Assembly: GCF_900109575.1 (NCBI RefSeq)
Contig: NZ_FOAF01000001.1
Location: forward strand, 2,141,662 to 2,205,661
DNA length: 64,000 nucleotides
DNA from: Olivibacter domesticus
GTDB taxonomy: Bacteria; Bacteroidota; Bacteroidia; Sphingobacteriales; Sphingobacteriaceae
Reading direction: 5' to 3'
The notes beneath the pieces are model-generated. The model searched no databases, was not told the DNA's origin, and saw only the letters and a program-made list of their open reading frames with translations. The position numbers and the translations under genes were made by a program. The stretch's first letter is position 1; each line of letters opens with the position of its first letter. This document shows positions 1 through 64,000 of this stretch, piece by piece.

Positions 1-481
1 CACCTATTATAAAGAGGGTATTCCAATCCGCTATCCTAGCATCGAGGAATGTATAAAATATAGAGAGGACCAAGTTGCAGGCTACCCATTTATCGATTAT
101 GTTGACCTAACGTTGGATACGGCTCTACCGGAGATGGTATTTCAGCACCCCCATATTCAACGTTTGTGGAAACTAATCATACATTTTATTATTTACGTGA
201 ACGACTTATATTCAATAGAGAAAGATATTTATAATAAGGAGATCATGAATGTCTCCTTGGTCATCCAACATATAGAAAAATGCAGCTTGGAAGAAGCTCA
301 GTTCAAAACCCTTCAAATGCATAATGAAGCCCTCGAAGAATTCGAAAGATTATGCTCCTCTCTTCCGGATTTTGGTAAGTACAATGACCAAGTAAACATT
401 TATATTGAACGTCTACAGCTGGTTGTTCAGGGTAACCTTTCCTGGCACAAGATGTCTCGGCGCTACTTTGAATATAGGTAA
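1..481 (+). CDS. Class I terpene synthase, 3' part only
   Basis: The reading frame is open from base 2 to a TAA stop at 479-481 and its beginning lies outside the window, so about 159 C-terminal residues are visible. The fragment carries an Arg followed by VAGYPFID, which fits the diphosphate-sensor region of bacterial class I terpene cyclases. It also has the metal-binding motif NDLYSIEKD, matching the family pattern NDxxSxxxE with a final Asp in place of Glu. The C-terminal end GNLSWHKMSRRY resembles the family's closing Trp and Arg-Tyr pair. Family knowledge implies Mg-dependent cyclisation of a prenyl diphosphate, probably to a sesquiterpene; the product cannot be told. The Asp-rich motif should lie upstream of the window. 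Confidence 0.85.
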   Translation, partial: TYYKEGIPIRYPSIEECIKYREDQVAGYPFIDYVDLTLDTALPEMVFQHPHIQRLWKLIIHFIIYVNDLYSIEKDIYNKEIMNVSLVIQHIEKCSLEEAQFKTLQMHNEALEEFERLCSSLPDFGKYNDQVNIYIERLQLVVQGNLSWHKMSRRYFEYR

Positions 482-537
482 AATACATTACAGCTAATCA
501 AAATAGTTTAGCTACAAATATGGATGTATCGATTAAT

Positions 538-1053
538 TCAGATACCTCGCCTCGCTTTGTCCATTCGGATCATGGCACCAAAATTCAATTGCTTTTCCAT
601 CGCTTCTAAGGTGAGAGCTATTCTTTTAGCCCTGGTCTCTTCTGCTTTTGCTTGGTTTATCCAATTAATAAAATAATGTTGATGTGATTTGGCCAATGCC
701 AAAAAACGCTCCATCCAGATTACTTCCTCGCCTAAACAGATTTCAAGATCTTCGGGCATTTCAATTTTAAAATCTTTGTCTTCTTCCAACATCACGGCTA
801 CCTGTGCACCTTCTTCCTTTTTAATTTTCTTCCTTAATGTAGCCTTTAATGCTAAAATAAAATCACCCTCCCCCATTGGGGTGAGGGCTAATCCTTTCAC
901 TTCTTCCTGATCTATCTTTCCTTTTACGCGAAAACTCTTCCGATAATCTGGTTTAATCTGCCCTGCTAAGTCTTTTGGGATTTCTATGTAAGACCAGCCA
1001 GATTTTTCTCCTTTATTACCAAATTTAAGTATCTCTGCGCTAAAGGTTATCAT
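538..1053 (-). CDS. YdeI/OmpD-associated family protein with DUF1905 domain
   Basis: This 171-residue cytoplasmic protein has two recognisable parts. The N-terminal 80 residues match DUF1905 (a small beta-barrel fold, with a GWSYIEIP stretch). The C-terminal half matches the YdeI/OmpD-associated family, ending with the pattern W-I-N-Q-A-K followed by ETRAKRI. Family members are linked to protection against bacteriocins or stress, but the biochemical role is unknown. It lies 52 bp downstream of the efflux adaptor gene on the same strand and could be its last operon member. I see no signal peptide or membrane segment. Confidence 0.75.
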   Translation of the reverse strand: MITFSAEILKFGNKGEKSGWSYIEIPKDLAGQIKPDYRKSFRVKGKIDQEEVKGLALTPMGEGDFILALKATLRKKIKKEEGAQVAVMLEEDKDFKIEMPEDLEICLGEEVIWMERFLALAKSHQHYFINWINQAKAEETRAKRIALTLEAMEKQLNFGAMIRMDKARRGI

Positions 1054-1105
1054 ATTCTAATCGCAACAATTTCCAATGTTATCTATAGATGGTGATAAGG
1101 TAAAA

Positions 1106-2467
1106 TTAATTTACTTTCTCTTTCGCTACCTTCTCCACTACATCACCATCTTTTAACGTTTTACTGATGGCATTAAATGGTCGGATTACCACTTCTTGTC
1201 CGTCTTTCAGCCCCGTCAATATTCTGATATACGTATCATCCTGAATGCCGGTGGTCACTTCCACCTGTTTCACTTTACTTGTTTTCGCATCAAACACAAA
1301 TACATATTCTTTAACATTCGTTTTAAATCCATCGTCCTTCTTTTCGTCATTTGCTGTACTGTCTTTTTTAGCGGCAGCATCTTCCCTGGTCGTAACCGCT
1401 TGGATTGGAACAGATAAACCATTATCCTTTTCGGTATGGATGTCCACCGTAGCCGACAGGCCCGGTTTAAAGGGCGACGGATTGGGTCTATCCGGTTTCA
1501 ACAAGTCTTCGTAAGAGCTAGGTAAAATACGTACCTTAACCGTAAAGTTAGTTACCTGATCAGTTGTAGTCGTCGTAGTTGTAGACGAAGATGCCAATGC
1601 ATTAGCGGAAGAAGAACTGGCAATTTCTGTCACCTGCCCTTTAAACTTTCTACCACGAAAAGCATCAATTTCAATTTCTGCTGTATTGTTTAAGGAAACG
1701 CGCGTGATGTCACTTTCGTTGACGTCGACATTTACTTCCATCGAAGATAAATTAGCAATCCGCATAATTTCGGTACCTGCCATTTGCGCGGTACCAACTA
1801 CCCGTTCGCCTTGCTCTACACTCAGTACAGATACTACCCCATCTACCGGCGCATAAATAGTAGTCCTTGCAAGGTTATCGCCTGCTTCCTTCACTGCTGC
1901 TTGCGATTGATCGATGCCATAACGGGAACCGATTACATTTTGTCTTTGTGATTCTACACTTGCTTTTGCGCCTTCATAATCCGTTCGCGCCTTATCATAT
2001 TCAGCCGCTGAAATAACTTTTTTATTGAATAACTGCTCACTTCGCTTGAAAGTCGCCTCCATAATAGCTAAAGTTGCTTCGGACTGCTTCAATTGCTGTT
2101 GTGATGAACCAAGGGCAGCACGTTGGCTATTCAAAGAAGCTACCGCTTTGTCATAACCAGATTGTAAGATATCGGGTTTTATTCTACAAAGTATCTGTCC
2201 TTTCTTCACCACTTCACCCTCTTTTACATTCAATTCCACGAGTTCACCTGAAACTTCCGAACTTAATTTCACCTCCCTTTCAGGCTGTACCTTCCCACTG
2301 GCAGAAACGGTTTCCTGCACCGTTCTCTTTTCTACCTTTTCAGTGGCTATTTGTTCAACCTTGGGGCCCCCTATCCAACCAAGTTTGCTGGCCACCACCA
2401 CTAAAACCAGTATGACAACGGCTCCAATGATTATATATTTTAACGTACCTTTTTTCTTCTTAGCCAT
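1106..2467 (-). CDS. Efflux periplasmic adaptor, HlyD/MacA (membrane fusion) family
   Basis: The 453-residue protein begins with a Lys-rich stretch and a single membrane segment at about residues 10-27. A lipoyl half-motif follows (GELVELNVKEGEVVKKGQ), then a long alpha-helical hairpin rich in Gln, Ala and Glu (about residues 100-200). The second lipoyl half has IYAPVDGVV, and beta-barrel and membrane-proximal domains close the protein. Near residue 300 there is a low-complexity Ser/Thr run with seven consecutive Thr, which looks like a linker. This is the architecture of an adaptor joining an inner-membrane pump to TolC. It follows the TolC-like gene by 26 bp. No ABC or RND pump gene is present here, so the partner must be encoded elsewhere. 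Confidence 0.9.
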   Translation of the reverse strand: MAKKKKGTLKYIIIGAVVILVLVVVASKLGWIGGPKVEQIATEKVEKRTVQETVSASGKVQPEREVKLSSEVSGELVELNVKEGEVVKKGQILCRIKPDILQSGYDKAVASLNSQRAALGSSQQQLKQSEATLAIMEATFKRSEQLFNKKVISAAEYDKARTDYEGAKASVESQRQNVIGSRYGIDQSQAAVKEAGDNLARTTIYAPVDGVVSVLSVEQGERVVGTAQMAGTEIMRIANLSSMEVNVDVNESDITRVSLNNTAEIEIDAFRGRKFKGQVTEIASSSSANALASSSTTTTTTTDQVTNFTVKVRILPSSYEDLLKPDRPNPSPFKPGLSATVDIHTEKDNGLSVPIQAVTTREDAAAKKDSTANDEKKDDGFKTNVKEYVFVFDAKTSKVKQVEVTTGIQDDTYIRILTGLKDGQEVVIRPFNAISKTLKDGDVVEKVAKEKVN

Positions 2468-2493
2468 GGTTATGTATAATGTATTTGTTATTT

Positions 2494-3861
2494 TTAATTA
2501 AAGGTGATGGGCTTGCCTAAATAAAAATCGATTACCTTACTTTTAAAAATAAGGTCATATCGTGCCTGTATATAGTCAAATTGGGCCTTATTCATAGCCG
2601 TTTGCTGCGTAGACAACTCTACTGCATTGGCAAGCCCCACGTCGTACCGCTGCTTCAATACCTCAAAAGCATCGGTAGCCGACTTGAAATTCTCCTCTGT
2701 TGAATAGTATTTCTTCTCCGCCGTACGTAAATCCAACACCGCTTGATTCACTACCTTATTTAGGTTATTCTTTGCCAATAGCTCATCATTCAAAGCACTT
2801 TCATAAGATATTTTTGCTTTTCGAACGGCAATGTTTCGCTGATAGTTGTCAAAAATTGGGATACTAAGTTGTGCAAAAATATTGGTGTTTCTATTTCGAT
2901 CTAATTGTCTACCAAAGCTGATAGGAGTACGTATTATTTGATCGCCAATAATTTGATTATCAGCCGCTTGTGAAGAATAATTAGTCCCATAGCCGGCGCC
3001 TACAGATAATTGCGGATAAAAACCTCCTTTACTAATGTCTATATTTTTCTTGGCCACCATTGAATTCAGTTGGGCCACCTTTATATCCGGGTATTTCTGT
3101 ACAGCACTCTGGTAAACTTCTTCAGCTACATACGTGGAAACCAATTTTTCCACATCAGGCAAGGGTGGCTTTTCCAAGACAATATCTGTTACCGGATTCA
3201 TTTCCATCAATTGTTTTAAATCTAAAATGGATAGATCATAAGAATTTTGCGCCGTCGTTAAACTCAGTTCATCTGTCGCCAACTGGCTTTTTGCCTGTGA
3301 TAAATCGGCCAAGGTTTTATTCCCTACCTCATAATTAGCCCGTTGTGCTTCTAACTGTGTTTTTGACAGGGCCACCTGTTGCTGTGCGGCAGTGGTCAAA
3401 TCTTTATTCGTGATGGCTTCTAGGTATTTAGTAACAACGGATAGTACTAAGTCATTCTTCACTTTTTCTATGTTACTTTCATTTGATAATAACTGATATT
3501 TATTGGCCGAAATTTGATTGATCTTCTGAAAACCACCAAATAGTACCACACTACTGGATAAACTTGCACCCGCAGAAGTAACAGAAGTATTACTAATTAA
3601 TGAACCAGCGGTCTGGTCAAAGCTCAAGCCCCAATTTTTTGAACTTTGAACTTGTCCACTTAAGGAAGGAAAAAGTGCCATCTTTGCTTGCAGCACATCC
3701 TCTGCACTCAGTGAACTTTGATACATGGCTTGTTTCACTTGTAAATTGTTTCTTAAAGCCTGATCGAGCGCCTCACGTATGGTAATGGTTTTCTGTGCAT
3801 TTGCTACGAGGGAAGATAAAGTTATGCAGGATAATAAACCGAGGCATTTAAAAAACTTCAT
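2494..3861 (-). CDS. TolC-family outer-membrane efflux protein
   Basis: This is an outer-membrane channel protein of about 455 residues. I chose the internal ATG at 3861 because it gives a normal signal peptide (MKFFKCLGLL through ANAQ); the frame is open to an earlier ATG at 3882. The body shows two OEP-type repeats, each with long Ala/Gln/Asn-rich helices and an ITIREALDQALRNN start typical of the family. It is the first gene of the pair with the HlyD-like adaptor and diverges from the deacetylase gene at 3957. A trimer forming a periplasmic tunnel is expected from family knowledge; the substrate is unknown. Confidence 0.9.
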   Translation of the reverse strand: MKFFKCLGLLSCITLSSLVANAQKTITIREALDQALRNNLQVKQAMYQSSLSAEDVLQAKMALFPSLSGQVQSSKNWGLSFDQTAGSLISNTSVTSAGASLSSSVVLFGGFQKINQISANKYQLLSNESNIEKVKNDLVLSVVTKYLEAITNKDLTTAAQQQVALSKTQLEAQRANYEVGNKTLADLSQAKSQLATDELSLTTAQNSYDLSILDLKQLMEMNPVTDIVLEKPPLPDVEKLVSTYVAEEVYQSAVQKYPDIKVAQLNSMVAKKNIDISKGGFYPQLSVGAGYGTNYSSQAADNQIIGDQIIRTPISFGRQLDRNRNTNIFAQLSIPIFDNYQRNIAVRKAKISYESALNDELLAKNNLNKVVNQAVLDLRTAEKKYYSTEENFKSATDAFEVLKQRYDVGLANAVELSTQQTAMNKAQFDYIQARYDLIFKSKVIDFYLGKPITFN

Positions 3862-3956
3862 GTGGGGTTTATGTTGTATCATCTAGTAAATATTATATCA
3901 ATTGCTTTTTTTTCTTTTTTAAGTTTACCTTCGCATCATCAAAGGCTCTGCTGCAC

Positions 3957-4565
3957 ATGAACATAGTAAAATCTCCCGTATGGTTACATTGGCTTCTCCC
4001 TCATCTCACCTGGCACCATAGTCGCCACGAAAAGATCATTTATTTAACCTTTGACGACGGACCTATACCCGATGTTACACCACAGGTATTAAATATCTTA
4101 AAAAAATACAACATTCAGGCAAGCTTTTTTTGCGTTGGCGAAAACATTGTTAAGTATCCTGAAATTTTTGAGCAATTAAGAATTGATGGTCATCGAATAG
4201 GCAATCATACGTTCAATCACCTTAAAGGGTGGGGCACCTCCCTTAAGAAGTACCTAGAAAATGTAGAAAAATGCCATCAATATACCCAGTCTAACCTATT
4301 TAGACCCCCATACGGTAAATGCACACCTCAGCAATTCAGAAAATTAAGAAAGCAGTATAAAATTATCATGTGGGATGTTATCACCTACGACTTTGACACG
4401 CAACTTTCACCTCAAGATTGCTATAATAATGCTATACAATTCACCACAAATGGTTCTATTGTCGTTTTTCACGATAATGTAAAGGCACTTCCGCGATTAC
4501 TGTATGCTTTACCGAAAGCCATTGAATACTGGCTGGCAGCGGGTTATGAGTTCAGAACGCTATAA
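3957..4565 (+). CDS. Polysaccharide deacetylase, NodB homology family
   Basis: The 202-residue protein is almost entirely one NodB domain. Residues 31-36 are TFDDGP, holding the catalytic base and metal-binding Asp. The metal-binding His pair is in GNHTFNH, the RPPYGK motif follows, then MWDVITYDFD, and VVFHDN closes the domain. Family enzymes remove N- or O-acetyl groups from peptidoglycan, chitin oligomers or xylan. It is short for the family and I see no convincing signal peptide, so location is uncertain. The substrate cannot be told. The gene stands alone between a divergent efflux operon and a convergent TonB receptor operon. Confidence 0.88.
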   Translation: MNIVKSPVWLHWLLPHLTWHHSRHEKIIYLTFDDGPIPDVTPQVLNILKKYNIQASFFCVGENIVKYPEIFEQLRIDGHRIGNHTFNHLKGWGTSLKKYLENVEKCHQYTQSNLFRPPYGKCTPQQFRKLRKQYKIIMWDVITYDFDTQLSPQDCYNNAIQFTTNGSIVVFHDNVKALPRLLYALPKAIEYWLAAGYEFRTL

Positions 4566-4570
4566 GTTAG

Positions 4571-4712
4571 TTATGAGTTACCAGTTGTGAGTTGTGAGTG
4601 CTAGTTATTGGTTATTAGTAGCAAGATGTCAGTATCAAGTAGCAAGATTTTTAGTTGACATTTTCACCAGTCATTCATCGTCCATCATTCATAAATCATC
4701 ACTCATCATTAA
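4571..4712. repeat. Two degenerate heptanucleotide arrays in a convergent intergenic gap
   Basis: The spacer between two convergent genes is built of 7 bp units. The left array (4571-4654) has about twelve units of the form TTRTGAG, such as TTATGAG, TTACCAG, TTGTGAG twice, TTATTGG, TTATTAG and TAGCAAG. One unit is 6 bp and one 8 bp. The right array (4671-4712) has six units such as TCATTCA, TCGTCCA and TCACTCA, which resemble the complement of the left type. A separate 11 bp direct repeat AGTAGCAAGAT occurs at 4617 and 4638. I see no ORF or U-rich terminator here. Confidence 0.8.
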
Positions 4713-4738
4713 CGTTAAAGCTTTCCACTCAAAATTTA

Positions 4739-5554
4739 TCATTCAATTACGGTAGATGCTCTTGTAATTCCATGTGCACTAAAATACCCTAAAGCACCAT
4801 TACTGAAATTCGATATGGGGTTAGCGGGAGCGGCTGAACCTGGGTTGTTCGATTGAATACCGTTAAAGTAATTATATACCGCCTGATCAATACATTGTTG
4901 CTCTACCCAAACGGAGTCACCTCTAAAAAGATCAAGATCCTCATTATATAGATTTCGTTGAACTTTCTTTCCGTCGTTAAACTTATCATTATAAGCAAAT
5001 ACATCGGTAATCGCTTTGCCATTTACCGTTAACAGATACCTGTAATAATTCTTTTCATTGGGGGGATCTTGAAATACTATGCTTACTGTTTTCTGATCTT
5101 CCCCAAAAAAACTATCGGTTACGGTACCTATGGAATCAATAGAGATAGGTGCTGGCATAATGGAACTTGCCTGATAACTGTTGTCAGCCAACTCTACCGT
5201 CAACGTATATTTTCTTCCTGGGCTTGCACGGTAATTATTGATTTGATATAAACCCGGACTGACCTCGGTAAAAGAGCGTTCAGCCTTTGTCACAACTGAA
5301 CCATTTGAACTGGAAACTATTTCTTCTAAAATTTTTACGGTAGCACCCGATTGTGGATTGTCTGTGCTATTAGAAGCGAAGGGAACGGTCTTCGAGATAC
5401 TAACAAAATGAGTAGTTTCTGTATTAGACACATTACCTTCAATTACCAACACTTGATCGGCATCCTTTAAATCGATATCAATAACCTCCTCACAGCCGGC
5501 AAAAGCAAACAAAAGAAGGCTCAATGAAAATATAAATAGGTTATTTTTTATCAT
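4739..5554 (-). CDS. DUF4249 lipoprotein, partner of a TonB receptor
   Basis: The 271-residue protein has a lipoprotein signal ending LFAFAGC, so it should be lipid-anchored. The following EEVIDIDLKDADQVLVIEG stretch is the characteristic start of DUF4249 proteins, and the rest is predicted beta-rich. In Bacteroidota, DUF4249 lipoproteins regularly follow a TonB-dependent receptor and are thought to act as its surface partner, much as SusD does for SusC, though no substrate is known. Here it lies only 5 bp downstream of the receptor gene, which supports cotranscription and a shared complex. Confidence 0.88.
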   Translation of the reverse strand: MIKNNLFIFSLSLLLFAFAGCEEVIDIDLKDADQVLVIEGNVSNTETTHFVSISKTVPFASNSTDNPQSGATVKILEEIVSSSNGSVVTKAERSFTEVSPGLYQINNYRASPGRKYTLTVELADNSYQASSIMPAPISIDSIGTVTDSFFGEDQKTVSIVFQDPPNEKNYYRYLLTVNGKAITDVFAYNDKFNDGKKVQRNLYNEDLDLFRGDSVWVEQQCIDQAVYNYFNGIQSNNPGSAAPANPISNFSNGALGYFSAHGITRASTVIE

Positions 5555-5559
5555 GTGTT

Positions 5560-7878
5560 TTAAAATTTAAAGTTCCAGGTCACAGACGGGATGATCCCAA
5601 ATAGTGCTACTTTGTAAGCTTCTGTGACATTTGGATCGTTTTTGTTTTCTCTAAAATCTATAATGTAAGCGTTCTTTCGATTGTAAGCATTATAGATACC
5701 AAAGGTCCAGCTCGATTTAAATCGTCCACCGGGTTTCGACTCTAAGGTAGCGCCTAGATCCAAACGGTGATAATCGGGCATTCTATAACCATTTCTTTCT
5801 GTGTAATACCAGGTTGACTTCCCGCCTATACTATACTTACCACTCGGGAAAGTTACTGCATTTCCTGTATTGTAAATAAAGGTTCCTGATACGCTCCATC
5901 TTTTTGAAAGCTGGTACATACCTACAATAGCCACATCGTGGATACGATCTTGTCGGGCAGCGAACCATTGGCCATTATTGATTTCATCAAACCTCCTCTT
6001 ACTCCGCGAAAGCGTATAACTGATCCAACCATTCAACCTTCCTACCCGCTTCTTTAAATACAGTTCTAAGCCATATGCCTTTCCTTTTCCGTACACTAAT
6101 TCTGCTTCCACATTTTCATTTGCCTGTAAGTCGGCCGTATTCTTATAATCAATCTGGTTCTGCATATCTTTATAATATACTTCTACGGAGAACTCATATT
6201 TATCATCATTAAAATTACGGTAATAGCCAAGTGCTCCCTGATCTGCAATCTGTGGTTGTATATTGTTACTACTTAACACCCACGCGTCTGTAGGCAAAGT
6301 GGACGTAGTATTTGTTAGCTGATGTAAATTCTGCGTATTCCGATTATAAGAGGCTTTGATGCTACTTTGTTCATTTAAGCGATAGTTCGCCGAAAACCGA
6401 GGTTCCAGATTAAAATAACTGGTAACAATCTTTCCTTTACCATATAAAGTCGATCCGGCAACATCTCCCTCGGCATCATAAGTTCTAAATTCTCCTGGAC
6501 CAAGTAATAAATAGGTATTCAATCGCAATCCATACAGAAAACTCCACTTACTCACCGGTTTCCATTCATGTGATATATAAGCCGCCAGCTCTGCCCCTTG
6601 TCGATTTTCGATTTTCAAAGAGTTGATATCCGAATTTTCGGAAGCATCGATACCTGCCGGAGAAATTTCTTGCCGTGATAGATTTAAACCAAAACGGATA
6701 TTGCTTTTATTACTGGCAAAATAATGAAAATCTTGTTTCAAGTTCACATTTTGAATACGTGAGGCAATCTGAAAGTCATTGTCGTCATCCGATATATCTA
6801 CATTGTATTTAAAATCACTATAAATCAACGATGTATTTGAAAACAGCTTGCTACTAAAAACATGGTTCCAGCGCAAGGTTCCCGTCACATTACCCCAATC
6901 AAAACCAAATTCGTTTGAATAGCCTAACACATCTTTTCCAAAATAGCCCGATAAATAAACCGTATTATTCTGATTCAGCTGATAATTAGCCTTTAAATTC
7001 AGGTCATAAAAATAAAGAACACTGTTATTCACAGAACTGTCAGAAGAAAGTTTCAAAAACAGGTCGGCATACGTACGCCTACCACTTAACATAAAAGAGC
7101 CTTTGTTTTTCGTGATGGGCCCTTCCACCTTTAATCGAGAGGCAATGAGTCCAATGCCCCCATCCATTCCAAACTGCTGATTATTGCCATCTAACATGTT
7201 TACATCTAACACCGATGCCAGTCTGCCACCATATTGCGCTGGCATACCGCCTTTGTACAAGTTCACATCCTTGATAGCATCTGAGTTAAAGGTGGAAAAA
7301 AAACCAAGCAAGTGAGAAGCATTATAAACCATTGCTTCATCTAATAGTACCAAATTCTGATCAACCGTCCCCCCTCGTACAAAGAAGCCGCTGTTTCCCT
7401 CTCCGGCGGCTAAAACGCCAGGAAGCAATTGGATCGTCTTCAAAACATCCCGTTCACCAAATAGTACCGGAACATTGCTAATTTCCTTCATACTGATTTT
7501 ATTAACTCCCATCTGCGGACTTTCAATCTGTTCTCTGGAAGAAACGGCATTTATTTCTACCTCATCTAACTGATTGTTGGGATCCAGTGAAACGTCCAAG
7601 CGCATATCTTTGTTTAGGTCGACTTTTTGCTCGTGAGCATTGTAGCCGATAGAAGAAATGCGAATAGTGTAACTTCCCTTCGGCGCGGAGAGTGAATAAA
7701 AACCATAGTTATTGGCACTAACGCCAGATGATGGCGCCTCCAGCACCCTCACACTTGCACCAATCAATGTCTCACCATTCGATGCATCGCGTACGGTACC
7801 GCTTATCGTAACTTGTTGGGCAAAAGAAAATTCAAAAAGAAAGAGACTTAATAAGGCGGGTAATAAAAAGAGTTTCAA
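5560..7878 (-). CDS. TonB-dependent outer-membrane receptor with carboxypeptidase-like N-terminal domain
   Basis: This 772-residue receptor has a signal peptide (about residues 1-20). A carboxypeptidase-regulatory-like domain (about 22-110, TISGTVRDASNGETLIGASV) precedes a TonB plug (about 115-230, with LLPGVLAAGEGNSGFFVRGG) and a 22-strand-type barrel ending in an aromatic residue (WNFKF). The only in-frame start before the signal peptide is TTG at 7876-7878; an in-frame TAA lies shortly upstream, so this gene probably uses a TTG start. It is cotranscribed with the DUF4249 lipoprotein. Import of an unknown ligand driven by TonB-ExbBD is expected. There is no regulator or enzyme next to it to suggest the ligand. 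Confidence 0.9.
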   Translation of the reverse strand: MKLFLLPALLSLFLFEFSFAQQVTISGTVRDASNGETLIGASVRVLEAPSSGVSANNYGFYSLSAPKGSYTIRISSIGYNAHEQKVDLNKDMRLDVSLDPNNQLDEVEINAVSSREQIESPQMGVNKISMKEISNVPVLFGERDVLKTIQLLPGVLAAGEGNSGFFVRGGTVDQNLVLLDEAMVYNASHLLGFFSTFNSDAIKDVNLYKGGMPAQYGGRLASVLDVNMLDGNNQQFGMDGGIGLIASRLKVEGPITKNKGSFMLSGRRTYADLFLKLSSDSSVNNSVLYFYDLNLKANYQLNQNNTVYLSGYFGKDVLGYSNEFGFDWGNVTGTLRWNHVFSSKLFSNTSLIYSDFKYNVDISDDDNDFQIASRIQNVNLKQDFHYFASNKSNIRFGLNLSRQEISPAGIDASENSDINSLKIENRQGAELAAYISHEWKPVSKWSFLYGLRLNTYLLLGPGEFRTYDAEGDVAGSTLYGKGKIVTSYFNLEPRFSANYRLNEQSSIKASYNRNTQNLHQLTNTTSTLPTDAWVLSSNNIQPQIADQGALGYYRNFNDDKYEFSVEVYYKDMQNQIDYKNTADLQANENVEAELVYGKGKAYGLELYLKKRVGRLNGWISYTLSRSKRRFDEINNGQWFAARQDRIHDVAIVGMYQLSKRWSVSGTFIYNTGNAVTFPSGKYSIGGKSTWYYTERNGYRMPDYHRLDLGATLESKPGGRFKSSWTFGIYNAYNRKNAYIIDFRENKNDPNVTEAYKVALFGIIPSVTWNFKF

Positions 7879-8035
7879 AATGGTAGCTATTTAAATATCA
7901 AGGTTATACTTTTAGAATATATCAATTTAGTATTTAATTAAACGTAAGCGAGCTTGCAACAAATATGCTTATAAGTTTAATAAATAGACCTAAAAAACTG
8001 CAAAAAGTTACAGTAATTGATAATAAATCCTTCGC

Positions 8036-8998
8036 CTACAACATATAGCCAACCGTAATGGCTCCATACTGGTGCGCAGTGGCATCACTTTCCACTTCTT
8101 TCGTATTAAACTGAAGATGGGCATCAATTGTAATACGGTTTTTGGCATAGGTAAACCCGACCTGCTGACTGAACATCCATGGTTTTATGTCGAAAACCAT
8201 TGGTCCTTTATCATGAAGTAGCATTCCTCCTTGTATGCTTGCATCATATACTCTATAAAACAGCACTGGCTTATAATAAAAATAACGTTCTTTCTCTACC
8301 TTTCCAGCTCCGGCATTTAACCTACTGCTATGATATGCTGACCTATACAGGGGATTGATTTTTCCCATTCGTATGATAGGCCCGACACCTACATAATTTT
8401 GGTTTAAACCTGCCGATATCTTTGTACCGATCTGTAGATCCACCGTTCGTTTTTTATTTCTCCAGAATAATCGATGATAATTGACCTTGACATCCAAAAC
8501 AAAATTATTATTAAGCTGGTAGTCCCAACCACTAATATGATAAAATCCAAAAAGGTTATGAAATGCTTTCTGCAGCGGTTCTCCAAAAGCTCCCTTACCG
8601 TAAAGCCCCGTTTCTACTGCCATATTTAGTACGGATTCATTTTTATAGAACCGTGACTGTCCGCCCCTTAAATATAAATAAGCAGTAAACGGACGATCCA
8701 TCAATGCTACCTCACTAAAACCATTATATGCGTTATAGAGTTTATGGCCCAAAGACAAGCTCCAGATCTGTTTCACCTGATTTCGCTTTAAGGCACGATC
8801 GTTTCTTAGATGCCGGTAATTAAAGGAAATGCCATTGGTGTAGTACTGATCTTGATTAATAAACAAATAGGCGTCATTATCGCTATTGATAGCAAATTCA
8901 CTTACCTGAGCTTCACAGTTCAAGGATGGAAAGAAACAAAAAAAAACACTTAAGCCTATAACTAGCTTAAACATTTGGTTGACTGTAAAAAATCTCAT
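8036..8998 (-). CDS. Lipid A deacylase LpxR-like outer-membrane protein
   Basis: The product has a signal peptide ending FFPSLNCEAQ and, just after it, INSDNDAYLFINQDQYYTNG. This fits the LpxR family start, where Asn and Asp residues of the N-terminal strand and the D-x-x-Y-T-N-G turn belong to the active site. The remainder is beta-barrel-like. LpxR removes the 3'-linked acyl chains of lipid A in the outer membrane; whether this homologue does so is unproven. The frame opens at 9133, but a start there would put about 50 unusual residues before the signal peptide. ATG at 8998 or 8974 is better, and a TATGTTTG promoter element at 9010-9017 agrees. Confidence 0.72.
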   Translation of the reverse strand: MRFFTVNQMFKLVIGLSVFFCFFPSLNCEAQVSEFAINSDNDAYLFINQDQYYTNGISFNYRHLRNDRALKRNQVKQIWSLSLGHKLYNAYNGFSEVALMDRPFTAYLYLRGGQSRFYKNESVLNMAVETGLYGKGAFGEPLQKAFHNLFGFYHISGWDYQLNNNFVLDVKVNYHRLFWRNKKRTVDLQIGTKISAGLNQNYVGVGPIIRMGKINPLYRSAYHSSRLNAGAGKVEKERYFYYKPVLFYRVYDASIQGGMLLHDKGPMVFDIKPWMFSQQVGFTYAKNRITIDAHLQFNTKEVESDATAHQYGAITVGYML

Positions 8999-9009
8999 GA
9001 CCCCAGCAC

Positions 9010-9017
9010 CAAACATA
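9010..9017 (-). promoter_or_regulatory. Candidate -7 element of the LpxR-like gene
   Basis: On the minus strand this reads TATGTTTG, a full match to the Bacteroidota TAnnTTTG element. I find no good TTG-type -33 element at the usual distance, so confidence is modest. If used, transcription would begin near 9003, excluding the ATG at 9133 as the start. Confidence 0.4.
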
Positions 9018-9253
9018 TATATTTTAAATGCTTTTTGATTGGCTAAAAATTTTATACCTATAATTTTTACACGAAAATGACCACTCCATAAATTTGAAAA
9101 ATCAGCACTAAATCTCTCAAAGCTTTTACACAAATCTTTATGGAAAGGATAATAATTTACATGATAAATATCTATATTGCACCATTAACATTATACATCG
9201 CCACTAAACGATTGTGGCGTTAACTAAAATAACATCAAATACTAACAAAACAA

Positions 9254-9967
9254 ATGAAAACTATTTCACTAAGCATCTGCGCCTGTTTCCTATTGGTGAG
9301 TGCGGCATTTGCACAGAAGCCAAACACCTTAAGTAGTAAAGAAAAGAAAGATGGCTGGGTATTACTTTTTGATGGAAAAAGTACGAAGGGATGGCATACT
9401 TTCCAAAAAGACAAAGCAGCAGCGGCATGGGCCGTACAAGATGGTGCCTTGGTATTCAATCCAGCGGCTGATAAAACAGAAAGAGGAGATCTAGTAACAG
9501 ATCAGGAATATGAAAATTATGATCTAACAATTGAATGGAAAATAAGTGATGGCGGAAACAGCGGTGTAATTTTTGGTATTAATGAAGATCCAAAATATCA
9601 CGCCACTTATGAAACCGGTATTGAAATGCAGGTATTGGATAACATCAATGCAGGAGATAGATTCATCCCTGATCACCTTGCAGGTTCCTTGTATGATTTG
9701 ATAGGCGGACCAGACGTATCTAAACCTAAAGCTGTTGGCGAATGGAATGAAGCGCGTCTCTTGAATAAAGATGGCCAGATAACCCTTTGGCTAAACGGCG
9801 TTCAAACGGCTACTATTACCAAGGGCAGTGAAGAATGGAAAAAGCTTATTGCGGAAAGTAAATTCAATGGTTGGGAAGGTTTTGCAAAATATCCAAAAGG
9901 TAAAATTGCTTTACAAGATCATGGCAATATAGTATCTTATCGGAATATAAAAATTAAACAACTTTAA
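9254..9967 (+). CDS. Secreted DUF1080 (3-keto-disaccharide hydrolase-like) protein
   Basis: This 237-residue protein has a signal peptide ending SAAFAQ and one DUF1080 domain with a concanavalin-like fold. The recognisable stretches are WVLLFDGKSTKGWHTF near the start, GGNSGVIFGI, ETGIEMQVLDN with the usual acidic residues, and GEWNEARL followed by LWLNG. Some DUF1080 proteins hydrolyse 3-keto-glycosides; many are only known as secreted carbohydrate-active proteins of Bacteroidota. It stands alone, with a hairpin pair downstream. No 3-keto-sugar dehydrogenase is nearby, so its substrate is open. Confidence 0.85.
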   Translation: MKTISLSICACFLLVSAAFAQKPNTLSSKEKKDGWVLLFDGKSTKGWHTFQKDKAAAAWAVQDGALVFNPAADKTERGDLVTDQEYENYDLTIEWKISDGGNSGVIFGINEDPKYHATYETGIEMQVLDNINAGDRFIPDHLAGSLYDLIGGPDVSKPKAVGEWNEARLLNKDGQITLWLNGVQTATITKGSEEWKKLIAESKFNGWEGFAKYPKGKIALQDHGNIVSYRNIKIKQL

Positions 9968-9972
9968 TGAAG

Positions 9973-10019
9973 AGGGTTGTCTGAAAAGGTCGTCATTTCG
10001 AACTTTTTAGACACCTTTT
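9973..10019 (+). terminator. Hairpin downstream of the DUF1080 gene
   Basis: The arms TGTCTGAAAAG (9978-9988) and CTTTTTAGACA (10003-10013) pair with one mismatch around the loop GTCGTCATTTCGAA, and CCTTTTATA follows. It starts 11 bases after the stop codon and could terminate transcription. The symmetric form could also be a small repeat element. Confidence 0.5.
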
Positions 10020-10039
10020 ATATAAAGATCTTTTATTGC

Positions 10040-10080
10040 AAAGCCACATTACCCTAATAGGTCTTGTGGCTTTCATTTTT
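10040..10080 (+). terminator. Rho-independent terminator between DUF1080 gene and prpB
   Basis: The arms AAAGCCAC (10040-10047) and GTGGCTTT (10066-10073) pair perfectly over 8 bp and are followed by CATTTTT. It ends the upstream unit. Because prpB begins only 44 bp later, a role as an attenuator in a prpB leader is an alternative. Confidence 0.7.
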
Positions 10081-10123
10081 AACCTGCGATGAATAACATC
10101 GTCAATTTCATACACAGAAAAAT

Positions 10124-11017
10124 ATGTCAAACAAACATTTATCCGCCGGAGCTCGTTTTAAAGACGCTATGCAAACCAATAAACCGTTGCAGATAGCTGG
10201 CGCCGTTAATGCCCACCATGCGTTACTGGCAACGCAAGCGGGCTTTCAGGCTATTTATCTGTCGGGCGGTGGTGTAGCTGCTGGTTCATTGGGCATTCCC
10301 GATTTGGGTATTACCACGCTAGAGGATGTGTTGATTGACGTTAACCGTATAACCAATATTACGGAAACTCCTCTCCTGGTAGATGTAGACACAGGCTTTG
10401 GTCCCTCAGCTTTTAATGTAGCCAGAACCGTTAAATCGCTTATAAAAGCAGGGGCTGCCGCGTTACATATAGAAGACCAAACGGGCGCAAAAAGGTGTGG
10501 TCATCGACCTGGAAAAGAAATAGTGCCTTTGGAAGAAATGGTAGATCGTATAAAGGCTGCGGTAGATGCACGAATCGACGACAACTTTGTAATTGGTGCC
10601 AGAACCGACGCTTTGGCCACAGAAGGCCTGGAAAAAACCCTTCAGCGGGCTATCGCGTATAAAGATGCGGGTGCCGACTTTATATTCGCAGAAGCTGTAA
10701 GAGAATTGCCCTTATATAAAGAATTCGCTGCAGCCACCGGCCTTCCCATCCTCGCAAACATCACAGAATTTGGCATGACACCTTTATGGACCGTCGAAGA
10801 ACTCGCTAGTGTAGATGTCCGTTTAATTTTATATCCCTTATCAGCGTTTCGAGCGGCCAACAAAGCCGCCCTTCAAGTATATCAGCATTTGTTAAAAGAT
10901 GGTACGCAGCAAGCAGTAATAGACAGCATGCAAACGAGGCAGGAGCTTTACGACAGTATAAATTATTATGCATATGAAGAGAAACTTGACGCTTTATATG
11001 CTAAAAAGAACCAATAA
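10124..11017 (+). CDS. prpB: Methylisocitrate lyase
   Basis: The 297-residue cytoplasmic enzyme cleaves 2-methylisocitrate to pyruvate and succinate, the last step of the methylcitrate cycle for propionyl-CoA oxidation. The isocitrate lyase/PEP mutase fold is visible: [18 protein letters not shown] near residue 45, [10 protein letters not shown] near 90 with metal-binding Asp residues, [16 protein letters not shown] near 125 with the catalytic Cys, and FVIGARTDA. Length is normal for PrpB. It is the first gene of prpB-prpC-prpD and lies 9 bp from prpC. No PrpR-type regulator is adjacent. Confidence 0.95.
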
Positions 11018-11026
11018 GCTTTAAAC

Positions 11027-12169
11027 ATGGAAAACCAACATTTTAAACCAAAAAAATCAGTCGCCCTATCAGGGGTTTTAGCTGGAAATACAGCACTTTG
11101 CACAGTAGGTAAAAGCGGCAATGATTTACATTACCGGGGTTATGATATTTTAGATCTAGCTGCAGGAGCCACTTTTGAAGAAGTAGCTCATTTACTTATA
11201 CACGAGAAACTCCCCAATAAAGCGGAGTTAAACATATATAAAACCAAACTTAAAACACTTAGAGGTTTACCCATCATAGCTAAAAAGGTGCTCGAACAGA
11301 TTCCAGCTGCCGCCCATCCCATGGATGTTTTAAGGACTTATACCTCGCTTTTGGGCACTATATCTCCCGAAAAAGAAAATCATAACTTATCAGGCGCTCG
11401 TGAAATTGCCGATAAGTTGATGGCTTCCTATTCTTCCGCATTGCTTTATTGGTACCATTACGCACATAATAGTAAACGAATTGAAGTAGAGACAGATGAT
11501 GACAGTATTGGAGCCCATTTTTTACATTTACTTCATGGCAAAAAGCCTATTGAGTCGTGGGTGCGTGCGATGCAGATTTCGTTAAACCTTTATGCAGAAC
11601 ATGAATTTAATGCTTCTACTTTTACAGCAAGGGTTATTACGGGCACTGGTTCGGACATCTATTCTGCCATCACGGGCAGTATCGGTGCTTTGCGTGGCCA
11701 AAAACATGGAGGAGCTAACGAGGTTGCTTACGATATACAGAGCCGATATGCAGACCCCATAGAAGCCGAAAAAGACATATTGGAACGATTAGAGAAAAAA
11801 GAAGTAATCATTGGTTTCGGACATCCCGTTTACACTATTTCAGATCCTAGAAATGTCGTTATAAAAAAAGTGGCGCAAGAACTTTCCGAGGAAGTAGGCG
11901 ACATCAAACTCTATCATATTGCAGAACAAATTGAAACACTTATGTGGAATCAGAAAAAGATGTTCCCTAATCTCGACTGGTTTTCTGCAGTATCTTATCA
12001 TATCATGCAAATACCTACGTTATTTTTTACGCCTCTCTTCGTTATTTCCAGGGTAAGTGGCTGGAGCGCCCATGTTATTGAACAGCGGCAAGATGGAAAA
12101 ATAATCCGTCCCAGTGCTAACTACATCGGGCCAGATAACCGGCCTTTTGTACCACTGAAAGAAAGATAA
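11027..12169 (+). CDS. prpC: 2-methylcitrate synthase
   Basis: This 380-residue citrate-synthase-fold enzyme condenses propionyl-CoA with oxaloacetate. The catalytic His, His and Asp of the family are seen in [22 protein letters not shown] and [10 protein letters not shown], and substrate-binding [10 protein letters not shown] is present. The length is that of the short, two-domain citrate/methylcitrate synthases. Its place between prpB and prpD favours the methylcitrate rather than the citrate role, although such enzymes often have both activities. Confidence 0.95.
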
Positions 12170-12217
12170 ACAAGAACAAAAAACCTGTATATAGATCTTA
12201 AAAATTTAATTTAATTT

Positions 12218-13669
12218 ATGTCATCCCATTATTCAAACGAACGTTCATCGGTAGACCAAGTTATTGTGGATATTGTTGAATACGTATACGATTATACCAT
12301 CACCAGCGAACTAGCCTTAAAAACCGCTCATTATTGTTTTCTTGATACACTCGGTTGTGGATTCGAGGCACTCACCTACCCTGCCTGTACAAAACTTTTA
12401 GGCCCGGTTGTGTCTGGCACCATTGTGCCCAACGGGGCGAAAGTTCCGGGAACTCCTTATCAATTAGATCCTATAGAGGCGGCTTTTAATATCGGCAGTA
12501 TGATTCGTTGGCTCGATTTTAATGATACCTGGTTGGCAGCAGAATGGGGTCATCCATCGGATAATCTTGGAGGTATATTAGCGACAGCCGACTGGATCAG
12601 TAGAAGGGCAATTAGCGAGGGCAAACCTCCTCTTCTTATAAAGGATGTTTTGGCAGCAATGATCAAGGCACATGAAATACAAGGTGTAATAGCCTTAGAA
12701 AATTCATTTAATAAAGTGGGGCTCGATCATGTAATACTTGTTAAAATTGCTTCTACGGCCGTTGTGGGACACTTGTTAGGATTGTCGCGCGATGAACTGG
12801 CAAACGCTATATCCTTGGCTTTCGTAGATGGCCAAGCGCTACGTACTTATCGGCATAGCCCTAACACAGGCAGCAGAAAATCATGGGCGGCAGGAGATGC
12901 TACAGCTAGGGCAGTACGCTTAGCACTTATAGCAAAAAAAGGGGAAATGGGTTATCCCTCCGTTCTGACGGCAAAAACATGGGGTTTTTATGACGTATTA
13001 TTTAAGGGAAATAGCTTTCAATTCCAGCGCCCCTATGGTACTTATGTAATGGAGAATGTATTATTTAAGATTTCCTTTCCGGCCGAATTCCACTCGCAAA
13101 CAGCAGTAGAAGCAGCTATGACCATACATCGCGAATTAACAAAAGTTGGCAAAGTGGCTGATGATATACAGCATATCCAAATCCGTACGCATGAGGCTGC
13201 CATCCGCATTATTGATAAAAAAGGACCTTTACATAATCCCGCCGATCGTGATCATTGTATTCAATATATGATAGCTGTGCCTATTCTATTTGGGCGGTTA
13301 ACTGCAGCCGACTATGAAGATAAGGTAGCCTCAGATATACGTATCGACCAACTTAGAGACAAAATGAGCACGGTGGAAGATTTAGAATTCACGAAAGATT
13401 ACCATGATCCTAACAAGCGGTCTATCGCAAATGCACTAACAGTGACATTTAACGATGGCACAAAGTTGGACGAAATAGTTGTTGAATACCCGATAGGTCA
13501 CAAGAGGAGACGAGAAGAGGGAATCCCTTTATTAATTGATAAATATAAAATTAATTTAGCTAGAATCTTTTCTGAAAAAAGTCAGCAGGAAATATTAGCA
13601 AGCTCTTTGGACTTTCAGCAATTAACCAACAAACCGGTTCATGAATTTGTAGATCTTATTTCCTTTTAA
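12218..13669 (+). CDS. prpD: 2-methylcitrate dehydratase, MmgE/PrpD family
   Basis: The 483-residue protein belongs to the MmgE/PrpD family along its whole length. Characteristic stretches are [31 protein letters not shown] and [18 protein letters not shown]. It dehydrates 2-methylcitrate to 2-methyl-cis-aconitate, which an aconitase (not in this window) hydrates to methylisocitrate. It is the third gene of the prp operon, 48 bp after prpC. Its 3' end overlaps the convergent FUSC-like gene by 14 bp. Confidence 0.95.
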
Positions 13670-14165
13670 ACCAATATTGTAATTTATAGTAAAATTTGGC
13701 CCATGCTACCTTGGTGAAAACCAAGGTAATGCATAGGGAAACAAAACATCCCAATAACACACATCCCACTCTTTCGAGTGCAACAACCCAATCTTTATGC
13801 TGGTTTTCCTGTACTAACACAATGATTACGGCTGCTAACGCCGGTCTTATTGTATTCTCCAATTTGAAGATAAGTCCAAGAAAAATAGTTAATACAACGC
13901 CAGAACAGAATAATATGGCACCATGGATAGGCATAAAGTAAACGAACATACCAACACTAGAACCTAAGAAATTAGCTTTTATTCTATCAAAGGCCAATGT
14001 TTGGTCATTATCAGGTGTAAATACTAATACAGCTGAGATAATGCTCCAATAAAAGGGGTATTCAGGAAAAGCGGCATAGAAACCATAACACACTAACACA
14101 CCGATTACGCATTTAATTATATATAATATTTCCTGGGAAGAAATAGAAAGACGCAAATACCGCAT
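13656..14165 (-). CDS. Small FUSC/aromatic-acid-exporter-like membrane protein
   Basis: This protein of about 169 residues has five or six hydrophobic segments. The pattern [30 protein letters not shown] and [12 protein letters not shown] resembles the membrane half of the FUSC (fusaric-acid resistance / aromatic acid exporter) superfamily. It lacks the long cytoplasmic half of full-size members. I prefer the ATG at 14165; an earlier in-frame ATG at 14204 would overlap the upstream lipoprotein gene by 20 bp. The two genes likely form an operon. The substrate is unknown. Confidence 0.7.
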
Positions 14166-14184
14166 TTTGCAAAGATCGTAGATA

Positions 14185-15144
14185 TTATTCAATTCCACGC
14201 ACACGTAGCATAATCAAGCTTGTATGCGGAATTCCTAGTGTAGTACCTGGTTTAATAGTCAATAAATTTTTCAAGTAAACATCAATTATACCTGTTAAAA
14301 CACGCTTTCTGGATTCAACAAACTCTTCACTTGTAACAAATTTTCCTAAATGTACCTTACCCGTTCCGTCAACCAACACTGAAAAAGGAAAATAAAAATC
14401 TTTGTATGCTTTATGGATCGTAATATCATATTCTGGATAGAGATATTCGTATGCAGCACTTTGATTTAATCGTTCCGATTCTGAGAAAGTCCTTCTTTTT
14501 ACTTTAATATTTGGGTTATTCGGAATTAACTGTACCGGATTCCTTGCTGCAAAGGCGCTATCAATAACTGTTGGATGATTGTTAGCAATAGCAGCTCGCC
14601 AGTTAATAAAAGCTGTATCGTTGGTTCTTGGTTTTCTCAATTCCTCAATCGTTGTTTTAAGGCTATCTTTGATAAAACGCTTGGAGTAAAGTTTCATGTA
14701 TACGTTAGATCTGGCTTCCTTGACATGTTTGTTCACCACTGTTAAACGCTGCAGTAATAGACTGTCTTTAGCAAGACTTCTTACTCTAAACCACTCTCTT
14801 CCAAAATGAAATATCGAGTCTCGATCATAGTAAATAGAGTAATGCAACATGGCATTGCTATCTGGACTAAAAATTTTCACCGAATCATTACTGATAAAAT
14901 TAACATGCCAGACAGGCTCCTGCTCAAACCCTAAGGTATCAAACGCTAAACCGTTATCAAAGGATCTTCTAGCTTCAAAGAAATCGATTCCTAGAATGGG
15001 GCTGAATGATGGGCGATTTCCGTCAAATTCCTTTTTCTCATCCTTTTTAGATTTTGCAGGAGAGGAACATGCCATAAACCCAAAGAAACCTACTACTAAT
15101 AAAAAAACGATATCTCTTAATTTCCCTATTGAATACAACCGCAT
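14185..15144 (-). CDS. Hypothetical lipoprotein
   Basis: The 319-residue product has an N-terminal hydrophobic segment ending GFFGFMACSS, a lipoprotein signal with Cys near residue 26, followed by a Lys/Asp-rich linker. I do not recognise a domain in the rest, which is mixed alpha/beta and ends LIMLRVRGIE. It is upstream of the FUSC-like gene on the same strand and diverges from the beta-barrel gene at 15232. It is probably periplasmic or outer-membrane-anchored. Confidence 0.7.
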   Translation of the reverse strand: MRLYSIGKLRDIVFLLVVGFFGFMACSSPAKSKKDEKKEFDGNRPSFSPILGIDFFEARRSFDNGLAFDTLGFEQEPVWHVNFISNDSVKIFSPDSNAMLHYSIYYDRDSIFHFGREWFRVRSLAKDSLLLQRLTVVNKHVKEARSNVYMKLYSKRFIKDSLKTTIEELRKPRTNDTAFINWRAAIANNHPTVIDSAFAARNPVQLIPNNPNIKVKRRTFSESERLNQSAAYEYLYPEYDITIHKAYKDFYFPFSVLVDGTGKVHLGKFVTSEEFVESRKRVLTGIIDVYLKNLLTIKPGTTLGIPHTSLIMLRVRGIE

Positions 15145-15231
15145 AGGCGCACAAGATACATATTTTTAAAAAAAATGCACAAACAAAAAACATCATTGTA
15201 ATGTTAACTCTTTACAATAATTCACATAAAA

Positions 15232-15951
15232 ATGTTTAAAAAAACACTACTTCCTTTACTTTTATTCTTCAGTACTATCGCAGCTGCACAACAAATATAT
15301 ATCGTTCCTCAAGTCGGTTTAAACGTTAATACCTATAATTTTGATGAAACTTCATCTAATATTAGTGATCAACGATTTTCGCCTGGAGTTTCGGCTGGTG
15401 TAGGATTTAATATTGCACTAAATGAAATGCGGACTTTTATTATACAACCAGAAATTAATTATAGTTTGCGTAATAACCGGACAGATAATATTGCAACCGC
15501 CTCGGGCCAACAAAATGCGGAAACTATTACCCTAAACCAACGAAACACGATGCATTATATAGAAATCCCATTACTTGCACGTTTGGATTTCGGTATAGAT
15601 ACACGCTATTATATAAATATTGGACCTTCCTTTTCCTACGCACTAAGTGGTAGGGAAAAGCTGGAAAGCAACGTGTCGGCAATAGAAAGTTATAACCGCA
15701 AGGCCGACTTTGATAACCGCTTTAATCGTACTGATTGGAGCGCCGTTATTGGTGGCGGAATAGAATTTCCTTTTAATGATGGTTTTTTAGTAGTGGATGC
15801 AAGATTTGCTTGGGGATTCAAAACACTTTATAAAAGTAGAGAAGTACAAGGAATTTCGGAGGATGGCAACCCAACCACACTAACCGTTGCCCCAGAGGGA
15901 AAAAATAGAATATTCACCTTATCCATCGGATATGGCCTGCCATTAAACTAG
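15232..15951 (+). CDS. Outer-membrane beta-barrel protein, PorT-like
   Basis: The 239-residue protein has a signal peptide ending TIAAAQQ. It then shows alternating strand patterns typical of the 8-stranded outer-membrane barrels of Bacteroidota (VPQVGLNVNTYNF, IEIPLLARLDFGID, NIGPSFSYALSG, AVIGGGIEFPF, LSIGYGLPLN). The IEIPLLAR segment is the hallmark of the PorT/OMP_b-brl_2 family. Its precise function is unknown. It is a single gene with its own start region, divergent from the lipoprotein gene. Confidence 0.82.
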   Translation: MFKKTLLPLLLFFSTIAAAQQIYIVPQVGLNVNTYNFDETSSNISDQRFSPGVSAGVGFNIALNEMRTFIIQPEINYSLRNNRTDNIATASGQQNAETITLNQRNTMHYIEIPLLARLDFGIDTRYYINIGPSFSYALSGREKLESNVSAIESYNRKADFDNRFNRTDWSAVIGGGIEFPFNDGFLVVDARFAWGFKTLYKSREVQGISEDGNPTTLTVAPEGKNRIFTLSIGYGLPLN

Positions 15952-16024
15952 TCCTGTTTTTTTATTTCGTGTAAGAAATGAGCTTATTCGTCAAGGCTAT
16001 AGGGCTATATGTGTAATATTCTTC

Positions 16025-16052
16025 TTTGTCATAAATTCTTTAGCTATACTTG
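16025..16052 (+). promoter_or_regulatory. Candidate promoter of the 56-residue small gene
   Basis: TTTG at 16025-16028, a 16 bp spacer, then TATACTTG at 16045-16052, which differs from TAnnTTTG at one fixed position. Transcription would begin near 16058, giving a leader of about 40 bases before the ATG at 16098. Confidence 0.5.
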
Positions 16053-16097
16053 GACAAGTAAAATTTACTCCACAAAAACAACACAATCTTTACTCAT

Positions 16098-16268
16098 ATG
16101 CCTAACATTAAGAACCACCCCGATTTGGAATTCCTCAGGAAGAGGAGAGACAACATTAAACATGAAATTCAGCTCCTTGAAATGGCCATTATGTCGATGG
16201 AATTTAAGGGGGTAGCGCCACCGCCAGACCCCATTTCACCTATAAAACGAGATGCTTTCTTTAATTAA
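16098..16268 (+). CDS. Small coiled-coil protein (56 residues), related to the neighbouring winged-helix protein
   Basis: This short ORF begins MPNIKNHPDLEFLRKRR and ends RDAFFN. Residues 10-36 form an amphipathic, charged helix, and the tail is Pro-rich (GVAPPPDPISP). The helix resembles the first 40 residues of the next gene: EFLRKRRDNIKHEI here against EFLRQRQQQLKDEL there. A plausible promoter precedes it. It is too short for most gene finders. I infer a small protein that could pair with its neighbour through the shared coiled coil; no function is known. Confidence 0.6.
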   Translation: MPNIKNHPDLEFLRKRRDNIKHEIQLLEMAIMSMEFKGVAPPPDPISPIKRDAFFN

Positions 16269-16393
16269 AGACTAATTTGTAGCTACCTGAATTGCTTAAT
16301 CTATTCCATAGGTTTTTATAATTTTTTCACCGTATGTCACCAATAAAACCATGTGAATCCCTTATCATTTTGATTCTTAAATATTTAAATATT

Positions 16394-16423
16394 TTTGAAT
16401 ATTAAAATTAAGTTATATTTTTG
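16394..16423 (+). promoter_or_regulatory. Promoter of the winged-helix gene
   Basis: TTTG at 16394-16397, an 18 bp spacer and a perfect TATTTTTG at 16416-16423 match the Bacteroidota consensus. Transcription should begin near 16429, so the translation start must be the ATG at 16451 rather than the TTG at 16421. Confidence 0.7.
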
Positions 16424-16450
16424 TTTAGTGTATTCAATATAAAGGCAAAA

Positions 16451-16888
16451 ATGAAAGCAGAAAACATAACAGAAAAACAGGTAGTTGAGTTTTTAAGACA
16501 ACGGCAACAGCAGCTGAAAGATGAACTTAGAAGTATTGAAATAACTATCAATACAATCACTCAATCTAAATCTGCTGGCTTAACTGGTCAACCTCTTGGA
16601 GAACAAACTGAGGAAGCACCGAAAAGAAAGAAAGAGGGGAAAAAAGTGCTTATACCTCAAGAAAAGTTTAATCCAAACAGTAAACTTGATCAAAAAATCA
16701 GCTATGCTTTAACTCAAATTGGAGCAGGATTTAAAGATGAAATATTAGATGTGTTAAACAAGGCACAACCAGAAGTTGATCCATACAAAGTAGAAAAAGC
16801 CGTGGCAGTACGACTATCTTATTTATTAAAAAACGACTTCATCCAAGCTACTAAGTATGGTAGAAGCTATAAATATAGCCTGAGATAA
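16451..16888 (+). CDS. Coiled-coil plus winged-helix-like protein
   Basis: The 145-residue protein has three parts. Residues 1-40 form a charged coiled coil (VVEFLRQRQQQLKDELRSIE). Residues 45-75 are a Lys-rich linker. The C-terminal 70 residues look like a winged helix-turn-helix: KISYALTQIG, then FKDEILDVLNK, a recognition-helix-like VEKAVAVRLSYLL, and a wing FIQATKYGRSYKYSL. It probably binds DNA, but no family name is certain. Its stop codon sits inside the terminator hairpin. It follows a 56-residue protein sharing its N-terminal motif. Confidence 0.75.
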   Translation: MKAENITEKQVVEFLRQRQQQLKDELRSIEITINTITQSKSAGLTGQPLGEQTEEAPKRKKEGKKVLIPQEKFNPNSKLDQKISYALTQIGAGFKDEILDVLNKAQPEVDPYKVEKAVAVRLSYLLKNDFIQATKYGRSYKYSLR

Positions 16889-16903
16889 CAGGCTATATTT
16901 ATA
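16868..16903 (+). terminator. Hairpin overlapping the end of the winged-helix gene
   Basis: TATAAATATAGCC (16868-16880) and GGCTATATTTATA (16891-16903) pair perfectly over 13 bp around a 10-base loop. The left arm codes the last residues and the stop codon lies in the loop. It is a likely transcription stop or mRNA 3' stabiliser, although the T-run after it is weak. Confidence 0.6.
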
Positions 16904-16978
16904 AGATTAATTTAATTAAAGCATATAATTTAGTCCTTCTTTTCTTATCACCTATTAAGATCACGAATGGACAAGCCC

Positions 16979-17175
16979 TTAACTAGATTTTTTAGTCCGT
17001 TCACGAAGTAGCTTTAGCATTTGTTTCAGCTCATTTGACCATTTCATGCCGTAGCCAACCGCATACAATTGTTAAATTGATTCTGTAAAGTAAATATGCT
17101 ACCTGGAACTATACTTATACCTTGCGTGATAGCTTTATTATATAATTTAATGACATAGGATAATTGCCCTAATGA
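16979..17175 (-). pseudogene. Decayed C-terminal fragment of a MocR-type (GntR/aminotransferase) regulator
   Basis: Minus-strand translation gives LYNKAITQGISIVPGSIFTLQNQFNNCMRL in pieces, which is the C-terminal end of class I aminotransferase domains of MocR/PdxR-like regulators (GI-I-PG-IF and NC-RL motifs). Right after MRL the frame shifts by one base and continues as YGMKWSNELKQMLKLL to a TAA at 16979. Upstream another frame shift is implied by a GFVI-like remnant near 17175. Everything 5' of this, including the DNA-binding domain, is missing. It is not a working gene. Confidence 0.65.
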
Positions 17176-17239
17176 CAAATCCTGTGATCTCCGATTGGGA
17201 GGTCTAGGGGCTCGATTACGCATTATTATCCTACTCCAC

Positions 17240-17474
17240 ACATATCCTGCCACTGACGGATAACGTTTTAAGTATAAACATCTAATAGTCATGCAGGGAA
17301 ATGCCATACGCTTGGCTGACAAGGAAATTACAAGTAGAAAAACTAATTTTGTATTCGCAAACAATACTTGCCACAGCGATAAACATCTATAGAAAACTTG
17401 GCTTTAAAGAAGTACCTTTAGAAACAGGTATTTATGAAAGAGCCGATATTAAAATGGCGTTATCAATAAAGTAA
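17240..17474 (+). pseudogene. Decayed C-terminal fragment of a GNAT acetyltransferase
   Basis: The plus strand encodes KLILYSQTILATAINIYRKL, then GFKEVPLETGIYERADIKMA to a TAA at 17472-17474, the typical end of GNAT N-acetyltransferases (LYRKLGF, Y-RADIKM). Just upstream, another frame gives AIRLADKEIT, which fits the preceding helix, and an in-frame stop follows further upstream. The acetyl-CoA-binding core is incomplete. The stop codon lies one base before the start of the NTF2-like gene, suggesting a former operon. Confidence 0.65.
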
Positions 17475-17475
17475 A

Positions 17476-17847
17476 ATGATGAAAGAACAGCAACCATTTT
17501 CCGATTTTGCACAACAATGGATTCAAGATTGGAACGATCATAACTTAGAAAATATTTTATCTCATTATTCGGAAGAAATACAATTTACTTCGCCAATTAT
17601 CCAGCAATTAGCCATAAACACAGGCGGTAATTTAAACGGTAAACATGCGCTGAGAAAATATTTCTCAATCGGATTGGAAAAATATCCTCAGCTTACTTTT
17701 CATTTAATCCATGAGTTGATTGGTTTAAATTCCGTAGTTTTATTTTATCAAAGTATCAATGATTCTTATTCGGCAGAATTTATGGAGTTTGATGAAAAGG
17801 GTAAAGTTAAACGTGTTTGTGCGCATTATACCTCTTCAGTTAAATAA
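17476..17847 (+). CDS. NTF2-like (SnoaL-like) protein
   Basis: The 123-residue protein is a single NTF2-fold domain: FAQQWIQDWNDHNLENILSHYSEEIQFTSP at the start (helices then the first strand), KHALRKYF, and strands ending VKRVCAHYTSS. Such small cone-shaped proteins act as polyketide cyclase-like enzymes, isomerases or ligand binders; nothing shows which. Two Met codons stand in tandem at 17476 and 17479. It follows the decayed GNAT fragment and may once have been cotranscribed with it. Confidence 0.8.
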   Translation: MMKEQQPFSDFAQQWIQDWNDHNLENILSHYSEEIQFTSPIIQQLAINTGGNLNGKHALRKYFSIGLEKYPQLTFHLIHELIGLNSVVLFYQSINDSYSAEFMEFDEKGKVKRVCAHYTSSVK

Positions 17848-17905
17848 AAAATGAAAAAAAAATGGACACCTACCTGGCGAGTAAAAATTGAAGAATAAAA
17901 CAATT

Positions 17906-18661
17906 ATGATGCCTTTTTTAAATATTCGTTTCTCCTTCATCCACCGCTTAACATTTGCTTTCAACAAAAAACTGAAATATAGCTGGATAGCATTATTTCC
18001 TTTGTTCTTCCTCGATTGTAGCCCCAAAAGACACCCAAAACTGACGACGTCACCCCTTTCCAATTTTGTACATATAGAACAGGTTATTCCAGATGTCTTG
18101 TATGAGATACGATATGCCGGTAGACATAACTTTATAGGCAGACCTATAGATGGTTATAAAAAAAGTACTGCTATGCTCAGTGTCCCGGCCGCAGACTCAC
18201 TAAAAAAGGTTCAATGCTATTTAAAAAAGCGTGGATACCGAATTAAGATATTTGATGCTTATCGGCCACAACGTGCTGTTAATCACTTTATACAATGGGC
18301 AAAAGTAAGCGACGATACGCTTATGAAAAGGGAATTTTACCCTCAAATTGACAAAAGGGACCTCTTTAAGTTAGGATATATAGCAGCAAGATCTGGCCAT
18401 ACGCGTGGGAGTACGGTAGACTTAACTATTGTAGATATCAATACAGGAAGAGAAATAGATATGGGCAGTCCTTTCGATTTCTTTGGAAACATCTCTCATC
18501 ATGGCAGCCGTCAGATAAATGCGGAGCAACAAGCGCATCGTCTCCTTTTAAAAGAAGCTATGTTACAATTTGGGTTTAAAGCTTTACCGGAAGAGTGGTG
18601 GCACTATACGCTGGTAGAAGAGCCTTATCCAACAACATATTTTAATTTTGAAGTAAAATAA
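17906..18661 (+). CDS. D-alanyl-D-alanine dipeptidase, VanX/DdpX-like (M15 family)
   Basis: The zinc peptidase domain fills the last 190 residues. VLYEIRYAGRHNFIGRPIDGY is the usual start (split here from its neighbours), IFDAYRPQRAV follows, then SGHTRGSTVDLT carrying the zinc His and Asp, and PEEWWHYTL carrying the catalytic Glu and third zinc His. Family enzymes split D-Ala-D-Ala for peptidoglycan recycling or nutrition. The N-terminus has a hydrophobic segment ending FFLDCS, possibly a lipoprotein signal. I chose ATG 17906 (or 17909); the frame is open to a TTG at 17888. Confidence 0.88.
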   Translation: MMPFLNIRFSFIHRLTFAFNKKLKYSWIALFPLFFLDCSPKRHPKLTTSPLSNFVHIEQVIPDVLYEIRYAGRHNFIGRPIDGYKKSTAMLSVPAADSLKKVQCYLKKRGYRIKIFDAYRPQRAVNHFIQWAKVSDDTLMKREFYPQIDKRDLFKLGYIAARSGHTRGSTVDLTIVDINTGREIDMGSPFDFFGNISHHGSRQINAEQQAHRLLLKEAMLQFGFKALPEEWWHYTLVEEPYPTTYFNFEVK

Positions 18662-18749
18662 CGTTAATAATTGTTATTTCAACGTTTGATACCTATTAAA
18701 TTAGCTCGTTGCTGTCAATATGAATCTCGCACAACAAACTTAGGAAAGA

Positions 18750-18971
18750 CTAGTTCTGCGGAAAACTTTTGAGTAAGATTTTCTTTAAATTTCCTTCATT
18801 CAATGGTTCCCAACTATAAGTAGATAAGTCGTTTATTTCTAATTCCTTTGTAACAAAATGCTCTGTAATAACGAACTGCTCATTCACCTGAACATAAGGT
18901 ATCTGAAATAGATTATCCGTTTTAATAGCCAATTTTAACACTGTACTTAAATTTTTTAAGTCCGTTTTCAT
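18750..18971 (-). CDS. Small hypothetical protein (73 residues)
   Basis: This short acidic protein (MKTDLKNLSTVLKLAIKTDN start, KKILLKSFPQN end) has no recognised domain or membrane segment. It is supported as a real gene by a promoter-like pair at 18993-19024 at the proper distance and by not lying opposite any other gene. It is convergent with the VanX-like gene, with an 88 bp gap. Confidence 0.5.
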   Translation of the reverse strand: MKTDLKNLSTVLKLAIKTDNLFQIPYVQVNEQFVITEHFVTKELEINDLSTYSWEPLNEGNLKKILLKSFPQN

Positions 18972-18992
18972 AGGTGATCGTTTTTATATATG

Positions 18993-19024
18993 TAAAAATA
19001 AACAACCCCCTCAATGAACGCAAA
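18993..19024 (-). promoter_or_regulatory. Candidate promoter of the 73-residue gene
   Basis: On the minus strand TTTG (19021-19024), a 20 bp spacer and TATTTTTA (18993-19000) are seen, one base off the TAnnTTTG consensus. Transcription would begin near 18986, 15 bases before the ATG at 18971. Confidence 0.5.
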
Positions 19025-19037
19025 TATTAATGAAATA

Positions 19038-19082
19038 TACCTGAATTCAGGTATGAGAGCCAAGTCAAAGGATGGCTCTCAT
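19038..19082. promoter_or_regulatory. Perfect 16 bp palindrome fused to a 9 bp-stem hairpin
   Basis: TACCTGAATTCAGGTA (19038-19053) is a perfect palindrome. Its last base begins ATGAGAGCC (19053-19061), which pairs perfectly with GGCTCTCAT (19074-19082). The palindrome looks like a binding site for a dimeric regulator upstream of the 73-residue gene. The hairpin lacks a T-run and is downstream of the NTF2-like gene at 19168. Confidence 0.55.
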
Positions 19083-19167
19083 CTGAACAGTAACGCAGAC
19101 AATTGCTTGATAGGATTAATCACTTTCGACATTAAAGATCTTTTGAATTGCCTGGTTTAAGTATCCG

Positions 19168-19569
19168 TTAATTTGATACCCAAAACAAATTTTCGGCATT
19201 CACATCTGTTGAGTATACGGTAACGCCAACAATCTGTCCATCCTTTACGGTATACACATCTATATTATCCACGGCCAAACTGGCTCCATCTGGACGAACC
19301 GCTTGCCAACTCAATAAACAGGCCACCTGATCACCATGAGAGGCAATTGATTTCACTGCTGTTAACTGTAGCGTATTAGCAGATATTTCGAGCATTTTAC
19401 CCACCATTCCAAATACTTCTTCACGCGTATTTTTAATACCGGAAAGAACATTATTACCTGGTTGACTCCATTCAACTTCAGGATGCACTAATAAATTTAA
19501 CGATTGAAGATCCGTTTCCTTAACAGCCGTTAAGAATTTGTTTACTGTTTCCTTTACTTGTTGTTCCAT
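19168..19569 (-). CDS. NTF2-like (SnoaL-like) protein
   Basis: This 133-residue protein is one NTF2-fold domain. Helices come first (QVKETVNKFLTAVKETDLQSL), then LVHPEVEWSQPG, which resembles the HPDVEW strand of SnoaL-like proteins, then DGASLAVDNIDVYTVKDGQI, the usual closing strands. Its reaction or ligand is unknown. It is divergent from the AraC-family gene at 19764 and has its own promoter at 19618-19646, so the regulator may control it (inference). Confidence 0.82.
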   Translation of the reverse strand: MEQQVKETVNKFLTAVKETDLQSLNLLVHPEVEWSQPGNNVLSGIKNTREEVFGMVGKMLEISANTLQLTAVKSIASHGDQVACLLSWQAVRPDGASLAVDNIDVYTVKDGQIVGVTVYSTDVNAENLFWVSN

Positions 19570-19617
19570 TTTGTAAGTTGTTTAATATAACACTCTATTA
19601 ACTGTTTGATTGTGAGT

Positions 19618-19646
19618 AAAAATTATCACCTAATCATCGTAACAAA
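19618..19646 (-). promoter_or_regulatory. Promoter of the NTF2-like gene
   Basis: On the minus strand TTTG (19643-19646), a 17 bp spacer and TAATTTTT (19618-19625) resemble the Bacteroidota promoter with the last G replaced by T. Confidence 0.5.
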
Positions 19647-19711
19647 GATCATTCTTCATCCGAAAAAACAGGTTATCAAAACCCGACAATGACTTATCTT
19701 ATCACGACACG

Positions 19712-19744
19712 TTTGACATTACTTAAATAACTCGTTTATATTTG
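19712..19744 (+). promoter_or_regulatory. Promoter of the AraC-family gene
   Basis: TTTG (19712-19715), a 21 bp spacer and a perfect TATATTTG (19737-19744). Transcription would begin near 19750, after the ATG at 19746, so translation should start at the next in-frame ATG, 19764. Confidence 0.65.
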
Positions 19745-19763
19745 TATGCTATATATAGATAAA

Positions 19764-20780
19764 ATGAAAACAGATTATCAACCATTTATATCGGCCCTGT
19801 TAGCCTATGCCGTTCAAAGAGACGTTCATCCTGAAAAATTATGTCGACTCGCAGGTATAGCGTTTGATAAATTGAAAGCAGGGAATCTAAAGAGCATTCA
19901 ACAGACACAAATGGATCATTTATGGTTAAATGTTATCAATTTAACCGGCGACCCCCTCTTTGGTTTACACTTCGGCGAATCTCTTCAGCTCTCAGCGCTA
20001 GGGGTTGTTGGCGAAATCATCAAGAGTAGCACGAACGTAGGAGAAGCCCTGACAATCGCCTCTACACTTGTTCCCTTAATCACTCCGATGATCGGCATTA
20101 GCATAACACATAATAACGATGCCTTTATTGTACATTTTGACTGCCTAGATAAGCAACAGGAAAAACAAGCAATTTATAAACAAACACTTGATTTGTTAAT
20201 GGTCTTTGTCATACATGAACTTGATGGGTTGATTTTAGAAAAGATTAGGCCTATGAAAATAAAATACAAGAATAACATCAGTGATATAAACGTAAAAGAG
20301 TACACCCGCATTATGAGAAACCAACCTCAGCGCAGTAAACTGGAAAACAGTATCACATTTCCCGCTCTATACTGGAATGAACCAATACTTTCATCTAATT
20401 ATGAGTTACAAAAAATATTAGTTAAGCAGCATCAAGAGCTACTAATTCAATCCTCCTCAAAAAACACTTTTCAAGCTAAAATATTTAACTATCTATTAGC
20501 TAATTCCTATTTAGGCTTAGTTTCGATTGAGCAAATTGCTGCTAATTTTAATGTAAGCGCACGTACACTTCAGCGTCGGTTAAAACTAGAAGGGGTAAGT
20601 TTTCAACAGGTCGCCGATGAAGCACGAAAAACACTTTCTATACAGTATCTTTCAGCTGGCGAATACTCCGTCAAGCAAGTATCTCATATGTTAGGCTACA
20701 ACGAAATTAGCGCCTTTACCCGTACCTTTAAAAGATGGACAGGCATGGCGCCAAGTGGATTCCGTAAACAGGACGGCTAA
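19764..20780 (+). CDS. AraC-family transcriptional regulator with arabinose-binding-like N-terminal domain
   Basis: The protein of about 338 residues has an N-terminal ligand/dimerisation domain of the OruR/ArgR-like type ([20 protein letters not shown] is typical). The C-terminal AraC helix-turn-helix pair includes [20 protein letters not shown] and [23 protein letters not shown] split across the two motifs. I chose ATG 19764 over 19746 because the promoter -7 element ends two bases before the earlier ATG. It is divergent from an NTF2-like gene, a plausible target. The inducer is unknown. Confidence 0.9.
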
Positions 20781-20810
20781 ATACCGCCAACTATTATTCG
20801 TTATATGCCG

Positions 20811-20981
20811 CACTGCTCCTTCCTTCATTCCATGAATTTCGAAACCAATTTTACTGTATCGGGTTATTCTGCCAATTTTGGAATTTTTAAAAATAGAAAC
20901 ATAGAAGTTAGCAGCGTCTTCAGCTTGTCTATCAAACCAAAGATTTGGTGAAATTTTTTGAACAACTGTTGTCTTTTCCAT
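20811..20981 (-). pseudogene. Truncated VOC/PhnB-like (3-demethylubiquinone methyltransferase-like) gene
   Basis: The first 57 residues ([19 protein letters not shown], then FKNSKIG and [13 protein letters not shown]) match the beginning of the PhnB-type VOC proteins, whose domain normally runs for about 150 residues. After EGAV the family similarity stops abruptly and the frame runs into the 3' end of the AraC-family gene. The gene is therefore cut off about 30 bp beyond that gene's stop codon. Confidence 0.6.
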
Positions 20982-21082
20982 AACATGAATAATTTAAGAT
21001 GGTAAACTATTCAAAGCTAACCCACATAAATCACTTAGTTCGCGGGGGAAGACGACATTCTAAAGGGCAGATACCGACAACC

Positions 21083-21913
21083 TCATTCTCTACCGATACA
21101 AAAACTTCCATCTTTGGTAAGTGATAGGAATTTCTTAGGTGAAACCCCTGTAAAATATTTAAAGTCTTTGATCAGATGACTTTGATCATGATAACCGTAC
21201 TTCACTACCAAATCAATCCATTTTATTCTTTCGATATCAGCAGATGGAAAGAGTTGGGTAAGAAGCGTCTTAAAGCGTAAAAAACGAACAAGTTCCTTGG
21301 GAGAATAGCCTGTATACTTTTTAAAACGTAATTGAATACTCCGTTCAGAAACAGTCTCTTTTGCTGCAATTGCTTTCACAGGGTTCATAGCAGGGTTATG
21401 TATGAGCGGCACGCTATCTAACAAAGGTAAACTAGCCTTATCATTTCCTGAAATGGATGCGAGTAGATAGGTTGTTATTTTAGCCAGACGTTCTTTTGTA
21501 TCAGAAATGGTGGCCAGCTGTTGCCAGATATTTTCCAACTTCGCTATATACTTTAAAACATCCTTTTCATTATTAAAATTAAAATCGTCTACCGCTAAGG
21601 AAAATAGTCTGTAAAAGCCATTATAAATAAATGGAAGAATCAATAAATCCGTCCCTCCTGTCAGCTCATAATTCATCATCTGTCGTAAAGGTCCGATGAT
21701 TCCGATGTGGTCTATTGTTCGCGCGTCGCTCATTTTATCTCCAAATGAAAAGCTAACAGGAGCACCGAAATTAAAAACCACCATCATCTCTAGGTTTGGC
21801 GCCAAATGATAAACGCTAGGTTTCATTTTTAATGGCGTTCTGATTGTATAAAAATGGCCTAGTACCTCAGCCAGTTTGCCATCAATCGGATGTTTCTCTC
21901 CTATAGGTATCAT
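21083..21913 (-). CDS. AraC-family transcriptional regulator
   Basis: This 276-residue regulator has an N-terminal domain like those of Bacteroidota AraC proteins that begin with a cupin-type (DUF6597-like) fold (IGPLRQMMNYEL and LILPFIYNGFYRLF). The C-terminal AraC domain contains VSERSIQLRFKKYTGYSPKE in the first helix-turn-helix and KYGYHDQSHLIKDFKYFTG in the second. It lies 66 bp after the last molybdenum-cofactor gene on the same strand and could be read through from it, but its role is unknown. Confidence 0.88.
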   Translation of the reverse strand: MIPIGEKHPIDGKLAEVLGHFYTIRTPLKMKPSVYHLAPNLEMMVVFNFGAPVSFSFGDKMSDARTIDHIGIIGPLRQMMNYELTGGTDLLILPFIYNGFYRLFSLAVDDFNFNNEKDVLKYIAKLENIWQQLATISDTKERLAKITTYLLASISGNDKASLPLLDSVPLIHNPAMNPVKAIAAKETVSERSIQLRFKKYTGYSPKELVRFLRFKTLLTQLFPSADIERIKWIDLVVKYGYHDQSHLIKDFKYFTGVSPKKFLSLTKDGSFCIGRE

Positions 21914-21979
21914 CGGTTATGTTTACTATATTTATTAAGATAATCACTTCAACACGTTGCGTAATGTGCGTTTAAAATT

Positions 21980-22906
21980 TTATTCTTTCTCCTTTTCTTC
22001 ATGTCGCATCCCCTTTCGTACGTTAAATACATGCAAAATAGCAGGAAAAAGTGCATCCATAGTTTCCACAGCTCCTCCAACCGAACCCGGCAATGTCATG
22101 ATGAGCATGTTCTCCATAAAGCCAGCTATTCCTCTTGAGAGCATCGCCAAAGGTGTACGCTGTTGTCCATACATTCGAGCGGTCTCCATAACACCCGGTA
22201 TTTCCTGATCTAATAACGGTCGTATAGCTTCAGGTGTTACATCACGTAACGAAAGGCCGGTACCACCCGTAAATAAAATCATTTGGTAACCTTGTGCTAA
22301 AAAATTTTTCGCCTTTTCCTGTATGATATCCTTTTCATCGGGTATTAAAACATATTCACTTGTTGTAATACCATATTTCGCTAGTTTATTTACAATAATC
22401 TTTCCCGAACGATCTTCTTTTATGCCGCTTGATACCGTATCTGAGCACACAATAACAGCACATTTAAATCCTTCTTTCACGGTTTCTATCAGGTCAGATT
22501 TCCCCCCTTTTTTGCTTTCAAGTTTTACGGAAGTAATTTCTACGCCTTTATCTATTGGCTTAAGCATATCATAGATGGTTAACGCTACATTCATCGCCCC
22601 ATGCATCGCCTCAACCTCCACGCCAGTTTTATAGATCGTATGCACCTCCACCCTAATGATAATCGTTAAATCTACCACTTCATAGCTTATATGCGCATAT
22701 TCTATGGGCAAGGGGTGGCAGTCGGGCACCATATCCGAAGTCTTTTTGATTGCTAATAAACCAGAAGCTCTGGAGAATTCAAAGACATCCCCTTTAGGCA
22801 CTTTCTTATTGTGAATAGCATCGATAGTATCTAAAGTTGATACTTTTAAAATTGCCAGCGCAACAGCTTTTCGAAGTGTATTAAATTTATGCGTAATATC
22901 TACCAT
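21980..22906 (-). CDS. moaCB: Fused cyclic pyranopterin monophosphate synthase MoaC and MoaB
   Basis: Two molybdenum-cofactor enzymes are joined in one chain of about 308 residues. The N-terminal 150 residues are MoaC: MVDITHKFNTLRKAVA at the start, SDMVPDCHPLPIEY with the active-site His, and GVEVEAMHGAMNVALTIYDM. The C-terminal part is MoaB/MogA: IVCSDTVSSG, FTGGTGLSLRDVTPEAI and LPGSVGGAVETM. MoaC makes cyclic pyranopterin monophosphate and MoaB adenylylates molybdopterin, so the fusion spans an early and a late step. ATG 22906 starts 1 bp after the moaE stop; the frame is open to 22945. Confidence 0.92.
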   Translation of the reverse strand: MVDITHKFNTLRKAVALAILKVSTLDTIDAIHNKKVPKGDVFEFSRASGLLAIKKTSDMVPDCHPLPIEYAHISYEVVDLTIIIRVEVHTIYKTGVEVEAMHGAMNVALTIYDMLKPIDKGVEITSVKLESKKGGKSDLIETVKEGFKCAVIVCSDTVSSGIKEDRSGKIIVNKLAKYGITTSEYVLIPDEKDIIQEKAKNFLAQGYQMILFTGGTGLSLRDVTPEAIRPLLDQEIPGVMETARMYGQQRTPLAMLSRGIAGFMENMLIMTLPGSVGGAVETMDALFPAILHVFNVRKGMRHEEKEKE

Positions 22907-22907
22907 A

Positions 22908-23336
22908 TTAATGATTCGTTTTCCATTGGTACCCCTCTTCAACAAAGCATTCTTTACCCCAAATAGGCAACTCGCTTTTTACTCTTTCCACGATTTCGTT
23001 ACATGCTTCCATCGCAGCTTTTCTATGTGCAGATGCTGCTAATACAAATAAACAAATTTCGCCTGCTGCAACACTTCCTATACTATGATGAACTTCCATT
23101 TCAATAACCGGATACTTATTAAAGATTTCGCTCCGAATACCCTGCATCTTTTCTAAAGCCATCTCTTTATAGGCTGTATACGCGATAGAGGAAACTACCT
23201 GTTGATTAATAACATCAGCTCTAATCTGGCCAATAAAAATATTATATGCCCCTATTTTAGCATCACCACTATATTTCTGAATAACTTCTGCTATAAACAA
23301 CGGTGAAATAGCACCCTCACAAAAAATTTGTTGCAT
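22908..23336 (-). CDS. moaE: Molybdopterin synthase catalytic subunit
   Basis: MoaE with the MoaD thiocarboxylate converts cyclic pyranopterin monophosphate into molybdopterin. The sequence has AYNIFIGQIRAD at the start of the fold, VHHSIGSVAAGEICLFVLAA, and HRKAAMEACNEIVERVKSEL followed by PIWGKE, where the two Lys residues correspond to those of the active site. The usual second-position Lys of the IWKKE motif is Gly. ATG 23336 gives the usual family start; 23375 is the open-frame start. It is part of the minus-strand cofactor operon. Confidence 0.93.
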   Translation of the reverse strand: MQQIFCEGAISPLFIAEVIQKYSGDAKIGAYNIFIGQIRADVINQQVVSSIAYTAYKEMALEKMQGIRSEIFNKYPVIEMEVHHSIGSVAAGEICLFVLAASAHRKAAMEACNEIVERVKSELPIWGKECFVEEGYQWKTNH

Positions 23337-23407
23337 ATTCGCTTCTAATTTGAAACTTGCATACCCTACCTTCAATGGGATATGTAAAATAAAAAATTTT
23401 GATGATT

Positions 23408-24508
23408 CTAAATCGTATTTATTAAAGACAATACGCCTCCTTCCAAGCTAAAAACCCGCCTATTGCCTTGATTAATTATCTCTTCAAAACGTCGAGCAGC
23501 TAATTTACTTCTTTTCCCGCTTTGACAAACAAAAACAACCGTATCCTTTTTTATAAGTGAAGCGTGTTTTTCCAATGATGCAAGAGGAATCCGTAAATGG
23601 TTAAACCCATTTAATGTTGGCTGTTCACTTAATTCCCTAACGTCAATCAAATCAATTTCTTCTTCATTTAAAAGTGTAAGGAGCTCGTCCTTACTAAGTT
23701 CGTTCACTACAATCTCTTTAGCATTACATAGATAATGGTAATCCGTTGCTTCAAATGACTCCCTATTTTTTGGAATGAGAGAAGAACCATATAAAGTTGA
23801 GGTAATCTCTATCGTAAAGGAGCCATTATTCAACATATTATAGGTTTGTAATTTTCCTACGAGCGTATCTCCAATACCTGTAATTAGCTTAATACACTCA
23901 TTTACTAATAAATTCCCGATTAAACCTGGCAATACATTTAACACACCCGCCTCGCTGCAATTCATAACTTCTCCTTCTTGTGGCGGTTGTGGAAAAATAT
24001 CGCGATAATTAAAGCCATCCTTAAAAACAGCTACCTGTCCTTCATATCTGGAAATTGCTCCAAATATTAAAGGTCTATTTAAAAGAACGCAGGCATCATT
24101 TATCATATACCTACTTTGAAAATTGTCTGTCCCATCTATTACAATATCATAGGCATCAATTAAATCAAGTGCATTTGATGTCTCCATTCGATCGGGATAA
24201 GTGAGAATAGCAACGTCTGGATTCATCTTAGAAAGTAATTGTGCAGCACAATCAACTTTTCGTTTTCCTATATCCGAGGTGTTAAATAAAACCTGCCGAT
24301 GTAGATTACTGAGTTCTACTAATCCGTCATCCACGATACCGATCGTACCTACGCCTCCAGCTACAAGATAAAGCAAAACAGGGCACCCTAATCCACCGGC
24401 ACCAATTACCAATACCTTTGCCTGTTTTAATCTATTCTGACCTACCGCACCAAACTCTTTTAAGATTATCTGGCGGTGGTAACGTTCATGAAAGCTGTCG
24501 TTTTCCAT
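23408..24508 (-). CDS. moeB: MoaD-activating adenylyltransferase MoeB fused to rhodanese
   Basis: The 366-residue protein has an N-terminal ThiF/MoeB domain: RYHRQIILKEFG, the nucleotide-binding VLVIGAGGLGCPVLLYL, NLHRQVLF and DGTDNFQSRYMIND. A C-terminal rhodanese domain (about 275-366) carries the active-site loop CQSGKRS. Together they adenylylate the MoaD C-terminus and deliver sulfur to it. There is no CxxC pair anywhere, so the structural zinc of E. coli MoeB is absent; only the single NCSEAGVLN Cys remains in that region. It is encoded 10 bp after MoaD, its substrate. Confidence 0.92.
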   Translation of the reverse strand: MENDSFHERYHRQIILKEFGAVGQNRLKQAKVLVIGAGGLGCPVLLYLVAGGVGTIGIVDDGLVELSNLHRQVLFNTSDIGKRKVDCAAQLLSKMNPDVAILTYPDRMETSNALDLIDAYDIVIDGTDNFQSRYMINDACVLLNRPLIFGAISRYEGQVAVFKDGFNYRDIFPQPPQEGEVMNCSEAGVLNVLPGLIGNLLVNECIKLITGIGDTLVGKLQTYNMLNNGSFTIEITSTLYGSSLIPKNRESFEATDYHYLCNAKEIVVNELSKDELLTLLNEEEIDLIDVRELSEQPTLNGFNHLRIPLASLEKHASLIKKDTVVFVCQSGKRSKLAARRFEEIINQGNRRVFSLEGGVLSLINTI

Positions 24509-24518
24509 TGCTTTTTAA

Positions 24519-24755
24519 TTAACCCCCTGAAAAGGGAGGTAGCAGAGCTACCTCGGCATTCTCTAACAAGGCAACATTTTCCCTGATAATTTTTCTATCT
24601 ACCGTTATTACATATTTAATCTCTCTAAGCAAGGGATAGGTAGCATGTAATATGTCATCAAGTTGATCAGTATCCGCTACATCAGTAAACACCATATGTG
24701 AGCAATGGGTTATATCTGTTATTTGTCCGAAAAAAAGCACTGAAACATTCATCAC
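24519..24755 (-). CDS. moaD: Molybdopterin synthase sulfur-carrier subunit
   Basis: This 78-residue ubiquitin-fold protein ends in PPFSGG, the Gly-Gly tail that is adenylylated and thiocarboxylated. The beta-grasp pattern (VSVLFFGQITDI at the start, NVALLENAEVALLPP at the end) and the length agree with MoaD. It sits between moeA and moeB, and its partner MoaE is two genes downstream. Confidence 0.9.
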   Translation of the reverse strand: MMNVSVLFFGQITDITHCSHMVFTDVADTDQLDDILHATYPLLREIKYVITVDRKIIRENVALLENAEVALLPPFSGG

Positions 24756-24800
24756 TATAGCAAATTGGGTAACAACAATAAGGCATAAAACAACAAAAAA

Positions 24801-25988
24801 TTATCCATATAAGGGTATTAGATGTATTTCAACTAATTCGTCTCGCTCATATGATTTCATTTCCCCTAACACAACCAAGCAATTTGCTTCGGCAAATGAG
24901 CGAAGTCTAAATGATTCTTGTCCGGCCAAAATATCCACTTTACCACTTTTATAAATTCCTTTTAAGAAGTGCGTAAGCTGGTTCGTTTTAGTATAGGAAT
25001 TGCTGAGAGGTGCTTTCAAGCATCGTAGCTTATCTTCCTGGCCTGCTAGCCTTCTGAGAACAGTCCACACATATTCATAAAAGCAAGTCAAAACAGAGGA
25101 AGGGTTGCCTGGTAGACCAAACACTGGTTTATCCCCCTTTCTACCAAAGAAAAGCGGCTTGCCAGGCCTTTGTTTCAGTCGATGAAAAAGTTGTTCGATG
25201 CCGCATAATTCAGCCGCTTTTACGACAAAGTCGTAATCGCCCACACTTACACCTCCTGTCAATAAAACAAGGTCTGATGAAGCTAAGGCCTTATCTAAAA
25301 CCATTGTAGTATCTGCTAAGGTATCCTTAGCATAATAAATGATTACATCCCTAACTCCCATTTGAAACAACGCAGCACGGAGCATCGATGAAGAAGCCTC
25401 ATAGACTTGTCCATGCAAGAGTTTCTCTCCTGGCATCTGCAATTCATCACCTGTAATGATGATAGACACCACAGGTGAGGCAAAGGTCGTGACTTCTACA
25501 ATCCCAATAGCAGAAAGAAACCCTATAGTAGCTGGCGACAAATAGCTTCCTTTTCTTAAAGCAAGCTCTCCTTCAGCTATCTCGGCTCCTCTTACCCTAA
25601 CATTTTGCCCTTTAACTAAATTCTTATCTAATACCGTTAGCTCAACGCCATTTAAGGTTGCGAGCTCTTGCATTACCACCGTATCAGTATCCTGTGGAAG
25701 CGCCGCACCGGTAAAGATACGGGCTGCCGTTCCATCTTCTATACGTAAGTGTTCCTGCTTGCCTGCTGGAACTTCCTCGACTACCTTTAACGGTTGGTTC
25801 CGAATCCCCTCATTAAAAGCAAAAGCGTATCCGTCCATTGACGATTGGTTAAAAGCAGGAATATCCACCATGGCGTAAACATCTTCTGCCAACACCTTAT
25901 TAACTGCTTCAAAAACAGCTGTTTTTACAATTTTCTCGTTAAACACCTGTTTTTGAATAATTTCTTTTGCTTCTGTTACCGTGATCAT
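24801..25988 (-). CDS. moeA: Molybdopterin molybdotransferase
   Basis: The 395-residue MoeA inserts molybdate into adenylylated molybdopterin. It shows IPAFNQSSMDGYAF near residue 50, TGAALPQDTDTVVMQE, the central ITGDELQMPGE and LLTGGVSVGDYDFV motifs of the MoaB-like domain, and VFGLPGNPSSVLTCFYEYV. Length and order are those of full MoeA, with the small C-terminal domain present. It is in the cofactor operon between moaA and moaD. Confidence 0.94.
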   Translation of the reverse strand: MITVTEAKEIIQKQVFNEKIVKTAVFEAVNKVLAEDVYAMVDIPAFNQSSMDGYAFAFNEGIRNQPLKVVEEVPAGKQEHLRIEDGTAARIFTGAALPQDTDTVVMQELATLNGVELTVLDKNLVKGQNVRVRGAEIAEGELALRKGSYLSPATIGFLSAIGIVEVTTFASPVVSIIITGDELQMPGEKLLHGQVYEASSSMLRAALFQMGVRDVIIYYAKDTLADTTMVLDKALASSDLVLLTGGVSVGDYDFVVKAAELCGIEQLFHRLKQRPGKPLFFGRKGDKPVFGLPGNPSSVLTCFYEYVWTVLRRLAGQEDKLRCLKAPLSNSYTKTNQLTHFLKGIYKSGKVDILAGQESFRLRSFAEANCLVVLGEMKSYERDELVEIHLIPLYG

Positions 25989-26044
25989 TTGGTTAAAATT
26001 ATATTCATCATTCGCATTTTACATAAACCCATACATGCCACATG

Positions 26045-27025
26045 CTAGCCCCCTATGCTGATCATACTTCGGTTTTCAATATCCTCATTTTTTAAATCAG
26101 AAAAATTAGTATTAAACTGACCGCCAAGGCTTTCTGCTTTCCCCCATACATTTTGCACAATTAACGGCGTTATGGATTCACCGTTCCTCAACGCTTTGAG
26201 CAAGTCGCTTTCATCTTTCGAGAACAAACAGTTCTTCATTTTACCATCAGCTGTTAGACGCATCCGGTTACAGCCCGCACAAAAGGGCGCACTCATCGTG
26301 CTAATAAAAGCAAAACTTCCCTTATGCCCGTTAATTTTATATTTTTTCGCGGTATCGTTCAGCTCGCCCGTCAATGGAAATACCTGATACTGTTCTTCAA
26401 TTAACGCTAGCATCTCTTTCCAGCTAAACACCTGATTACTTGTCCAACGATTTCCAGCAAAAGGCATAAACTCAATGAATCGCACTTCTATGGGCTCATC
26501 TCTTGTCCATTTTATGAAATCCAATATCTCATTTTCGTTCAATGTCCGCATAACCACCATATTGATTTTGACATTGAAACCGCTATCCATCGCCAAACGA
26601 ATATTTTGCATGGTCAGGTCAAATTTATCTCTTCGTGTTAAAAATTGGAATTTTTCGCTTGATAAGGTGTCCAAACTAATATTAAGGCTTCCCACGTTCG
26701 CCTCCTTTAGGACATTGATATACTGACTTAACAAAGTAGCATTAGTAGTTAAATGGAGCGAAACAGGTAATTTGGCAAGACGCAACAAAATATCGCCAAA
26801 ATCCTTTCTGGCCATTGGCTCCCCTCCCGTAAGTCGAATTTTTGTAACACCAAGGTCTACAAATGTTTTTGCTATTTTTTCGATCTCCTCTGGTTGCATT
26901 AAATGCTTCATTGGGGTAAAATCATAGCTTTCTTCGGGCATGCAATAAAAGCAGCGAAGATTACATACGTCTGTAAGTGAAATCCTCAAATAATCATGTT
27001 TCCTATGGTGGCTATCTTCAATCAT
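26045..27025 (-). CDS. moaA: GTP 3',8-cyclase, radical SAM
   Basis: The 326-residue enzyme starts the cofactor pathway from GTP. The N-terminal radical-SAM cluster motif is CNLRCFYC, preceded by LRISLTDV. The C-terminal second [4Fe-4S] site has CAGCNRMRLTADGKMKNC. KIRLTGGEPMARKD binds SAM. The chain ends SIGG; the C-terminal GG tail required in MoaA is present. It is the first of the pterin-forming genes in the operon, 59 bp after the MobA-like gene. Confidence 0.95.
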   Translation of the reverse strand: MIEDSHHRKHDYLRISLTDVCNLRCFYCMPEESYDFTPMKHLMQPEEIEKIAKTFVDLGVTKIRLTGGEPMARKDFGDILLRLAKLPVSLHLTTNATLLSQYINVLKEANVGSLNISLDTLSSEKFQFLTRRDKFDLTMQNIRLAMDSGFNVKINMVVMRTLNENEILDFIKWTRDEPIEVRFIEFMPFAGNRWTSNQVFSWKEMLALIEEQYQVFPLTGELNDTAKKYKINGHKGSFAFISTMSAPFCAGCNRMRLTADGKMKNCLFSKDESDLLKALRNGESITPLIVQNVWGKAESLGGQFNTNFSDLKNEDIENRSMISIGG

Positions 27026-27084
27026 TATGCGCTATAATCATTTTTTCTTTTTCACTTGTATGTGTGAATCCTACCCGATCACGC

Positions 27085-27705
27085 TTATTTTATCGAATCG
27101 GTATTTATTAATACTTTGTAATTTTCTTCGGTATCAATATCTATTTCTCCCAAAGGCAAGAAAACAGTGACTGCTTCCGAATCGTATTTCTTAATAAGCT
27201 CTTTCGCACCAACATCCCCTTCCAATGTTAACAATTCAGGAAAAACCTGCTTATTGAATAAAGCGGGTACACCTTTTCTATTACTATATGTGCTAGCAAC
27301 TATTTTAGCTTCTGTAGCTCGATGGCAGGCAATCAATCTTAAAAGGTGAGCTGTATTGACATATGGTTGATCACAAACCATCATGATAATATTTTCAATT
27401 TCATTATAATGATGCTGTATATATTGCACACCGCATCGGATCGAAGAGGCCATTCCTTCTCTAAATTGTTGATTCACTACCACCTTTACATTGAAATCTT
27501 TTATTTCATTTAATAGTGATTCCGCTTCAGCCCCTATTACCACAACAGTAACCGCCTCTTTAATTTGTTCAGCTACTTTTATCGCATGATTAAGTAGGTA
27601 ATCGCCTTGATAAGTTAATAGCTGCTTAGGCCTACCCAATCTGTTAGACATCCCTGCCGCTAATAGTACGATACCATAGGATACCTTGTTCTGAGACCTT
27701 TTCAT
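27085..27705 (-). CDS. MobA/MocA-like molybdenum-cofactor nucleotidyltransferase
   Basis: The 206-residue protein has the nucleotidyltransferase signature LLAAGMSNRLGRPKQLLTY and a second MMVCDQPYV metal-binding motif. It belongs to the NTP_transf_3 family that includes MobA (GMP) and MocA (CMP). Since the operon's enzyme is of the xanthine-oxidase family, a MocA-type CTP:molybdopterin activity is the more likely role. It lies 8 bp from xdhC, which fits cofactor delivery to a molybdo-hydroxylase. Confidence 0.85.
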   Translation of the reverse strand: MKRSQNKVSYGIVLLAAGMSNRLGRPKQLLTYQGDYLLNHAIKVAEQIKEAVTVVVIGAEAESLLNEIKDFNVKVVVNQQFREGMASSIRCGVQYIQHHYNEIENIIMMVCDQPYVNTAHLLRLIACHRATEAKIVASTYSNRKGVPALFNKQVFPELLTLEGDVGAKELIKKYDSEAVTVFLPLGEIDIDTEENYKVLINTDSIK

Positions 27706-27713
27706 CTATTAAA

Positions 27714-28880
27714 TTAAACATTAATAACGGCATTTACAATTTCAGTTTTTCTGTCGTGTATTTTACCTGATAAATCACGCAAATATCCGCCTGCCTTATT
27801 GGCAAACACAGCCTTTATTTCAGCAATGATTGAAAGCGCTATTTCTTCTGAAGTTTCAGCTCCTATATTTAAACCTACAGGACTGTATATATTTAGTAAT
27901 TTCTGACGAAGATCGGCGCCTTCTTCTTCGAGCTCTTTCAATAGCTTATCGAGTTTCTTTTTTGGCCCCAACATACCGATATACCTTATTGAATAGGTTG
28001 ATAAGGCCTTTAGCATATTTTTATCGTAATGATAGTTATGTGTCATTAATATAACAGCTGTTTTATCATCTATACTAATGTCTTTAAGGGCTTTTTCAGG
28101 TTCAGAAACAACCAACTGGCAATTAGGAAAACGTTGCGCACTTGCGTAATTAGGCCGTCCATCAACTAACGTAATACGCCAACCTAGCACCTCTGCAAGC
28201 TGCACCAACGGAAAGACATCATTTCCAGCGCCAACCACAACAAGTGACATATTAGGTGCTATATATTCCATAAAAGCCGTGAGCGGCGAATCAACAGGTT
28301 CCTTTTCTGAAGAGGTGTATTGGACGAAAAATGAACATCTCTTTTCGAATATTTCTTTCGCTTCTTCAGCTACTCGTTGAAAATCTATCGTCGTAACACT
28401 ATTCTGCATCTGGTTACCGCCTTCTTTAAGGAGTAAACGCGTTCCTTGATCCTCCCGCCATTTATCGTGCAAGGAGAAAAAAGTAACGACTATAGAAGAC
28501 TGTCTATTTTGCAGAGCAGCTTTTAAAAGCATAATAGGATTTGCCTCATCGTCCTGCAGGATAGGTTCTATAAGTACCCGTATAATACCATTGCATCCTA
28601 ACCCTACACCAATAAAAGCATCGTCTTCATCAGATGTATCATACGTGGTCAGCAAGGGTTTACCCTGCATCATCACCATTAGCGCCTTCCTTAATGCATC
28701 TCCTTCCAAACAGCCTCCGCTGATGGCCCCCACAAGCATGCCATCCTCCTTAATCAACATACGTGCACCCGGCCCTCTATATGACGATCCTTCAACGTGT
28801 ACAACAGTTGCCAATGCAACCTTTTGTTGATTTATGCAAGCCTCTTCATATGCCTGGATTATTTGCTTTATTTCTTTCAT
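27714..28880 (-). CDS. xdhC: XdhC/CoxI family molybdenum-cofactor sulfuration and insertion protein
   Basis: The 388-residue protein has an N-terminal XdhC/CoxI domain (GSSYRGPGARMLI, ISGGCLEGDAL, IGVGLGCNGIIRVLIEP). The C-terminal Rossmann domain has MSLVVVGAGNDVFPLVQLA and MLGPKKKLDKLL. In well-studied systems XdhC binds molybdenum cofactor, promotes its sulfuration by a cysteine desulfurase and hands it to the oxidoreductase. Here it directly follows the cysteine desulfurase gene, which supports that role. Confidence 0.9.
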   Translation of the reverse strand: MKEIKQIIQAYEEACINQQKVALATVVHVEGSSYRGPGARMLIKEDGMLVGAISGGCLEGDALRKALMVMMQGKPLLTTYDTSDEDDAFIGVGLGCNGIIRVLIEPILQDDEANPIMLLKAALQNRQSSIVVTFFSLHDKWREDQGTRLLLKEGGNQMQNSVTTIDFQRVAEEAKEIFEKRCSFFVQYTSSEKEPVDSPLTAFMEYIAPNMSLVVVGAGNDVFPLVQLAEVLGWRITLVDGRPNYASAQRFPNCQLVVSEPEKALKDISIDDKTAVILMTHNYHYDKNMLKALSTYSIRYIGMLGPKKKLDKLLKELEEEGADLRQKLLNIYSPVGLNIGAETSEEIALSIIAEIKAVFANKAGGYLRDLSGKIHDRKTEIVNAVINV

Positions 28881-28928
28881 TAGCCAAACCTATCACGAAC
28901 CACTGGTAATTAACAAAGATAACCATTA

Positions 28929-30125
28929 TCAATCAATTGTATTACCGATGAGCACACTCCTTATATCCTTATTTTTAATTTCCATTGCTGACACCGCGTT
29001 ACTTAATATCTCTACCGCATACATTATATCCTCCTCTTTAGTAAACCGCCCTAAACTTATTCGAATGGCATTGCGCGCAAGTTCATCCGTTAACCCCATT
29101 CCTTGTAATACATGGGAAGGCTTTTGCGTAATTCCTGAACAGGCACTTCCCCTGCTAAGCGCTAAATGCTTAGATGTTGCAAGCAAAAGCAGTTCAGCAT
29201 CCACTGAGGGAAACAGCACATTTGTTATATGAGGTAATCTATTTTTCCCTCCATTTATACAAGCGGATGGAATCTTGCTTAATAGCATCGTTTCCAAGGT
29301 ATCCCTTAAATGTTGTAGAAATGCGCTTTCAGCACGCATTTTTTTACTACAAATTTCAGCAGCTTTTCCGAACCCGACAATTCCGGGAACATTTAAGGTA
29401 CCACTACGGCTTCCCCTTTCATGATCCCCGCCGTGTTGCTGACGTGAAATTTTTGACATAGGCAGGTTCCTTCTCACAAATAAAGCACCCACCCCCTTCG
29501 GCCCATACATCTTATGCGCGGAGAAAGACATTAAATCTATTTCGGCCTCGTTAACATTAACATCAACTTTTCCAACAGCCTGTGTAGCATCACAAAAAAA
29601 ACAGACACCATATTTCCGTGCAATATGGCCTATTTCCCTCACCGGATTTAATACGCCCGTTTCATTATTTCCATACATCAATGCAATACAGAGCGTCTTT
29701 TCTTGAATAGCATCCTCTAATGCTTCCAAAGAAATTAGTCCGTATTCGTCTACATCTAAATAGGTGATGGAATAGCCTTTCTTTTCTAGATAGGCACAAG
29801 TGTCTAAAACTGCTTGATGTTCAACTTTCGATGTAATGATATGGTTTGTGCTGGATTCACTGGCATCTACGAGTCCTTTTAATGCTAGATTAATAGACTC
29901 TGTTGCCCCTGAAGTAAAAACAATCTCCTTCGATGCGGCCTGGATTAAATGTGCAATTTGTTCCCTGGCTATTTCTACAGCGTCCAATGCTAGCCAGCCA
30001 AAATTATGATCCCGGCTTGCCGCATTACCAAAATGTTCAGTAAAATAGGGTAACATACTTTGCACAACATCCGGATCGCACGGTGTCGTGGCACAATAAT
30101 CGAGATATCTTGGAGAAGAAGTCAT
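28929..30125 (-). CDS. Cysteine desulfurase, class V aminotransferase (IscS/NifS-like)
   Basis: The 398-residue PLP enzyme has SFSAHKMYGPKGVGAL with the PLP-binding Lys, TSGATESINLALKG near the start, and LSRGSACSGITQKPSHVL with the active-site Cys. It converts cysteine to alanine and delivers persulfide sulfur. Its start overlaps the stop of the molybdopterin subunit gene by 4 bp (ATGA), so translation is coupled. No IscU or other Fe-S gene is adjacent. I infer that it supplies sulfur for the terminal sulfido ligand of the cofactor, and perhaps for MoaD via the rhodanese. Confidence 0.9.
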   Translation of the reverse strand: MTSSPRYLDYCATTPCDPDVVQSMLPYFTEHFGNAASRDHNFGWLALDAVEIAREQIAHLIQAASKEIVFTSGATESINLALKGLVDASESSTNHIITSKVEHQAVLDTCAYLEKKGYSITYLDVDEYGLISLEALEDAIQEKTLCIALMYGNNETGVLNPVREIGHIARKYGVCFFCDATQAVGKVDVNVNEAEIDLMSFSAHKMYGPKGVGALFVRRNLPMSKISRQQHGGDHERGSRSGTLNVPGIVGFGKAAEICSKKMRAESAFLQHLRDTLETMLLSKIPSACINGGKNRLPHITNVLFPSVDAELLLLATSKHLALSRGSACSGITQKPSHVLQGMGLTDELARNAIRISLGRFTKEEDIMYAVEILSNAVSAMEIKNKDIRSVLIGNTID

Positions 30126-32254
30126 GCAAAAAGTCCGCTTTTAATAAATGGTTGCGTTTTAAGTCGTACGCCAGAGGCAGCAAATACCGCGTTTGCCAAT
30201 GCCGGTCCTGCAGGAGGTAGACCCGGCTCGCCAAGCCCGGTAGGCTTTTCATTATTCTGAATAAAATGCACTTCCACTTCCGGCACCTCCCGCATCCGAA
30301 TCATCCTATACGTATTAAAGTTTGTCTGATCGGGCTTACCTTTTGTTAGCGTAAGTTCAGCATACATCGCATGTCCAATCCCATCAATTATTCCTCCCTC
30401 CAACTGCGTCTCTGCACCGCTTAAATTCACAACAGTTCCACAATCTGCAACGCAATAGATTTTTTTAAGTTTTAATTTCCCATCTGCTTGCTTCTCTAAT
30501 TCTGCCACTTCCGCAACATACGTTTCAAATGAAAAATGTGCCGCGAAACCCTGAAAAACATTCCCCGCCTTCTTCTTTCCCCATTCAGCCACTTCTGCAG
30601 CCTTTTTTATAACGGTAGCAAAACGATCTGGATTATAATTCACCTTACCTATAGGGTTATTTTTTGCCTGCTCCAACATTTCCAATCTAAATGCAACAGG
30701 ATCTTTTCCTATTTTATGCGCAATCTCATCAATAAACGACTGTTCTGAGAATCCGATAAAATTATGCGTAGGCGCTCGCCAAGGGGCTGTTGATACTGGT
30801 GATTTATATTCCTCCGTGTCTACTTGAAAATTGGCCACCGCTCCTGCTGGAAAACTATCCCCGCTAGCGGCACTGCTTCCAACGCCAACAGAATGATGAT
30901 GCCACGCTATTAATTTATTATCATTATCAACAGCCGCCTTATATTTATAACTATACATGGGTCTGTAAAAGCCCCCGCTCATATCACTTTCTCTCGACCA
31001 GATAACATTTACGGGTATATTTCCGGCTAGCTTGGATACTGTAGCTGCCTCTTCTACGAAATCAGACATCAATCTTCTACCAAAACCACCGCCCATTCGG
31101 GTCATCATAATAGCTATTTTTTCTTCGGGAATACCTAGTAATTCCGCAATGCGTGTTCTGGTTCGCTCAGGCGTTTGTATGGGACCATACAGTTCAGCAC
31201 TATCTTTTTTGACATGCGCAAAGAAATTCATAGGCTCCATGGTGTTATGTGCCAAAAAGGGGGCCTCGAAATCTAATTCAACTACTTTTGCAGCAGAAGA
31301 AAAAGCTTCCAAAACATTGCCATCTTTTCTCCGGGATTCTTCTTTAGGTTCATTTAATAAAACGGATTTTAGATTTTTGCTATAATCAGTGGTACTTTCC
31401 AATATGCCATCATCTTTCCACTCCGCTTTAACCATTTTTGCACCCTGCAACACCTCCCATGTAGATTGTCCCAATACTGCTATTTTGTTTTCAAATTTAA
31501 GCACTTGTTTAACCCCGGGCGATTTTCTGGCCGCTGTATCATCTAAAGATTCCAATAACTGTCCAAATGCTGGCGGTCTGATAATCGTGGCATATAACAT
31601 CCCCTCTCTTTTTGTATCAATACCATATTTAAACTGACCGGTTACAATAGCCTGATTATCTACATTAGCGATACGTTTACCAATCAGCTTAAAAGCTGCA
31701 TTCGATTTAAGGTTTACTTCCTGTGGCACATCCAATGTTGCAGCACGCTCAACGAGCTCACCATATTTAGCTTTTTTCCCGCTTTTTTTATGTACAACCA
31801 TACCATTTTCAGTATGGCAGGTATCTGCTGAAACGGCCCACCCCATTGCAGCCGCATTGATTAACATCTGCCGGGCAGTAGCTCCCACCTTACGAAAAGA
31901 TTCCCAACTTTCGCGTACCGATCCGCTTCCGCCTGCAACTTGCCGGGTGTATTTATTGGTATCTAATCCAGCTTGCTCAACACGTATATCCTTCCAGTCT
32001 ACATCAAGCTCTTCGGCAACCAAAATAGGGAGCGCCGTTTTTACTCCTTGACCGACTTCGGGATTGGGATTCATAATCGTGATTTCACCATTGGTGTCGA
32101 TTTTCACGAAAGCGTTTAGATCGATCAGTTGGCCAGGCCTTTGCTCAGGCGAACAGGAAGAAAGAAAATTAAAGCCAAGTACAAAGCCTCCTCCAGCAAT
32201 AGCACTTACACGGATAAAATTCCTTCTATTTAATTTTTTCACCAGTCCTTCCAT
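30122..32254 (-). CDS. Molybdopterin-binding subunit of a periplasmic xanthine-oxidase-family hydroxylase (IorB-like)
   Basis: This 710-residue large subunit begins with a twin-arginine signal (RRNFIRVSAIAGGG) that ends in FLSSC, so it may be an exported lipoprotein. The aldehyde oxidase/isoquinoline 1-oxidoreductase beta-type domains follow, including MMTRMGGGFGRRL, WRAPTHNFIGFSEQSFIDE and GLGEPGLPPAGPALANA, the last with the catalytic Glu of the family. The substrate, an aldehyde or N-heterocycle, cannot be read. It forms a two-subunit enzyme with the [2Fe-2S] protein encoded 47 bp upstream. No FAD subunit is present, as usual for this subgroup; the electron acceptor is not encoded here. 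Confidence 0.9.
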   Translation of the reverse strand: MEGLVKKLNRRNFIRVSAIAGGGFVLGFNFLSSCSPEQRPGQLIDLNAFVKIDTNGEITIMNPNPEVGQGVKTALPILVAEELDVDWKDIRVEQAGLDTNKYTRQVAGGSGSVRESWESFRKVGATARQMLINAAAMGWAVSADTCHTENGMVVHKKSGKKAKYGELVERAATLDVPQEVNLKSNAAFKLIGKRIANVDNQAIVTGQFKYGIDTKREGMLYATIIRPPAFGQLLESLDDTAARKSPGVKQVLKFENKIAVLGQSTWEVLQGAKMVKAEWKDDGILESTTDYSKNLKSVLLNEPKEESRRKDGNVLEAFSSAAKVVELDFEAPFLAHNTMEPMNFFAHVKKDSAELYGPIQTPERTRTRIAELLGIPEEKIAIMMTRMGGGFGRRLMSDFVEEAATVSKLAGNIPVNVIWSRESDMSGGFYRPMYSYKYKAAVDNDNKLIAWHHHSVGVGSSAASGDSFPAGAVANFQVDTEEYKSPVSTAPWRAPTHNFIGFSEQSFIDEIAHKIGKDPVAFRLEMLEQAKNNPIGKVNYNPDRFATVIKKAAEVAEWGKKKAGNVFQGFAAHFSFETYVAEVAELEKQADGKLKLKKIYCVADCGTVVNLSGAETQLEGGIIDGIGHAMYAELTLTKGKPDQTNFNTYRMIRMREVPEVEVHFIQNNEKPTGLGEPGLPPAGPALANAVFAASGVRLKTQPFIKSGLFA

Positions 32255-32301
32255 AATTTTGTGTCCTCTGTTTTAATTTATGGTATGAGATTGACTAATT
32301 A

Positions 32302-32760
32302 TTATACACGCGCTGTAGCAGCCGCCTTGATTGCCTTTTTTATCCGGTTATAGGTTCCACACCGACAGATATTAGTCATTGTTTTGTGAATGTCATCATC
32401 CGTTGGGCTGGGGTTTTCTTTCAGCAACGCAACCGCCGCCATAATTTGTCCACTTTGGCAATAACCACATTGTGGAACATCTATTTCCTTCCAGGCTAAT
32501 TGAACAGGATGATCGCCACTTTCAGAAAGTCCTTCGATGGTTGTTATCTTTTCGTCGCCAACACTTTCTACAGGAAACATGCATGACCTAACTGCTGCAT
32601 TTCCCACATGCACAGTGCATGCTCCACATTGTGTTATACCACATCCATATTTTGTACCCGTTAAACCTATAACGTCGCGTATTACCCATAATAGAGGCAT
32701 TTTGGGATCTACCTCCACCTGATGCTTTTTGTTGTTAACTGTTATACTAAATGCTGCCAT
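32302..32760 (-). CDS. [2Fe-2S] small subunit of the molybdo-hydroxylase (IorA-like)
   Basis: The small subunit carries two [2Fe-2S] clusters. The plant-type cluster motif is [15 protein letters not shown] with a later Cys in VRSC. The second, helical-domain cluster has CGYCQSGQI and NICRCGTY. The length of about 152 residues is normal. I start at ATG 32760 ([18 protein letters not shown]), since the extra residues from 32811 are not family-like. It is the first gene of the eleven-gene minus-strand unit. It has no signal of its own and is presumably exported folded with the large subunit. Confidence 0.93.
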
Positions 32761-32846
32761 AATGTTTAGTTTTTTAGTAAAATATAACAATGATTTAAAA
32801 AAAGACTTCACGGATTTAAGTACATAGAATGGGGAGAAGCCTCTAT

Positions 32847-32854
32847 CAAAAATA
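32847..32854 (-). promoter_or_regulatory. Candidate -7 element of the molybdo-hydroxylase operon
   Basis: The minus strand reads TATTTTTG, a perfect TAnnTTTG. No TTG is found at the usual -33 distance, so an activator may be needed. The leader would be about 80 bases; I see no molybdenum-cofactor riboswitch-like structure in it. Confidence 0.45.
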
Positions 32855-32940
32855 GAATTTTTTCTAAATAATCTACTATATCAGTCAAGAAAGTTACAGT
32901 TCGAAACAACGGGAAGGATTATGATACTTAATTTGTATAG

Positions 32941-32975
32941 CAAAAAAGGGATCCGCTTTCACAAATCCCTTTTCT
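32941..32975 (-). terminator. Terminator of the pectate-lyase-like gene
   Basis: On the minus strand AAAAGGGAT and ATCCCTTTT pair perfectly over 9 bp and run into CCCTTTTTTGC. It lies 30 bp after the stop codon at 33005 and insulates the cofactor operon downstream. Confidence 0.75.
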
Positions 32976-33004
32976 GTAGATGGCAATATTTTATCTTCAA
33001 TTTA

Positions 33005-34666
33005 CTAGCTAGGCACGACACTATTAATAAACTCCTCAATATTAGTGTAGCCATCCTGGTCTCTATCTGCTGTTGCGTCATCGGCATCTTGAGGATTTAA
33101 CCCATGTGCAGTCTCCCACTCATCTGGTATACCATCCTGATCCGAATCTTTATACGGTGTCCCTTCATATGTTGGGTAACCGCCCACTTGAGCGGGATCT
33201 GCAATAATACCGAGTTTGTAAGAATCTTTCGGTAAACGGCGTTTGATAAACGGACTAGCGATATCAACCGTATCCGCCTCTTTATTATAGAATATCTTAC
33301 CTGTTTCCACTTGCTTCACAATACGTTTGTCTACAGCATCTCTTCTGGGTAAATTAGCGCCTACATTTTTAAGCACATAGCGATACGCTTCCTGCGCAGA
33401 CGTCATTGTGATTTTGGCCATTGGAAAGGGTTTATCTACGCGGATTTTCGACGTAAACTTACCCGCATCTGGCATATCCTCTATCTGGACGCCACCATCC
33501 CAATTATTGGCTGTAACCCTTTCATTGCCTTCTACAATATTTCCGGCTACATAGGCCTTGCCATACTCGTCATGGTGATTTTCGGCCCTATTGCCTTCAG
33601 GTTTTAAGATTCGGTGGCCAATAGGTTTATCCAACGGCGTAATTGGCCCCGGTTTATAGTAATTATTTATAAAATTATAGAGCGATCGATGATCGCCCCC
33701 ATCGGCACTTCGGTTCCACCAATTGAAGATAACATTATTCACAAAGCCAAAATCTCCATACATGCCTACCGATGGGTTTCTACTAATATTACTTGCCCAC
33801 AAATTGCGCATAAAGGTGCTATTTAATCCACCTATCGTACTGCCAAAAGCATGGTTATAACGATCTAGCGCCTCAGAAAAAATAGAATTCTGGATAGTGA
33901 CATTCACTGTAGGAAGCTTTTCTTGCTTTTGACTATCTCCTCTATTATACACATGGCGATACATCGACATGTTTTCGTCTAGACCCCAGCTGGCCGAAAC
34001 GTGATCGATGATGATGTTTCCAACACCATTGCCCCCTAATGCATCATCTCTTCTGGTGACGTCTGTTGCTCCTCTTCTAAATCGCATATAACGAATCACC
34101 ACGTCATGTGTGTCGATCAAAACGGACTCTCCTGCAATACAAATTCCATCACCTGGAGCTGTTTGTCCTGCAATTGTAATGTAGGGAGCACGAATGCTAA
34201 TAGGACTCTTCAGTTGGATAATCCCCGCTACATTAAAAACCACAATACGTGCCCCACCTTGTTCGCAAGCATCTCGAAAGGTACCCGGACCACTGTCGGC
34301 TAGACTTGTTACAACATACACCTTGCCTCCACGGCCGCCAAAGGAAAAGGCACCTCCCCCCTCTGCACCAGGAAATGCAGGAATTTTCGACTGAGGTAGG
34401 TCTTCAGGCTTGCTCGCCCAAGGAATATATGGTTTTCCATTTTTTGCCTCTTTTTCGATGATAGGTAAGGCTCGTTTCCAAGCGGCATCAGCTTGCGCCT
34501 GAAATTTTGCCATTTCTGCATTTGCAGAATCTTCTACTGATGGAGGAATTACCGGATATTGTGCTTTCGTGCTATTTATTAAGCCAAATAAGAAAACGCA
34601 CACCCACAATGTTTTTGTTATTTTACTTGTTAAGGTGAGAAAAAAGGTCTTTTTTACGATCAACAT
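33005..34666 (-). CDS. Secreted pectate-lyase-like protein
   Basis: The 553-residue protein has a signal peptide (LWVCVFLFGLINSTKAQ). A right-handed beta-helix of the pectate lyase superfamily follows: PAFPGAEGGGAFSFGGRGGK is the characteristic start, then FNVAGIIQLKSPISIRAPYI, HDVVIRYMRFRRG and IIIDHVSASWGLDENMS. The last 45 residues hold a calcium-binding type DSDQDGIPDEWE repeat and DRDQDGYTNIEEF. Family enzymes cleave polygalacturonate by beta-elimination. It stands alone and not in a SusC/D locus. The substrate is inferred only from the fold. Confidence 0.85.
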   Translation of the reverse strand: MLIVKKTFFLTLTSKITKTLWVCVFLFGLINSTKAQYPVIPPSVEDSANAEMAKFQAQADAAWKRALPIIEKEAKNGKPYIPWASKPEDLPQSKIPAFPGAEGGGAFSFGGRGGKVYVVTSLADSGPGTFRDACEQGGARIVVFNVAGIIQLKSPISIRAPYITIAGQTAPGDGICIAGESVLIDTHDVVIRYMRFRRGATDVTRRDDALGGNGVGNIIIDHVSASWGLDENMSMYRHVYNRGDSQKQEKLPTVNVTIQNSIFSEALDRYNHAFGSTIGGLNSTFMRNLWASNISRNPSVGMYGDFGFVNNVIFNWWNRSADGGDHRSLYNFINNYYKPGPITPLDKPIGHRILKPEGNRAENHHDEYGKAYVAGNIVEGNERVTANNWDGGVQIEDMPDAGKFTSKIRVDKPFPMAKITMTSAQEAYRYVLKNVGANLPRRDAVDKRIVKQVETGKIFYNKEADTVDIASPFIKRRLPKDSYKLGIIADPAQVGGYPTYEGTPYKDSDQDGIPDEWETAHGLNPQDADDATADRDQDGYTNIEEFINSVVPS

Positions 34667-35020
34667 AGTTCTAAAAAGGTTAGCTGAACAAATATCTTCG
34701 ATTGTTTAATGCAATTTTTACAGATTATTATCTTCTTAATATATGATATTGTCATACCATACATTTCTGTTTGTCATAAACAGCTTTAGTTATGTTCTTT
34801 GATATTTGTCTTTGCTTCACTGAACCTTCAACAGCGATTGAGCAATTCTTTGCCGAAAAATCGCCCTTACCTTAACGGAATATTTTGTTATCAAAATTAT
34901 TCGACAATTAGCACATGTAAGTACTTCGTAACATCTATATGTGACATTGGTAATTCTATTCTGGAGCGGAATAAGTACAATTTTTGTGTTCTATATATGG
35001 AAGATAAACTAAAGGTAATT
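34667..35020. other. Divergent intergenic region without a gene
   Basis: These 354 bases separate the pectate-lyase-like gene and the pilin-like operon. The plus-strand frame stays open from 34799 into the pilin gene, but the translated segment is not protein-like and has no signal peptide, so I treat it as leader. Copies of GATATTTG occur facing each gene; neither matches the TAnnTTTG promoter well. Confidence 0.5.
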
Positions 35021-35554
35021 ATGAGAAAGCTATTTTTATTTTCGGGAATCTTAACTCTCGCTCTAGTAACGCAGTTCCGTTTAGTTCATGCGCAAACAGA
35101 TCAAACAGGTAATGTAACAGTTTCAATAGACTTGACCGCGCCGGTAATATCCATTGATTTAGGGGCGGACCCCAATGTAACCTTTGTCTATAGTACGCCT
35201 GAAGATTACACGACACCCCAGGTAGAACCAAAGCTTGGCCACTTTACGGTTGTGAGCAATCAAGATTATGAGGTAACTGTACAAGCTACAGAGGAATTTA
35301 CCGTTGTACCGGAGAATGACGTCCCCATTCCACTGAATATTGTCCAGGTAAGCGTGGATCCTTCCACTACAGGTGGTGGAACACCAGCAGTAGTACCTTT
35401 GTCGTCAACCGCTGGGACCTTGGTAACTGATGGCCCGGCCACAATTGGAACAACCTATAATATTAACTATACTATCCCCGATGCCACGTCGCTAATTAAC
35501 AAGATGCCAGATGTATATTCCACTACGGTTATTTATACAGCGACGCAAATTTGA
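35021..35554 (+). CDS. Pilin-like secreted protein of a chaperone-usher-like cluster
   Basis: The start chosen is ATG 35021, which gives a clean signal peptide (MRKLFLFSGILTLALVTQF to VHAQ) and a mature protein of about 152 residues. The mature part is Thr/Val-rich and beta-stranded, with no Cys. Its end, VYSTTVIYTATQI, is nearly the same as the end of the third gene of the operon (YSTTVIYSFTAL), so both share a terminal beta-domain. By size and context I infer the main subunit of a surface fibre. The next gene starts 6 bp later and encodes a PapD-like chaperone. Confidence 0.65.
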   Translation: MRKLFLFSGILTLALVTQFRLVHAQTDQTGNVTVSIDLTAPVISIDLGADPNVTFVYSTPEDYTTPQVEPKLGHFTVVSNQDYEVTVQATEEFTVVPENDVPIPLNIVQVSVDPSTTGGGTPAVVPLSSTAGTLVTDGPATIGTTYNINYTIPDATSLINKMPDVYSTTVIYTATQI

Positions 35555-35560
35555 CGGTGT

Positions 35561-36415
35561 ATGCTTTATGAAAAACAGCATTTAGGATTGACTAATAGGT
35601 TGTTAGCTCGATATTGGGTATTTTTTATCGGATTCTTTTATTTGCAATGTACTTGGACCTGCTTTGCTCAGGGAATATCTATATCTCCTTCTCGTATTTT
35701 TTTCAAAGGGATTCCTGGGGAAACGGTGCAAGAAATGATCACCCTGACGAATAGTTCTTCGATACCGTTTAATTTTACGACGGGACTGAAAGATTGGTAT
35801 CGTGATTCAATAGGCAGAAAAGTTTATAGTGATCCCGGAACAGCGAACCATTCCAACAGTCAATGGTTAAAGCTCTCGGAATCCACTATTAACTTAAACC
35901 CGAACGAAACCAAACGCATAGCTGTATCGTTAACGGTTCCGCAAGATTCGTCAGCAAACAGTCTGACGAACAGCATGCTTTTCTTTACGCAAATGAAGGA
36001 GCAAAACAAGGTTTCAAAAGAACGAAAGCAGCTAGGTGTGAACGTCCTTTTAGAGGTGGGCGTACAGATTTATCATATACCATCCGGACTTACGTCTGGA
36101 GAACTGGATTTCTTAGCTTTTGAAGATCGAGGTGCTATTAGCATCGCGGCAGACAGCTTTCGACGAGTAGCGTTGAAGGTTAAAAATACTGGAAAAATTA
36201 ATAAGGACGCCCAAGTACGTTTTGAATTAACAAATATGCAAACCGGGAAGGAGATTCCAATAAAAACGACAGCAATAGCCATGTTGCCGGAAGCTGTACA
36301 ATGGATTTATGTAGATTTGCCGCTTTCACTGAAAGGGAAGTATTTAGGGGTTGCTATTTTAGACGCAGGAAATAATTATGAATTGCGGGTTGCCGAGAAA
36401 GAGATTCGTTATTAA
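35561..36415 (+). CDS. PapD-like periplasmic chaperone
   Basis: The 284-residue protein has a signal peptide ending CFAQ and an N-terminal immunoglobulin-like domain of pilus-chaperone type. ISISPSRIFFKGIPGETVQE matches the usual opening strand, SQWLKLSESTINLNPNETKR follows, then IAVSLTVPQDS. A second beta domain has RRVALKVKNTGKINKDAQVR. Chaperones of this kind complete the fold of fibre subunits in the periplasm by donor-strand pairing. It lies between the pilin-like and adhesin-like genes and overlaps the latter by 38 bp. Confidence 0.7.
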   Translation: MLYEKQHLGLTNRLLARYWVFFIGFFYLQCTWTCFAQGISISPSRIFFKGIPGETVQEMITLTNSSSIPFNFTTGLKDWYRDSIGRKVYSDPGTANHSNSQWLKLSESTINLNPNETKRIAVSLTVPQDSSANSLTNSMLFFTQMKEQNKVSKERKQLGVNVLLEVGVQIYHIPSGLTSGELDFLAFEDRGAISIAADSFRRVALKVKNTGKINKDAQVRFELTNMQTGKEIPIKTTAIAMLPEAVQWIYVDLPLSLKGKYLGVAILDAGNNYELRVAEKEIRY

Positions 36416-37793
36416 AGGCTTACTTTTTTGGTACCTTTCGCTCTCGATTCCAACGTATGGACAGATCGTCATTAATTTACCGCAAGCAAATATCACTTCA
36501 CGTTCAGTTTACACAGCTACGCTGGCGAGCGGCACCTATTCGAGCCTAATTAGCTTAATACCAAGCATCGAAGTAAGAGCAAATAGCGCCAACTTTGCCA
36601 ATACCGTTGGAGGATCGTCTACTCTGCCTTTGAATATTGCTCATATACGCTTAAGAAGCATAGGGTCTCTTTCGTTGTTAGGGCTGTCAGCCGAGGTCAC
36701 CTTGAATACATCTTATGGTTTACTGTACGCGGCCTTAGCCAGTATTTCATCAGGTGCTGTTACGGCCGATTATCGCATAACAACCGCTAGCCAAACCTGG
36801 GTGGCAGGCATTTACCGTACTCCAATCAATTTCAGGACCGGGCTCATATTCCCGAATCAAATTACCCCAACAACACCCAACTTAGATATAAATGTACCGG
36901 GATTTATTGCTCCCCAAACAACACTTCCTGCGCTAAGTTTACCGGTGAATAATCTGAGTTTTTTTAGAAACAGCACCGGCATCAACGCCTCAGGCAACAT
37001 TGCTGTTTCCACAACGGTACCCTACTTACTTAATCTGCAAACAACCGGTACTCAATTTTCGTTCAGCACCAGCAGCACTTATAATCAAGTACCCACGACC
37101 TCGGTTGGTCTTGTCAGTTCAACCTTATCGAATATAGCGACGGCAACGCCTATTACACTTTCTACTAGCTCCCAACCACTAACGGCTGCTTCGGGTATTG
37201 CAGTCCCTTTAAACAATAACCAAACATTGACGGCCAACTTTTCCATCACGGGGAATAACCTGAAAACCGGTTTTGTGCAAGCAGGCACCTATTCGGTACC
37301 TTTTACCTATACATGGAGTAAATTAACAAGTGCCTATCCCAACGGTGCTTTACAGGCACAACGAAATGGAAGCCTCCAAGTGGTGGTAAGTGACTTGTCC
37401 GAGCTAGTAGCTTTACAGCCAAGTGTCAGCCTCGTTTTCGATGATGTCACTGATTATCGGCAGGGCATAACACGGGATCTTACACAGCACCTCCGCATCA
37501 GTAAAACAACGCCTTATAGCCTTTACGTACGAGCATCAGCGGCCAATTTTTCAGGATCAGGCGGACAAATACCGGTGAATATATTACGTATTGGTGCCGC
37601 TTCAGGGCAAACGGGTATCAACACAGTTAGCCTCTCCACCACCCCCCAACAGTTGATAAACAATGCCAACCCAGTAATTGACAGAACCTTGGATATTCGC
37701 TATAGTATCCTTAACACGGCAGTATCACAATTACTTGGTAAACCGGCGGGTACTTACAGCACTACTGTTATTTACAGCTTTACCGCCCTTTAA
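36378..37793 (+). CDS. Adhesin-like secreted protein with three repeated beta-domains
   Basis: The 471-residue protein has a signal peptide (about residues 1-29, ending IPTYGQ). It is rich in Ser, Thr, Ala and Asn with no Cys after the signal. Three segments end in a similar way: ITTASQTWVAGIYRTPINFR near residue 150, FVQAGTYSVPFTYTW near 310 and KPAGTYSTTVIYSFTAL at the C-terminus. Each follows a T-A/L-x-Y/F-x-I strand, so the chain looks like three related domains. The last resembles the pilin-like protein at 35021. I infer a fibre tip or multi-domain subunit. ATG 36378 overlaps the chaperone gene by 38 bp, pointing to translational coupling. Confidence 0.65.
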   Translation: MNCGLPRKRFVIKGLLFWYLSLSIPTYGQIVINLPQANITSRSVYTATLASGTYSSLISLIPSIEVRANSANFANTVGGSSTLPLNIAHIRLRSIGSLSLLGLSAEVTLNTSYGLLYAALASISSGAVTADYRITTASQTWVAGIYRTPINFRTGLIFPNQITPTTPNLDINVPGFIAPQTTLPALSLPVNNLSFFRNSTGINASGNIAVSTTVPYLLNLQTTGTQFSFSTSSTYNQVPTTSVGLVSSTLSNIATATPITLSTSSQPLTAASGIAVPLNNNQTLTANFSITGNNLKTGFVQAGTYSVPFTYTWSKLTSAYPNGALQAQRNGSLQVVVSDLSELVALQPSVSLVFDDVTDYRQGITRDLTQHLRISKTTPYSLYVRASAANFSGSGGQIPVNILRIGAASGQTGINTVSLSTTPQQLINNANPVIDRTLDIRYSILNTAVSQLLGKPAGTYSTTVIYSFTAL

Positions 37794-37796
37794 CTA

Positions 37797-40619
37797 CTAG
37801 AATTTCTTAATCCCCACCTTACGGCGCTGATCACGGTACTTGAAATCCAGTATATATTTTTCCTGTGCTGCATTCATATTGATCTGTTCTACCTTATTTT
37901 CGATAGAGAAGGGCATGTCCTCCGTTTCAATCGTAATTTTGTAAATGTCCGGCGCTAAATAAAAAGTGTATTTACCTTCCTGATCGGTAAGCGTCTGATG
38001 CTGCCTACCCTGTGAATCGGTTGCAATGAGGCGAATACCCGATAAGAGCGGAGCAGTAGACTGATAGTTTTTACCCATAACCTGCATCCTTCCCTGCAGC
38101 ATTCTAGTTTGTGTAAGTGGAACTTCTATTGTTTTATTTTTATTGAGCACAATGGATACCGGTTCTGTACTTATCCACCCTTTGGTACTCACCAAATCAA
38201 CGGTATAATTTCCAATTGGCATGTGTTGAAATTCTGCTTGGCCAGAATTGTCTGTAACCGCGGTCTGATCGTTCATTTTCACCATGAGATCAGCAATGTA
38301 CGATTCATCTTCGTCTCGATTGCCATTATTATTCATATCGCCATAGTAGATTAGACGAAGTTTTTTTCCGTTGGACGCATGCATTGCGGCAAACTGTTTT
38401 TCAATTCCAATGCGAATTTGTCTCGTATCAAAAGAAGATCGAATGTAGCTGAAACCCACTTCCGCCGGTACAGCGGTCCTCATTTTCATTACCGTATAAA
38501 AAACATCGGTGGCAATCGCCCAATTGCCCTTCAATTGCCATCGCGCCGAACCATTTACTGAATAATTATGTGTATTCGTAAAACCATAATAATTATACAT
38601 GGCTGCCAGTTGTACCTGGAGTTTGTTTTTGAAAATTGTAAAATTAGTATTAGGACCTATGGAATACAATCGATACGCAGCATCATTTGCGTTGGCAAAC
38701 AAATCGCTCAGGTAATAAGGGTTTATTTGAATATAAGTACTAACGCCAAATAGGGGGTTGATATAGCTACCATTAACGCGTAAGGAGTGATAAGGATCGG
38801 GAGCCATAGGCGTCGTGCTTTCATAGACGTATCCGTAGTCAGCGTGCAAATAGAAACTATGCACAGGAGCAGCATAACTTAGGTTTAGTTGTGAACGGAT
38901 TGCAGCGGATTTCCATCGAGGTTGGCTCGCTCCATTAGGTGAATACGTTCCATTCCGTAAACGCTGTTGCATCAGATAGGGCTTGACTTCCAGACGAAAG
39001 CTGCCTAAACTCATGCTATAACCCAGTTCATAAACATAAATACTATTTTGAAAAGGTAAATAGCCATATCCATATCTTCTGCCCTGATAAGAAGGTCGGT
39101 TGTTCAACAAACTAACACGCGCGGAATATGTCTGCCCACTTTCTGTCGTTTTAAGTATTCGTGTATCACTTTGCAGAATACCGCGTCGAAGCCCTGTAAA
39201 GTAAGGACTACTATAGTAATTATTCGTGCTGAATTGATAGCCATTACGGGTAATCGAATAATCAACTCCTCCCGCCACCGCCCGTTTAGTGCTTGGCGTA
39301 TCGGTAAAAGTTTCCTGGCTATAACCGGCTTCTATTCTTAAGTTATGCTGCTCTCCTAGTTTAAATGGAATTGCCGTACTGACTTGATGACTATTTAAGG
39401 CATTAAATGATTGATGACTATGTACGTATGTCAAACGTCCCTCCTGCCCATCTCTTAAAAAATTATAATTTGCAGCCAAGATATTTTCATTCGGCAAATC
39501 ATTGAATATCTGCGAAGCAAGCATATAATTGTTTTGAAGCGCATATACACTTATACGATCCACGTCATTGAGATAATAACTGGCACGAGCACCACGACCA
39601 CTCAAGGCGTAGTCTAAATTTTCATATATATTACCCAATTTCACACCAAATTGCCTATTTCTATATGACAAATAGGTATCATAAAGATTCACGCCACCCA
39701 ATTGCTGATAGTAATCAAGATTCAATCGATAGTTCAAATTATGGTTGTTCGCCATGTTAAGTTGACCATTCGCTTGCATCTGGTAAATCTCATTATACTG
39801 ATTTAAGCTGAGATACCGAAAGGCAGCTGTATTATTGGGTGTCTGTGCGAAAGGGGCGTTGCTAAAGAAAGAACTAACACTGTTAACACTTTGAACACGC
39901 ACACGATATACTGCCAGTTGCTGGCCACTGGCGTCAACTGCCTGAATAGTAACCGAAAAATCAGAAGCCTGGCGACTGTCGGTTTTCTTCCGAGCGGTGA
40001 AGGGAACCAATTGACGACCACCCGGGGGTAGCGTCATGTTCATCTGTTCTCCTATAAATTCCAAACCCTCTGGGACCTCGCTTAAGATCAGTCGAAACGA
40101 AAGGGGAATCAGTCCGCTGTTTACACAATTCAACATTAGCTGTGTTTGGTTACTTGTTGGCTGCAAGAAGTAGACTGGCTGTTCCGTCTGCAGTGTCAAT
40201 GTGCGTATGTCTGCTAATTGCGTGTAAAAGTAAGCAGCCGAAGCCGCTTTCACATTATGATTCATTACTTTTAGGTGCACTCCAAAGTGTTGCAGGTTTT
40301 CGACGATCGTCTTTTTATCTGCTAAATACTTTACTGGAAATGCTTTCTGTTCGCCTGGTGAGATTCTTATCGTATCCGGTAAGGCAATGAGGGCATTATG
40401 CGACGCTTTGCTTGCTGGTTCCATTTTTAGAAGGACCGATTGCTTGCTATGGTTTTTCACTACGAGCTTATTACTAAATGTTTTACCGGGTTGTATAATA
40501 ATCGTATCTTTCTCGAAAGCGTAGATAAGTTCTGGAGGTTCTTGCGCATACAGATAAGTTGGGACTAACGCCATTGCGTAAAGAAGGATTACTATGGTCA
40601 AAATGCCTTTAAGGAGCAT
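37797..40619 (-). CDS. Usher-like outer-membrane barrel with flanking Ig-like domains
   Basis: The 940-residue protein starts with a signal peptide (ending TYLYAQ). About 230 residues of two immunoglobulin-like domains follow (SNKLVVKNHSKQSVLLKME, LPPGGRQLVPFTARK). The central 500 residues form a large barrel-like region rich in Tyr and Asn. Near residue 775 comes GDMNNNGNRDEDESYIADL, a metal-binding SdrD-type motif. Two carboxypeptidase-regulatory-like domains (TDNSGQAEFQHMPIGNYTVD; TDQEGKYTFYLAPDIYKITI) finish the chain. This resembles pilus ushers, which have a barrel with N- and C-terminal periplasmic domains. It converges on the adhesin gene with 3 bp between stops. Annotation as an unusual usher is inference. 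Confidence 0.6.
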   Translation of the reverse strand: MLLKGILTIVILLYAMALVPTYLYAQEPPELIYAFEKDTIIIQPGKTFSNKLVVKNHSKQSVLLKMEPASKASHNALIALPDTIRISPGEQKAFPVKYLADKKTIVENLQHFGVHLKVMNHNVKAASAAYFYTQLADIRTLTLQTEQPVYFLQPTSNQTQLMLNCVNSGLIPLSFRLILSEVPEGLEFIGEQMNMTLPPGGRQLVPFTARKKTDSRQASDFSVTIQAVDASGQQLAVYRVRVQSVNSVSSFFSNAPFAQTPNNTAAFRYLSLNQYNEIYQMQANGQLNMANNHNLNYRLNLDYYQQLGGVNLYDTYLSYRNRQFGVKLGNIYENLDYALSGRGARASYYLNDVDRISVYALQNNYMLASQIFNDLPNENILAANYNFLRDGQEGRLTYVHSHQSFNALNSHQVSTAIPFKLGEQHNLRIEAGYSQETFTDTPSTKRAVAGGVDYSITRNGYQFSTNNYYSSPYFTGLRRGILQSDTRILKTTESGQTYSARVSLLNNRPSYQGRRYGYGYLPFQNSIYVYELGYSMSLGSFRLEVKPYLMQQRLRNGTYSPNGASQPRWKSAAIRSQLNLSYAAPVHSFYLHADYGYVYESTTPMAPDPYHSLRVNGSYINPLFGVSTYIQINPYYLSDLFANANDAAYRLYSIGPNTNFTIFKNKLQVQLAAMYNYYGFTNTHNYSVNGSARWQLKGNWAIATDVFYTVMKMRTAVPAEVGFSYIRSSFDTRQIRIGIEKQFAAMHASNGKKLRLIYYGDMNNNGNRDEDESYIADLMVKMNDQTAVTDNSGQAEFQHMPIGNYTVDLVSTKGWISTEPVSIVLNKNKTIEVPLTQTRMLQGRMQVMGKNYQSTAPLLSGIRLIATDSQGRQHQTLTDQEGKYTFYLAPDIYKITIETEDMPFSIENKVEQINMNAAQEKYILDFKYRDQRRKVGIKKF

Positions 40620-40688
40620 GGCGTGTCTACATTAAAAATCCCCAAAAACAAATATTCGATTTAGCAAAGAAAATGGGAAAAGATCGGT

Positions 40689-40706
40689 GTCACATATCGA
40701 TGTGAC
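40689..40706 (-). promoter_or_regulatory. Hairpin/dyad between the LuxR-type gene and the usher-like gene
   Basis: GTCACAT (40689-40695) and ATGTGAC (40700-40706) pair perfectly over 7 bp around a 4-base centre. It starts right after the regulator's stop codon, 70 bp before the usher start. It could be a weak terminator, an attenuator, or an operator site for the regulator itself. Confidence 0.4.
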
Positions 40707-40710
40707 GACC

Positions 40711-41319
40711 TCAGGCTTTTAATTGAGCTATCAGCTCTCCTTTACTGTTTATATTAAGTTTGCGGTAAATTCGCTTGATATAAACCCGTACTGTATCAAC
40801 GGCTAAGTTATATCGATCAGCCACAAGTTTATAACTAAGTCCGTCGGCAATACCCTTTGCGATTTGCAATTCGCGGGCAGACAGCAGGTCTTCCTGTAGT
40901 TGTGCATGATGGATCCGATCTACCATTTCACGCGAGATAAAGGGGCTGATCACAGACCCCCCGTTGTGCGTAGCAATCAGTGCTGATGCGATATTATTTA
41001 AACAGGTAGATTTTAATAAGTAGCTCACTGCACCCGCACGAAGTGTTTCGAAAACCATATCAATACTGGCAACCTCGCTTAATATAATTATGTTCGTTTC
41101 GGGAAACTCTGCTTTAATTTGTTTAATAACTTTGACAGACGAACCTTTTAATTCTATGAGCGTTAAATGCGGTGGCTTCACTTTTTGCAATATGAGTGGG
41201 CCACCTAAACGTTCCAGTTCGAAAACAATATTGAGTTGATGACATCGTTGGTTCGTCAACAGGACTCTAATTGTGGTTCTCGTACGCTCGTCGGGAGCTA
41301 TTATTCCTACACTTATCAT
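40711..41319 (-). CDS. LuxR-type regulator with a degenerate receiver domain
   Basis: The 202-residue protein has the two-domain layout of NarL-type response regulators. In the receiver, the acidic pair is replaced by Ala-Pro (VGIIAPDERT), the phospho-acceptor Asp position is Glu (HLTLIELKG), and the following loop is a few residues short. The conserved Ser and Lys remain (IILSEV, YLLKS). The C-terminal LuxR helix-turn-helix is intact: LSARELQIAKGIADGLSYKL, TVRVYIKRIYRKL. Such a protein cannot be phosphorylated normally; the Glu may mimic phosphorylation. It lies 91 bp upstream of the usher-like gene on the same strand and is its likely regulator. Confidence 0.85.
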   Translation of the reverse strand: MISVGIIAPDERTRTTIRVLLTNQRCHQLNIVFELERLGGPLILQKVKPPHLTLIELKGSSVKVIKQIKAEFPETNIIILSEVASIDMVFETLRAGAVSYLLKSTCLNNIASALIATHNGGSVISPFISREMVDRIHHAQLQEDLLSARELQIAKGIADGLSYKLVADRYNLAVDTVRVYIKRIYRKLNINSKGELIAQLKA

Positions 41320-41436
41320 AATTACGATTCATAAAATAGATAGTTGGTAGTTGATGAACAATTAAATTTAATATTGGTTTGATAAAAATGTGAATTTATG
41401 TGAAATATATTTGTATAATTAGTGAATAAATGAGAA

Positions 41437-41457
41437 TATATGTATATTAAACATATA
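41437..41457. promoter_or_regulatory. Inverted repeat upstream of the LuxR-type gene
   Basis: TATATGT (41437-41443) and ACATATA (41451-41457) are perfect 7 bp arms with a 7-base spacer, about 120 bp before the regulator start. The AT-rich setting makes chance occurrence possible. Confidence 0.3.
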
Positions 41458-41593
41458 CACACAAAATTATAAATTGTATTTGATAGCGGTTATGTCAAGT
41501 ACATTTCCGATTGGCGGCTTTCGTCATTTCGTACGCAATGGCAAACTGAAAATGGTAGATTATATGACAAGGAAAACCACTAGTGCAAAATCT

Positions 41594-42124
41594 TTATAAC
41601 GCATTTAAGAAATCCAGGTACTGAGGAACACTTTTTTCAATCCATTCAACAGAGGAGTTGTACTCAATCCCATAGTATGCAAATAATGGCTTGTAATCGG
41701 CTTTTACATATTCAAAAGTTAGCTCAAATGGACGGGTTAACTCTTCCAAGGTATATTTGTATACTTCTGATGGGCCATATTCATGTTCATCAACCCCTAA
41801 CGAAATTGCCAGGGCAATTTTCTTACCTGAAACATGATAACCACTTTTGCTTCCATAAGCCCACCCATGCGTCAAAACTTCATCTAACCATTTCTTGAAA
41901 AGCGGAGGGCAATTGAACCAATAATAAGGAAACTGAAATACAATCTTGTCATATTGCTTAATCAGTTTTTGTTCCGCGAGCACATCAATTTTTTCATCGG
42001 GGTATACTTCGTATAGCTGATGGACCACATATTTGTCAGGAAATTTATTCAGTTCTTCAATCCATCTACTGTTAACAACCGAATTTTTAATATCGGGATG
42101 GATAACGATTACCAATGTTTTCAT
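41594..42124 (-). CDS. NAD(P)H:quinone oxidoreductase-like flavoprotein (MdaB/KefF family)
   Basis: This 176-residue flavodoxin-fold protein shows VIVIHPDIKNSVVNSRWIEE near the start, FQFPYYWFNCPPLFKKWLDE, which is the typical FMN/FAD-contacting stretch, and GWAYGSKSGYHVSGKKIALA followed by SLGVDEHEY. Family members reduce quinones or nitro compounds with NAD(P)H in the cytoplasm. It is divergent from an HxlR regulator with shared inverted repeats between them, a common arrangement for electrophile-responsive detoxification. Confidence 0.85.
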   Translation of the reverse strand: MKTLVIVIHPDIKNSVVNSRWIEELNKFPDKYVVHQLYEVYPDEKIDVLAEQKLIKQYDKIVFQFPYYWFNCPPLFKKWLDEVLTHGWAYGSKSGYHVSGKKIALAISLGVDEHEYGPSEVYKYTLEELTRPFELTFEYVKADYKPLFAYYGIEYNSSVEWIEKSVPQYLDFLNAL

Positions 42125-42140
42125 CTGTTTATTTTTTAAT

Positions 42141-42195
42141 GGTCAGATGGAGCCTGTTGCGTTCATCTGACCAAAATTTTAAAAATTATCTGATG
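42141..42195. promoter_or_regulatory. Candidate HxlR operator: repeated CATCTGA motifs
   Basis: GGTCAGATG (42141-42149) and CATCTGACC (42164-42172) form a perfect 9 bp inverted repeat with a 14-base spacer. A further related half-site, TATCTGATG, follows at 42187-42195, and TCATCTG overlaps the reductase start codon at 42121. The cluster lies in the 143 bp gap between the divergent genes, beside the reductase start. Confidence 0.65.
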
Positions 42196-42267
42196 CAAAA
42201 ATAAAATAGGTAATCCGTTTTTTTTACATTAGCTACCAATTGTGAGGTACTATAAAAAATGTAAGTA

Positions 42268-42624
42268 ATGTCTAAGATTAAAGAAACATCAACAAACTTT
42301 GCCAACAAACAGGCTTTAGCCGATGAATGCCCGGAAGCTTATGCTGCAAACATTATTGGCGGACAATGGGCTTTGGTAATTTGTTCCTGGTTAATAAGCG
42401 GAAAACTCAGATTTGGTGAATTGAAAAAAAAATTACCAAACATAACCGAACGAATGCTGACCTTGCAGCTGCGGAAATTGGAGGAAAACAAAATTGTGAA
42501 ACGGACCATTTATGCAGAAGTGCCACCACGGGTAGAATACGAACTAAGCCCAATTGGCTACGAATTAAAACCTATTATTAAACAACTCGAAAAGTGGGGA
42601 GAGAAACACAAAAGCCTAACGTAA
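42268..42624 (+). CDS. HxlR-family transcriptional regulator
   Basis: The 118-residue winged-helix regulator has the family's N-terminal Cys in DECPEAYAANIIGGQWALVI, the recognition-helix region RFGELKKKLPNITERMLTLQL, RKLEENKIVKRTIYAEVPPR as the wing, and VEYELSPIGYEL. HxlR proteins often sense electrophiles or aldehydes through the conserved Cys. It likely represses the divergent reductase gene through the CATCTGA sites (inference). Confidence 0.92.
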   Translation: MSKIKETSTNFANKQALADECPEAYAANIIGGQWALVICSWLISGKLRFGELKKKLPNITERMLTLQLRKLEENKIVKRTIYAEVPPRVEYELSPIGYELKPIIKQLEKWGEKHKSLT

Positions 42625-42725
42625 AAGGAGTAATCAATTTTTAAAACCACCCAAACAGATGGTAGAAATCTACTTCAAGCCTCGCCATTAGCCACAAAAA
42701 ATAAACAAACACATTGCACAAAAAA

Positions 42726-42752
42726 TTCCCCCGGTAACCAAACGCGGGGGAA
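42726..42752 (-). terminator. GC-rich hairpin with a T-run on the minus strand
   Basis: TTCCCCCG (42726-42733) and CGGGGGAA (42745-42752) pair perfectly. On the minus strand it is followed directly by TTTTTTGTGC, the form of an intrinsic terminator, yet no minus-strand gene ends here. The rest of 42625-43019 shows no convincing gene. Confidence 0.5.
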
Positions 42753-43019
42753 CAACCAATATAAACCAATAACCAATCTCGATCAGATTTTTTATTTATC
42801 CGCTAAACAGCTCTTTGTTGTTATAGAAGTGATCATTTAGTTAAAGCAAAATTATTTCAACTATTTAATCCACAGGAGTATAAATCATAAAAAAACTAGC
42901 AAATATGTTTACAATCATAGGAGTCTAAAAACTTAGGCTGCAACCGATCTTAATAGCTGCCTTGACATTTTTCCTACTATTTTAAACATTTATGCTAACC
43001 CGCTATATACTTCTAAAAG

Positions 43020-43046
43020 TAGTTTTGACTTAAGCGACGAAGTCAA
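43020..43046 (+). promoter_or_regulatory. Candidate susC promoter with overlapping inverted repeat
   Basis: TAGTTTTG (43020-43027) is a perfect TAnnTTTG. It is preceded by TACTTCTAAAAGTA, an inverted repeat of TACTT. TTGACTT (43025-43031) and AAGTCAA (43040-43046) form a second dyad over the expected transcription start. No -33 TTG is seen at the right distance, which fits an activator-dependent promoter. Confidence 0.5.
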
Positions 43047-43130
43047 GACAAATCTAAGATTGGAGAATATCTTGACAACCATCCTTAAGCTAATCAAAAC
43101 CAAGAAAACCATATTATGAACTAACGATTT

Positions 43131-46100
43131 ATGCAAATGAAAAGATATGTTGTACAAACAGTGCTTTATACCGTCGCACTTCAGGTGCTTAGTATAGGAT
43201 TACCAGCAAACGCAATTGCTTCAAAAAGGGACAAAACTGAAGCAGCTGGCCTCTCTTCGGCGAAGAGCACGACCGTCAAGCAATTTCGCTCTCAGTCTGT
43301 CGAAATGAAGTCACTCGTCCAAAGGACAATTATCGGAAAAGTAAGTGGTGAAAATGGGCAAGCACTTGCGGGTGTTAGCGTCAAATTGAAGGGAACCAGT
43401 AGCAGTACAAGCACCGATCAAAATGGATCTTTTAGTATCAATACGCCTAATGACCAAGCCGTTTTAATATTTAGCTATGTGGGCTTTTTTACCCAAGAAG
43501 TGCCGATAACGGGAAAAACGAACCTAGAAATTGTGCTGAAAAGTGACTCACAGGCCTTAAGTGAAGTTGTAGTTGTTGGCTATGGTACCCAGCGGCGATC
43601 AAGTATCACCGGCGCCGTATCTTCCGTAAGTGCCAAAACACTTGTCGAATTGCCTGTGGCTAGTACGGACCAGGCGTTGCAGGGACGTGTTGCGGGATTA
43701 ACGGTTACGAATAATGGCTCACCCGGCACCTCCCCTATTGTTGCGATTAGGGGTATCAGTTCCATCAGTTTTGCTTCCGACCCACTTTATGTAGTGGATG
43801 GTTTTCCCACCGCTATATCAAACATAGACGCGCGAGATATTGAGTCGGTTGATGTCCTTAAAGATGCAAGTTCTGCTGCTATTTACGGCTCACGTGCCAC
43901 CAATGGTGTGGTCATGATTACCACCAAAAAAGGGTCAGCACGCGATCGCATACAGGTAAATTTCGATTCTTATTTCGGCATACAAAGTCCGAGTAAGAAG
44001 TTCAACTTATTAAATACTGCACAGTATTTACAATATGAACGGGCGCTGAACGGCGCCGATGCGGCACTTCCCCCACGTTTGGAACCTGAAAATTTTAATC
44101 AACCGATCTATGATGGCGCTACACAAACTTTTGCGCAAACGAATACGGATTGGCAGGATGCCTATTTTCGTAATAACCAGCCTCTTCAGCAATACAACCT
44201 TTCATTGAATGGTGGAAATGAGCAGTCACATTTCTATACGGGTGTCGGTTATTTCGATCAACAAGGTATTGCCGAAGGTCTCTATTATAAACGACTTAAT
44301 TATCGGCTTAATTCCGAACACGTGATCAGTAAACTTTTCTCTTTTGGTGAGAATTTTTATGTGAGTCAATCCAAGCAGCGTTTTGATGTGCCTGCGGGCA
44401 ATCGCACGCCCATTGTGAATATGATTCGTATGCAACCCTACCTACCTGTATATAATCCTAATAATCCCGGTGGTTTTATGGGACCTCAAAACAGCTTCGA
44501 TGCATCCGATCCGATCAATCCCGTAGAAATAGCCAATCTCGTCAAAAATATCAACAATACGACTCGTATCCTGGGAACGGCTTATATAAGATTGACGCTT
44601 ACACCTTGGTTGAAGTTTACGTCAACTTATGGCGTAGATCATTCCAACATTGCTATACAAAATTACACCCCTATACATAACGATGGCGGCACCTCCATTG
44701 TCAATATCGCTACGATTGAAAATCAACGACAATTATATACTACGCATCTTTTTACACAACAGCTGAGTTTCGACAAATCTTTCGACAGTCATAACTTGGG
44801 TGCAACCCTTGTTTACGAAAGTCAAGGACAACGTTATCGTAATGAAACAGCCAGCGGTAACCAGAGTACCAATCTGGTAAAAACACTTAACGGCGCCACC
44901 AATGTTACCGCAAATAGTCTATACGAAACAAACCTGATCCGTTCCATGTTGGCTCGTGTAACCTACGATTATGACGGGAAATATCTCTTTACGGCTTCCA
45001 TCCGACGCGATGGGCTGTCTGTTTTCGCACCAGGCAATAAGTATGAAAACTTCCCGGCGGTATCGGCTGGATGGAAGATAGATCGCGAATCCTTTATGGA
45101 GAATACCCCTTGGATTTCCGAATTTAAAGTGCGCGGGGGTTATGGTATTACTGGTATCAACGGCATTCTATTAGGCAATTACCCTTATTTACAACCCATC
45201 CAACGAAATCAAGCCACTTATCCATTTAATGGAACCATTGTAAATGGAAATGGATCATTCTATAATGGTTTGAGCAATCCTGAATTAGCGTGGGAAAAAA
45301 CAAAACAGACTAACATTGGCTTAGATCTTGGCTTTTTGGACAATAGAATCACCTTGGTAGCGGAATATTTTAAACGAAAAACAGATAACCTGATTCTTAC
45401 CGTACCTACTCCCACCAGTTTTGGTTTTAACGGCACGGGTACCCTAGCAAATGTAGCAGCCATGCAGAATCAAGGGTTCGAGTTTCAATTGGGGTACCAC
45501 AAAACCAGTGGTGATTTCACCTGGAATGTAACCGGCTTGATGAGTATTATCCGTAATAAGGTTTTACGTCTAAATAGCGAGAATGCTTCTATCACTGCTG
45601 GTGGGGATGCTGACTTTGGCGGGGGTGGCCCGCTCACCAATACCGTAGTTGGCCATCCTGTTCAATCATTTTACGGCTACATTGTTGATGGTATATTCCA
45701 AAATCAAGCGGAAATCGATGCCCATGCCACACAAAATGGAGCAGCGCCAGGCGACTTGAAATTTAGAGATCTAGATGACAACGGCATCATCAGCGATGGA
45801 GACCGGACATTCATCGGTAGCTTTATGCCCAAATTCACTTATTCGCTAAATTTTTCTGCAAACTATAAACATTTCGATCTTGCCTTATTTTTTCAAGGCG
45901 TACAAGGCAACGACATTTTTAATGCTGCCCGCATTATTCGTGAAGGTATGCCTCGGCTTTTTAACGCTGATCAATCTGTCCTGAACGCTTGGACTCCGCA
46001 AAACACCAACACGTCCATTCCACGTGCCGTGAACGGAGATCCCAACCAAAACGTACGACCTTCAACCCGCTGGATCGAAGATGGATCTTATTTGCGATTA

Positions 46101-46334
46101 AAGAATATAATGCTTGGTTACACGGCACCGGACCGATGGATAAAAGGCATTGGTTGGACTAATATCAGTCGACTCCGCTTTTATGCCTCCGCTCAGAACT
46201 TATTCACCGTAACAGATTACACGGGCTTAGATCCGGAAATTGGTTCTAAAAATGGCACGTTAACCAATGGTGTCGACTATGGGCAATATCCAAGTCCACG
46301 CTCTTTTCAATTAGGCATTCAGGCATCATTTTAA
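43131..46334 (+). CDS. SusC/RagA-family TonB-linked outer-membrane transporter
   Basis: This 1067-residue receptor has a signal peptide (about residues 1-30), a linker, and a carboxypeptidase-like domain near 65-145 (RTIIGKVSGENGQALAGVSV). The SusC signature VVVVGYGTQRRSSITGAVSS follows, then the plug with VYVVDGFPT-type and GSRATNGVVMITTKKG motifs and a 22-strand barrel ending in Phe. There is no STN domain, so FecI-type signalling is unlikely. It would import xylo-oligosaccharides through the outer membrane with the SusD partner encoded 10 bp downstream. The start may be 43131 or the ATG at 43137. Confidence 0.93.
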   Translation: MQMKRYVVQTVLYTVALQVLSIGLPANAIASKRDKTEAAGLSSAKSTTVKQFRSQSVEMKSLVQRTIIGKVSGENGQALAGVSVKLKGTSSSTSTDQNGSFSINTPNDQAVLIFSYVGFFTQEVPITGKTNLEIVLKSDSQALSEVVVVGYGTQRRSSITGAVSSVSAKTLVELPVASTDQALQGRVAGLTVTNNGSPGTSPIVAIRGISSISFASDPLYVVDGFPTAISNIDARDIESVDVLKDASSAAIYGSRATNGVVMITTKKGSARDRIQVNFDSYFGIQSPSKKFNLLNTAQYLQYERALNGADAALPPRLEPENFNQPIYDGATQTFAQTNTDWQDAYFRNNQPLQQYNLSLNGGNEQSHFYTGVGYFDQQGIAEGLYYKRLNYRLNSEHVISKLFSFGENFYVSQSKQRFDVPAGNRTPIVNMIRMQPYLPVYNPNNPGGFMGPQNSFDASDPINPVEIANLVKNINNTTRILGTAYIRLTLTPWLKFTSTYGVDHSNIAIQNYTPIHNDGGTSIVNIATIENQRQLYTTHLFTQQLSFDKSFDSHNLGATLVYESQGQRYRNETASGNQSTNLVKTLNGATNVTANSLYETNLIRSMLARVTYDYDGKYLFTASIRRDGLSVFAPGNKYENFPAVSAGWKIDRESFMENTPWISEFKVRGGYGITGINGILLGNYPYLQPIQRNQATYPFNGTIVNGNGSFYNGLSNPELAWEKTKQTNIGLDLGFLDNRITLVAEYFKRKTDNLILTVPTPTSFGFNGTGTLANVAAMQNQGFEFQLGYHKTSGDFTWNVTGLMSIIRNKVLRLNSENASITAGGDADFGGGGPLTNTVVGHPVQSFYGYIVDGIFQNQAEIDAHATQNGAAPGDLKFRDLDDNGIISDGDRTFIGSFMPKFTYSLNFSANYKHFDLALFFQGVQGNDIFNAARIIREGMPRLFNADQSVLNAWTPQNTNTSIPRAVNGDPNQNVRPSTRWIEDGSYLRLKNIMLGYTAPDRWIKGIGWTNISRLRFYASAQNLFTVTDYTGLDPEIGSKNGTLTNGVDYGQYPSPRSFQLGIQASF

Positions 46335-46344
46335 TTATAATCCG

Positions 46345-47904
46345 ATGAAAACGAAAAAACTAATCATGCAATCCCTGGTAATCTCAATAGGTTTCATGGG
46401 TTTATATTCTTGTAAAAAAGATGCATTAAACACCAATAATGAAAATGTAGTATCGACCGATCAATATTTTAAAACAGCGGTTGAGCTGCAAGCGGGCACC
46501 AATGCTATCTACGCCACGATAAGAGGCATCAATTTGGTAGCTCGTGAATGGTACTTTCTTCACGATCTACGCAGTGACGATGTTGCTGCCGGCGGCAGTC
46601 AACTAGAGGTACCGAGAGCGCAAATATTAAATGGGAATGTAGACCCCACCAATAGCGTGATGAATGCTGTTTGGAACGGACTTTATACAGTTATTCATCG
46701 AGCTAATACTGTTATTGAAAATGGTCCTAATGTAAGTGATGATCTGGCGTTACGCGACCGCTGTTTAGCAGAAGCTAAATTTTTACGCGCTTGGGCCTAT
46801 TTTGAATTGGTATCTAAGTGGGGAGGTGTTCCGATGTACACAGAAACCGTTAAATCACCGTCGGACTATCAACCACGGGCTGAGGTTGGTACCGTATATC
46901 AATTTATAGGGCAAGATCTGCAAGAGGCTGCGAATATACTTCCAGGGAAATCCGGCACCGAAAATGGCAGAGCAACGCAGGCAGCAGCCAATGCCTTACT
47001 CGGGCGGGTACTGATGCAACAGGGCGATTATACCGGCGCCAAAGAAGCCTTTCTCAAAATTCCAACCGCCGGTGCAGACGGTTATCGTTTAACCGACCGT
47101 TATCTGGATAATTTTGAAGAGGAAACAGAATTCAACAGCGAGTCAATTTTCGAAATTGTTTATGTCGATAAAGGCGATAATGATTTTAACTGGGGTACCG
47201 ATGATTCACCCAACGCAGCCCAATCGACCATACGCAATCAAGAGTATAATCCAGTTGCGTGGCGCAATCTCATTCCTTCCAACAAACTACTGAACGAATT
47301 TGAAAATACGGAAACAGGTGCCCAAAAAACAGATCCACGATTCTCCTATAGCTTTTACCAAACCGGCGACCGCTACAACAATGGCGCAGATGTACTCACC
47401 GATGCGGATCAAAACAACAATTCATCCCTAGTTAATGGCATCCGGAAAAAAGTTAGTTTCCGGAAGTTTATGATTATCTATAAAGAAAGTAAAAGCAAGG
47501 CTAGTTACCATCCCGGCGGTAATAATCAGCGAATTATCCGCTATGCTGAAGTGTTAATCAATTTAGCGGAATGCGAAGCAGAACTAGGTAACTTAACCGC
47601 GGCGGTGAGCTATTTAAATCAGGTGCGCACCAGAGCAAGTGTTGCCATGCCTCCCTACCCTACCGCTCAATTTCCGGTAGCTACCAAGGAGGATGTAACC
47701 AAAGCCATTATACACGAAAAGTCTGTTGAATTATCAAACGAATCGTTGCGCAATATCGATATTTTACGCTGGCGGCCAAAAGGTTATTTTACTGTAGAGC
47801 CCATTACTTATTTCCGACGAGGCCGTGATGAATTGCTACCCATCCCCCAAGCAGAGCTCGACAACAACCCACAAGTTAGTGGAAATCAAAACCCAGGTTA
47901 TTAA
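46345..47904 (+). CDS. SusD/RagB-family surface glycan-binding lipoprotein
   Basis: The 519-residue protein has a lipoprotein signal ending GLYSCKKD. The SusD-type helical repeats include AEAKFLRAWAYFELVSKWGG near the N-terminal third and RYAEVLINLAECEAELG plus LSNESLRNIDILRWR near the C-terminus. It forms the lid of the SusC transporter and binds the oligosaccharide. No SusE/F-like or other surface binding protein follows; the next gene is already an enzyme. Confidence 0.93.
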   Translation: MKTKKLIMQSLVISIGFMGLYSCKKDALNTNNENVVSTDQYFKTAVELQAGTNAIYATIRGINLVAREWYFLHDLRSDDVAAGGSQLEVPRAQILNGNVDPTNSVMNAVWNGLYTVIHRANTVIENGPNVSDDLALRDRCLAEAKFLRAWAYFELVSKWGGVPMYTETVKSPSDYQPRAEVGTVYQFIGQDLQEAANILPGKSGTENGRATQAAANALLGRVLMQQGDYTGAKEAFLKIPTAGADGYRLTDRYLDNFEEETEFNSESIFEIVYVDKGDNDFNWGTDDSPNAAQSTIRNQEYNPVAWRNLIPSNKLLNEFENTETGAQKTDPRFSYSFYQTGDRYNNGADVLTDADQNNNSSLVNGIRKKVSFRKFMIIYKESKSKASYHPGGNNQRIIRYAEVLINLAECEAELGNLTAAVSYLNQVRTRASVAMPPYPTAQFPVATKEDVTKAIIHEKSVELSNESLRNIDILRWRPKGYFTVEPITYFRRGRDELLPIPQAELDNNPQVSGNQNPGY

Positions 47905-47937
47905 AAGACGATACTAAAAAAAAGAGTTATAATAAAT

Positions 47938-49038
47938 ATGAGAAAAAAAATATCCATATGGCTATTAGCCATTCCATTTATTTATGCATGTTCAGGTAAT
48001 CAGCAACAGTCAAAAAAAAGCGAAAAGGGGGAAGAGCAAAGGCAACGCTTCTTGTCTCCTCCTTTGATCCGTTCTATTTATACAGCCGATCCATCAGCCC
48101 ATGTTTTCGATGGTAAAATATACATTTACCCATCCCATGATATTGACGCAGGTACCCCTGAAAATGATAATGGTGAACACTTTGCTATGCGTGATTATCA
48201 TGTTTTATCAATGAATGACATTAATGGACAAGTAACTGATCACGGGGTTGCTTTGGATGTTAAAGATATCCCTTGGGCAAAGCAGCAACTATGGGCTCCG
48301 GATGCGGCTTATAAAAATGGCACCTATTACCTATACTTTCCCGCAAAAGACAAGAATGATATTTTTCGAATCGGCGCAGCCACTTCCACAAATCCAATGG
48401 GTCCTTTTAAAGCGTTGAAAGAACCAATCGAGGGAAGCTACAGTATGGATCCTGCCGTCTTTATAGACGATGATGAAAATGCTTATATGTACTTTGGCGG
48501 TATTTGGGGAGGGCAATTACAACGGTGGGAAACCGATAGTTATGAAGCAAATGGTTCGCTCACTGACTTAAAGCAGGATGATGCACCCGCTATTAGCTGT
48601 CGTGTGGCCAAACTGAAAGCAAATATGATCGAATTTGATGGACCCGTGGAGAAGGTACTCCTCGTAGATAGTGCAGGGAAGCCTATTCTAGGAGGAGATC
48701 ACAATCGCCGTTTTTTTGAAGGAGCTTGGATGCATAAATATAAGGGGCGCTATTACTTTACCTACTCAACAGGCGACACCCATTTCTTGGCCTATGCCAT
48801 TGGCAATTCGCCGATAGGGCCATTTACCTATGCTGGCCATTTCATGAAGCCCGTTCAGGGCTGGACCACCCATCATTCGATTATTGAAACCGAAGGCAAA
48901 TGGTATATTTTCTACCATGACACCGAACTATCTGGAAAGACACATTTAAGGAATGTAAAGGTTACAGAGCTTACCCACAATCCAGACGGAACATTAAAAA
49001 TGATTGATCCGTTCAAGATCGATTCGCTATCAAATTGA
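47938..49038 (+). CDS. Glycoside hydrolase family 43 lipoprotein (beta-xylosidase or arabinofuranosidase)
   Basis: The 366-residue enzyme has a lipoprotein signal ending FIYACSG. A five-bladed beta-propeller of GH43 type follows, with YTADPSAHVFDGKIYIYPSH carrying the general-base Asp, SMDPAVFIDDD the second Asp and RRFFEGAWMHKYKGRYY the acid Glu. It lacks the C-terminal beta-sandwich found in the longer GH43 at 61065. Removal of xylose or arabinose from xylo-oligosaccharides is the likely activity. It is the third gene of the susC operon. Confidence 0.88.
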   Translation: MRKKISIWLLAIPFIYACSGNQQQSKKSEKGEEQRQRFLSPPLIRSIYTADPSAHVFDGKIYIYPSHDIDAGTPENDNGEHFAMRDYHVLSMNDINGQVTDHGVALDVKDIPWAKQQLWAPDAAYKNGTYYLYFPAKDKNDIFRIGAATSTNPMGPFKALKEPIEGSYSMDPAVFIDDDENAYMYFGGIWGGQLQRWETDSYEANGSLTDLKQDDAPAISCRVAKLKANMIEFDGPVEKVLLVDSAGKPILGGDHNRRFFEGAWMHKYKGRYYFTYSTGDTHFLAYAIGNSPIGPFTYAGHFMKPVQGWTTHHSIIETEGKWYIFYHDTELSGKTHLRNVKVTELTHNPDGTLKMIDPFKIDSLSN

Positions 49039-49071
49039 TAATTTAGGTAAGCTAATAACAATAAAGAAGAG

Positions 49072-51033
49072 ATGAATAGACAAACCCATGTATTCCATTG
49101 CTACCTATCAGTTTTAAGCTTGCTTGCCTGCCTGATTTTCATATCTTTAACCTCAGTAGCGGCGATTAAACTACCCAAGCTAATCAGCAATAACATGATT
49201 CTTCAACGTGATCATCCCATACAGATTTGGGGTTGGGCCAAACCAGGGGAAAACATAAAAATTAAGTTTAATGGGCATCAGCGTAGCATTAAAGCCAACA
49301 AAGCAGGCAATTGGCACCTTCTTTTACCCGCTATGCCAACCGGGGGGCCTTATGATATGCTGATCGAAGGGGAGAACATAATACACTTAAAAAACATCCT
49401 GCTGGGCGACGTTTGGTTCTGCTCGGGGCAATCTAATATGGAACTCCCCATTTCAAGAGTAGCCCCTAAATATCAACAAGAGATTGACACGGCACATGCG
49501 CCCGCCATCCGACAGTTTAAAGTACCTTTAAGCTATAATTTTAAGGAAGTGGCAGTAGACGTGACCTCGGGCGAATGGAAATCGGTTATGCCTCAAGAGG
49601 TGCTCGACTTTTCGGCAGTAGGTTATTTCTTTGCTAAACAGTTACAAGAAAAATTGAAGGTGCCAGTTGGCATTATTCATTGTGCAGTGGGCGGCTCTCC
49701 TATTGAAGCTTGGTTATCGGAAGAAACCTTACAAAAATATCCCGATTTACTGGCGAAGACACAAGAGTATAAAGATAGTTTATTAGTCGATAGTATTAAA
49801 AAAACCGATAAACGAAAAACTGAAATTTGGCATGCAACTTTGGATGCAAAAGATGAAGGACTAACAGAAGTTCCAAAATGGTATGAAAGTTCTTATACAT
49901 TTCAAAAAGCTAAGGCCATACAAATACCGGGCAGTTGGGATGCGCGCGGAAGCGTTTGGCTCAAAAAGGAGTTTACACTGCCTGCTTCTGTTCCAACGCA
50001 AGAGGCCATGCTCCACTTGGGAAGAATTGTAGATAGCGACCAGGCTTATATCAATGGTGTTTTAGTTGGATCTACAGGGTATCAATATCCACCGAGACGC
50101 TATAAGATTCCGCCTGGGCTTTTAAGGCCGGGAAAAAACACCTTGGTGGTCCGAGTAATAAGTCAAGGCAAACATGGTGAATTTATACCAGATAAAGAAT
50201 ATCAGTTAACGACAGCTTCAGATACCATCAGTCTAAAAGGGGATTGGAGCTTTCAAGTCGGTGCCCGCACACAAGCCTTCCCAACAGATCTTGTTACCTT
50301 TCAATACCAACCAACCGGGCTATCTAATGCAATGGCAGCTCCTATTTTTCCATACAGCATCAAGGGTATCTTATGGTATCAGGGTGAGTCAAATATCGCT
50401 ACTTATCAACGCTACTCCTCCCTACTCACCGATTTAGTCAAAGAATGGCGGAAAAAATGGGATGATCACGATTTACCTTTTCTATACGTACAATTGCCCA
50501 ACTATAACCCCAAACAGCAACAACCTACCGAAAGCGGTTGGGCAAATTTGCGTGAAGCACAACGACACAGCCTTAACATCGCTCATACCCACATGGCCAT
50601 AGCCATTGATTTAGGCGAATGGAATGACATACACCCTTTAGACAAGAAAAATGTAGCAAAACGGCTAGCCTTATTGGCCTTGAAAGATGTATATCACCAG
50701 AAAGGAATTATAGCTTCAGGGCCTGTACTTAAATCATGGGAAGTCAAGGGCAATCGGGTCGAACTTCGATTTGATGACCAAGGAGCCGCCTTAGATTTGC
50801 GATGTGAAAACAATTTATCAGGCTTTACATTAGCCGGTACAGATGGTAAATTTGTTTGGGCGAACACTGAAATACAAGGAAACATGCTTATTCTTAGGGC
50901 TCCAAGTATTGAGCGACCGACAAAAGTACGATATGCCTGGGCGGACAATCCCATAGCGGGACTTTACAATACAGCTGGTCTACCAGCATCCCCTTTCGAG
51001 ATTGATTTAAGTAAAAAATCCGAAAGTCCTTAA
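49072..51033 (+). CDS. Sialate O-acetylesterase-family (SGNH) carbohydrate esterase
   Basis: This 653-residue secreted protein has a signal peptide and an SGNH hydrolase fold, with the nucleophile block FCSGQSNMELP, LWYQGESNIATYQRY as the third block and DLGEWNDIHPLDKKNVAKRL holding the catalytic Asp and His. An inserted beta-sandwich (about 290-370, GSWDARGSVWLKKEFTLP) resembles a GH2 sugar-binding domain, as in other members. In xylan loci such enzymes act as acetylxylan esterases; that is the inferred role. A strong terminator follows, so it ends the susC operon. Confidence 0.88.
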   Translation: MNRQTHVFHCYLSVLSLLACLIFISLTSVAAIKLPKLISNNMILQRDHPIQIWGWAKPGENIKIKFNGHQRSIKANKAGNWHLLLPAMPTGGPYDMLIEGENIIHLKNILLGDVWFCSGQSNMELPISRVAPKYQQEIDTAHAPAIRQFKVPLSYNFKEVAVDVTSGEWKSVMPQEVLDFSAVGYFFAKQLQEKLKVPVGIIHCAVGGSPIEAWLSEETLQKYPDLLAKTQEYKDSLLVDSIKKTDKRKTEIWHATLDAKDEGLTEVPKWYESSYTFQKAKAIQIPGSWDARGSVWLKKEFTLPASVPTQEAMLHLGRIVDSDQAYINGVLVGSTGYQYPPRRYKIPPGLLRPGKNTLVVRVISQGKHGEFIPDKEYQLTTASDTISLKGDWSFQVGARTQAFPTDLVTFQYQPTGLSNAMAAPIFPYSIKGILWYQGESNIATYQRYSSLLTDLVKEWRKKWDDHDLPFLYVQLPNYNPKQQQPTESGWANLREAQRHSLNIAHTHMAIAIDLGEWNDIHPLDKKNVAKRLALLALKDVYHQKGIIASGPVLKSWEVKGNRVELRFDDQGAALDLRCENNLSGFTLAGTDGKFVWANTEIQGNMLILRAPSIERPTKVRYAWADNPIAGLYNTAGLPASPFEIDLSKKSESP

Positions 51034-51038
51034 CGTTA

Positions 51039-51082
51039 TCAAAAGGAAAGAAGTTGATTAGTAAACGCTTCTTTCCTTTTGA
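51039..51082. terminator. Bidirectional terminator between the susC operon and the GH2 gene
   Basis: TCAAAAGGAAAGAAG (51039-51053) and CTTCTTTCCTTTTGA (51068-51082) pair perfectly over 15 bp around a 14-base loop, with T-rich flanks on both sides. It separates two convergent units. Confidence 0.85.
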
Positions 51083-51102
51083 TTGCTAGTCAGAACTTTA
51101 AT

Positions 51103-53829
51103 TTAAGGTTTGCAATGCAATACCGCCACGCTTCCCTCCACCCCTTCTCCTTGCACCTTAATTTTAATGTCTCCTTTTTGAAGACGCTTGGCACGTACAA
51201 TTGCTAAACAACGCCCATTGAATGCCGGACGTTTGTGAGAAGCAAATGAGATCAAACTCGCTGCATCGCCATTATCCGTCCCTACGATCTCTGCAGGTCC
51301 TTCAATGGAAAACTCCAGCAGACAATCCGACCGGGGTACCATTTGATTATTTTCATCCACGATATTAACGGTTACAAACACCAGGTCCTTACCATCGGCT
51401 TTCAGCTCGCTTTTATCTGCCGACACCACCAGACGCTTTGCTTTTCCTGCAGTCCTTATGATATCCGCCGCCCAAAGCTTTCCTTCTTTATAGGCAACTA
51501 CACGCAACTCACCTGGGGTATAAATTACTTCGTCCCATCGCAGTCGGTACATGCCCTTTTCTTTCTTTTTTCGTCCCAATGATTTCCCATTCAGAAACAA
51601 CTCAGCCTCATCTCCTGACGTAAAAACATGTACGGGCACTGTTTGTCCAACCCGCTCAGGCCAAGTCCAATGCGGCAATATATGAGCCATCGGTAAATCC
51701 GGACGCCACTGCGATTGATAGAGATAATAACGGTCCTTTTTGAAGCCCGCCAGGTCAATAAGTCCAAAGTAAGAACTTCTAGAAAGATAGTAAGGTGTTG
51801 GTTCCCCCAGGTAATCCCAGCCGCTCCATACAAAGCTGCCAGCCACATAAGGATGTGCATCCATCGTTACAAAAACCTTGTCGGGCCCCGAACCAAAAGG
51901 CACGGAGTACAATTCATAGGCGCTTACTTGCTGACGAAGCGAATCGCCGCCCTGTCCTTCCTTTACAGGTGCGCTATTCCCTGGATAAACCGGTAAAAAA
52001 TATTCACCACGACTGCTTACTGCAGCTGCATTTTCACTGCTCAATATCATCTTATTGGGAAATTGCTTTCGGAACGCGGGAAATAGCGGTGGTGTTGTTA
52101 TACCTTGTAAACCACTATAAGCCGGGCCGTTTCGAATGCCTTCCCCTTGGTAGTTCAAACTAATAACATCAACCACGGCAGGCAAGGGCATAGGAGGTTT
52201 TGCATAATTCATGGAAACGGTGCTTGGCCTCGTTCGATCTTCCGCCTTTACAATTTCTTGCAATCGGGCCGCCAAACTAGCTCCCGCAGTATCGGTATAC
52301 TGTTCGCCAACCTCATTGCCATAACTCCAAAGGATGACCGAAGGGTGATTACGATCACGCCGTATAAAGGCTCTGATATCCTGTTCATGCCAGTCAGGGA
52401 AAATCAAGTGGAAGTCCAAGGGTGTTTTCTTCAAATTCCAATTATCAAAAATCTCATTCACTACCAGAAATCCCATACTATCGGTCAGTTCCAGCAATTC
52501 AGGAGCTGGTGGATTATGGGCCATGCGGATGGCATTGCATCCCATATCGCGTAATATCTCCAATTGTCTTTCGGCCGCTCGTCGATTGAAGGCGGCTCCC
52601 AAAGCTCCTAAATCATGATGTTGATTCACACCCTTCATGAAAGTACGTTGGCCATTTACTAACAAACCGCTATCGGGATGAAAAACCAAAGATCGAATGC
52701 CAAACCTTGTTTCATAACGATCCACTAATTTGCCATTTGTATAAACTGACGTCAAAGCGACGTAACGATTTGGACACTGTTCTGGTAAAGGGCCCCACAA
52801 CTTGGGTTGCTTTATCAAGGTCTTTCCGTGTATTTTGGTACTCTTCTTGGCTTCAATATGCGCATTCATGGCAGAAAAACTTGCAGCAGGCCTCGCTTGC
52901 CTTTGGCCTTGCTCATCTAACAAATAACAGTCTGTTATAACCTTTACTTCTTTATCCGCATCGCCATCATTATCTATTTGGATGACAAGATGTATTTCCG
53001 CCTCTGCTTTCGAAAGTGTTCTCGTTTCCAGCTGTGTTCCCCATTGACCAATGTGTATGGGTGCTGTTTTAATGAGCCAGACATCGCGATATAAACCAGC
53101 TCCAGGGTACCATCGTGATGAGCTGGGTGGATTGTCGAGCCTTATGGCTAATTGATTTTCTTTATCCGGAATGATGTAAGGTGTTAAATCTAATTGCCAA
53201 GAGGCGTATCCATACGGCCAGCCGCCTACCAATTTACCATTCAACCACACCATCGCATAAGACATTGCCCCTTCAATTTCCAGGAAAATTGAACGCCCAG
53301 CATCCGATACCGGTATGTCCAATTTTTTACGATACCATGCAACACCTTGTATTGGTAGACGTCCCATACCTCCACCGATCGGTACATCCCAACCTTTATA
53401 AAAAGGCCCTTTGATGGCCCAATCATGTGGTAGATTGACAGTTTCCCAATTATTATCGTCAAAATCAGCCTGTACAAAAGGAAAATCAGCCCCTGGGTCA
53501 CCTGTGGGCCGTCTATAGGGTCTCTTTTTATCGCTAATAAATTTATTTCCTGAAGGCAATATCCAGGACTTTAACACACCTTGCTTTTCTTCAACTTTTA
53601 TCCCTTCGGTTGGTCTGGCATCTGCGGCTTTACCGTCCACTTTCTCAGCAACTTCCGGCCGAACGTCGTAAAGGAGACTATCCGGTTTCATGGTATCCGG
53701 ATATTTGTAAAAACGCCATCCTTCATTTAGGTTGAGGTGTACTCTTCCTTTCATCTCTTGCGGAGCAGTTTCTTGTGCTTCGATGAAGAACGGATATAAA
53801 CACAATAACAAAAGGTAAGGTATTTTCAT
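51103..53829 (-). CDS. Glycoside hydrolase family 2 enzyme with DUF4982-type C-terminus
   Basis: The protein of about 908 residues (start at ATG 53829, which gives a signal peptide ending FFIEAQ; the open frame extends to 53913) has the GH2 order. A sugar-binding domain (WETVNLPHDWAIKGPFY) comes first, then an Ig-like domain and the barrel. The acid/base Glu lies in ILWSYGNEVGEQY, and the likely nucleophile in ILSSENAAAVSSRGEY. DUF4982-type (VHVFTSGDEAELFLNGKSLG) and Ig-like domains finish it. Beta-galactosidase-type or related exo-activity on xylan side chains is likely; the exact sugar is not certain. Confidence 0.9.
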   Translation of the reverse strand: MKIPYLLLLCLYPFFIEAQETAPQEMKGRVHLNLNEGWRFYKYPDTMKPDSLLYDVRPEVAEKVDGKAADARPTEGIKVEEKQGVLKSWILPSGNKFISDKKRPYRRPTGDPGADFPFVQADFDDNNWETVNLPHDWAIKGPFYKGWDVPIGGGMGRLPIQGVAWYRKKLDIPVSDAGRSIFLEIEGAMSYAMVWLNGKLVGGWPYGYASWQLDLTPYIIPDKENQLAIRLDNPPSSSRWYPGAGLYRDVWLIKTAPIHIGQWGTQLETRTLSKAEAEIHLVIQIDNDGDADKEVKVITDCYLLDEQGQRQARPAASFSAMNAHIEAKKSTKIHGKTLIKQPKLWGPLPEQCPNRYVALTSVYTNGKLVDRYETRFGIRSLVFHPDSGLLVNGQRTFMKGVNQHHDLGALGAAFNRRAAERQLEILRDMGCNAIRMAHNPPAPELLELTDSMGFLVVNEIFDNWNLKKTPLDFHLIFPDWHEQDIRAFIRRDRNHPSVILWSYGNEVGEQYTDTAGASLAARLQEIVKAEDRTRPSTVSMNYAKPPMPLPAVVDVISLNYQGEGIRNGPAYSGLQGITTPPLFPAFRKQFPNKMILSSENAAAVSSRGEYFLPVYPGNSAPVKEGQGGDSLRQQVSAYELYSVPFGSGPDKVFVTMDAHPYVAGSFVWSGWDYLGEPTPYYLSRSSYFGLIDLAGFKKDRYYLYQSQWRPDLPMAHILPHWTWPERVGQTVPVHVFTSGDEAELFLNGKSLGRKKKEKGMYRLRWDEVIYTPGELRVVAYKEGKLWAADIIRTAGKAKRLVVSADKSELKADGKDLVFVTVNIVDENNQMVPRSDCLLEFSIEGPAEIVGTDNGDAASLISFASHKRPAFNGRCLAIVRAKRLQKGDIKIKVQGEGVEGSVAVLHCKP

Positions 53830-53928
53830 AATGGCATACGTCAATTGATCTATTGCGAAAATAGTCTGATTGTATGAAGGTAAGCTCAGCTTTTGTTTAA
53901 AATTATGCAACAAATGTCAATTTATGAA

Positions 53929-55050
53929 TTAGTTTTTGAAATCAACCACCTTGTAATAAGCTTTTTTCCGTTCCAGTTCGCGGTCAAATAGTAATGGGTA
54001 ATTTTTACGACCATATACGGGATAACGGTCCAGCCAAGAATAACGATCAGATAAGTTCCAAAAGGTTACATTGGTAATATATTGCCTATATTTTCTAAAA
54101 ATGGAGAAAATTCTTCCATATTGGTCTATTTGTCTTTGTTCAAGCACAGTTGTCAATGTATCTATTTCGTCAGCACGCTTCGTTCTTCTTTCTTTCTCCC
54201 AAGGATATACAGATATGTCCAGTTCGGTAAAATGTAATTGCAGACCAAGCGAAGCGTAACGTTCAATTGCTTGTTCTAGATCAGCAGTAGAAGGTTCGAA
54301 AATTGACCAATGTCCCTGTAAACCTACTCCATGAATAGGGATACCAGCATCCACCAGCTTCTTGAGCAAACGATATATACGTTCACGCTTTTCCGGTCGT
54401 TCACTGTTATAATCGTTATAAAACAAGAGCGCGTCAGGATCAGCCTCATGTGCATATACAAAAGCCTTCGCAAATATTTCTTCATCGGCTATATCCAACC
54501 ATTTAGAGAGGCGTAGAAACCGCTGTGGGCTGTCATCAATAGCCTCATTCAATACATCCCAAGCATAAACTTTCCCTTTATAACGCCCAACCACCGTAGT
54601 GATATGATCTTTCAGCCTTTTTAATAAGGTATCCTTTGTAACAGCTTTTCCCTGATTATCCAAAAAAAACCAATCAGGTACCTGCTCATGCCAAAGCAAG
54701 GTATGGCCTCGAACGCGCAATCTATTTTTTTGTGCAAAAGCAACTATGCTGTCAGCCAAAGCCCAGTTGTACACGTTCCTTTGTGGATGTATAACTTCCA
54801 TTTTCATCGCATTCTCCGGCGTAATACTATTAAATTCGTGAAGCAATAAATGTGCTTCCTTTCCATTAAGTGTGCGCGCATTAACGGCCACACCTATAGG
54901 AAAAAAATCCTTATAATAGTCTTTCAACCCCTGTGTTTTGTCTTGTGCGCATAGCGATTGAAAGCATAACAACACTAAGAACAGATATAAACAGTTAGTA
55001 CGCCTATGGAATGGCTTGATTGTGTTCACTTTTAATTTCTGATATGACAT
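53929..55050 (-). CDS. Endo-1,4-beta-xylanase, GH10
   Basis: This 373-residue secreted xylanase has a signal peptide ending SLCAQ and one GH10 barrel. HEFNSITPENAMKMEVIHPQ is the characteristic substrate-binding stretch, RGHTLLWHEQVPDWFF follows, then WDVLNEAIDD with the acid/base Glu and LHFTELDISVYPW with the nucleophile Glu. It cuts the xylan backbone and is the key evidence for the locus's substrate. It has its own promoter at 55094-55122. There is no carbohydrate-binding module and no lipobox, so it may be periplasmic or secreted. Confidence 0.94.
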   Translation of the reverse strand: MSYQKLKVNTIKPFHRRTNCLYLFLVLLCFQSLCAQDKTQGLKDYYKDFFPIGVAVNARTLNGKEAHLLLHEFNSITPENAMKMEVIHPQRNVYNWALADSIVAFAQKNRLRVRGHTLLWHEQVPDWFFLDNQGKAVTKDTLLKRLKDHITTVVGRYKGKVYAWDVLNEAIDDSPQRFLRLSKWLDIADEEIFAKAFVYAHEADPDALLFYNDYNSERPEKRERIYRLLKKLVDAGIPIHGVGLQGHWSIFEPSTADLEQAIERYASLGLQLHFTELDISVYPWEKERRTKRADEIDTLTTVLEQRQIDQYGRIFSIFRKYRQYITNVTFWNLSDRYSWLDRYPVYGRKNYPLLFDRELERKKAYYKVVDFKN

Positions 55051-55082
55051 GTGTTTCTATAATTCAGGTTTATGGATATAAT

Positions 55083-55122
55083 AAGTACTTGATCAAAAGT
55101 ACTTGTTAACCGAATGAGCAAA
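55083..55122 (-). promoter_or_regulatory. GH10 promoter overlapped by a duplicated AAGTACTT palindrome
   Basis: On the minus strand TTTG (55119-55122), a 17 bp spacer and a perfect TACTTTTG (55094-55101) form a full Bacteroidota promoter. The palindrome AAGTACTT with a following G occurs at 55083-55091 and 55097-55105, spaced 14 bp, so it overlaps the -7 element and start site, a likely regulator-binding arrangement. Confidence 0.75.
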
Positions 55123-55216
55123 CAGATGCTAATCAAGAAAAAAAAGATAAAAATGTTTAAATCGTCCTAATATTTTTAGGTTAACGATAAGCACATTATA
55201 CTAAAGCACAGATAGG

Positions 55217-58200
55217 TTAAGTCAACACCCCTTTGTTCTTTGCCACTGAGTGAATAAATTCTGAGGGTGTTAACTGATATTTAGCTTTAAATACTTTCGT
55301 GAAATAATTAGGATTGGCAAAACCTGTTTCATAAGCAACCTCGGCGACATTCATACCACTCTTCTCAAGCAAGTAGACAGCTCGTTCCAACTTCGCTACA
55401 CGAATAAATTCTACCGGTGTCATACCGGTAAATTCTAACAACCGATTATAAAGAGAAGCCCTGCTTATAAAAAGATGCGCACTTAAGTTTTCTACCGATA
55501 GTTGGTTATCCCTCATGTTTTCATGGATATAAGCGACAACTTTCTGCAAAAATTTTTCTCTTCCAGAGACTATTTCTTCTTCAGGAACGGTAATGCTTAT
55601 CTGCTTTGAATAAGTATCTTTAAATGCTTGGTTGAGCGATAGCAAATTAGCTATCTTGGTCTGCAGAACAGCAAAGTCAAAGGGCTTTGTCATGTAATCT
55701 GTAGCGCCTGATTCGAGGCCAAGCAACAGGCTGTTTTCTTCACTTGACGCTGTCAATAAAATAACAGGAATGTGCTTAGTTCGCTTGTCAGACTTCAGCT
55801 TCTGTACAAGCATCAAGCCGTTCATGATAGGCATTTGAATATCGCACACAATAATGTCCGGATGATGGAAAAGAGCCCTTTGCCACCCTTCTTTTCCGTC
55901 GCTAGCCTCCAATACCTGATAGAAAGATTTCAAGTTGTCCTTGATATAGAAGCGAAAATCATCATCGTCTTCTACAATGAGAACCGAAGCAGTAGAATTT
56001 AGGGCCTCTTTCTTTATTGGTGCATCCTTTTGGAGAGAAGGGACATTTATTCTCCGACCTATGGGGTCCGCTGCTTTTTCGAGCGCTTGCACAACACGTT
56101 TGAGTCTTACATCAAAAGAAAAAACACTACCCTTACCAAGCGCGCTGGCAACTCGCAACTCACCGCCGTGCATATTTACGAAGGTACGGGCGATAGATAA
56201 GCCGATACCTGTACCTTGATTCAGCACATCTACACCCGCATCATGCTGAAAGAAACTATCAAATACCCGCTGTTGGGCTTCTTTTGGAATACCGATACCA
56301 GAATCCTTCACGGCAATATGTAACGATATAAATTCATCCCCCACATTCGCCTCTATTTCTTCCAAACTTAAGGATACCGCCCCTCCTTCTGGTGTAAACT
56401 TGAAGGCATTGGAGAGCAAGTTAAATAATATCCGTTCAATTTTATCATGGTCGAACTGTACTACAGTCGAAGATAAAGAAGTATAAAATGCATACTCGAT
56501 CTTCTTTCTGCTTGCCAAATCGTTAAACGAATCACTAACTTCTTCTATAAAGGAAACGAAATCACTCGATGAGCACTGCAGCTTTAGCTCTTTTTCTTCC
56601 ATTTTTCTAAAATCGAGCAATTGATTCACCAAGTTTAACAATCGACGAGAATTCCGTTTAATCAAATTTAGCTGGCTTGATTGCCCAGGCTCCCGTATCT
56701 GTCCTATAAGATGATCTACAGGCCCCATAATCAGTGATATTGGTGTACGGAATTCGTGACTCAGATTGGTAAGGAATTTGATTTTCATCCGATCCAATTG
56801 ATGTAAATGCTCGGCCTCCTTACGCTCCTGCTCTAAAAGTTGCTTAGCTTGTAATCGCTCCTGCTCTAGCGCAAATTTTGCTTCCAGCTTTTTAATACCC
56901 TGATGGCGCAGATATAATAAAACACCTCCTATTACCACTATGTACGCGATATAGGCATAGATAGTACGCCAAAAAGGTGGTGCGACCACAATCCGTATAG
57001 ATCTACCTTCTTTATTCCAAACGCCATCGTTATTACTTGCCTGTACATGGAACGTATAGGCGCCCGGATCCAAATTTGTATAGTAAGCACTATGTTCTCT
57101 ACCTGCAGCAATCCAATTTTTGTCAAATCCTTCCAATTTGTATCGATATCGATTTTCTTCCGCTACTGTAAAATTCAAAGCTTCAAAAGAGACTGAAAAG
57201 TTTTGTTTATATCTTAATCGAATCTCATCAGCCATCAATAAGGAAATACTGATAGGCCCTTCTTTTGAGGGTAAAATTCGCTGGTTATCGATTTTTAAGT
57301 CCGTTAAAATAACCGGCGGTACATTTTTATTTATCTTTAATTGGGTAGGGTTAAAATGGTTGAATCCCTTTTGTCCACCAAAAAAAATCTCTCCATCCCC
57401 GAGACACAAACCAGATCCTAGCACGAAAGCCCCTACCTGCAAACCGGCATGATGGGAATAATTTTTAAAACTGTTTTCGTTAACGTCATACGAACTTAAT
57501 CCCTTATTAGTACTAAACCATAACTTACCGGAATTATCCTCAAGAATTTTCTGAACCACACCATTGATCAAACCATCATTTTCCGATAAGGTGATAAATT
57601 TCCTGCTCCCTCTCTTTAGATATCCCACGCCATTGCCTGCTGTGCCGACCCAAATATTTCCTTCTCGATCCTCCTTAATGGTTAACACGTAGTTACTTGG
57701 TAAAGCACTATTGGCTTTATTGTAAAATGAAAATTTTTTACTTTCCGGATGAAAGATGGAGATACCGGACCCAAAGGTACCGATCAAAATGCGACCGTCT
57801 CGATCCTCTTCAATGGAACGAATGTAGTTACTGGCAGGCTGATCAGGATCGTCTTCGCGTATGGCGGTGTGGACGAATTTCTCAATATGCCCACTGTCGG
57901 CGTGCAAAAGATTAACCCCTCCGCCATTTGTCCCAATCCAAAGATTACCCTTTCTATCTTCCTTTAAACAAAAAATATCTGCGTGGTTTAAATTATCCTC
58001 ATCTTTGCCCTTGACATATTGCTTACTGCGTTTAGTGACTGGGTCATACGAAAACAGGCCGTCCATATAGGTACCTAACCACAAACGATTCTTATGTCCC
58101 ATTTCCATTGCTAAGATGCTCAAATCGTGTGCACAATCACGTTTTAACCTTGGTATCTCAATATGTTGCAGCAAATTCGAGGAACGGTCGTATAGATGCA

Positions 58201-59374
58201 GGCCACCACCATCGGTACCGACAAATACGTCTTGACCATATGCTGCAAAAGCCGTTACGATAGACGAACGTAATCCATAGGGATCGAAGATATTGCATTC
58301 CTTTAAATTAAATTGACTAAGGTTCTTATCGTATTTATTGAGCCCCCCCTGATAAGTACCTATCCAATAAATTCCTGCTTTATCGATAAAAATAGAACGG
58401 ATTGACCGGCTGCTTAAGCTCTGCATACTCCTTTTATCCGGTCTAAAACTTTGGACGCTAAAAGACAATACATCCAATACATCTAGACCTTCGTCGGTGC
58501 CTACCCAAAGGCCATTTACGCCGTCGGGAGCCAAGGCATAAACTTTGTCGCTACTGATTTTTAATGGTGCTGTGGTAGAATGATAGTTTCTGAATTTCCA
58601 TTTCCCCTTCTCCAGCCGACTGAGGCCACCCATTGTTCCCACCCAAAGATTTCCCATGCCATCCTCAACAATGGAGGTTACATAATCATCTGCCAGACTC
58701 TGCTTATCAAAATCGCTATGTTTAAATGTGCTCAATAATTCGAGCTTATGATTATAAACATATAGACCACTATCCGTACCGATCCACATTTGCTGCTTTT
58801 TATCTTTAAAAACTACTAATGCATTCTTTCCAGAAAAAGTATGCATCAATTTTGCATAGCCTTCATTATCGACTAATTTTTTCGTTTGCGGGTCAAAAAT
58901 ATATAAGGCTCCATAGGAAGCAACCCAAATATTCCCTCGACTATCATCCCCAATACTCGTAATAGCGGTGCTAAATTTTTTTCGAAGAGATTCGCCCCTA
59001 TAATTCATGATAGCATCTTTACCGCGGTCATAAAAACTTAAAGCGCCACCGTTCGTTCCAATCCAAAGACATCCGTCTGCACCTTCATATAAAGTAGTAA
59101 TGTGATTTGCGCGGAGGCTTCCCTCTTGCTGCGGGTTATGTCGATATACCTTAAAATTTGTTCCGTCAAAACGATTGAGACCATCTTCAGTAGCCAACCA
59201 TAAAAAACCAAAGCTATCCTTCCAAATACCATATATAGTATTAGAAGAAAGGCCATCTTTTGCGGAATAGCTTTTAAACCCGGTAGGTAGTTCATATCCA
59301 TCGGCAGCACCCAAAAAACAATATAGACAAAGAATGACTAATATGGCATAACGAAAAGTATGGCTTCGCATCAT
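55217..59374 (-). CDS. Hybrid two-component system regulator (HTCS) of the xylan locus
   Basis: The 1385-residue protein joins sensor and regulator. After a signal peptide, about 14 two-component propeller repeats follow (GIWKDSFGFLWLATEDGLNR and relatives), then a Y_Y_Y domain near 730-790 and a membrane segment near 808-825. A histidine kinase comes next (phospho-His in LSHEFRTPISL; ATP-binding NLLSNAFKFTPEGG and GTGIGLSIA). A receiver with Asp in VCDIQMPIMNG and an AraC helix-turn-helix (VAYETGFANPNYFTKVFKAK) close it. All catalytic residues appear present. It should sense periplasmic xylo-oligosaccharides and activate the susC and GH10 promoters. Confidence 0.95.
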   Translation of the reverse strand: MMRSHTFRYAILVILCLYCFLGAADGYELPTGFKSYSAKDGLSSNTIYGIWKDSFGFLWLATEDGLNRFDGTNFKVYRHNPQQEGSLRANHITTLYEGADGCLWIGTNGGALSFYDRGKDAIMNYRGESLRKKFSTAITSIGDDSRGNIWVASYGALYIFDPQTKKLVDNEGYAKLMHTFSGKNALVVFKDKKQQMWIGTDSGLYVYNHKLELLSTFKHSDFDKQSLADDYVTSIVEDGMGNLWVGTMGGLSRLEKGKWKFRNYHSTTAPLKISSDKVYALAPDGVNGLWVGTDEGLDVLDVLSFSVQSFRPDKRSMQSLSSRSIRSIFIDKAGIYWIGTYQGGLNKYDKNLSQFNLKECNIFDPYGLRSSIVTAFAAYGQDVFVGTDGGGLHLYDRSSNLLQHIEIPRLKRDCAHDLSILAMEMGHKNRLWLGTYMDGLFSYDPVTKRSKQYVKGKDEDNLNHADIFCLKEDRKGNLWIGTNGGGVNLLHADSGHIEKFVHTAIREDDPDQPASNYIRSIEEDRDGRILIGTFGSGISIFHPESKKFSFYNKANSALPSNYVLTIKEDREGNIWVGTAGNGVGYLKRGSRKFITLSENDGLINGVVQKILEDNSGKLWFSTNKGLSSYDVNENSFKNYSHHAGLQVGAFVLGSGLCLGDGEIFFGGQKGFNHFNPTQLKINKNVPPVILTDLKIDNQRILPSKEGPISISLLMADEIRLRYKQNFSVSFEALNFTVAEENRYRYKLEGFDKNWIAAGREHSAYYTNLDPGAYTFHVQASNNDGVWNKEGRSIRIVVAPPFWRTIYAYIAYIVVIGGVLLYLRHQGIKKLEAKFALEQERLQAKQLLEQERKEAEHLHQLDRMKIKFLTNLSHEFRTPISLIMGPVDHLIGQIREPGQSSQLNLIKRNSRRLLNLVNQLLDFRKMEEKELKLQCSSSDFVSFIEEVSDSFNDLASRKKIEYAFYTSLSSTVVQFDHDKIERILFNLLSNAFKFTPEGGAVSLSLEEIEANVGDEFISLHIAVKDSGIGIPKEAQQRVFDSFFQHDAGVDVLNQGTGIGLSIARTFVNMHGGELRVASALGKGSVFSFDVRLKRVVQALEKAADPIGRRINVPSLQKDAPIKKEALNSTASVLIVEDDDDFRFYIKDNLKSFYQVLEASDGKEGWQRALFHHPDIIVCDIQMPIMNGLMLVQKLKSDKRTKHIPVILLTASSEENSLLLGLESGATDYMTKPFDFAVLQTKIANLLSLNQAFKDTYSKQISITVPEEEIVSGREKFLQKVVAYIHENMRDNQLSVENLSAHLFISRASLYNRLLEFTGMTPVEFIRVAKLERAVYLLEKSGMNVAEVAYETGFANPNYFTKVFKAKYQLTPSEFIHSVAKNKGVLT

Positions 59375-59510
59375 AATAAGCTCCTTTCAGAAAAAGAATC
59401 AATTAGTTAGTTGATGCTAAAATAGGAAATTAGAATTGGATTTCCGCATAAAAACATGCGATAAACGTTTTAGCGACACTAAAAATAAGTATTTAATTAT
59501 TAACATGTTA

Positions 59511-59565
59511 CAAAAATAGCCAACGTTGGCAATTATAGTGCTCATTTACAAGAAATAAGCACTAT
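59511..59565. promoter_or_regulatory. HTCS promoter element flanked by two dyads
   Basis: The minus strand has a perfect TATTTTTG at 59511-59518. Directly next to it GCCAACGTTGGC (59519-59530) is a perfect 12 bp palindrome. Then ATAGTGCTCATTT (59535-59547) pairs with AAATAAGCACTAT (59553-59565) over 13 bp with one mismatch. The dyads occupy the place where -33 and activator sites would be. Confidence 0.55.
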
Positions 59566-59595
59566 ATTTATTGATATGACCATCGGCATTTTCCC

Positions 59596-60010
59596 CTAAA
59601 ACTACATCCCACTTGGAAGCACCCAAGTGGGGTAAGGTGCTTGGCTTGTCTATTCCGTTGCAACCCGTGGTCAGATGTCCATCCGTGAATCGGAGTCACC
59701 CTCTTGCGCAATGGCCATGCCCTTCGTTCGTCGATTCACTGATTTTCGGATGCTTCGCTTGGTAACTGGGCAGGCCATCTTTGACTGCCGGTTGCTGCCT
59801 CCATAGACTAGGCCATTGACATCCTTTGGAACGGTTTTGCAAAGGGGCTATAGCGCAAGACACAACGGCCTTCCAGAATGAGCGTAAAGAAAATTCGGTT
59901 AGCAGGGCAGGCCAAAGTGTTATGCGAAAAAGCGAAGGGAAGGAATTGTGAATGGGGCGGCTCCGCAGAACAGAGGGATGGAAACCGAATTTTTAGTGAG
60001 AACTGGATCG
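59596..60010. other. GC-rich, hairpin-dense intergenic segment of unknown nature
   Basis: In the 790 bp gap between the HTCS and CE1-type genes, this stretch is clearly richer in G+C than its surroundings and full of paired segments. Examples are CCACTTGG with CCAAGTGG, GTGAATCG with CGATTCAC enclosed by CATCCG with CGGATG, AATGGCC with GGCCATT, and CCTTTG with CAAAGG. A plus-strand ORF of 81 residues starts at 59878 and a minus-strand frame is open without a good start; neither resembles a known protein. It could be a structured RNA or a remnant of transferred DNA. Confidence 0.4.
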
Positions 60011-60079
60011 CCTTGATTTATTCACTCTTGTTTATTTTTAAAGGTGTTCATGAGCTCATCACTGCGTTCTTCGGTTTGC

Positions 60080-60103
60080 TCAACTTTTATCAAGAAAAGT
60101 TGA
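60080..60103. terminator. Weak hairpin downstream of the CE1-type gene
   Basis: TCAACTTTT (60080-60088) and AAAAGTTGA (60095-60103) pair perfectly over 9 bp, about 60 bp after the esterase stop. There is no T-run on either side, so terminator function is doubtful. Confidence 0.35.
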
Positions 60104-60164
60104 TTAAGAAAAAGGTTCGATAATCATTTTTATTAAAACGTAACAACTTTCTGCGAAACACGAT

Positions 60165-61019
<855 letters not shown>

Positions 61020-61064
61020 TTATTTTTTTACTCGCTTTTATAAGCATCATGCTGCCTTCGGTGT

Positions 61065-62831
61065 TTAATCACTTTTAGGGCTTATATCATTCGCCTTGGT
61101 AGCATATAGTCCAATAAGTGCACCTGTAAAGCCACCGGCTACATCTGTTGACAGGATATCTCCCGAAACAGTCCCACCCAAGTTTTTAAAATTCTTCCCG
61201 TCAAAAGCATAGTTGAATTGGTAACGATCCCCTTCGGCCGAAACCTGCAATTCAATGGCTTTGCCTTCCTCAATTGGTTCACTCGCGATAAGTTCAGATT
61301 GACCATTCTGCGTGCGTTGTAAAACAAGGTAATGCTGTTGCTCTTTTTTGGTAATACCGAAGACATAATGAAACGTCTCCTTTTGTAAGCAAACAATCCC
61401 TGCAAGTTCTTTTTCGGATGTCGGTTGATAGGACATACGGACTGTTGCAGAAAATTTTTTATGTTGTTGTCTATAAAACAGGGTCGAGGTGGGCTTCACT
61501 TCGTTCATGTTAACTTCGAAAGGTTTTATTCGTAGTCCTTCTCGACCGATTTGGATGAAGTTTTCTCGAGGGCCTCTTACACCGATCCATCGCAAATCCA
61601 AGGTCTTTCCCTTAAAATCATCATTAAACACAAAGTTTCCATTGGGCAGAAAGCCATTTTTTCCGGTCTTGTTTATCACACCTGATGGCATTTTCAATTT
61701 CACGGGCATTGGCTCGAGCCCCCCCTCAAACACGGGGAACTCACCGGACCAATCAACCGGCAATATAAAAGTCTCACGGCCCGTATTCACTCGGTTTGCC
61801 TCATTAGGTCTAACACCTAAAAAAACACCGTAATATTTCCCATCGGGACCTTCCACCAAATCGGCATGGCCTGCCCAATCCACCTTATTTTCTCTATCCT
61901 TTGGCAAATGCCGTTGACTCAGAATCGGATTTTCGGACGCTGGTTTGAAAGGTCCCTTAGGGTTTTCGCTAACAAAAACAACTTCACTGTGTTGATCGCC
62001 CGTACCACCTTCTGCACACATCAAATAATACCGCCCATTTCTTTTATAGAGATGCGGGCCTTCTATCCAGATAGGCTTCTTACTGATATCTACACCTCCG
62101 TCAACAATCACCTTATCCGAACCCGGCACGATCTGATCACGCTCCAAATCGTAATCCCATATTTTAATAACCCGATGACCATTATATTGTTCCTTATCCT
62201 TCTCGGGCGCATCGTTATGCACAACATAAGCTTTTCCGTTGTCGTCAAAAAAAAGTGCCGGATCAATACCATCAAAGTTGAGTTTAATAGGATCGCTCCA
62301 CCCTTTCAGAGGATCTTTCGTTTTTACCACCATGTTTCCTATCCCTCCCGCAAACTGAGTTGTGATCATATAAAAGGTCTCGTTATGAGGATTGTAGCTA
62401 ATATCCGGTGCATATATTCCCTCGCTCATACCGGCATCTGCCACCTTCAATTGTGAAGGTCGGTCAAGCACATGACCGATTTGTTTCCAGTTTACCAAAT
62501 CATTGGAATGAAAAATCGGAACCCCCGGAAAGAACGCGAAAGACGAGTTTACCAAGTAATAATCATTGCCGCGGCGGGTAATGCTTGGATCGGGATAACA
62601 ACCCTGCAATATCGGTGTATAGAACTCATTAGTGTTCAATGGATTTTTTTTATAGACCTCATCCTTTCCCTCATATTTAAAATAGGTAAAAAGCGGTGTG
62701 GAATTCAATCGATTCTCTGCATTATTGTTTATCTGCGCTCGCGAAGGCCACGGAAAAAACGCAAAAAATACAAGTAAAAAAACAGGACCGATCGGAAAGC
62801 ACAATGACTTACTTTTAGTTTTCTTCATCAT
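61065..62831 (-). CDS. Glycoside hydrolase family 43 enzyme with C-terminal beta-sandwich
   Basis: The protein of about 588 residues has a signal peptide ending PWPSRAQ. The start is the tandem ATG at 62831/62828; the open frame extends to 62921. The five-bladed GH43 propeller has LQGCYPDPSITRRGNDYYLV with the base Asp, GIDPALFFDDNGKAYVVHND with the second Asp, and KPIWIEGPHLYKRNGRYYL with the acid Glu. The last 190 residues form the beta-sandwich found in xylosidase-type GH43 enzymes (NFIQIGREGLRIKP). Beta-xylosidase or arabinofuranosidase activity is expected. Confidence 0.9.
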   Translation of the reverse strand: MMKKTKSKSLCFPIGPVFLLVFFAFFPWPSRAQINNNAENRLNSTPLFTYFKYEGKDEVYKKNPLNTNEFYTPILQGCYPDPSITRRGNDYYLVNSSFAFFPGVPIFHSNDLVNWKQIGHVLDRPSQLKVADAGMSEGIYAPDISYNPHNETFYMITTQFAGGIGNMVVKTKDPLKGWSDPIKLNFDGIDPALFFDDNGKAYVVHNDAPEKDKEQYNGHRVIKIWDYDLERDQIVPGSDKVIVDGGVDISKKPIWIEGPHLYKRNGRYYLMCAEGGTGDQHSEVVFVSENPKGPFKPASENPILSQRHLPKDRENKVDWAGHADLVEGPDGKYYGVFLGVRPNEANRVNTGRETFILPVDWSGEFPVFEGGLEPMPVKLKMPSGVINKTGKNGFLPNGNFVFNDDFKGKTLDLRWIGVRGPRENFIQIGREGLRIKPFEVNMNEVKPTSTLFYRQQHKKFSATVRMSYQPTSEKELAGIVCLQKETFHYVFGITKKEQQHYLVLQRTQNGQSELIASEPIEEGKAIELQVSAEGDRYQFNYAFDGKNFKNLGGTVSGDILSTDVAGGFTGALIGLYATKANDISPKSD

Positions 62832-62898
62832 ATAAATTCTATTATTGTTTTTTGTCTTCTGTCTGTATGATCGTATTCTCATCTTCAGGTTGCAAGCT

Positions 62899-64000
62899 TC
62901 AATCGCTTCTTTTGTATTCACTTTGTGGAGGGCCTAAATACGAAGGTTTCAATCCACCCATATCCAATAGAATCTTCTGAAACACAATACCTGGATCCAA
63001 TGGGCGGATGCGAAGCGTATGAAGTCCGGGCTTTTCGATGAGGTGTGTAGTAGCGGTTTCTATAATCCGCTTCGCCTGCCATTCACCGAGCTCCCCCCGA
63101 TAATGCCCATTGATATTCACTTCTTGCTCCGCTCCTCCGTCGATTGACACTGCGTAACGCAAGCCTTTATTCTCATTGAAATTTAAGGTTGGTGAGGTTA
63201 ATACCACCAATTTCGCTTCGCCCGTCGTCCGGACATCTACCTTATATTCAAGATACACCTGCTCATCCGGAGCTTTTGTCACAGGAGAAGTTGTTACACC
63301 AGAAAGCGTTTTTCCGAGATCAGGTATTACCGTCCACGAAACGCCACCGCCGCCACTACTAACATCATAATTTTCAGCTTCCATCGATACATAACCCTTG
63401 ACTTCCATGAAAATTTTGGGCATCGGCTTCATGGTAGGCAAATAGCTTACATGAGGCATGGTACTTTTGCGTGGTTCCTGCCAGATCTTGTAGCCAATCC
63501 GTACCTGATCCATCATATGTGACCATTTCCCATTTGCTATATCTTTATTATAATGTACGGTTAATATCGAATCGCGTTCAAAACAGGCTTTTACCTTATC
63601 AGCCCAATAGTTAGCCTGTTCGTCATTCTTACTGGCAAAATATTTATTTTTGGCTACCGCATAGTACATTTCATATAAATTGGAACAGGCATTGATCGGA
63701 AAAAGCACCAATTCATCAAAGGCATCCCTATATTGTTGGGGCAATATATAGTAAAGCCTCATGGCATCAATCAATAAATTGCGATAGTCCATAACCACCT
63801 GTTCAAACTCACCATAATGCTGCAAACTATAGGTATTTTCGTCTAACAACTCGGGTGTAACACGATGATTATATTTCGTATAGGTATTAATCAAACGGGC
63901 CGATTCTTTTGCATATTGTTCGCCGAACTGCTGTGCGCACCAAGCTTCGGTATGTTGTAATAAATTGGATGCCTTAAACTGATCGGGGTTCCATGCCATA
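62899..64000 (-). CDS. Glycoside hydrolase family 115 alpha-glucuronidase, C-terminal part
   Basis: The frame stays open to the end of the window, so only the last 366 residues are visible and the catalytic core lies outside. The segment beginning MAWNPDQFKASNLLQHTEAW, then FGEQYAKESARLINTYTKYN, matches the helical domain following the GH115 barrel. The C-terminal beta domain has EAENYDVSSGGGGVSW and VVLTSPTLNFNENKGLRYAV. GH115 removes (4-O-methyl)glucuronic acid from xylan, pointing to a glucuronoxylan substrate. It is upstream of the GH43 gene by 67 bp in the same unit. Confidence 0.9.
   Translation of the reverse strand, partial: MAWNPDQFKASNLLQHTEAWCAQQFGEQYAKESARLINTYTKYNHRVTPELLDENTYSLQHYGEFEQVVMDYRNLLIDAMRLYYILPQQYRDAFDELVLFPINACSNLYEMYYAVAKNKYFASKNDEQANYWADKVKACFERDSILTVHYNKDIANGKWSHMMDQVRIGYKIWQEPRKSTMPHVSYLPTMKPMPKIFMEVKGYVSMEAENYDVSSGGGGVSWTVIPDLGKTLSGVTTSPVTKAPDEQVYLEYKVDVRTTGEAKLVVLTSPTLNFNENKGLRYAVSIDGGAEQEVNINGHYRGELGEWQAKRIIETATTHLIEKPGLHTLRIRPLDPGIVFQKILLDMGGLKPSYLGPPQSEYKRSD

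Follow-up and report, generated by a model that had tools for sequence, protein, structure and literature searches.

A candidate divergent chaperone-usher-type fibre cluster in Olivibacter domesticus and its relatives in Bacteroidota

Type V pili account for most of what is known about surface fibres in Bacteroidota, and a cluster of Olivibacter domesticus genes for pilin-like proteins, a PapD-like chaperone and a large membrane barrel raises the question of whether fibres in this phylum are also built by a chaperone-usher-type route. The initial annotation of the window (the whole stretch of DNA analysed, 64,000 nucleotides) proposed a divergent chaperone-usher-type export system at this locus, and that proposal is well supported by the superfamily of the chaperone, by the co-occurrence of the genes across genomes and by the FimD chains that head the Foldseek matches of the barrel protein. 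The cluster quite probably specifies an assembly machine of a divergent chaperone-usher type that builds a surface fibre.

Layout of the cluster

The open reading frames at 35021-41319 bear out the gene set first listed there, namely a pilin-like protein, a chaperone, a three-repeat protein, a barrel protein and a regulator. Signal peptides of the cluster proteins were assigned by eye, and the features are as follows.

35021-35554, + strand: pilin-like gene, open reading frame, 177-aa product
From about 35096, + strand: mature small pilin-like protein, after a signal peptide assigned by eye
35516..35551, + strand: C-terminal strand of the pilin, with a pattern common to the three-domain protein (Tyr at -12, Tyr/Phe at -6)
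35561-36415, + strand: PapD-like chaperone gene, open reading frame, 284-aa product
35693..35695, + strand: chaperone Arg45, aligned with FimC Arg8 (carboxylate anchor)
36038..36073, + strand: chaperone strand G1, residues 160-171, from the alignment with FimC
36378-37793, + strand: gene for a protein of three tandem pilin-like domains, open reading frame, 471 aa, with domains at residues about 28-172, 173-340 and 324-470 by profile comparison
37797-40619, - strand: barrel protein gene, open reading frame, 940-aa product
37830..38372, - strand: C-terminal beta-sandwich domains of the barrel protein, SdrD_B-like and CarboxypepD_reg-like (Pfam SdrD_B 1.5e-10, CarboxypepD_reg 1.8e-9)
38379..39845, - strand: membrane barrel, residues 259-747, from the predicted model
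39846..40541, - strand: N-terminal Ig-like domains of the barrel protein, residues 27-258, chaperone-related by profile
40711-41319, - strand: NarL/LuxR-type response regulator gene, open reading frame

The pilin-like, chaperone and three-domain genes, all on the + strand, are packed in an operon-like manner, the three-domain gene overlapping the chaperone gene by 38 bp, and the barrel gene on the - strand is convergent with them, tail to tail. Because the barrel gene runs opposite to the other three, the locus is described as a cluster and not as a single operon; the adjacency of the four genes noted at first holds, a co-directional operon does not. The pilin-like gene, originally started at an in-frame ATG at 34997, is preferably started at 35021, as most relatives begin at the methionine of MRKL/MKKL. 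The same layout is found in Olivibacter jilunii, with a barrel protein 77% identical to that of the window. PDB sequence searches with single cluster proteins returned nothing useful, profiles being required, and NCBIfam gave no match for the pilin, the chaperone or the three-domain protein at E<=1.

The regulator matches Pfam GerE at 6.1e-14 and Response_reg at 1.2e-5, the latter below its cut-off. The LuxR-type gene that had been reported next to the cluster does adjoin it in the window, but few relatives share the position (directly beside the barrel gene at L003, L040 and, more distant, L044), and it is a possible regulator and not a constant part of the system. By eye, its receiver domain carries Glu at the expected phosphorylated Asp, as does L003, with Asp in L040, and it may therefore act without phosphorylation. 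Further relatives occur in or near L043, L053, L054 and L058 (by search) and L095, L097 and L098 (by eye), and AraC-like genes, likewise recognised by eye, stand beside the clusters of L091, L092, L094 and L096.

Recurrence of the gene set

Searches of 151 genomes of the family and 395 of the phylum, two genomes being common to both samples, used a barrel profile built from 26 sequences (the N-terminal part together with the barrel) and a chaperone profile built from 27; the thresholds for co-occurrence (E<1e-50 for the barrel, E<1e-40 for the chaperone) were chosen after the tables had been seen. A full-length barrel relative is present in 27/151 family genomes, every one of which holds a chaperone relative (27/27, E<1e-70), and this co-occurrence gives a Fisher p of 5e-29 across the 151 genomes with G008 counted against, a genome whose chaperone gene, unaccompanied by a full barrel, shares a 3.1-kb contig with part of a barrel gene. 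At the looser E<=0.001, 33 family genomes have a barrel match and 32 a chaperone match; weak barrel matches stand without a chaperone match in G005, G041, G082 (a fragment), G089 and G140, weak chaperone matches without a barrel match in G073, G076 and G143, and G095 has both. In the phylum sample a full barrel is found in 11 genomes and the chaperone in 11/11 of them at strong E-values, while G416 combines a strong chaperone match with a partial barrel match. With E<=0.001, barrel matches number 28 and chaperone matches 73 among the 395 phylum genomes, and weaker chaperone relatives reach further in this sample than the barrel profile does.

Around the barrel matches, 48 loci were read, with a chaperone within five genes of the barrel at 45 and a pilin-like gene at 46. 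The exceptions to chaperone adjacency are L053, where the barrel is a fragment, and L103 and L107, missed by the picking of open reading frames, where the genome search places a chaperone match right beside the barrel match. Typically one or more pilin genes come first, followed by the chaperone, the large pilin-like protein and the barrel; chaperone and barrel lie on the same strand in 37/48 loci, and such clustering of chaperone, usher-like barrel and subunit genes is that of chaperone-usher systems. Since the parts co-occur, chance is excluded as the origin of the gene set, and the neighbourhood comparison that had been suggested for the locus finds the set again in other Sphingobacteriaceae. 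Two genomes have two clusters each, of which those of the same type are 84-90% identical and those of different types 24-27%, barrel and chaperone alike following the cluster type and not the genome.

A third set of 20 loci, drawn from chaperone or PF00577 matches, was kept apart from the 48. The ORF-based chaperone search was positive in 17/20, and the three loci that it missed (L128, L134, L135) have a match in the genome search; the barrel profile clearly labels six (L126-L131), and three loci of family f18 (L124, L125, L132) have a chaperone relative without a recognised barrel gene. At L043 (7343-11781) two chaperone genes lie one on either side of the barrel gene; E. coli ECP has two chaperones.

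Chaperone, subunits and barrel protein

Profile and fold both place the chaperone in the PapD/FimC superfamily. Its profile matches the superfamily at 94.6% (E 6.5e-8; reversed control 0.1%), and its fold superposes on SfaE, FimC and CsuC at 2.7-3.8 A across the two domains, as against 6.0 A for WxLIP; the closest solved structure by sequence is a WxLIP-type two-domain Ig protein (E 0.0095), and Pfam WxLIP_PGBD is matched below its cut-off. The protein is thus a two-domain periplasmic chaperone as found in chaperone-usher systems. Strand G1 is proposed as its donor strand, with positions 160, 162, 164, 168 and 170 hydrophobic in 24-27 of 27 chaperone relatives, the alternation seen in donor strands of that pathway. 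Arg or Lys occupies the Arg45 position in 26/27 relatives, and residue 169, aligned with FimC Lys112, is Lys in 18/27 and Gln or His in 9/27, the window protein having Gln; FimC Arg8 and Lys112 are the basic pair that binds the subunit carboxylate. Excerpts of PMC4654587 describe Arg20/Lys139 of Caf1M as a conserved basic pair absent from archaic chaperones, and call a proline of strand D1 invariant across the chaperone superfamily; within the aligned D1 segment, whose register is approximate, Pro occurs in 20/27 relatives and is absent from the window protein. The pilin and the chaperone lie in the same frame and were folded as one chain by reading through the stop codon (alignment of 44 rows, 17 read-through and 27 single). 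Both parts folded well (pLDDT 88.9), without confident docking (pTM 0.57), and in this model G1 lacks strand structure over its first half.

The small pilin-like protein is proposed as the main fibre subunit. It belongs to a family of 29 small pilins (A3), and Pfam offers no family for the window pilin and no credible one for the 29. Its C-terminal strand is, by analogy with chaperone-usher pili, the putative chaperone-binding strand, and the strand noted initially as shared by the pilin and the adhesin-like protein turns out to be family-wide, with Tyr at -12 in 28/35 large and 47/95 small pilin-like proteins and Tyr or Phe at -6 in 34/35 and 73/95, a pattern that is partly built in because these 35 large and 95 small proteins were collected with the pilin profile. 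The three repeats described in the adhesin-like protein are real and each is a pilin-like domain: repeats 1, 2 and 3 compare with the pilin at 91.8, 88.1 and 99.8% (reversed controls, for repeats 1 and 2 only, 0.1 and 1.1%), and the pilin profile matches the protein (P0003) at 64-137, 164-312 and 324-470 with 4.7, 10.8 and 91.0 bits. A tip or multi-unit adhesin is proposed.

The mature N-terminus of the window pilin shows alternating Val, Val, Ile and Leu, and its first 17 residues from 35096 are unpaired in the read-through model, in which most of the remaining pilin has pLDDT >80. Such an unpaired N-terminus is as expected of a donor extension, but the family-wide statistics are no more than moderately favourable: strict alternation is found in 18/91 small pilins (5.8 expected) and 1/34 large ones (2.25 expected), and on a second measure both small and large lie above their own shuffles (29% and 37% beyond the 95th percentile), with a p of 0.012 for small over large. 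A tip adhesin would be expected to have no N-terminal donor strand, and for the large protein this idea has only mixed support. The pilin profile also matches TLP-2 (4.2e-4) and TLP-1 (3.1e-3) in the PDB, aligning over 120 positions from chain residue 6 onward. Near the cluster of L095 (10187-16567) lie four very similar pilin genes of 180-181 residues, three other genes separating two of them from the cluster; two of the proteins are identical and a third matches them at 163/181 positions, and these copies may reflect subunit variation by recombination.

The barrel protein (model pLDDT 80.2, pTM 0.50) has an usher-like domain order, which confirms the succession of Ig-like N-terminal domains, barrel and C-terminal domains first reported for it. 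The N-terminal part matches the chaperone profile at 90.4% (E 1.4e-6, 188 columns; reversed control 1.2%) and E. coli chaperones weakly at 39.6% (reversed 3.6%), and no usher NTD was found there in a profile comparison with E. coli ushers (0.1%). The model has 25 strands of at least 8 residues and three short ones, which would make a barrel of 24 or 26 strands, ushers having 24 and a plug domain inserted among them, and the two C-terminal beta-sandwiches stand where an usher has CTD1-CTD2. In Foldseek searches with the whole chain, ranks 1-6 are FimD chains (E 2.5e-14 to 2.5e-12), and the structural alignment with FimD reaches residue 929 at 13.2 A overall. The two outcomes first named as refuting the system point different ways: the genes do recur together in other genomes, but the barrel model has no domain-sized insertion among the strands that could be the plug, and on a second look at the alignments FimD is equalled or outscored by TonB receptors and the Mtr-complex barrel; the suggested HMM comparison left the barrel profile unrelated to E. 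coli ushers. The window protein has no Pfam match to the usher family PF00577, which was found in 0/151 family genomes and, above its cut-off, in 0/395 phylum genomes (four below, all of family f24), with a positive E. coli control in each sample. Because PF00577 finds no member above cut-off in these 151 + 395 genomes, the barrel protein is not filed as an usher. A TonB receptor was considered and rejected: an N-terminal plug is absent, the N-terminal part being Ig-like and chaperone-related, and Pfam assigns a TonB plug or barrel model neither to the window protein nor to its relatives, as judged for the latter from 25 of their 26 families.

A bridge to known ushers is offered by f24, another Bacteroidota family, in which chaperone relatives adjoin pilin-like genes and barrels of 994-1505 residues. 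The f24 chaperones match the window-type chaperone at 98.3% (E 1.9e-14; reversed control 0.4%), a profile of eight f24 barrels reaches 86.4% with the ushers of E. coli (E 4.7e-6, FimD 167-404; reversed 1.0%), and the C-terminal part of the f24 barrel matches that of the window type at 96.1% (E 2.9e-9; reversed 0.5%); the direct barrel-to-barrel comparison of the two gives 0.1%. The window-type barrel matches an intermediate group at 99.3% and family f30 at 90.6% (reversed 0.3 and 0.4%). The chaperones and C-terminal domains common to the window type and f24 support one superfamily of assembly systems. Among three f24 pilins scanned, one matches DUF4402 above the cut-off and one below. The f24 loci (L117-L123, L136) form a second chaperone-usher-like branch, some barrels lying just under the PF00577 cut-off, and at L119, L120, L121 and L136 the barrel gene is followed by an oppositely oriented gene of 133-147 residues, possibly pilin-like.

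Assembly model, alternatives and known systems

In the model that we favour, the pilin and the three-domain protein would enter the periplasm by Sec, given their signal peptides, and the PapD-like chaperone would hold each incomplete pilin domain, its hydrophobic G1 strand filling the gap. The complex of chaperone and subunit would dock at the barrel protein of 940 residues; judging from order and fold, the chaperone-like Ig pair at the N-terminus of this protein and the two beta-sandwiches at its C-terminus may stand in for the NTD and CTDs of an usher. Polymerisation would proceed by donor-strand exchange, the mature N-terminus of the next pilin being the putative donor; subunits would pass through the barrel, and the three-domain protein would probably lead the fibre as tip adhesin.

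It is unlikely, in our judgement, that the barrel is instead a porin- or Mtr-like pore or other secretion channel and that the chaperone and pilins form a separate, co-inherited periplasmic or surface-coat system. The second-look fold matches and the missing plug speak for a pore, as do the unmatched barrel profile and the opposite orientation of the barrel gene in the window; against it stand the near-perfect co-occurrence and adjacency of barrel and chaperone, the relation of the barrel's own N-terminal part to the chaperone, C-terminal beta-sandwiches ordered as usher CTDs, and the TonB models missing from the window protein and from the listed families of its relatives. Somewhat less probable again is a self-assembling matrix fibre or WxL-type complex, with pilins polymerising outside the cell by donor-strand exchange and the PapD-like protein playing the structural part that WxLIP plays for WxL, and not that of a transport chaperone. 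WxLIP fits the chaperone less closely than SfaE, FimC and CsuC do, and a barrel goes with the chaperone here, whereas WxL hosts are generally known to have no outer membrane; no WxL-domain match was found by Pfam in the window proteins or the 29 small pilins. A type V (FimA/Mfa) fimbrial locus, for which only the phylum speaks, is very improbable, since no fimbrillin model of Pfam is matched by the pilin, the three-domain protein or the 29 small pilins, and since a chaperone gene is present, none being known for Mfa fimbriae in excerpts of PMC5789003.

We also lean slightly towards a separate branch of the chaperone-usher superfamily, widespread in Bacteroidota, with a plugless platform that carries its own chaperone-like module and a leading subunit that can consist of fused pilin domains. 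If so, gating and the hand-over of subunits must differ from FimD, and how an usher is gated without a plug becomes testable. A conserved chaperone-usher-like set in Bacteroidota would widen the reach of the pathway, would assign a function to the pilin, the chaperone and the barrel protein, three families left unidentified by Pfam, and would offer a plugless platform with a built-in chaperone-like module for comparison with FimD.

Excerpts of PMC4654587 place archaic chaperone-usher systems in Proteobacteria, Cyanobacteria and Deinococcus-Thermus, with Bacteroidota unnamed, and the parts seen of PMC4793230, PMC10716499, PMC8551831 and PMC3796261 describe no Bacteroidota chaperone-usher system; nor was a paper on one among the matches listed in a literature search covering titles and abstract starts outside subscription journals and bioRxiv. 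The type V (FimA/Mfa1) fimbriae of Bacteroidota are likewise surface fibres of this phylum, but the window cluster differs in having a chaperone gene and no fimbrillin match, and excerpts of PMC5789003 know no chaperone or usher for P. gingivalis / Mfa fimbriae. The WxL/WxLIP systems of Firmicutes include the two-domain Ig protein that comes nearest to the window chaperone in fold and, among solved structures, in sequence; they belong to bacteria without an outer membrane and have no barrel, whereas an outer-membrane barrel accompanies the window chaperone. The chaperone-usher pathway (type 1 FimC/FimD and archaic CsuC/CsuD) shares with the window a PapD-superfamily chaperone, a multi-domain usher-like barrel protein encoded together with it, and several pilin-like subunits, among them a large multi-domain one, that have their C-terminal strand in common. 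Unlike that pathway, the window has a barrel outside PF00577 and plugless in the model, a chaperone-like Ig pair where an usher has its NTD, C-terminal domains of the SdrD_B/CarboxypepD_reg kind, pilins unrelated to those of E. coli by profile, and a tip candidate of three tandem pilin domains. Lastly, the chains matched by the pilin profile, TLP-1 and TLP-2 (PDB 9ikj, 9ikk; 16 chains per entry), for which a literature search found no publication or source, may bear on the product itself: should TLP be what a system of this kind builds, its fibre has already been seen.
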